From a virus: a stretch of DNA of 21,012 bases. A program made the translations under genes and the position numbers. Location: positions 1 through 21,012 of the IMG/VR virus record IMGVR_UViG_3300003885_000054. The stretch is one strand, 5' to 3'. The notes below the pieces were generated by a model. That model ran no database searches and was not told the origin of the DNA. It saw nothing but the letters and a program-made list of their open reading frames with translations. Below, piece after piece: positions 1 through 21,012 of the stretch. The first letter of the stretch is position 1, and each line of letters opens with the position of its first letter.

Positions 1-375
1 TGGATAACAATAGGCCGCCAGAATGTTGGTAATCTCCAGCGCCCAACTCACATAATCGTCGGCATTACCGCCCGCGGGCGGCTGTTGAATTCTGGCCAGC
101 AGCCGCGCTAATAAATCGTCATCAGATTCATTAGCTTTCCGGCTGATACCCCATATCCAGGCCCAATGATCCAATTGAGCCGTATCTGATGTGTCGGGGA
201 AAACCTGACGTGAGATCCATTCCTGATAGCGATATAGCCCCCAGACGATAGACGCCAGACAGGCTGATTTCATGTAGATTAGGCTGCCTTGGCTAATATC
301 CACCTCTGGGAACTGGTTCTGCCAATCAGCGAGGATATTGTTGAGGATCGTGTCAAAATCTTTCAAAAAACTCAT
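1..375 (-). CDS. Baseplate assembly protein J, Mu gp47-like (3' end beyond window)
   Basis: This is the N-terminal 125 codons of a gene that leaves the window at its left edge with no stop. It starts at an ATG (375-373) preceded by AAGGA about seven bases upstream. The protein begins MSFLKDFDTILNNILADWQN and continues with GSLIYMKSACLASIVWGLYRY and a QVFPDTSDTAQLDHWA stretch; a GS..Y..A...A....GLY...W...Q.FPDTADT pattern is what I recall for the Mu gp47/baseplate J family. Members form the baseplate wedge of contractile tails. The gene follows a gp46-like gene, as gp47 follows gp46 in Mu. The family assignment comes from recognised sequence plus gene order; the catalogue length of gp47 proteins cannot be compared because the gene is cut. 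Confidence 0.88.
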   Translation of the reverse strand, partial: MSFLKDFDTILNNILADWQNQFPEVDISQGSLIYMKSACLASIVWGLYRYQEWISRQVFPDTSDTAQLDHWAWIWGISRKANESDDDLLARLLARIQQPPAGGNADDYVSWALEITNILAAYCYP

Positions 376-427
376 AATTTATTCCTTATATAGAAGCGAC
401 CAACGGGAACGTGTTATAAATCACGAA

Positions 428-763
428 TTATTCCACCTCCACGAAGGTCTGGAAACTTATCTCACGGCCATCGGCTTGGATGACTTCCACCTTGAGGTTC
501 AGCCGGTGTATATTTTTAGAATCCCGCTCGGAGAAAATATCTATCTTAGTGGCTCGCCCGATATCCAGCAGCCATTGGAGAGCTTCCCTACAATATTCCT
601 CCGCCAGGGTTACCGTGCGGTCCGTGAGTTTGGCGCGCCGCAACAGATGCAGCCGGGAACCTTTCGGAACTTTTAGGCTCAGAAATATGTTGTTCATGAT
701 GTCCTCAGATTTATTGAACGTCATGACGCCTAATCCGTTTTCTATTTCAATCCTGAAGTCCAT
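428..763 (-). CDS. Baseplate protein gp46-like
   Basis: A 111-residue protein matching the phage GP46 family in length and layout: an N-terminal strand region (DFRIEIENGLGVMTFNKSED), an 'NNIFLSLKVPKGSRL' segment, and a C-terminal 'NIHRLNLKVEVIQADGREISF' strand region. In Mu and P2-like phages this protein belongs to the baseplate next to the spike and wedge. It lies between the spike gene (three bases upstream) and the gp47-like gene (52 bases downstream), the Mu order gp45-gp46-gp47. The ribosome binding site before the ATG is weak, so translation is probably coupled to the preceding gene. No catalytic residues are expected. Confidence rests on context and the family-like NNI.LSL segment. 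Confidence 0.85.
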   Translation of the reverse strand: MDFRIEIENGLGVMTFNKSEDIMNNIFLSLKVPKGSRLHLLRRAKLTDRTVTLAEEYCREALQWLLDIGRATKIDIFSERDSKNIHRLNLKVEVIQADGREISFQTFVEVE

Positions 764-766
764 TAG

Positions 767-1264
767 TTATGTTGCTTTCAGGTTTGTTGTTTTTTGCGCT
801 ACTCCAGCTTGTTGAGTTGGCGCTGCTGTAGAGTATGATCCTGTCGAGACGCCATAATGAGTATGTGCATTGAAAAGCGTCTCCATATTCTCATTCATGA
901 GTTTTAGATGTCCGGCAGCTGCTCCAAGCTCCACTACCGGCGCATTTATGGTTATTTTATTTCCGCTGCTGACCAGGATTTCTTTGTTGCGTTTCAGATG
1001 TATCAGGTCGCCTTCATCCGTCTGAATGGCGACCTCACCTTTTTCTAATGATATTTTGTAGCGCCGATCGGCGGTGGCAATCAAGAAAATTTGGTTTCCC
1101 TGAACCAGGCTAATGCCTTCCGCGCCATCGAGCGGCCTGGAAGCAAAACCGTATTGCTGGAAAAACTCACGATTAGATAATATCTCCCCAGGTCTGCCGG
1201 ACCCGGAAAAACGTCTGATTTCCTCTGCGGACATATCAGTTATGATTGTTCTTATCAATTTCAT
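767..1264 (-). CDS. Baseplate spike protein, gpV / Mu gp45-like
   Basis: A 165-residue protein of the phage baseplate spike family (Mu gp45, P2 gpV). The N-terminal half (about 1-65) should form the OB-fold that joins the tail tube; residues 66-125 are alternating short strands of the triple beta-helix (YKISLEKGEVAIQT, ITINAPVVEL). Near the C-terminus is FNAHTHYG (His134-x-His136); in known spikes an HxH motif binds an iron ion at the membrane-piercing tip. The C-terminal 25 residues are Thr/Ala-rich. The stop of the upstream gp44-like gene overlaps this ATG. The HxH motif and position between gp44 and gp46 homologues make the call firm. Confidence 0.9.
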   Translation of the reverse strand: MKLIRTIITDMSAEEIRRFSGSGRPGEILSNREFFQQYGFASRPLDGAEGISLVQGNQIFLIATADRRYKISLEKGEVAIQTDEGDLIHLKRNKEILVSSGNKITINAPVVELGAAAGHLKLMNENMETLFNAHTHYGVSTGSYSTAAPTQQAGVAQKTTNLKAT

Positions 1265-2337
1265 TATGCTGGCAATATCCCCAGTTCAGAAAGTCGGAGC
1301 GTGGTAGTCGTCCCGTCCTGTTTAGAGCGTTCGAATGTCCGGGCATAAACCAGATAATCCTTATCCACCGGGGGTTTAAGCCCCTCATGTTTTAGGTGTG
1401 CAATGGTATTAGTTTGTAAATTCCGCCCCCGTTGCGAATGCCCTTTTACTTTGCATTCGAGGGTAAACCCCTCGAAATTTTGCTTATTCATAATCAGCTT
1501 AGCCTGGTTTTCGGGTTTAGCGCTCACGCTTTCCGACTCAAGCACATAGGGTTTTGCGAATGGAAAATCCTCATTTAGCGCTTCGCCGGATTTGTTCACA
1601 TCGCCCACCCCGAACACGCTGTCCTGCTGCTGGCCTATGACTCTGACTTTGGAGTATTGCTGTGAAATATCCCGGGTGCGGGTGCACTCCAGAACATTAT
1701 TCCCCCGCCCATCAATACGGCAGACAAGGTTGAATATGGCCCGCCCCCTGGTGACGGGCTCGCCGAACACGAATGTCCCGTCCGGGAGATTGAAAAAGAG
1801 TAGACCGGCTGCCAGGGCATACTCCTTCAGCGCCTCAAAGACAGTCCGCCCAGGCTCAATTTGTATGAAATCTTTTTTTTCGGACAGCAGAGTTTCTTTT
1901 TCTTCCCGCACAGGCACCGCTCTATCCTTAGAGCCTGTGCCATAAATTATCTTTGAGCGGTCAATGAATGGCACGCTTTTTAAAAGTTCCTCCGCCAAAT
2001 CCTGTATCGAGGCGTTTTCTTTTGTCTTGAACTCATTTTCAACATACGAATCCACTATCAACCCCATCAAATCACGTCCCTCGACAGTGATGGTATGACT
2101 TGACTTGGAATATGTCTCCGACACCCGGTCGACGATTCCAGTCAATTCCAAAACCTTATTGACATATAGCTGGCATTGGAGACCTGCTTGAATTTCTTTT
2201 TCAAGGTTCCCAAAGTTTGGGTTCGCCAACTCCAGCGAAAACGAATCGGCCGCCTCAAAGAGATCACTCCCCACCTGATAGCTTATGAAATGAGCAATTT
2301 CCTTATTGCCAATCAATACTTTGACTTCATCTGGCAT
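1264..2337 (-). CDS. Baseplate hub protein, Mu gp44 / gpD-like
   Basis: A 357-residue protein resembling the gp27-like baseplate hub proteins of contractile tails (Mu gp44, historically gpP; P2 gpD). The start 'MPDEVKVLIGNKEIAHFISYQ' and the segment 'FEAADSFSLELANPN' match the first tail-tube-like domain, in which the hub trimer adapts the tube to the spike. The middle contains 'ECTRTRDISQQYSKVRVIGQ', typical of this family. It overlaps the gpN gene upstream by 11 bases and abuts the spike gene downstream, so the hub and spike are probably made together. The ribosome binding site is weak, consistent with coupling. No enzymatic motif is apparent. Confidence 0.88.
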   Translation of the reverse strand: MPDEVKVLIGNKEIAHFISYQVGSDLFEAADSFSLELANPNFGNLEKEIQAGLQCQLYVNKVLELTGIVDRVSETYSKSSHTITVEGRDLMGLIVDSYVENEFKTKENASIQDLAEELLKSVPFIDRSKIIYGTGSKDRAVPVREEKETLLSEKKDFIQIEPGRTVFEALKEYALAAGLLFFNLPDGTFVFGEPVTRGRAIFNLVCRIDGRGNNVLECTRTRDISQQYSKVRVIGQQQDSVFGVGDVNKSGEALNEDFPFAKPYVLESESVSAKPENQAKLIMNKQNFEGFTLECKVKGHSQRGRNLQTNTIAHLKHEGLKPPVDKDYLVYARTFERSKQDGTTTTLRLSELGILPA

Positions 2338-3655
2338 AGATATTTATCTTTCCGCTCACGAAATTAGTGTTTGAAATCTGCGGGTTTATGGACAAAATCC
2401 GCGGTGCATAGTTATACGGCAGCCCATACATAAGACAAATCAGATGCAGCGGCGTGGGGTTATATATTTCCACCTGTATTATTTTTTCCCGCTCCAGCTT
2501 GATGATGTTTACATGCTGGAGGAGCGTCCGGGCTATGTTTTTTAGCGCTTGCATTTTCCTGGCCTGATCAATGGCGGCTTGCAGATACTCCCTGGCCGCC
2601 GCCAGTGATTTTTCTATCTGTCCCACGGTATAAATCTCCGGCATGGGTTCAGTCTTGACATAATTTCCCGCTACATCAAAGCTTTTTGTGTTTTCAACCT
2701 GGCGAACCTCCGCCCGCTCCGCCTCATCCGCGGCATACATCTCCGCCAGATCCAGGGCGGCCACCTGTGCGCCCGTAATTTGGAGGTGCTTGCGGATAGA
2801 TTCCTGGGCCGCTGTTTTGGCCTCGGAGATCTTAGTTGTAGCATTATAAGTTTCGTTGAGTTCAAGGGATTCCTCTAGGGCAGACAACCCATCCTCAAAA
2901 CTTTGGAGGAAACGCTCCGGAGCGTCCGCCAAATTTTCGTACAGAATCACGTATCTTTCGGCTGCCTTGGCGATGGCGCCTATAATCCGGCCCGGCAGGT
3001 TCACGCCATAGTCAATCGAGGCGATTAGCGAATTAGCGGGATTGGAAATAGTAGCCAGTGTCGCCTCCAGTTTGCCTTCCAATTCGCTTATTTTTCCGAC
3101 ATACGCCCGGGCAGTGGCACCTAAACCTGTGAATTGCTCCAGAATGCTTTTTCCCGGGTCCAATGTTTCTGCTGTGATAGCTTTCGCTTCCGTACCGAGA
3201 GCGATTTCCGTATCCTCGGCAAACTCATCCGCCTGCTGCTCCTGGCCATCCCCAAAGGTTGTTTCCGTCGCTCCCTTCACATCCTCCCGGTATGCGGTCT
3301 CGATATCGATCCGGAGATTTTCCACGAACGTCAGATCTATCTCCGCCAGACGTATCCGGTCATCATGCCGGATACTCGTCCGCTCAATTTTCCCTTGCAT
3401 GAGTCCATACCTGGGATGATCTAACTCCAGGAGGTCGGTTTCTTCCAGCAGGTCTATGAGGTCAAGATGCTCCTCATAATTATGATTATCGAAAAAACAA
3501 CGAAAATTTATGGTGTGGGCGCTCTGGCCCATATCTTCAAGCTCCGCCCCGTTAACGTGCGGATATTCATGCTTTATGATAGCTTTCGGGAACTCATCGG
3601 AGATGGTTTCGATCTTCAACTCGATCCCGTTTATGACGGCTTTTTCGCGTGCCAT
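2327..3655 (-). CDS. DNA circularisation protein N-like (Mu gpN/gp43)
   Basis: A 442-residue protein whose first about 115 residues fit the DNA_circ_N domain: MAREKAVINGIELKIETISD, then 'HEYPHVNGAELEDMGQ' and 'FRCFFDNHNYEEHLDLIDLL'. In Mu, gpN is a structural tail/baseplate protein; the 'DNA circularisation' name comes from older work on other phages. Residues about 125-410 are acidic and helical, Ala/Glu-rich, likely elongated coiled coil. The C-terminal ~50 residues ('PTPLHLICLMYGLPYNYAPRI') look like a compact tail. The start ATG lies 25 bases inside the end of the tape-measure gene with GAGGGG upstream. Position between tape measure and hub is the Mu order. Confidence 0.87.
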   Translation of the reverse strand: MAREKAVINGIELKIETISDEFPKAIIKHEYPHVNGAELEDMGQSAHTINFRCFFDNHNYEEHLDLIDLLEETDLLELDHPRYGLMQGKIERTSIRHDDRIRLAEIDLTFVENLRIDIETAYREDVKGATETTFGDGQEQQADEFAEDTEIALGTEAKAITAETLDPGKSILEQFTGLGATARAYVGKISELEGKLEATLATISNPANSLIASIDYGVNLPGRIIGAIAKAAERYVILYENLADAPERFLQSFEDGLSALEESLELNETYNATTKISEAKTAAQESIRKHLQITGAQVAALDLAEMYAADEAERAEVRQVENTKSFDVAGNYVKTEPMPEIYTVGQIEKSLAAAREYLQAAIDQARKMQALKNIARTLLQHVNIIKLEREKIIQVEIYNPTPLHLICLMYGLPYNYAPRILSINPQISNTNFVSGKINIYAR

Positions 3656-5412
3656 AAGGCGCCCCTCGGGATTGGTTTTACGTTCACCCGTGTATTCATA
3701 TCGTTGGTTTTGGTGGTCACCCTGCCGCGCTCCTGGTCAATCTGGATATTGAGATTGATTTTATTCTCCACCAACCGACTCTTCATATGCTCAGGCACGC
3801 CGACTAATGCCGGTGTGCCTGCTATTAAATTAGCGAGCTTATCGGTGATACCAATCCAGCGATCAATGAGGCTCCCCAAGCCATAGCCGATTGCCAGGCC
3901 GGCCCCGGCAGTCGCCAGAACTGTCCCTGTTCCAGCCGTGGCTGCAGATCCCGCCAGCGTAGCTCCCAGGCTGCCCATACTCGCTAACCTACCAAGCCAG
4001 GCGGCGGGCAAAAACGACGGCGAATTCCCTACCCAACGTAAAAGTCCTCCCGCAGTTCGGCGAGATGCCTCTCCCGCCAACACCGTTCCTGGTGTTTCAC
4101 CACCACCACCAACTCCACCTGCCGGCCAATTCGTTACAAAAACGGGCTGGACGCCGGTAACTGCTTCCACAGCTTGTCCGGCGGCAGTAAGACCAATTGT
4201 GGCGGCGGTTCCAGCCGCCACGCCGCCCAGGGATGCCCCGGAGACAGCTGCCGATAGTGATTTATTCTTCTGGGCTATTTCACCCAAGGCCGTCATCCAT
4301 TCATTTGTTTTTTTGACTACCGGCGTCAGCCACTTTAGGGCCGGCTGAAACAATTCGGCGAGGACTGACGTGGATGTACCGCTCAGAGATTCCAGTTGCT
4401 TAAAAAACCCTCGCATTCGGATGCGTAGCTTCTGTTGTAGCGACAATGAGCCTTTCATAGCATCGTTTATATTTTCATATGATCCTTCTCCTTCTGACAT
4501 GAGGGCAAAAGCTACTTGCGAACCCCGGCGGCCGAATATTTTGTCTAATATTTCCAGCTGTTTGGCTTCCCCAAGACCCTTAAGGTTTTCTTGGAGTATG
4601 TTGGTGATTTCAGCTAAATCCTTCAGGTTACCGTGGGCGTCCCGAAACGTTTTCGTTTTGGCTGCTTCCGTGAAAAATTCCCGTAAGGCCGTTCCGGCCA
4701 TGCTGGCGTCGACACCGCTCTTAGCGAGCATGGCGGACAGCGTAAACATTTCTTTTATCGGTCGCTTCAATTTTGCCATCGCCGGGGCGGCATATTTAGC
4801 GGTCTCAACTATTTCCGCCGCGCCCACCGGGGCGGCGGAGGCGGTACGTGATACCATGTCCGCCAGTTCCATGAATTCCGAGGCTTTGATGCCGAACGGG
4901 GTAGCAATGCCAATCAGCCCTTTACCTGTCTTTGCGGCATCCATGTTTTCATAGACCGCCAGTGCGGCGGAGGCGGCCGCCGCGCCTTGCTTGCCGATTA
5001 CATCGGAAACGGCTGCGCCGGATTTTAGGAGCTGCTTCTCCAGCGCCACTATCTGCGCCTGATTGAACGGCGTCCAGGCCTGGATGGTAAAGGCGGTCGA
5101 TTTTATTTTCGTTAGATTTTTTTCCAACTCCTTTGCATTCTTTGCGGCGCCAGCCATTTCCGCCCTGGCGCCTAACATTTCAGACTGCAAATTACCGGCG
5201 GCGTCCAGAGCCGGTTTCAGGGATTTCGCCAGCGTCCTGGTCCCTACCGCCGAGATCGCCGCCCATTTGAAGGATTTATTCATCCGATCAAAGGCGGCCT
5301 GCACCTCTTCACCGCCCGCCGCCAGCGACGCCAGGCGGGATTTTACCCGCCCGACCACTTGACTTAGCTGGTCAATCGCTGTAAACTTAATTGCAAGAGA
5401 GGCAACGCTCAT
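3631..5412 (-). CDS. Tail tape measure protein, TP901-type
   Basis: A 593-residue tape measure protein. The N-terminal third is helical with regular Ala/Lys spacing; about residues 95-330 contain the TP901-like core (MEL..M..TASAAPVGAAEIVETA, 'MAKSGVDASMAGTALREFF', 'IFGRRGSQVAFAL'). About 385-520 is rich in Ala and Gly and hydrophobic, suitable for membrane insertion; the last 50 residues are beta-like (INLNIQIDQERGRVTTKT). In tape measures the length sets tail length; at about 0.15 nm per residue, 593 residues would correspond to a tail of roughly 90 nm, an estimate only. The ribosome binding site is poor, suggesting coupling to the upstream chaperone extension. It overlaps the gpN start by 25 bases. 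Confidence 0.9.
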   Translation of the reverse strand: MSVASLAIKFTAIDQLSQVVGRVKSRLASLAAGGEEVQAAFDRMNKSFKWAAISAVGTRTLAKSLKPALDAAGNLQSEMLGARAEMAGAAKNAKELEKNLTKIKSTAFTIQAWTPFNQAQIVALEKQLLKSGAAVSDVIGKQGAAAASAALAVYENMDAAKTGKGLIGIATPFGIKASEFMELADMVSRTASAAPVGAAEIVETAKYAAPAMAKLKRPIKEMFTLSAMLAKSGVDASMAGTALREFFTEAAKTKTFRDAHGNLKDLAEITNILQENLKGLGEAKQLEILDKIFGRRGSQVAFALMSEGEGSYENINDAMKGSLSLQQKLRIRMRGFFKQLESLSGTSTSVLAELFQPALKWLTPVVKKTNEWMTALGEIAQKNKSLSAAVSGASLGGVAAGTAATIGLTAAGQAVEAVTGVQPVFVTNWPAGGVGGGGETPGTVLAGEASRRTAGGLLRWVGNSPSFLPAAWLGRLASMGSLGATLAGSAATAGTGTVLATAGAGLAIGYGLGSLIDRWIGITDKLANLIAGTPALVGVPEHMKSRLVENKINLNIQIDQERGRVTTKTNDMNTRVNVKPIPRGALWHAKKPS

Positions 5413-5509
5413 GATTTTTTATCTTTCTTTTTTTGCAGGCGGAATACTTTTCCTTCTGTTCGTTTATTTTGCCGGCCGAATAGCCGGCTTTTTGGGCCGC
5501 ATCCTTTGG

Positions 5510-5647
5510 CTATGGCTCCACGCGATAGGTAATCCGCTTTTCCGGGTTCGTTAGCTCTTCATAGACATCCATATAACCCTCAATCTCCTGAGGCGTCATG
5601 CCCATAATGACCTCATGAGAAAACCCAAGTTTCAGCAGGCACAACAC
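5510..5647 (-). CDS. Tail chaperone extension in an alternate frame (frameshift product candidate)
   Basis: A short open frame directly after the gp41-like gene, in its +1 (equivalently -2) frame. It reads WHKVVLCLLKLGFSHEVI, 'MGMTPQEIEGYMDVYEELT' and 'RITYRVEP' before a TAG at 5512-5510. The entry gives the part from a possible GTG at 5647, but the frame is open back to 5716, overlapping the end of the gp41-like gene by about 65 bases. Tail chaperones are commonly made as a short form and a frameshifted long form, and a hydrophobic/helical second domain followed by the tape measure is the usual layout. A GGGG run at 5708-5705 (CAA GGG GCG) allows a +1 slip. Independent initiation at GTG is less likely because the upstream AAGG is too close. 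Confidence 0.6.
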   Translation of the reverse strand: MLCLLKLGFSHEVIMGMTPQEIEGYMDVYEELTNPEKRITYRVEP

Positions 5648-5651
5648 TACC

Positions 5652-5975
5652 TTATGCCACGTCCTTTGCCGGGCTGCGAAAATTACCCAGGCGACCGTCC
5701 AGCGCCCCTTGTGCGGCTATTAATATCCGCAGGTCGTAGTCGGCCAAACCCATAAGCAGATCCGGTGTTATCTTTTCGCCGCTAAGCTGCCCCAGCCGGA
5801 CTATCTGACTTGCCAGGACACACAACCCCATGTAGTTGTCGTCAGTTTTCGACCGCTCATATTGTTCAGCGATGTCAAACGAGTCCCGCACAAACAAGGG
5901 CCGAAGCTCATATTCTTTATGCGTTTTCCCTTCATGCTCCAACCCCAACGCTAATTTGCCTTTTTCTGTGATCAT
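5652..5975 (-). CDS. Tail assembly chaperone, Mu gp41-like
   Basis: A 107-residue acidic protein whose opening 'EGKTHKEYELRPLFVRDSFD' and 'DYDLRILIAAQGALDG' segments fit the phage tail-assembly chaperone E/gp41 group. These small proteins coat the tape measure during tail polymerisation and are not in the virion. The gene starts at an ATGA overlap with the tail tube gene and precedes the tape measure gene, the invariant place for chaperones. Its last about 20 codons overlap an open +1/-2 frame that carries a second helical segment, the usual arrangement for programmed frameshifting. Stop is TAA at 5654-5652. Confidence 0.82.
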   Translation of the reverse strand: MITEKGKLALGLEHEGKTHKEYELRPLFVRDSFDIAEQYERSKTDDNYMGLCVLASQIVRLGQLSGEKITPDLLMGLADYDLRILIAAQGALDGRLGNFRSPAKDVA

Positions 5976-6337
5976 TCCTTTATCCTGTCTGCTGCGAACA
6001 GCTTTACTTCTCTGATTGCATCGCCTTCGCCATCCAGTTTCGCTCCGCCGACTTCGCTCGGATAAACGCCGGTATAAGTGTGTCGTTTCCCGGAGGGATA
6101 CTCCACAGTGAGCCTGGCATCGTTGACCGCTTCCCAGTCATATTCCGGGTCGGTGACCGGCACAATATAGTCAATTTCCATATCCTTATACCGCGCCGTC
6201 TTTTCGGCGGCGCCGGTATCATCCATCGTATCGACCGGGTCCCAAAGGCTAACGTTGGGCTCCCGGAAGCCTTTGATGCCCCTAATCCTGACGCCATTTA
6301 GCGTCAGGATTACTGTCCGTGCATATTGTTTGCTCAT
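5972..6337 (-). CDS. Tail tube protein (Mu gpM-like)
   Basis: A 121-residue protein directly after the sheath gene, with beta-rich layout expected of a contractile-tail inner tube subunit: 'ARTVILTLNGVRIRGIKGF', 'EKTARYKDMEIDYIVPVTDP' and a C-terminal 'REVKLFAADRI'. The tube polymerises inside the sheath and conducts DNA. An AGGTGAAAA ribosome site precedes the ATG. Its stop overlaps the start of the gp41-like chaperone by ATGA. Family naming follows sequence resemblance, small size and Mu gene order (sheath, tube, chaperone, tape measure). A different frame over the same bases gives an Arg/Ser-rich peptide that is a shadow. Confidence 0.85.
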   Translation of the reverse strand: MSKQYARTVILTLNGVRIRGIKGFREPNVSLWDPVDTMDDTGAAEKTARYKDMEIDYIVPVTDPEYDWEAVNDARLTVEYPSGKRHTYTGVYPSEVGGAKLDGEGDAIREVKLFAADRIKE

Positions 6338-6353
6338 TTTTCACCTCATTTTT

Positions 6354-8066
6354 TCAGCTTAGTATTAGGCCGAATTGCAGGGCGGTAACATGCAACGCCC
6401 CGACAATATCTATCGGCACATAACAATCCAGACGATTCACATCGGTCGCATTATCCTGCACTACCAATGAATCCTTGTGGACATCGACATTTTTAATGAT
6501 TTCAGCTTCTTCAAGCCGCTTCTGGCGAGCAAAGATTTCAGACCAGATCTCTTTCGTGATTCGATCGGTCTTTTTCACTCCCGTGAAACGAAGAGCTATG
6601 GCAGCCACTATGTCTTTTCTGACATAATCCAAGCCGGTTATAGTTCCGAGTTCCCGCTGGGAGGTGTCCGGGACACCCTGGTCATTTTCCGTGCGGGTAG
6701 TGACCGCCCGCACAATTTCGACCACCTCGCCGCTGTTTACCCCAAGTGGGGTTAAACCGCCCAGAAGCAGACTTTCATGCTCGGCCCTGGTGAGCCGATC
6801 CGATAGCGTCGGCGCATGCAGGTTTTTTATGTCCACGCCGTCCAGCGAGGTCACCGCATCAAATCGGGCGGCGATCATAGCGGCATATCCGGCAGCCAGC
6901 TCATATGGTATGTCCTGATACTTGCTCCCGCTGTTTTTAATAAAGGGGATATTGACCCGCCCGTGATTGACGCCGTCAGCCAGTGATATGCCCGACGCCA
7001 CCAAGCCGGTGTACCCGCTGACGCCGATGGCGCTCCGCTGTTCAACCGGACCGGAAACTTCATCCAGATGCACTTTCAGTTTCCCGAGAGCCGCAGCATC
7101 ATTATAAGGATTTACGTAGATGGTATAGTCGCCTGCGGCGGCGGCATCCGTGGCGTCATCTATGTCGGGGTCGGTAGCGCCTGAAGCCATGTCGCTAATG
7201 GCACAGGTAATGCCCAGGGCGGTCATATCATATGCCAAGGGGATTTGGTTACCTACCACGCCTCCGTTTTTGGCGGTCATGTTCACCTTACCGGCGGTTG
7301 TCTGGTCGACTGCCGGATCCGCCGGCAATTGATCCAGATAGTCAGCGATTTTGTTTTGCCAGGCGATGGCCACTTCGGCGGCGGCATCGTTTTTGGCAAT
7401 ATTTATTTCCATCATTTTCCCGCCGAGATAACCGCGGAAATATCCCGCCGCCACACAGGTGCCGGAAAATGTGTATGCTCCAGCGGAAACTACCGCCGCG
7501 CCGTCATCATCCAGCGCACAGACGAATAGCTGATACGCTTGTCCAGCGGCCAAGGCCGCCCGGGCCATCATATGCACCATCGAGCCGTAGCCTAACTTAA
7601 CAGCGGCTTCCACATCAGACCAAATTTGTGTCGGCACCTTCTCCGCTACCGTCGGGTCCGGCCAAGCCCCAAAACGCCACTCGTCATCCACTGCATGTCC
7701 GGTGGTCGCGCCAAAAGTCACGGTGACGCCATCCTCCAGCGCCTGTGCCGAGCCGGTAATATCCGTCTCAGATGACCAGGTTACGCCGCGGTCTATGGAA
7801 TACTGAAACTTGTCAGTTGCCGCGGCCACGGATATTTTCACCCAACAATTCTTTTTGGCATCGCCGGTATATGTGCCTCCGGCGGTGCAGTCATTGAGCG
7901 TCCCGCCCTGCCACCGGGCGGGTTCTATCCGCGCCTTAAGTCGCTGGCCCAGGAGCATGAGTTTCTGAATATTTTCAATGAGCGACCGGTTGGCCTTGCT
8001 GAAATCGAATTCCCCGTAGACGCCGGGGATAAGGGTATATGGAATATCATTAAAAACTATCTGCAT
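6354..8066 (-). CDS. Tail sheath protein (Mu gpL-like) with an inserted beta domain
   Basis: A 570-residue contractile-tail sheath protein. The start 'MQIVFNDIPYTLIPGVYGEFD' and 'MLLGQRLKARIEP' fit the sheath N-terminus, and the C-terminal third ('LTRAEHESLLLGGLTPLGV', 'TGLDYVRKDIVAAIALRFT', 'DCYVPIDIVGALHVTALQFG') fits the conserved handshake region. Mu gpL is about 495 residues; the surplus is explained by about 88 extra residues, 51-138, that contain 'FQYSIDRGVTWSSETDITG' and 'GVTVTFGATTGHAVDDEW'. That pattern is one I recognise from modules found in many phage tail and appendage proteins. It overlaps the preceding gp38-like stop by one base (TAATG). Likely the insertion protrudes from the sheath surface. 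Confidence 0.92.
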   Translation of the reverse strand: MQIVFNDIPYTLIPGVYGEFDFSKANRSLIENIQKLMLLGQRLKARIEPARWQGGTLNDCTAGGTYTGDAKKNCWVKISVAAATDKFQYSIDRGVTWSSETDITGSAQALEDGVTVTFGATTGHAVDDEWRFGAWPDPTVAEKVPTQIWSDVEAAVKLGYGSMVHMMARAALAAGQAYQLFVCALDDDGAAVVSAGAYTFSGTCVAAGYFRGYLGGKMMEINIAKNDAAAEVAIAWQNKIADYLDQLPADPAVDQTTAGKVNMTAKNGGVVGNQIPLAYDMTALGITCAISDMASGATDPDIDDATDAAAAGDYTIYVNPYNDAAALGKLKVHLDEVSGPVEQRSAIGVSGYTGLVASGISLADGVNHGRVNIPFIKNSGSKYQDIPYELAAGYAAMIAARFDAVTSLDGVDIKNLHAPTLSDRLTRAEHESLLLGGLTPLGVNSGEVVEIVRAVTTRTENDQGVPDTSQRELGTITGLDYVRKDIVAAIALRFTGVKKTDRITKEIWSEIFARQKRLEEAEIIKNVDVHKDSLVVQDNATDVNRLDCYVPIDIVGALHVTALQFGLILS

Positions 8067-8266
8067 TATTTACCGCCCTCCTTTCGAGGCTTCGCTGAAG
8101 GTTTTTGGTTGGTTGTTTCTAAGGGCACTTCGATCAGCGATCCTTCAGCCACCAGCCGCCGGTAATAGCTGTTGTTGGGCACATTCACGGCCTTGTCGTC
8201 GGTGATATGCTGCCCCGGTTTGCCACGCACGGGGATCTTCCCGCCTGGTATTGCTTTCATTAGCAT
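8066..8266 (-). CDS. DUF2635 small tail protein, Mu gp38-like
   Basis: A 66-residue protein with 'KAIPGGKIPVRGKPGQHI', 'VNVPNNSYYRRLVAEGSLIEV' and a Lys/Pro-rich end. The Val-Pro-x-N-x-Y-(W/Y)-RR-L-x-x-G pattern is characteristic of DUF2635, the small proteins encoded just upstream of the sheath in Mu-like phages. Function is not known; by location it belongs to the tail module. An AGGGAGG site lies seven bases before the ATG. The stop overlaps the sheath ATG by one base, implying coupled translation. Confidence 0.83.
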   Translation of the reverse strand: MLMKAIPGGKIPVRGKPGQHITDDKAVNVPNNSYYRRLVAEGSLIEVPLETTNQKPSAKPRKEGGK

Positions 8267-8278
8267 TTGTTGTCCTCC

Positions 8279-8791
8279 CTAAAGTGTTATCAAATCTTCT
8301 GAATCTTTTATTCCGTCATCCGACGGCCATTGTAAATAGTATCCTAAACCGATCTTAAAGAGATCGATGATGCTTTCTTCTTCAATTTTCGCCAGATAAT
8401 AATCTGTCTCGAAGGCCATCTGAAACACTAATATCCCGGCTACTGCCTGGTTGTCGGTAGTGATGTTGCCGAATGCTTTCGGCTTTAGGGGTTCTATCTC
8501 CAGTCCTAAGTCCTGGAGCGTGAGCGCCTCTAAAATGCCTTGCAATATTGGATAAATTCCATGTCTCCGCTGCTTTTCATTTCGCAGGTTTTTAAATTTT
8601 ATAGTCAAATAGATGTTGATCCCTACGTTAAATCCATCTAAATCCGCTTTTCTGAATTCGCCGTCCTCGATATAGACATACACCGCCGGGTTGGCCTGGC
8701 CGGTTGCGCCGGATTTTACGGCAATCTCCCGGATGGACAATCCCTGTTGTTCTAATTTGTTTATGATTTTTTCTTCTATTTCAGCAAACAG
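8279..8791 (-). CDS. Tail terminator-type protein, Mu gp37-like (DUF1834), CTG start
   Basis: The conserved part ('SIREIAVKSGATGQANPAVYVYIEDGEF'... 'IYLTIKFKNLRNEKQRRHGIYPILQGILEAL') fits DUF1834/Mu gp37, a gene placed between gp36 and the sheath and thought to act in head-tail joining. I extend the start upstream of the TTG at 8740: the frame stays open with LFAEIEEKIINKLEQQGL, which is what family N-termini look like, back to a CTG at 8791-8789. A strong AAAGGAGG (8807-8800) lies eight bases before that CTG, whereas the TTG has no usable site. This gives 170 residues. The same ribosome site sits in a small hairpin, GGAGG-CTGG-CCTCC. Stop is TAG. Confidence 0.75.
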   Translation of the reverse strand: MFAEIEEKIINKLEQQGLSIREIAVKSGATGQANPAVYVYIEDGEFRKADLDGFNVGINIYLTIKFKNLRNEKQRRHGIYPILQGILEALTLQDLGLEIEPLKPKAFGNITTDNQAVAGILVFQMAFETDYYLAKIEEESIIDLFKIGLGYYLQWPSDDGIKDSEDLITL

Positions 8792-8815
8792 GAGGCCAGC
8801 CTCCTTTCTACTTTG

Positions 8816-9274
8816 CTAATAGTTATCCAAACTCCCGGATGTGCCGTCGGAAGTTTTGCCGGTAGAAAATGTTCTATCTGCTTTTGTCCGGCTGGATTTG
8901 ATTTGCTCAGTCCCCCCGGTGGGTTCAGGAAACACACCCAGGGTGATGGTACCTTTGGAGATGCTTTCCAGCATTTTAAGTGCGTATTTATACCGCTCCT
9001 GGCGCACAGGCGGCGTTTCTTCTTCGCTCGGGCAGCGTGAGTAGAGATTATAGACGGCTATGTCGACCGATAGTTTTTTTATGACCGCAGGCACCGTTGA
9101 AAATGGTACGGTGTATCGCCCCGCGCAATAAGCATCTATTTCGGCATCGGCGTCTGCGATTGCCTCAGTAACCCGCCCCTGATCCACGATGTTAAGCCCC
9201 TCGTCATCAGTGAGTTGAACTAAGCTCTCTAGGGAGATTAACTTTTTTATGTCTGCTTCGGTTGAATATGCCAT
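8816..9274 (-). CDS. DUF1320 head-tail connector protein, Mu gp36-like
   Basis: A 152-residue protein beginning MAYSTEADIKKLISLESLVQ, then 'ADADAEIDAYCAGRYTVPFST' and 'IKKLSVDIAVYNLYSRCPSEEET'. The Y-x-T-x-x-D-(L/I), IDaYl.gRY..P and LY.R patterns identify DUF1320 (Mu gp36), which resembles head-completion/adaptor proteins that dock on the portal. The C-terminal 35 residues are Ser/Thr/Lys-rich and probably flexible. It is followed in the same frame by the gp37-like gene after a TAG stop. An interspersed palindromic repeat lies just upstream of its start region. Confidence 0.9.
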   Translation of the reverse strand: MAYSTEADIKKLISLESLVQLTDDEGLNIVDQGRVTEAIADADAEIDAYCAGRYTVPFSTVPAVIKKLSVDIAVYNLYSRCPSEEETPPVRQERYKYALKMLESISKGTITLGVFPEPTGGTEQIKSSRTKADRTFSTGKTSDGTSGSLDNY

Positions 9275-9327
9275 TTTTCCTACTCATGTTACGCAAATTA
9301 AAATACCGACCCTGGAAAGGTGATTTT

Positions 9328-9427
9328 AACCGCAGAGAACGCAGAGGTCATAGAGAGTAGGTCATTTTGCAACTCATTGAAAAACAATTAATTTATCCTC
9401 TGCGCTCTCTGTGTCATACGCGGTTAA
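9328..9427. repeat. Interspersed palindromic repeat, CGCAGAG type, copy 1
   Basis: An imperfect inverted repeat of about 100 bases. The left arm reads AACCGCAGAGAACGCAGAGG and the right arm ends TCCTCTGCGCTCTCTGTG...CGCGGTT; the arms are separated by an AT-rich middle. It fills the gap between the gp35-like stop, whose TAA lies in the terminal GGTTAA, and the gp36-like start. Two further copies lie at 18774-18846 and 20538-20625. The arms are themselves built of near-repeats of CGCAGAG. Such elements are multicopy in many environmental bacterial chromosomes; their mobility and role are not settled as far as I know. Confidence 0.8.
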
Positions 9428-9624
9428 CAATTTATTGTTTTTGTAGATCGTCGATCTTTGCGTAAGGTGACTTGTTTAGTTTCTTTAGCTTCCAGCTCCT
9501 TGGCTATTTTGCCTAGCGCGTATTTTAAGGGGCTGGCTTCTGCGGCCGTTAATTCTATGGTTTTGCCGGGCTGATATAGTTTCCCGTTATGCTTTATTGT
9601 CCACAGACACTTATATTTTGCCAT
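9424..9624 (-). CDS. Small gp35-like protein between capsid and connector genes
   Basis: A 66-residue basic protein starting at 'MAKYKCLWTIKHNGKLYQPG'. The start at 9624 is chosen because GGAGG lies five bases upstream; longer readings (from 9657) run through the inverted repeat and lack a site. The segment 'GKLYQPGKTIELTAAEASPL' resembles the small SH3-like proteins located after the capsid gene in Mu-like phages (Mu gp35 position). The C-terminal ~20 residues (TLRKDRRSTKTINC) are very basic, and the final codons run into an interspersed palindromic repeat, so the natural end may have been altered. Function unknown, probably a head-completion accessory. Confidence 0.65.
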   Translation of the reverse strand: MAKYKCLWTIKHNGKLYQPGKTIELTAAEASPLKYALGKIAKELEAKETKQVTLRKDRRSTKTINC

Positions 9625-9625
9625 C

Positions 9626-9736
9626 TTATCCTCCATGTCTAGTGGGCGGGAAACCAAAATCTTGGGAACCCAAACTTATGTAAGGCATCCCGCCCACTAA
9701 TTTAATGTTTGTATTTTCTAATTTTTTGGTTGCCAT
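9626..9736 (-). CDS. Possible 36-residue micro-protein
   Basis: An open frame from ATG at 9736 to TAA at 9628-9626: MATKKLENTNIKLVGG, then MPYISLGSQDFGFPPTRHGG. Its stop is one base before the ATG of the gp35-like gene, the spacing expected of coupled genes, and its last codons are the ribosome site GGAGG of that gene. A GGGGGTGGAG tract lies upstream, though about 12 bases from the ATG. An open frame of 37 codons can occur by chance, and the same DNA forms an 11-base inverted repeat, so either the RNA structure or the peptide may be what matters. No family recognised. Confidence 0.35.
   Translation of the reverse strand: MATKKLENTNIKLVGGMPYISLGSQDFGFPPTRHGG
9640..9699. repeat. Nested inverted repeat downstream of the capsid gene
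   Basis: A perfect 11-base inverted repeat, TAGTGGGCGGG (9640-9650) and CCCGCCCACTA (9689-9699), encloses 38 bases that contain a smaller hairpin TTGGG-AA-CCCAA (9662-9673). There is no T-run on either strand, so it is not a standard intrinsic terminator. It sits between the capsid gene and the gp35-like gene, where an RNA structure could protect or segment the capsid message. With 60 bases and symmetrical ends it could also be a small mobile repeat. Confidence 0.7.
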
Positions 9737-9787
9737 AAATTACATTGTCTCCACCCCCTTTTATTTTACTTTCTTGGTTTCTATCTG

Positions 9788-10726
9788 CTACGCAATAGCG
9801 TTTTCGATGAAGTAACCCACATCGGAGGCCACAATCTTTTCGTCGGTGTTCCAGGCTGTTATTATCAGATCGCCGCCTTTTATTCCCCGTTTAGGCTCCG
9901 GAATCCGCTGCGTCTGCATCTGCATCTCCTGGAAGGTCAGGCCGAAGGTAATGCTCCTGACCGATGGTCGCTGCACCACATGAAGCAATGCGCTATGTTT
10001 CCCCCACAGCTTGGCATACGAGGCGGTCTGCCCTTTCCTGGCGGTATTGTATTTTGACCGGCCTATTAGAACCTTTGAAATCTCAAACAGGTCCGCTAAA
10101 TCCTGGGCGGAGACGATCCCGCCTCTGGGCGCGACGCCGGTTCTTCCTTTTATTGCATCCAGGATTTTGGGATGTTTTCTTATCTGGGTAAACACCAAAC
10201 CGCCGAGCACCATCACATTAGGGCGGATGAACGCTGCATCCAGGCCGGTCAGAATATCATCCAACGGATTGGAGTTCGTCTCATCATTCCACTGGTCAGT
10301 TCCCGACAGAGTGACCTTATTGCCGACAGGGTAGCTGGCAGCCACAAATGCCAAATCGGCCACCCGTTTCTCCTGGGCCAGCCACAATAGGTTGCTTATG
10401 AATTCTGCGGCATCGACATCCGGATTTAGCGGCTGATCTGCGTTATCACGTTCCGCCCGGGACACGAAGTCGGAAAGGGCGTGATCCTTGACCGAGTAGT
10501 TACCGGTGGTGACCGAATAATCCACTTCATTGGCCTGCGATTTCGGGCCGATGGCATCGGATGGGATACGGAAACGCTCATCTTTGTTGTAAATGTAATA
10601 CACATCCGAGCGCTTATTGACCTTGAGCGGCGGCAGCACCTGATCCCAAATCAGCGCTTCATTACGATACTGAAGACTGATCTGGGATAAAACTGCATCT
10701 ACATGTATATCTTTTGGTTCCGGCAT
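9788..10726 (-). CDS. Major capsid protein
   Basis: A 312-residue protein placed after protease/scaffold and decoration genes, the position of the major capsid gene. It opens 'MPEPKDIHVDAVLSQISLQY', with 'WDQVLPPLKVNKRSDVYYIYN' and 'LSDFVSRAERDNADQP' early, a central 'NPLDDILTGLDAAFIRPNVMVLG' and a C-terminal 'GGDLIITAWNTDEKIVASDVGYFIENAIA'. I expect an HK97-type fold. It does not look like Mu gpT to me, so the capsid may come from a different lineage of Mu-like phages, such as those with a decoration protein beside it. An excellent ribosome site, AAAGGAGGT, precedes the ATG, fitting a very highly translated gene. Confidence 0.82.
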   Translation of the reverse strand: MPEPKDIHVDAVLSQISLQYRNEALIWDQVLPPLKVNKRSDVYYIYNKDERFRIPSDAIGPKSQANEVDYSVTTGNYSVKDHALSDFVSRAERDNADQPLNPDVDAAEFISNLLWLAQEKRVADLAFVAASYPVGNKVTLSGTDQWNDETNSNPLDDILTGLDAAFIRPNVMVLGGLVFTQIRKHPKILDAIKGRTGVAPRGGIVSAQDLADLFEISKVLIGRSKYNTARKGQTASYAKLWGKHSALLHVVQRPSVRSITFGLTFQEMQMQTQRIPEPKRGIKGGDLIITAWNTDEKIVASDVGYFIENAIA

Positions 10727-10744
10727 ACTTATTACCTCCTTTTT

Positions 10745-11122
10745 TTATCCTTGGATTCTGCCGGGAGCCAACAGCGCGGTACCGATATCACCGGAGACGC
10801 CTCCCGTTCTCGAAAATCCGATTATGTTATTGTTTACTCCGGCGGCGGGAGCAGCGACTACGGCCTTGCCGGCGGCATCGCTCGTAAGCGGGTCACCATA
10901 GTCTATCGTTCCGCCGAACTCTACTTCCGTTATTCCCATTTCCATAATACGCACACGCTCGTTGTCGGCGGCGGCATGTTGCGCTACGCCCAAGAACTTC
11001 TCGCTTACAGCCGTAGCTTGAGCCGCATCATCCTCGTTTGTGCCTGGTTTTACTATCCTGCTAATGGCGACAGCGCCATCAGCCAGGTATTCTTTCTCTA
11101 AGATTGGGTTTGTTCCTTGCAT
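10745..11122 (-). CDS. Head decoration / DUF2190-like protein
   Basis: A 125-residue protein, rich in Gly, Ala and Val, of alternating short strands: 'YLADGAVAISRIVKPGTNED', 'VSEKFLGVAQHAAADNERVR', 'EVEFGGTIDYGDPLTSDAAG'. This arrangement ('...G.A...I..G..Y.DPLTSDA.GKA') matches small capsid cement proteins of the DUF2190/gpD-like kind, located between scaffold/protease and capsid genes. They trimerise on the shell exterior and stabilise it against packaged DNA. An AAGGGGG site precedes the ATG, and the TAG stop of the upstream gene is almost adjacent. The exact family is less certain than the role. Confidence 0.72.
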   Translation of the reverse strand: MQGTNPILEKEYLADGAVAISRIVKPGTNEDDAAQATAVSEKFLGVAQHAAADNERVRIMEMGITEVEFGGTIDYGDPLTSDAAGKAVVAAPAAGVNNNIIGFSRTGGVSGDIGTALLAPGRIQG

Positions 11123-11124
11123 GT

Positions 11125-12174
11125 CTACCCCCTTGCTAATTTTAAATATTCGGCTGCCAGGCCGGGATTTTCGGCCTGGACATCATTAAGCGCCTGGCTG
11201 AACCTTAAGGTTTTGTCGGCGGCCATTTTTTTCTTGGTCATCGCTAACAACTTCTCTGTAGCGTTGCCGCCACCGGTATTCTTGTCGCGTCCGGCGGTTT
11301 CCGAAAATTCTATGACCTTGGGCAGTCCCTCTAAAAAACCCTTGAACCATGCCAGCCGGCTCTCCTTCTTTTCGGATGAAAATTCTATAGTCTCCTCCTG
11401 ATCAAGTGCGGCCATGAATTCCGCCAGCCCCGCCTTTTGCCAGGCCGGGAGGGCATTGCCCTCTTTTATCATCCTCTCGCAGTATGCTTTTACTTCGCCA
11501 GCTTTGCGCTCGGCCCGCTCCTTTTTCTGCCGCTCCGCAAACTCGGCAGCGGCTTCGGCCTTGGCCTTCTCTGCGGCGGCATGGGCTGCGGCGGCCTCCC
11601 GGGCCTTTACTTCCGCCTCCGAAAATGTGACCGGCTGATTTCCGCCTTGAAATTCAGTCTCTGGAATTTCATCCACGGCCTTATTGAAGGCGTTTTTAAA
11701 CTTGTCTTTTAAGCTCATATGCTTTTCCTCCTGTGCGGGTGGTATTGCACCCTCTTGTGTTATTGTATCTGAAAATTCTATCTTTACGCTTTCGATTTCA
11801 GAGAATTCAACATCGGCCAGGCCGGAAACCGCCGGAGCGACTGCGCCCAAGAACCCGATATGCCGGAGTTTTAGGTCTGGAGAAAGCGATATAGAACGCT
11901 TTGGAAACATGCGGTTTTTGACCATCTTTGCAAATTCCGGTACTACGTTTTTGACTTGTGCCCATAATTTATCACCATCTAGTTTGAGCGCCTGTACCCA
12001 GCCGTAGGCCGGGGCATTGGTCTTGGGATGCCCGATCACCAGCGGCGCTTCCTGCTCGCTTGGGTTATATCGTGCCACTATATTTCTAAGGTCAGCCGCC
12101 GTCCATTCCCGTGTATGGCCGCCGGAATCCGTCCAAGCGCCGGTCTTGAAAATCGCTATCCATTTCCCATTCAT
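11125..12174 (-). CDS. Mu gpI-like prohead protease with scaffold domain
   Basis: A 349-residue protein. Residues 1-135 fit the Mu I-like protease region: MNGKWIAIFKTGAWTDSGGH, 'NIVARYNPSEQEAPLVIGHP', 'AYGWVQALKLDGDKLWAQVK' and 'RMFPKRSISLSPDLKLRHIGFL', with the conserved 'APLVIGHPK' and 'RSISL' segments. In Mu, gpI is the maturation protease and its C-terminal part is the scaffold. Residues about 190-240 are a long Ala/Glu/Lys coiled coil (AAAAHAAAEKAKAEAAAEF), as expected for a scaffold. An internal start near 'MSLKDKFKNAF' (ATG with AGGAGG upstream, about 11718) could give a separate scaffold product, as Mu gpZ does. The gene starts after AGGAGGATAT. Confidence 0.88.
   Translation of the reverse strand: MNGKWIAIFKTGAWTDSGGHTREWTAADLRNIVARYNPSEQEAPLVIGHPKTNAPAYGWVQALKLDGDKLWAQVKNVVPEFAKMVKNRMFPKRSISLSPDLKLRHIGFLGAVAPAVSGLADVEFSEIESVKIEFSDTITQEGAIPPAQEEKHMSLKDKFKNAFNKAVDEIPETEFQGGNQPVTFSEAEVKAREAAAAHAAAEKAKAEAAAEFAERQKKERAERKAGEVKAYCERMIKEGNALPAWQKAGLAEFMAALDQEETIEFSSEKKESRLAWFKGFLEGLPKVIEFSETAGRDKNTGGGNATEKLLAMTKKKMAADKTLRFSQALNDVQAENPGLAAEYLKLARG
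11705..11725 (-). promoter_or_regulatory. Internal ribosome site and start for a scaffold-only product
   Basis: Within the protease/scaffold gene, the minus strand reads CAGGAGGAAAAGC followed by ATG AGC TTA AAA, in the frame of the large gene. This is a strong, well spaced ribosome site in front of residue 'MSLKDKFK', right after the protease region. In Mu, the scaffold gpZ is made from an internal start within gene I, so the same arrangement is likely here. Confidence 0.6.
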
Positions 12175-12185
12175 ATATCCTCCTC

Positions 12186-12680
12186 TTATGTTTCCAAAAG
12201 ATAATCCTTCAATTCCTCTTCAATCTCCCGCCAATCCTCATCCTGGAGCATCATGAACGGCCTGGCGGGTATGCCGGATACGCCGCGTTGTACCTCGCGG
12301 CTGCCCAGCGTTGACCGCCTGCCCATCGCTTCCCGTCCGAAATGATGCGCCGCCGAATATTTTTTTAGGGCGCTTAGCGTCACGCCGGCTGAAAATACCC
12401 GGTAGCTGATCGAGCCTTGCAGTCCGCCGGCGGTTCCCCGCCGCACCAATATTTTCCCCGGCCATTTACCTGTCTTTTCCCGTTGTTTTATAGTGGATGG
12501 CGCTAAAGCTTTCCATTTCTCAGGGCGCCCGCCTTCCTCGAAATTCCGCTGGATAGATGCTTGGACTATTTCGCCGATAGTTGCCAGCACAGGCCCTAAG
12601 TTTTTTGTCCGACGATAAATGCGCCGCATCAACCAGCTTACTTCACGATCTTCTACGCTTATACTAGCCTCAATTGGCAT
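12186..12680 (-). CDS. Phage virion morphogenesis / tail completion protein, Mu gpG-like
   Basis: A 164-residue basic protein with the hallmarks of the phage virion morphogenesis family (Mu gpG, P2 gpS): 'RTKNLGPVLATIGEIVQASI', 'NFEEGGRPEKWKALAPSTIK', 'GKILVRRGTAGGLQGSISYR', and the end 'IPARPFMMLQDEDWREIEEE'. F..gG.P..W..L...T, L..(S/T)G.L..SI and IPARPF are family landmarks. In Mu, gpG is associated with tail completion. Position between gpF and gpI is conserved. Start has GAGGA five bases upstream; an AACCAGGTAGAACCTG hairpin lies between the stop of the preceding gene and this start. Confidence 0.9.
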   Translation of the reverse strand: MPIEASISVEDREVSWLMRRIYRRTKNLGPVLATIGEIVQASIQRNFEEGGRPEKWKALAPSTIKQREKTGKWPGKILVRRGTAGGLQGSISYRVFSAGVTLSALKKYSAAHHFGREAMGRRSTLGSREVQRGVSGIPARPFMMLQDEDWREIEEELKDYLLET

Positions 12681-12692
12681 CTTGTCCTCGTT

Positions 12693-12716
12693 ATGGCTTC
12701 AGGTTCTACCTGGTTA
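12693..12716. repeat. Junction hairpin repeat, copy 1
   Basis: The plus strand reads ATGGCTTCAGGTTCTACCTG then GTTA. The stem CAGGT/ACCTG encloses three bases. Nearly the same 23-24 bases occur at 14872-14894 and 18395-18418. All three lie between a stop and the next start on the minus strand, here between the portal-gpF gene (whose TAA overlaps it) and the gpG-like gene. Confidence 0.75.
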
Positions 12717-14852
12717 TGCCGCCAGCGGCAATTTTTCGAAGCCTTTATCGGGCTCGATCCCCAATACGGGATTCTCTTCAATCTGCCAGCCGTATCGCTG
12801 TAACTCACGGGCCGAAACGGTCTCTACGTAGCAGCGACAATTGAAGCCATTCGGCGGATACCATTTTCCCCAAATTTCATGATCCGCCGGATAAACTTTC
12901 CCGTTCATGGCGGCATGTTCCGGCCTAGTAACATTGTCCATCACCGCTACATAACGCCAATATGGCCGGAGCCTTTTGACCGTCGCCGACTGCATCTGCT
13001 GATAACGTCCGGCCTGATAAGCTGATTGCATATTGGTGCGGTAAATGGTTTCGATCCGGTACGGCTTCAGCCTGGTTATACCTTTTTTGCCCAGAATCTT
13101 TTTAAAGTTTTTCTTGAAGTCACGGAAGGTCTCGCCCTTTTCCATGTTCCGGAGTATTTCTTGCTTGACATTCTCCAGGAGGCTCTCCTGGGTAAAGCCG
13201 GCGATGGTGAACGCCCGTTCCTGGAACCATTCCACCGCTTCACGGAACGGCAGCCCCGGCCCCCACAGGGCGGAGCCCCGGGCCGTTACTGCTATACCTA
13301 TTGCGGTATCCTTGGCATCGGCCATTTCAATGGGCTCATTTTGCCTGACTTCTTCCAGAACTGAATCACTTCCGATTCGGTTAGTTTTCAGCATTGCATC
13401 AGCAACATGACCGGCAAAATCACCCAGAAGCTCTACCCCGGGCATTGTTAACAGCGCTTTCGCTTCGTCATATGAGACCGCGCTCTGTATTACACCAGCT
13501 ATCGCCTGATTTAATTTTTCTAAGAACGGTATGGCATCCAGGACGGCTTTTTCAACCGCGCCATCAACCTGCCCCTGGGCTACTTCTGCCGGATTACCAC
13601 CGTGTGGATGGAAAGTTTTTTTTTCAGCGAATTCGGAGGCTTCTATTTCCTCCGGCGGCGGTTGTGATTGCGGCGGTGAAACTAAATTTTGCTTCTTTTC
13701 CGGTTTCGGAATGTTATAGGTATCATAAAAATACTCCTCTGCTACGGGCAGGCCGATTTCACGGACTATTATCTTGTCGCGCTCGGCCAGCGGTTTCAGA
13801 TCCTTTTCCTGTTCCGTCCGGATCCAGATTTTTGGATATTTTTTTACCGCTGGATAGTTGTAATCAACTATCCAGCGGATAAGGGTTTCGTTTTGGCATT
13901 CGCAGAGCAGATCTGAATCTGCTTTCACTATCTCTTGGCGTACATCATCATGGGTCTTGCTGGCGGCATACGCCCCGCCGGTCTCCCCCACCTCGGTAGT
14001 GAGCGTCTGGCCCAAAACTACCTTAGAAAGGTCGGCGTTCATGAACTCGCACAGGTCTTTGTAGACATCCTGGGAATTGCTGCGTTTAATTTCGAGCAGC
14101 TCCACCAGCATGTTTTCCGGGATGATAATTCCGGCTTCCTGCTGGATAGCTTCCAAGGTCTCCAGGAGCTTTTCCTGGTCAGTCTGTTTGGTGCCCGCCG
14201 GATATTTCCCTATGGCGGTCGGGCTGCCGAATTTTTCGGCGAATATCACCCAAAATTTTATGCCGTGTTTTTTGAACCAGATCGGCCACCACAACTTTTG
14301 ACCCAGGCCGACACCGTATGGATTGTCGGATGAGCCATACGTGAAGGTGAGAAATTTCCTGTCCGGTACGATCTCACCATCGATCATGTTCTGCGGCGTC
14401 AATAACCTTAGTTTCCGGTCGGTGGTGAATATGAACCGCCGGGGATGTTTGGCGAGCAGCTTTTTGATCCCAATCTGCCCCTCGGAGTAGTCCCACATCA
14501 CCTCACATGCATAGTAGCCGTAGAGTATGGCTTGGAGGAGTTCCTGTCTGGCCTGGTCATGATTACAGCCCCGCAAGACTTCGGCCACAAAATCCGCTAT
14601 TTTCTGATCCTCAGCGCTATCGGTAGCGGGCTCAATCTGCCATTCTTTCCCCACGACCGCCAGATAGCGCGTCTGAAGGACACTTGCAGCATGGGGATCA
14701 CGCGCTACCTCATCATAGAGCTGCAAGCCTTTCCCGCCGGATTCGGTGCGCAGCACCGGGTCGGGGTTCTCCAGACGTTTTAAATAGCCCGCAAAGATAT
14801 CTACATCTTTTTCGGTGGTGGCAATTTCATTTAATTTAGGCTTCTTTTTCAT
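12714..14852 (-). CDS. Portal (DUF935/Mu gp29-like) fused to gpF-like minor head protein
   Basis: A 712-residue protein joining two functions that are separate genes in Mu. Residues 1 to about 495 are the portal: 'VARDPHAASVLQTRYLAVVG', 'AILYGYYACEVMWDYSEGQ', 'IKFWVIFAEKFGSPTAIGKY', 'NADLSKVVLGQTLTTEVGE' and a C-terminal 'PGVELLGDFAGHVADAML'. Residues about 515-690 are the Mu gpF/SPP1 gp7 domain: 'FREAVEWFQERAFTIAGFTQ', 'YRIETIYRTNMQSAYQAGR', 'MDNVTRPEHAAMNGKVYPAD', and the PPNGFNCRC cysteine motif (671-674). The portal forms the dodecamer at the DNA entry vertex, and gpF is a minor head protein bound to it. The frame is continuous, so the join looks genuine. A repeat hairpin lies upstream and another at its stop. 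Confidence 0.92.
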   Translation of the reverse strand: MKKKPKLNEIATTEKDVDIFAGYLKRLENPDPVLRTESGGKGLQLYDEVARDPHAASVLQTRYLAVVGKEWQIEPATDSAEDQKIADFVAEVLRGCNHDQARQELLQAILYGYYACEVMWDYSEGQIGIKKLLAKHPRRFIFTTDRKLRLLTPQNMIDGEIVPDRKFLTFTYGSSDNPYGVGLGQKLWWPIWFKKHGIKFWVIFAEKFGSPTAIGKYPAGTKQTDQEKLLETLEAIQQEAGIIIPENMLVELLEIKRSNSQDVYKDLCEFMNADLSKVVLGQTLTTEVGETGGAYAASKTHDDVRQEIVKADSDLLCECQNETLIRWIVDYNYPAVKKYPKIWIRTEQEKDLKPLAERDKIIVREIGLPVAEEYFYDTYNIPKPEKKQNLVSPPQSQPPPEEIEASEFAEKKTFHPHGGNPAEVAQGQVDGAVEKAVLDAIPFLEKLNQAIAGVIQSAVSYDEAKALLTMPGVELLGDFAGHVADAMLKTNRIGSDSVLEEVRQNEPIEMADAKDTAIGIAVTARGSALWGPGLPFREAVEWFQERAFTIAGFTQESLLENVKQEILRNMEKGETFRDFKKNFKKILGKKGITRLKPYRIETIYRTNMQSAYQAGRYQQMQSATVKRLRPYWRYVAVMDNVTRPEHAAMNGKVYPADHEIWGKWYPPNGFNCRCYVETVSARELQRYGWQIEENPVLGIEPDKGFEKLPLAA

Positions 14853-14871
14853 GGCATTTTTTATACTATTA

Positions 14872-14894
14872 ATGGCTCCAGGTTCTACCTGGTT
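14872..14894. repeat. Junction hairpin repeat, copy 2
   Basis: The plus strand reads ATGGCTCCAGGTTCTACCTG then GTT, with a six-base stem CCAGGT/ACCTGG around a three-base loop. It sits between the terminase stop (14899) and the portal start (14852). Compared with copy 1 it differs at one position; it is the most symmetrical of the three copies. Confidence 0.8.
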
Positions 14895-14898
14895 GGCA

Positions 14899-16425
14899 TC
14901 AGGCTGCCCTCAGATATCTATCCGCCCGGTGATAATCGCGTCCGGTGCGCGTGGCGCGGTATTTTATCTCGCCGCCGGAGTTTACCAGGCTGACGGCCAT
15001 CTCCAAGGCGTCCGGCCCATCGTCGTTCATCGTGCTACTGGGGAAATAAGTGAGCTGCTCCAAAAGTACATCCTGGTCGGATTGTCCGCGCCGGAAGCGG
15101 ATTATGCCCCGTTCCACCAGGGGGGAGAGCGCCGTGATACGCATCTCTTTGTTGGTGGTGTGCGTCACACCACGGAGCGGGAGATGTTGGCCGCGCTCCT
15201 GTGCCAGCCGATCGAAATCTCTGAAAAGCAGCTTCTGGAAGAGGTTGTCCTCCAGCCCCATCACGAAGGGATTGTATTCGTTGTAGCGGTTATAATGCAC
15301 CCGCAGGAACTGATCGATAGATGTTTTGCGGATGAAGGCATCCAGGATGTAGATGATCCCGTCGGCATCCTGGCCAACGGTGATAATGGCTTTAAAATCC
15401 GCCGTGTGGCCGGATTCAATGGAGGGGTCTGAGCCGCAGGTCACTCTAAGCTGCTTCCCTTTCAGTTCCTCCGGGTGGTAATAGCGATACCATTCTTCAC
15501 GGAACACCCCTTCATCGTCCTTGGGGTTCATCATGTATTCTTTTTCGAACGATACCGTCCCGATGGTGGACTTGATCAGATCGAGCGCTTCATGTGAAAA
15601 TCTTTCCGGCCAGGTGGGTACGTCATCATCCAGCGCCTTGTAAACATGCCCATGCCAGCCATCATAATCGGGATGATGCACCAGATGCGCCATCAGGCAT
15701 TTTCGCGTAGGCATGTTTCCTACAATCACCAGACAGCCTTTGGGTTCCAGGGCGGGATAGACTTCATCTTTGAGCCAGTCGAGCTGCTTAGTTACTATGT
15801 TTGGCGATCTGGCGGTCCGATTAGACTCTAAATCATCACCCAGAAAATAATCCGGACGCCATTGCCGGAATTTCAGGCCCCGCACTACCTGTCCCACACC
15901 GCGAGCCAAGACTTTCACATCGTTTTTGGTGACAAATTCCGTCTCGCCCCAGGAGCCGAAGGCTCCTTTGAACTCACCGTAATCCTGCTTAATCCTTTGG
16001 TTATGCTCCAGTTCCAGCTTGAGGAGGCTGGCTTTTTCGGCGGCTGTCTCTTCAGTCTCGGAGCCGATGATAAGGTAGTGAATGAGGCTGGAGGTTATGG
16101 CATGGAGCGGCATGGCCAGAGTGAAAAAGGTTGATTTGCCGGTGCCGCGGAAGCCGGAGATGACTTCCGGCGTAATGGCCGCCTGCGCCGGTTTCGGGCG
16201 TGACATTTCTACCCATTCCGGATGAAATTCCGCCCAGGGTGCATTGAAATGATGCGGAAGATACGTCTTGCACCACCACAGCGAATCCTTCAGCCCGCGG
16301 GCTTTGCGCTCGGCTTTGGCCGCATCACTGTCATCCGGGAAGGGTTTGGCCTCCGCCGACATCCTCTGGAGGATGGCCGCTACCCTTTTGTCATACTCGC
16401 TTATGCTTGTTTTTCTGATGGCCAC
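14899..16425 (-). CDS. Terminase large subunit, Mu gp28-like
   Basis: A 508-residue packaging motor. The ATPase part has a Walker A GFRGTGKST at residues 91-99 and a Walker B 'YFLGDDLE' at 193-200, with the coupling-like 'LVIVGNMPTRK' near 230. The nuclease part starts near residue 325 ('LRVTCGSDPSIESGHTADFK', Asp in the first metal-binding strand) and continues with 'IIYILDAFIRKTSIDQF' and 'FVMGLEDNLFQKLLFRDF'. The protein binds ATP and pushes DNA through the portal, then cuts it; in Mu-type phages packaging is by headful. Upstream are a small terminase-like gene and an 88-residue protein; downstream is the portal. Length matches Mu gp28. Confidence 0.93.
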   Translation of the reverse strand: MAIRKTSISEYDKRVAAILQRMSAEAKPFPDDSDAAKAERKARGLKDSLWWCKTYLPHHFNAPWAEFHPEWVEMSRPKPAQAAITPEVISGFRGTGKSTFFTLAMPLHAITSSLIHYLIIGSETEETAAEKASLLKLELEHNQRIKQDYGEFKGAFGSWGETEFVTKNDVKVLARGVGQVVRGLKFRQWRPDYFLGDDLESNRTARSPNIVTKQLDWLKDEVYPALEPKGCLVIVGNMPTRKCLMAHLVHHPDYDGWHGHVYKALDDDVPTWPERFSHEALDLIKSTIGTVSFEKEYMMNPKDDEGVFREEWYRYYHPEELKGKQLRVTCGSDPSIESGHTADFKAIITVGQDADGIIYILDAFIRKTSIDQFLRVHYNRYNEYNPFVMGLEDNLFQKLLFRDFDRLAQERGQHLPLRGVTHTTNKEMRITALSPLVERGIIRFRRGQSDQDVLLEQLTYFPSSTMNDDGPDALEMAVSLVNSGGEIKYRATRTGRDYHRADRYLRAA

Positions 16426-16426
16426 A

Positions 16427-16693
16427 CTACACCTCTGCCGGGGAACGCGGAATAATTACATCCGGATCATTTTTCTCGATCTCTTTTGCCAACACATGGT
16501 ATCTGCGGACATTTGTCTTTAATTCCCTGAATTCGGCTTCTGCAGCCTCTATCTCCAGGCTGTCTAGCCCGTCATACATGAACAGATTCTGGCTGATGGA
16601 TTTACAAGAATTATCTATACGAAGTACAAGCTGTTTTAGCTCTTTCAGTTTTTCCTGTGCTAAACCTTTTTTCATCAGGTCAAGTTTGCCCAT
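16427..16693 (-). CDS. Unknown coiled-coil protein between terminase subunits
   Basis: An 88-residue protein, starting MGKLDLMKKGLAQEKLKELK, with helical heptad-like stretches (LKELKQLVLRIDNSCKSI; 'LEIEAAEAEFRELKTNVRRY') and no transmembrane segment. I do not recognise the family. It overlaps the small terminase-like gene by 14 bases and ends one base before the large terminase ATG, so it is a member of the packaging operon. GAGGAG lies nine bases before its ATG. It could be a terminase accessory protein or a small head protein; coiled-coil content would fit an oligomeric partner. Confidence 0.65.
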   Translation of the reverse strand: MGKLDLMKKGLAQEKLKELKQLVLRIDNSCKSISQNLFMYDGLDSLEIEAAEAEFRELKTNVRRYHVLAKEIEKNDPDVIIPRSPAEV

Positions 16694-17135
16694 CGGCCTT
16701 ACTCCTCATGTGCTCGAAAAATGCCGGTAAATATGGCGATACGGCAACATAGGCGTCCATATTTTTTTTCTGTAGCCACCCGGTGAACTCGTCCATCACC
16801 AACAAGGTAGCCCCTAACGGGTCGCGCTTGGTGCGGATACGATCAATAGCTGCCGAAAGTTTCGATATCTGATCCACCAATTTCCCGGCATCGTCATTAG
16901 GATCCAGTTCTTCAAGCTGTTTGGATTTTTTATCCAGCGCTCTCTGTAGCCGCTCGATGGTGGAGATTTTCTGCTGCCGCAACTTGGCTCTTTCCTTCTC
17001 CCAATCGCCGTAATCCTTCCACTTGGAAAGCGTGGGCAGAGATACGCCCAGCTGCGCCTTGATCTTCTCGAACGTTTTGCCCGCCAGATACATCTGCCTG
17101 GCGGGCCCATAGTAGGTGTCGAATTTTCCGCTCAT
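16680..17135 (-). CDS. Small terminase-like protein with N-terminal HTH (DUF1804/Mu-type)
   Basis: A 151-residue protein with an N-terminal DNA-binding segment, 'ARQMYLAGKTFEKIKAQLG' and 'VSLPTLSKWKDYGDWEKER', a helix-turn-helix as in phage small terminases. The middle (50-110) is a coiled coil with Lys/Glu repeats for oligomerisation, followed by 'PLGATLLVMDEFTGWLQKK'. Small terminases recognise the phage DNA start and recruit the large subunit. Its position two genes before the large terminase supports this. It starts at an ATGA overlap with the XhlA-like gene, with AAGGAC upstream. Family name (DUF1804) is from memory and less sure than the role. Confidence 0.8.
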   Translation of the reverse strand: MSGKFDTYYGPARQMYLAGKTFEKIKAQLGVSLPTLSKWKDYGDWEKERAKLRQQKISTIERLQRALDKKSKQLEELDPNDDAGKLVDQISKLSAAIDRIRTKRDPLGATLLVMDEFTGWLQKKNMDAYVAVSPYLPAFFEHMRSKADGQT

Positions 17136-17410
17136 GTCCTTAAAATGAATCCTAATACGGCTATAATGACGATACAGACCAGGCCGCCCATCCAGGTCTG
17201 CTTGAATTTTCCGTTTATCTCAGCCACAACGATCTCCAGCTGATTTACCCGTTTGTTCAGGCTCTTTAGGGTTTCTGCGATGTTGACGTTGAGCCGTTTC
17301 TGTTCAGCCATATTCGCCTTCACTACTACTTCAAGGGTGCTAAATTTGTTCTCCAGGCGATAGAGACACTCCCGGGTTGAGACCGGCTTTCCTTCCTGTT
17401 CAGGAGACAT
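17132..17410 (-). CDS. XhlA-like coiled-coil protein with C-terminal membrane anchor
   Basis: A 92-residue protein: residues 10-70 are a heptad-patterned helix (CLYRLENKFSTLEVVVKAN, NIAETLKSLNKRVNQLEIVV), and 73-91 is a single hydrophobic segment (WMGGLVCIVIIAVLGFILR). This layout resembles haemolysin XhlA-type proteins that work with holin and endolysin in phage lysis cassettes. It is the last gene of the lysis group; its ATG overlaps the stop of the CxxCH protein and its TGA overlaps the next ATG, so translation is coupled through this junction. Alternatively it is a Mu gp25-like structural protein. Confidence 0.65.
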   Translation of the reverse strand: MSPEQEGKPVSTRECLYRLENKFSTLEVVVKANMAEQKRLNVNIAETLKSLNKRVNQLEIVVAEINGKFKQTWMGGLVCIVIIAVLGFILRT

Positions 17411-17784
17411 TAAATGCCCTCGGATACAGGGTTAACCGGCTTCTGCTCCGGAAAAGCCTCATCTGTGCCATTATAATGACAAGTAAGACATGTCTGAGCA
17501 ATATTCCAAATCCTGTGTTCAGGAACCGCCCGGAAGTCAGCGAAGTCTGAACGCCTGAAAAAGGTTATTGGATTAAGGTCGCTTAGCGTCACTTCGCTAG
17601 GGCTAATCGCCGGATCATCCGATAATCCAACATGGCATTCTATGCACCGCTTTCGCACAGCTTCTATGTGTTCCGGTTCTCCGATGAATGTCCTGACGTC
17701 TGAGGTTTCGCCTATAGTTCCTACAAGCCCGCCACCGCCAAAGATCACAGCTACTGCAATCGCAATCCATTCCAATGGTTCCAT
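17410..17784 (-). CDS. Predicted membrane-anchored dihaem c-type cytochrome-like protein
   Basis: A 124-residue protein with an N-terminal hydrophobic segment at about 5-24 (LEWIAIAVAVIFGGGGLVG), which should act as an uncleaved anchor or signal. Two haem-binding motifs follow: CIECH (Cys47-Cys50-His51) and CLTCH (Cys99-Cys102-His103), 52 residues apart; His39 and His90 could be distal ligands. This would put two covalently bound haems in the periplasm if the host has cytochrome c maturation machinery. The two motifs are read directly from codons, with no frameshift. It starts after AAAGGAAAT, three bases beyond the holin-like stop, and overlaps the next gene by one base. Zinc binding is an alternative reading of CxxCH pairs. 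Confidence 0.75.
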   Translation of the reverse strand: MEPLEWIAIAVAVIFGGGGLVGTIGETSDVRTFIGEPEHIEAVRKRCIECHVGLSDDPAISPSEVTLSDLNPITFFRRSDFADFRAVPEHRIWNIAQTCLTCHYNGTDEAFPEQKPVNPVSEGI

Positions 17785-17787
17785 CTT

Positions 17788-17976
17788 CTATTTCCTTTCT
17801 TGTTCAGGGCGTTTTTCCCTAGAATTAAAATAAAAAGCCATTATAGATCCGGCGATACCAATAAATGTTTCCGCCTGAATTAGCTTTCCGAAAAAGCCCG
17901 CCACAATCGCCAGGCCAAAAACCCAAGCTAAGCCTGGGCGAACCGATTTGCGTAGAAAATCAATTATATTTTCCAT
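17788..17976 (-). CDS. Holin-like small membrane protein
   Basis: A 62-residue protein with an N-terminal amphipathic/basic stretch (MENIIDFLRKSVRPG), two hydrophobic segments (LAWVFGLAIVAGFFGKL, about 16-32, and FIGIAGSIMAFYFN, about 38-51) and a charged C-terminus (SREKRPEQERK). Small size, two membrane spans, basic tail and position directly after the endolysin gene fit a phage holin, which permeabilises the inner membrane at the end of infection. It starts after GAGGGATG and is followed three bases on by the CxxCH gene. Family membership within holins cannot be told from sequence alone. Confidence 0.72.
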   Translation of the reverse strand: MENIIDFLRKSVRPGLAWVFGLAIVAGFFGKLIQAETFIGIAGSIMAFYFNSREKRPEQERK

Positions 17977-17986
17977 ATTTCATCCC

Positions 17987-18385
17987 TCATGATAAAACCT
18001 GTAAATGCAGGTGCATTCCGTTTCCGGCGCTATGGATGATGGCCGTGTGCATCTCCGGCCGCTCCGGATCATACGGCCAGGCACTGGCTATGTATCGCAG
18101 CAGCTCCGCTGTTTGTGCGGCCATGAAATCCCTGCTCCTGATATCACAGCCCCGCCCGAATTCATGTACCGACCTCCAGGGTTTCTTCCAGTATTCAGGG
18201 TTGGAGCCATAAATTGCATCCTGCTCCTCTTGTGTGCGCAACAGGTCGGTGATTAGGATGGGCTTGCCATACTTTCTGCCGACATAGAAAGCCACATCCA
18301 GGACTAAGCCCCGCAGGTGCGGCGATACCAAGGGAAACTCTTCCGACTGGCGGTTGGTTTTGAAATGAATCTCAAGCTCATCCAT
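17987..18385 (-). CDS. Endolysin, M15 peptidase (D-Ala-D-Ala carboxypeptidase-type)
   Basis: A 132-residue protein with the zinc ligands of the VanY/M15 family: His74 and Asp81 in SVHEFGRGCDIRS (H-x6-D) and His127 in the 'GNGMHLHLQV' end (HxH at 125/127), preceded by the conserved 'ILITDLLRTQEEQDAIYG' region. M15 endolysins cut peptide cross-links in peptidoglycan. There is no signal peptide, so it needs the holin next door. I chose the ATG at 18385; a TTG two codons upstream is possible and neither has a strong ribosome site. Upstream is a 175-base non-coding gap, so this may be the first gene of the late transcript. Confidence 0.85.
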   Translation of the reverse strand: MDELEIHFKTNRQSEEFPLVSPHLRGLVLDVAFYVGRKYGKPILITDLLRTQEEQDAIYGSNPEYWKKPWRSVHEFGRGCDIRSRDFMAAQTAELLRYIASAWPYDPERPEMHTAIIHSAGNGMHLHLQVLS

Positions 18386-18391
18386 GAACAA

Positions 18392-18566
18392 CTTAGTGGT
18401 TCCAGGTTTTACCTGGTTTTTTATAGGGGAGGGAGAACAGAAGCGCTAAGAGGGGCGCTGATATGGCTCCCCCTCCCCCGGGCTAAGGAGGTCTACTGTA
18501 AGCTTACCTTATTGGAAAAATTCTGGTGCGGTTAAATCGGCTAAATCTTTACGGCGGGGTATTTTT
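18392..18566. other. Structured non-coding gap between early and late blocks
   Basis: A 175-base stretch with no convincing open frame. On the plus strand GGGGAGGGAG (18426-18435) can pair with CTCCCCCTCCCC (18467-18478) leaving a two-base bulge, and the loop holds AGCGCT (18442-18447) and GCGCT (18455-18459), which can pair with each other. Right of this, GTAAGCTTAC (18498-18507) is a perfect 10-base palindrome, a candidate operator. The third junction hairpin lies at the left end. A late promoter or an attenuator is likely here because it separates the HTH gene from the endolysin, but I could not place -35/-10 boxes. Confidence 0.55.
18395..18418. repeat. Junction hairpin repeat, copy 3, with terminator-like T-run
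   Basis: The plus strand reads AGTGGTTCCAGGTTTTACCT then GGTT. The stem CCAGGT/ACCTGG (18402-18407, 18411-18416) with three-base loop is followed at 18417 by TTTTTT, so this copy also looks like an intrinsic terminator for plus-strand transcription; on the minus strand it lies in the leader of the endolysin gene. Confidence 0.75.
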
Positions 18567-18755
18567 TTATTTTCCTGGTGTTTCTCTGAAGAGATCTACG
18601 GAGGATTTGTAGATACGAATGGTGCGGCGATTGCGGTTTTGTTTCTCCATCCCTTGCAAAATCCCCTCATCGAACCAGCGCCTAACAGTATCGTCACTTA
18701 CGGCCAGTATCCTGGCTACGGTGGTGGTGCGCATAAGAATGTCTTTTTCTTCCAT
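18567..18755 (-). CDS. Small helix-turn-helix DNA-binding protein
   Basis: A 62-residue protein: MEEKDILMRTTTVARILAVS then DDTVRRWFDEGILQGMEKQ, basic linker, and 'TIRIYKSSVDLF'. Residues about 9-36 form a MerR/excisionase-type (HTH_17-like) helix-turn-helix, and 45-57 is the beta/turn seen in these small proteins. It may be an excisionase-like or transcription regulator, possibly for the late switch, since it is the last gene before the structured gap. I chose the ATG at 18755; reading from the upstream GTG (18776) would take in repeat-derived bases. The ribosome site (GGGAA) is modest. Specific target unknown. Confidence 0.72.
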   Translation of the reverse strand: MEEKDILMRTTTVARILAVSDDTVRRWFDEGILQGMEKQNRNRRTIRIYKSSVDLFRETPGK

Positions 18756-18773
18756 TTTTAAATTCCCAATTTT

Positions 18774-18846
18774 CACCGCAGAGAGCGCAAAGGTACGCGG
18801 AGAATTTTTATTCCTCTCTGTGTCCCTCTGCGTTCTCAGCGGTTAA
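18774..18846. repeat. Interspersed palindromic repeat, CGCAGAG type, copy 2
   Basis: Left arm CACCGCAGAGAGCGCAAAGG, right arm CCTCTCTGTGTCCCTCTGCG...CAGCGGTTAA, about 73 bases in all. It lies over the 3' end of the replication-like gene and just upstream of the HTH gene. The last dozen residues of the former protein (LTAENAEGHREE) are translated from the repeat, so it was inserted into, or has replaced, the original gene end. Confidence 0.85.
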
Positions 18847-19416
18847 TTTATTCGAAAATTTCTCCCCATACTGGGCAAAGGCTGTCTCCCTTAGCACTTC
18901 AGGCGTCCAGGTGCGGGCTACCGGGTATTTCCGTCTAATTTCGGCTTCGATCCGCCGTAATTCCCGCTCCTTTTCTGCCTCCGTGATACCAGCCAGCAGC
19001 TGCTCTAATTGATGCTCCATAGCGTCTTTGGGATTATCTATCGGTTCCGTTTCAGGGTTCCTAAGCTTTGGGTTATCCGTCTTTTGCGGCGGGGCGCTTG
19101 GGATATTCAGCCTGCCATATTTTTGTTTGAATCCCTTGTTCCGACGCTTGATAACTTCAGGCGTTAGTTCCAAAAGCTCCTGAACACGTTGGCGGCTCCG
19201 CAAGATTTGTTTGTCCAGGTCAACATACTCAAAATAAAGGTTAAATTTCAGTTTTGACAGTTGATAGATAGCCGTCTTTAGTTCCTCAACCGTAAACTCC
19301 TTGAGCCTTGTTTCGATTTTTGCATGCCTGGCAGGTACAAGCTTGTATTGCGTCGGGCTTTTGCCGAACGTTTCGCAGTAATATTTATAAACTTCAACAA
19401 CATGGCTTGGACTCAT
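18808..19416 (-). CDS. Phage replication-type protein with conserved helical domain
   Basis: A 202-residue protein starting at MSPSHVVEVYKYYCETFGK. Residues 1-80 fit the domain seen in phage replication proteins ('Y...FG....KL.PAR..KI..RL.E.T.EELK.AI', then DLDKQILRSRQRVQELL). The rest is charged and low-complexity with a 'ELRRIEAEIRRKYPVA' helix. The start at 19416 has AAGGAG six bases upstream and overlaps the previous gene by ATGA. It may help DNA replication or load a helicase, but this is inference. The final LTAENAEGHREE is translated from an interspersed repeat and is not likely to be original. Low conservation at the C-terminus means function cannot be fixed. Confidence 0.6.
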   Translation of the reverse strand: MSPSHVVEVYKYYCETFGKSPTQYKLVPARHAKIETRLKEFTVEELKTAIYQLSKLKFNLYFEYVDLDKQILRSRQRVQELLELTPEVIKRRNKGFKQKYGRLNIPSAPPQKTDNPKLRNPETEPIDNPKDAMEHQLEQLLAGITEAEKERELRRIEAEIRRKYPVARTWTPEVLRETAFAQYGEKFSNKLTAENAEGHREE

Positions 19417-19598
19417 CGTAATCTCCTTAAACACAAAAGGCAGGTTGTATTGTTCGGGTTGGCCCAAGTAACCACGTTGCGTTTTTTCTGCAACCCGCGA
19501 CCGCACACCGAGAATATTTTTTCCTCGAACATTCCATACTCCCTTAATAGGTGAGTTTTGCCCTTTCTCACTAAAATTAAAGCCGTTCTTGTCACCAT
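19413..19598 (-). CDS. Small H-C-C-C putative zinc protein
   Basis: A 61-residue protein with His16 (GKTHLLREYG), Cys32 (SVCGRGLQKK), Cys53 and Cys56 (NTTCLLCLRRL). This THxx...CG...W.....TCxxCL arrangement is seen in many small phage proteins with a zinc-binding fold, but I do not know a function. The gene has a strong AGGAGG site four bases before its ATG, and that site lies inside the last codons of the PQ-loop gene. Its TGA overlaps the ATG of the replication-like gene (ATGA), so the two are coupled. It is a real gene by these signals rather than a shadow of its neighbour. Confidence 0.65.
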   Translation of the reverse strand: MVTRTALILVRKGKTHLLREYGMFEEKIFSVCGRGLQKKRNVVTWANPNNTTCLLCLRRLR

Positions 19599-19600
19599 GT

Positions 19601-19846
19601 TTACCTCCTAAGCCATATCAAAATTAACAACAGACTGGTATTCGCCAGCCCGATCCAGTTCGACACAATATAGACCAGATTAAAGATATGATATGAATAT
19701 ATCTGGAGGCAGATCAGGCCGAGCCACACCAGGAATACGAACACCGGCGACAGCGCCGCTGTCCGCCTGGTGGATAGCACCCGGTAGATCTGCGGCCAAT
19801 ATGAACACTGAACTAGAATGATGCCGATGTAGCCTAATGTCTTCAT
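19601..19846 (-). CDS. PQ-loop / SemiSWEET-like membrane protein
   Basis: An 81-residue protein with three hydrophobic segments (about 3-23, 32-50, 56-78). The motif 'YWPQIYRVLSTRRTAALSP' carries the Pro18-Gln19 of PQ-loop proteins, followed by the 'LS' turn, and 'IVSNWIGLANTSLLLI' fits the third helix with its Asn. This layout is that of SemiSWEET/MtN3-type proteins, which dimerise to transport sugars or other small solutes. I chose the second ATG (19846) since GAGG is seven bases upstream; the first ATG is too close to it. A host-membrane function is likely, but the substrate cannot be told. Confidence 0.72.
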   Translation of the reverse strand: MKTLGYIGIILVQCSYWPQIYRVLSTRRTAALSPVFVFLVWLGLICLQIYSYHIFNLVYIVSNWIGLANTSLLLILIWLRR

Positions 19847-19855
19847 GTTCATTCC

Positions 19856-20059
19856 TCACTGAAGGTCGGCAGATACATGGTGAATGTTCACACCGGCAGC
19901 TTTAGCCAGCTGGAGTTCTTCTACTATCCGCACGCCTTGGTCGCACCTTTGGCAGCCATCGGCATTGAATGCCTGATATGCCATGCATTGCCGCTTGGCC
20001 ATCCGGCCGAAATAGCGTCCACAGATGAAAAATGGATCATAATTTATCTGCTTTTTCAT
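19856..20059 (-). CDS. Small four-cysteine putative zinc protein
   Basis: A 67-residue protein, MKKQINYDPFFICGRYFGRM then AKRQCMAYQAFNADGCQRCD, with Cys13, Cys25, Cys36 and Cys39 spaced as in a zinc ribbon-like fold, followed by a helical end. It overlaps the GemA-like gene by 23 bases and is followed by the PQ-loop gene nine bases on. GGGGAA precedes the ATG. In Mu the translational regulator Com is a small zinc protein, but Com is not recognisably similar. Function unknown; nucleic-acid binding or a regulatory role is possible. Confidence 0.62.
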   Translation of the reverse strand: MKKQINYDPFFICGRYFGRMAKRQCMAYQAFNADGCQRCDQGVRIVEELQLAKAAGVNIHHVSADLQ

Positions 20060-20516
20060 GACGTTCCCCGCGGCCTCCGGCCAGAATAGCCTTTAGGGTT
20101 TCTATTAAGCGGCTGGCCTCCTTTTTTGTCAGCAAGTGGATTTTTTTGGGTTTCCCTCGGGTAATTCGCTTGGCAATAAATCCGCTCAATCTATCAGGGT
20201 TGGTATGCCACCCCAAACATTCCTCCAACTCCTGGATCTTCAGCTTTTGGTTGGTAGTAGTCAGCCAGATGACGTTGCTATCTTCCGGCCGGGGTTTTGT
20301 CCGTTTCCGGCGCGGATATTTAGGTTTGTAGCCGAGTTGTTTTAGGTGTCCATACAGCTTTTCTGCCTGGGCATAGGAAAGTTCCGTACAGCTTTTTGCC
20401 TTGAATTGCATCCACAGAACGTCACGGTATCGCTCATCTCCTTGTTTTGTTATTAGCCCCAATGCTTGAGCGGCAATATGTATTTTAGCTTTCTGAGTGT
20501 TATCACAAAATCTCAT
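20037..20516 (-). CDS. GemA / Mu gp16-family regulatory protein
   Basis: A 159-residue basic protein with the landmarks of the GemA/gp16 family (DUF1018): 'KAKIHIAAQALGLITKQGDE', 'YRDVLWMQFKAKSCTELSYA', 'LYGHLKQLGYKPK', and a second helical part with 'WHTNPDRLSGFIAKRI' and 'LLTKKEASRLIETLKAIL'. In Mu, GemA modulates host gene expression and DNA topology early in infection. The start at 20516 has AAGGAGG five bases upstream. The repeat at 20538-20625 is just upstream. The gene marks the window's right part as the early region of a Mu-like phage. Confidence 0.85.
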   Translation of the reverse strand: MRFCDNTQKAKIHIAAQALGLITKQGDERYRDVLWMQFKAKSCTELSYAQAEKLYGHLKQLGYKPKYPRRKRTKPRPEDSNVIWLTTTNQKLKIQELEECLGWHTNPDRLSGFIAKRITRGKPKKIHLLTKKEASRLIETLKAILAGGRGERHEKADKL

Positions 20517-20537
20517 CTTTGCCTCCTTATTCTTCTT

Positions 20538-20625
20538 TTAACCACTGAGTGCACAGAGGTGCACAGAGAAAACATTGAAACATTTCTACTTTTTTCTCTG
20601 TGGTCTCCGTGTTCTCTGTGGTTTA
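20538..20625. repeat. Interspersed palindromic repeat, ACAGAG type, copy 3
   Basis: Left arm TTAACCACTGAGTGCACAGA (20538-20557) continuing GGTGCACAGAG, right arm CTCTGTGGTCTCCGTGTTCT then CTGTGGTTTA (20595 on). This copy follows the CACAGAG variant of the same pattern. It fills the gap between the two tiny cysteine-containing genes and the GemA-like gene. Translation across it in one frame gives a spurious His/Arg-rich peptide, so it should not be annotated as coding. Confidence 0.85.
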
Positions 20626-20628
20626 TTC

Positions 20629-20781
20629 CTATCTTCTTCCATTTCCCCATCGCCAAAGCCTTACCAGGAACGGGCAATTTGGATTCCTGGGGATGCAATA
20701 GCTCCACAGCTTACCTCTTGATATCTTTATCAGTTTGCCGTTAGGATTTTTCCGGCAGTAATACGCCAGCGCCCTTTTCAT
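20629..20781 (-). CDS. Tiny basic protein (50 residues), function unknown
   Basis: Reads MKRALAYYCRKNPNGKLIKI, then SRGKLWSYCIPRNPNCPFLV and a basic, Trp/Gly/Arg end. The start overlaps the previous gene's stop (ATGA), strong support for reality. GGGAG lies about ten bases upstream. Cys9, Cys29 and Cys36 might bind metal. Its TAG stop is at the edge of repeat copy 3, so its C-terminus (RLWRWGNGRR) may have been changed by the repeat. No family recognised. Confidence 0.55.
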   Translation of the reverse strand: MKRALAYYCRKNPNGKLIKISRGKLWSYCIPRNPNCPFLVRLWRWGNGRR

Positions 20782-20945
20782 GACAACTTATCTCCCGGGG
20801 CATGGCTGCATTTGCAGATCGGGCAATATGCCGGATTCCCGCATCCTACTAACAAATGTTCACTGTGTAAGGTTTCATCCAGCTGTAAACCTGGCAATTT
20901 TCCTTTGCTTTTCTCATATTCTTTCTGTAACCCTCTATTTTGCAT
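20778..20945 (-). CDS. Tiny cysteine-rich protein (55 residues)
   Basis: Reads MQNRGLQKEYEKSKGKLPGL, then 'HSEHLLVGCGNPAYCPICKC' with Cys35, Cys41, Cys44, Cys46 and His48, a compact zinc-knuckle-like cluster. GGAGG lies six bases before the ATG, and the TGA overlaps the next ATG. It is too short for ordinary gene finders but is supported by its ribosome site and coupling. Function unknown; similar small zinc proteins are frequent in early regions of phages. Confidence 0.6.
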   Translation of the reverse strand: MQNRGLQKEYEKSKGKLPGLQLDETLHSEHLLVGCGNPAYCPICKCSHAPGDKLS

Positions 20946-21012
20946 TAGTTCCCTCCAGTTCTAGTTTTAGCTGCCCCAAATAATCGGGCAGATTCTTTTT
21001 ATCCAGATTGGC
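20935..21012 (-). CDS. C-terminal end of an unidentified gene (continues beyond window)
   Basis: An open frame enters from the right edge and ends with 'NLPDYLGQLKLELEGTNAK' and TAG. Its end overlaps the ribosome site and start of the 55-residue gene, the compact arrangement seen throughout this operon, so it is probably the true C-terminus of an upstream gene. Only 25 residues are visible; nothing about function can be said. Confidence 0.5.
   Translation of the reverse strand, partial: ANLDKKNLPDYLGQLKLELEGTNAK

Follow-up and report, generated by a model that had tools for sequence, protein, structure and literature searches.

The window, the whole stretch of 21,012 bases analyzed here, corresponds in full to contig C2 of the home genome (2.57 Mb in 502 contigs, 88% complete). 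Its minus strand encodes most of a Mu-like contractile phage, and the Mu-like nature assigned in the preliminary description was borne out by matches to the GemA, Mu portal, Mu F, Gp45, GpP-like and sheath C-terminal families, together with a tape-measure family. The major head protein belongs to PHROG 1005 and is 38% identical to its counterparts in Pseudomonas B3-like phages. The window is truncated at its right end, and transposition genes are not in view within it.

Organization of the gemA region

An 81-residue single-repeat PQ-loop membrane protein is encoded on the minus strand at 19601..19846, as defined by the ORF list, Pfam, profile comparisons and an AlphaFold2 model. The open reading frame spans 19601-19852 and has two possible ATG start codons, at 19852 and 19846. 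A GAGGA sequence lies six bases upstream of the ATG at 19846 but directly abuts the one at 19852. Because of this spacing, the upstream start, which would add the two codons at 19847..19852, is less likely, and the ATG at 19846 is the better choice.

The gene is third in a tightly packed minus-strand set that starts with gemA (20037..20516; Mu GemA family, 63.8 bits with Pfam GemA against a cut-off of 27), followed by the genes for a 67-residue Cys-containing protein (19856..20059), the PQ-loop protein, a 61-residue protein (19413..19598) and a 202-residue protein with a weak replication-initiator-like match (18808..19416; phrog_18020, E 0.024). All are connected by overlaps and near-contacts. 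gemA overlaps the 67-residue gene by 23 nucleotides, the stop codon of the latter is 3 nucleotides from the first possible PQ-loop ATG, the PQ-loop gene is joined to the 61-residue gene by AGG-AGG-TAA-AC-ATG, and the 61-residue gene overlaps the 202-residue gene by ATGA. The preliminary description had placed the ribosome site of the next gene inside the last codons of the PQ-loop gene, which is exactly right: the AGGAGG at 19604..19609 (minus strand) constitutes its last two (Arg-Arg) codons. The location among small genes with coupled translation, also noted there, agrees with the packing directly after gemA. We infer an early timing from the position after gemA only.

Both genes flanking the PQ-loop gene encode several Cys residues. 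These 67- and 61-residue proteins could not be assigned to a family in Pfam, PHROGs (E under 0.2) or PADLOC, and their genes may belong to the same cargo as the PQ-loop gene. Further along the minus strand lie the genes for a small helix-turn-helix protein (18567..18776; Pfam HTH_17, 32.1 bits against a cut-off of 27), a probable endolysin (17987..18385) and a 62-residue hydrophobic protein (17788..17976) with weak PHROG holin matches (E 0.06-0.11). The endolysin was recognized by eye from an HxxGxxxD...HLH motif, which we take to be M15-peptidase-like, and had no Pfam family above the cut-off.

The gene had also been described as a stable operon member, with a survey of the same slot in Mu-like prophages suggested as a check. 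Searches for gemA in 97 and 386 genomes gave 22 further matches beyond that of the window. Two of these fell below the Pfam cut-off, and none of the 22 had a PQ-loop protein nearby. Six-frame segments around these matches, mostly 1.5 kb on each side, scored at most 7.2 bits with three PQ-loop profiles, which gave 163.6, 40.0 and 34.7 bits on the window's own locus. A related viral contig (50% capsid identity) stops before the slot. A conserved slot in Mu-like prophages was therefore rejected; stable membership of an operon holds for the packing in this phage, but not across phages.

A paralogue in the home genome

The home genome encodes a paralogue of the same length and 57% identity on contig C45 (2393-2638). 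It has Ala-Gln in place of Pro-Gln, lacking the hinge proline, and reaches 20.9 bits with the Pfam PQ-loop family, just below the cut-off of 22. The two genes agree at 47, 64 and 37 of 81 first, second and third codon positions, respectively, with dN 0.37 and a saturated dS of 2.19. There is purifying selection between the two home copies. The codon-position pattern contradicts the idea that the open reading frame is a decaying or chance one without function; this idea would fit the lack of a conserved slot in other gemA loci, but it also conflicts with the Pfam PQ-loop score and the translational coupling on both sides, and we consider it extremely improbable.

A profile built from four rows revealed no third close copy among the 386 genomes (home genome included). 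This profile gave 131.4 and 129.1 bits for the two home copies, scores that are built in, as both are rows of the profile, and at most 35.5 bits for everything else.

The paralogue lies among tail- and contractile-injection-like genes, not beside gemA. Four bases after it begins a short gene. This gene resembles (63% identity) the first 63 residues of a tube-like protein encoded at the far end of C45; the latter protein reaches 34.8 bits with the contractile-injection tube family, for which the cut-off is 27. Ahead of the paralogue are a 220-residue gene and one that is DUF6519-like, its 19.8 bits falling below the cut-off of 22.4. No sheath gene was seen on the contig. At 2643-7091, C45 also carries three tandem, overlapping phage-integrase (tyrosine recombinase) genes (Pfam 96.5, 78.0 and 119.9 bits; cut-off 27.1), presumably a recombinase-in-trio-like arrangement, lying between two relatives of the contractile-injection tube family, one short and one full-length on the opposite strand.

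Family membership of the window protein

The protein had been described as a three-helix protein with a PQ motif and an LS turn, and we found Pro18-Gln19, Leu32-Ser33 and three predicted helices. The PQ-loop relationship is supported by several comparisons. Scanned as 83 residues, the protein reached 32.9 bits with the Pfam PQ-loop family (PF04193; cut-off 22). With a SemiSWEET profile derived from 14 cellular proteins, the score was 34.0 bits, compared with 11.4 for the best of 2,000 shuffles, and profile-profile matching gave E 1.5e-10 for SemiSWEET and E 6.9e-14 for the viral family described below. The LAB_N score (PF07578, 8.5 bits) is at chance level, as shuffles reach 10.2 bits. Among solved structures, the best phmmer matches were SemiSWEETs, with 4qnc aligned ungapped over 72 residues at E 3.2e-4.

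In this alignment, from which the 4qnc numbering was worked out, Pro18-Gln19 corresponds to Pro19-Gln20, Tyr50 to Tyr51, Asn56 to Asp57 and Asn63 to Asn64. Leu47 aligns with Trp48, which we take to be the pocket Trp of SemiSWEET; the paralogue likewise has Leu at this position, and nearly all viral rows aligned have Phe. Thus, the protein shares with SemiSWEETs (4qnc, 4x5n) a single repeat, the PQ hinge, the gate Tyr, the pocket Asn and a near full-length alignment, but differs from them in this Leu and in its low scores with the NCBIfam SemiSWEET models NF037967 and NF037968 (23.0 against 200 bits and, for SemiSWEET_2, 26.8 against 80 bits). Cellular SemiSWEETs of the same class and order are 27-31% identical to it. 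According to passages of PMC5742349, the Pro is a flexible hinge in SWEETs and SemiSWEETs, the Gln is kept only in SemiSWEETs, and Asn64 of the Leptospira SemiSWEET hydrogen-bonds glucose; AtSWEET1 W176 is covered there as well.

In its strict sense, the SemiSWEET label of the preliminary description is not supported, given the SemiSWEET_2 score, the Leu at the Trp48 position and close homologues without Pro-Gln. Loss of Pro-Gln in homologues had been named there as evidence against this reading, and it was found, as Ala-Gln in the paralogue and as Pro-Thr in viral relatives. This weakens membership in SemiSWEET, but not the PQ-loop relationship. On sequence grounds, the protein is best described as a divergent PQ-loop protein whose best matches are viral, and this description replaces the label "SemiSWEET transporter."

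A phylum-level search around the home genome reached nine genomes, the home one counted. The home genome itself, at 88% completeness, has neither a match to the SemiSWEET family PF03083 nor one to LAB_N at E 0.001, and an origin from a host SemiSWEET or LAB_N gene in that genome was rejected. A single weak SemiSWEET match (E 0.8) came from plasmids.

Predicted structure

An AlphaFold2 model computed from 34 rows predicts helices at residues 2-24, 34-53 and 57-80 (mean pLDDT 88.3, pTM 0.75). On the Kyte-Doolittle scale, only helices 2 and 3 exceed 1.6. Helix 1 peaks at 0.94, and just 1 of 29 cellular rows is lower. The eight best PDB chains returned by Foldseek for the model are all SemiSWEETs, none of them at a significant E-value (best 0.27). 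VIA-align gave Z 8-9.5 for complex I subunits, Mrp and the KDEL receptor, Z 6.6 over 78 residues for a eukaryotic SWEET and Z 6.2-6.6 over 52-54 residues for SemiSWEETs, so that unrelated helical bundles rank above the SemiSWEETs. The model of a Melnitz-like homologue (pLDDT 85.4) had no significant PDB match, with SWEETs and SemiSWEETs among its matches, although not at the top.

Fold matches in BFVD (E 0.04-0.74) included entries labeled "SemiSWEET, PQLC" (Myoviridae sp. ctrf010) and "PQ loop repeat protein" (Virus NIOZ-UU159) and a CBU-0592-like entry (Pseudomonas phage PA5oct). These are small virus-encoded membrane proteins of similar predicted fold, their likeness to the window protein consisting of fold matches only. 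Because BFVD already carries the first two labels for viral entries, virus-borne PQ-loop proteins are not new as such. Among the papers listed in literature searches, titles and abstract openings showed none on a phage-encoded PQ-loop or SemiSWEET member.

Viral relatives

With an E limit of 10, a search of 50,697 phage records returned seven matches to the window protein. Synechococcus phage BUCT-ZZ01 was the best (37% identity, E 6e-6), four were Melnitz phages with 35% identity at E 0.03, and the other two were at chance level (E 9). The seven records are 83-158 kb long, and since the Mu genome is far smaller, they do not look Mu-like. Both BUCT-ZZ01 and Melnitz belong to the Kyanoviridae and have large genomes (141-156 kb). 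The BUCT-ZZ01 protein (UTS52041.1; the best raw pairwise score among 48 sequences compared) and the Melnitz-like family, annotated "hypothetical protein," share with the window protein its length, three helices, Trp41-x-Gly-Leu and the helix-3 Tyr-Ile-Val-Ser-Asn, at identities of 37% and up to 42%, respectively. They differ from it in having Pro-Thr for Pro-Gln and, in Melnitz-like rows, Arg for Tyr50, and both the BUCT-ZZ01 and Melnitz proteins fall below the Pfam PQ-loop and MtN3 cut-offs. At 5977-9039 of the BUCT-ZZ01 locus (L013), the PQ-loop-like gene is immediately followed by a 7-deazaguanine-type cluster, whose genes are annotated as QueE, phosphoribosyltransferase, 6-carboxytetrahydropterin synthase and GTP cyclohydrolase I.

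In IMG/VR, the Melnitz protein had 130 relatives, of which 80 were kept. A four-row alignment used against viral contigs confirmed 117 of 210 candidates, with up to 42% identity to the window protein among the 80 kept. Against genomes, it confirmed 0 of 121 candidates, in a scan whose peptide patterns differed in part from those of the viral one and that may have omitted home-genome records. Nothing was confirmed in scans of genomes and viral contigs with the window protein, or of viral contigs with the paralogue, the pair or the BUCT-ZZ01 protein; these are weak negatives, as near-exact peptides were required. The combined 128 locus ids gave 96 stretches after removal of contained ones, among which partial overlaps may persist. 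Pro-Thr and Tyr-x-Val-Ser-Asn are present in 96 of 96 stretches, a uniformity that is partly built in, since both scans seek peptides near their queries. The window protein has Pro-Gln at the helix 1 position of this Pro-Thr. It scored 40.0 bits with the profile of the viral branch (best of 2,000 shuffles, 10.1). Both this score, set against the 34.0 bits of the SemiSWEET profile, and the profile-profile E-values favor the viral branch, but the viral profile consists of near-identical rows, so that the comparison is not a level one.

Raw pairwise scores to the window protein were higher for 11 viral rows (best 127, median 112) than for 29 cellular rows (best 108, median 78). By shuffle z-score, the medians were 14.4 and 8.9 and the best values 17.4 and 16.7 for viral and cellular rows, respectively; for the paralogue, the best cellular row (16.5) was level with the best viral one (16.4). 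In the tree, the starred branch (96/96) holds 26 core SemiSWEETs without the home pair (the window protein and its paralogue), and three other cellular rows are outside it too. With few columns available, neither the grouping of the home pair with viruses (p-AU 0.53) nor that with core SemiSWEETs (p-AU 0.44) was rejected.

Two odd cellular proteins, L206 and L207, reached z 14.2-16.7 to the home pair, for whose members the best viral row had 17.4 and 16.4. These z-scores go against a purely viral kinship of the home pair, and L206 and L207 could be the cellular branch nearest to it. Found in genomes G136 and G273, they are PQ-loop proteins of the form SYIPQL...FSPWF encoded near a PAPS-reductase-domain gene and lie outside the SemiSWEET core in the tree.

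These data bear on whether the phage recently acquired an ordinary host SemiSWEET that acts as a true sugar facilitator. Such an origin would account for the full-length match to the SemiSWEET profile, and the p-AU of 0.44 is compatible with it. The home genome, however, has no PF03083 match at the threshold given above, the NCBIfam cut-offs are missed and the Trp is missing. Viral rows also outscore cellular ones, a point tempered by the close best z-scores, and the starred branch unites the 26 core rows without the window protein. We consider recent acquisition of a host SemiSWEET distinctly unlikely.

Proposed role as a solute carrier

Proteins with one PQ-loop repeat count among the smallest solute carriers known. 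The likeliest role of the PQ-loop gene, to which we give about an even chance, is that of early cargo whose product works in pairs to carry a small solute. Located in the early set of the Mu-like contractile-tailed (pro)phage, this cargo gene would then produce a divergent single-repeat PQ-loop protein that inserts into the inner membrane as three helices, with the N terminus out and the C terminus in. This topology is suggested by the charges, because three Arg residues lie where helix 1 ends and in loop 1, and two in the tail, whereas loop 2 has no charge. By analogy with SemiSWEETs, two copies might pair, Pro18 could serve as a hinge that lets the pair alternate between two openings, and a small solute may pass Asn63. 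The membrane topology, the pairing, the transport activity, the timing and any advantage for the phage are all inferred. The substrate is probably not the usual hexose, because the aligned Trp is gone, and no neighboring metabolic gene points to a substrate.

A paired half-transporter is favored by the retention of the hinge Pro, gate Tyr and pocket Asn and by the purifying selection between the home copies. Against it stand the wide margins by which the NCBIfam cut-offs are missed, the absent Trp, the weakly hydrophobic helix 1, the lack of a significant Foldseek E-value and the higher VIA-align ranks of unrelated bundles. The paralogue has no hinge Pro, and transport may therefore not be the function common to both copies. 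Together with the viral company of the protein, this leaves room for a role in lysis or exclusion.

Class I holins have three helices, an N-out/C-in topology and a basic tail, and the PQ-loop protein could be a lysis protein (holin or pinholin) built on a PQ-loop fold with the same features. The gene order of Melnitz raised this idea: in methylophage Melnitz-3, the homologue starts about 200 nucleotides after a GH108 lysin gene, with one small gene between, and in the window the probable endolysin is about 1.2 kb downstream of the PQ-loop gene. A wider survey weakened the idea, because GH108 was found within 400 nucleotides upstream in only 15 of the 82 viral stretches with at least 1 kb of upstream sequence, and anywhere in 21 of 96, using a profile of four rows of which one is a 1-residue and one a 41-residue fragment. 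Moreover, the Melnitz authors propose the CsgGF pore of the phage as the pinholin-like part, and in the window the 62-residue hydrophobic gene adjoining the endolysin is a better-placed holin candidate, whereas the PQ-loop gene sits with gemA and not with late lysis genes. No PHROG lysis family matches the protein, the only match being phrog_25992, of unknown function (E 0.33). A lysis function thus seems quite improbable.

Superinfection exclusion or membrane protection appears unlikely. As a small early inner-membrane protein, the product would block the passage of DNA or of the tail tube of related contractile particles; the T4 exclusion protein Imm acts in this way. The early-region position is consistent with such a role, as is the absence of the gene from other gemA loci, which is expected of accessory genes. 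The closest relatives seen also lie in or beside contractile-tail elements, namely this Mu-like phage with a sheath gene, Kyanoviridae phages, which we take to be contractile-tailed, and a contig with contractile-injection tube-like genes. This link, however, comprises few independent cases and includes C45, where no sheath gene was seen. No match to exclusion proteins was obtained in Pfam, PHROGs or NCBIfam, except for a chance-level TraS entry-exclusion match of the BUCT-ZZ01 protein (E 0.033, below the cut-off), and a PADLOC scan of the window, paralogue, BUCT-ZZ01 and Melnitz proteins matched no family up to E 1. The conserved Pro and Asn resemble features of transporters.

A broader reading, which we hold to be rather unlikely, is that a virus-borne PQ-loop branch is common to the Mu-like phage, the Kyanoviridae phages and the phage-tail-like injection locus. 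In this branch, the hinge would drift (Pro-Gln, Pro-Thr, Ala-Gln) while the Trp-x-Gly-Leu and Tyr-Ile-x-Ser-Asn core is kept, and its members would no longer carry sugar but serve contractile particles, for instance as a gate in the inner membrane, or as its safeguard, at the time of injection or release. If true, such a branch with altered hinge and pocket would show which residues are dispensable and would provide a recurrent "hypothetical" protein of Melnitz-like phages with a function open to testing.

Other features of the window

Just upstream of gemA, positions 20540-20623 form an imperfect palindrome, with 74% identity to the reverse complement of the same stretch (E 3.4e-5). CTCTGTG-like words within it, and a look-alike stretch near 18770-18845, were noticed by eye; a repeat search with a 16-base minimum reported neither stretch.

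Just beyond the holin-like gene, the minus strand at 17410-17784 encodes a 124-residue protein that has a hydrophobic stretch in its N-terminal part and contains the haem-type CxxCH motif twice (CIECH and CLTCH). Its Pfam cytochrome matches are weak and under the cut-offs (E 0.02-0.13). Searched against the 50,697 phage records, it had no match at E 1 or lower, and among 97 genomes only the home copy was found. Should it prove to be a dihaem cytochrome, its presence in a phage would be unusual.
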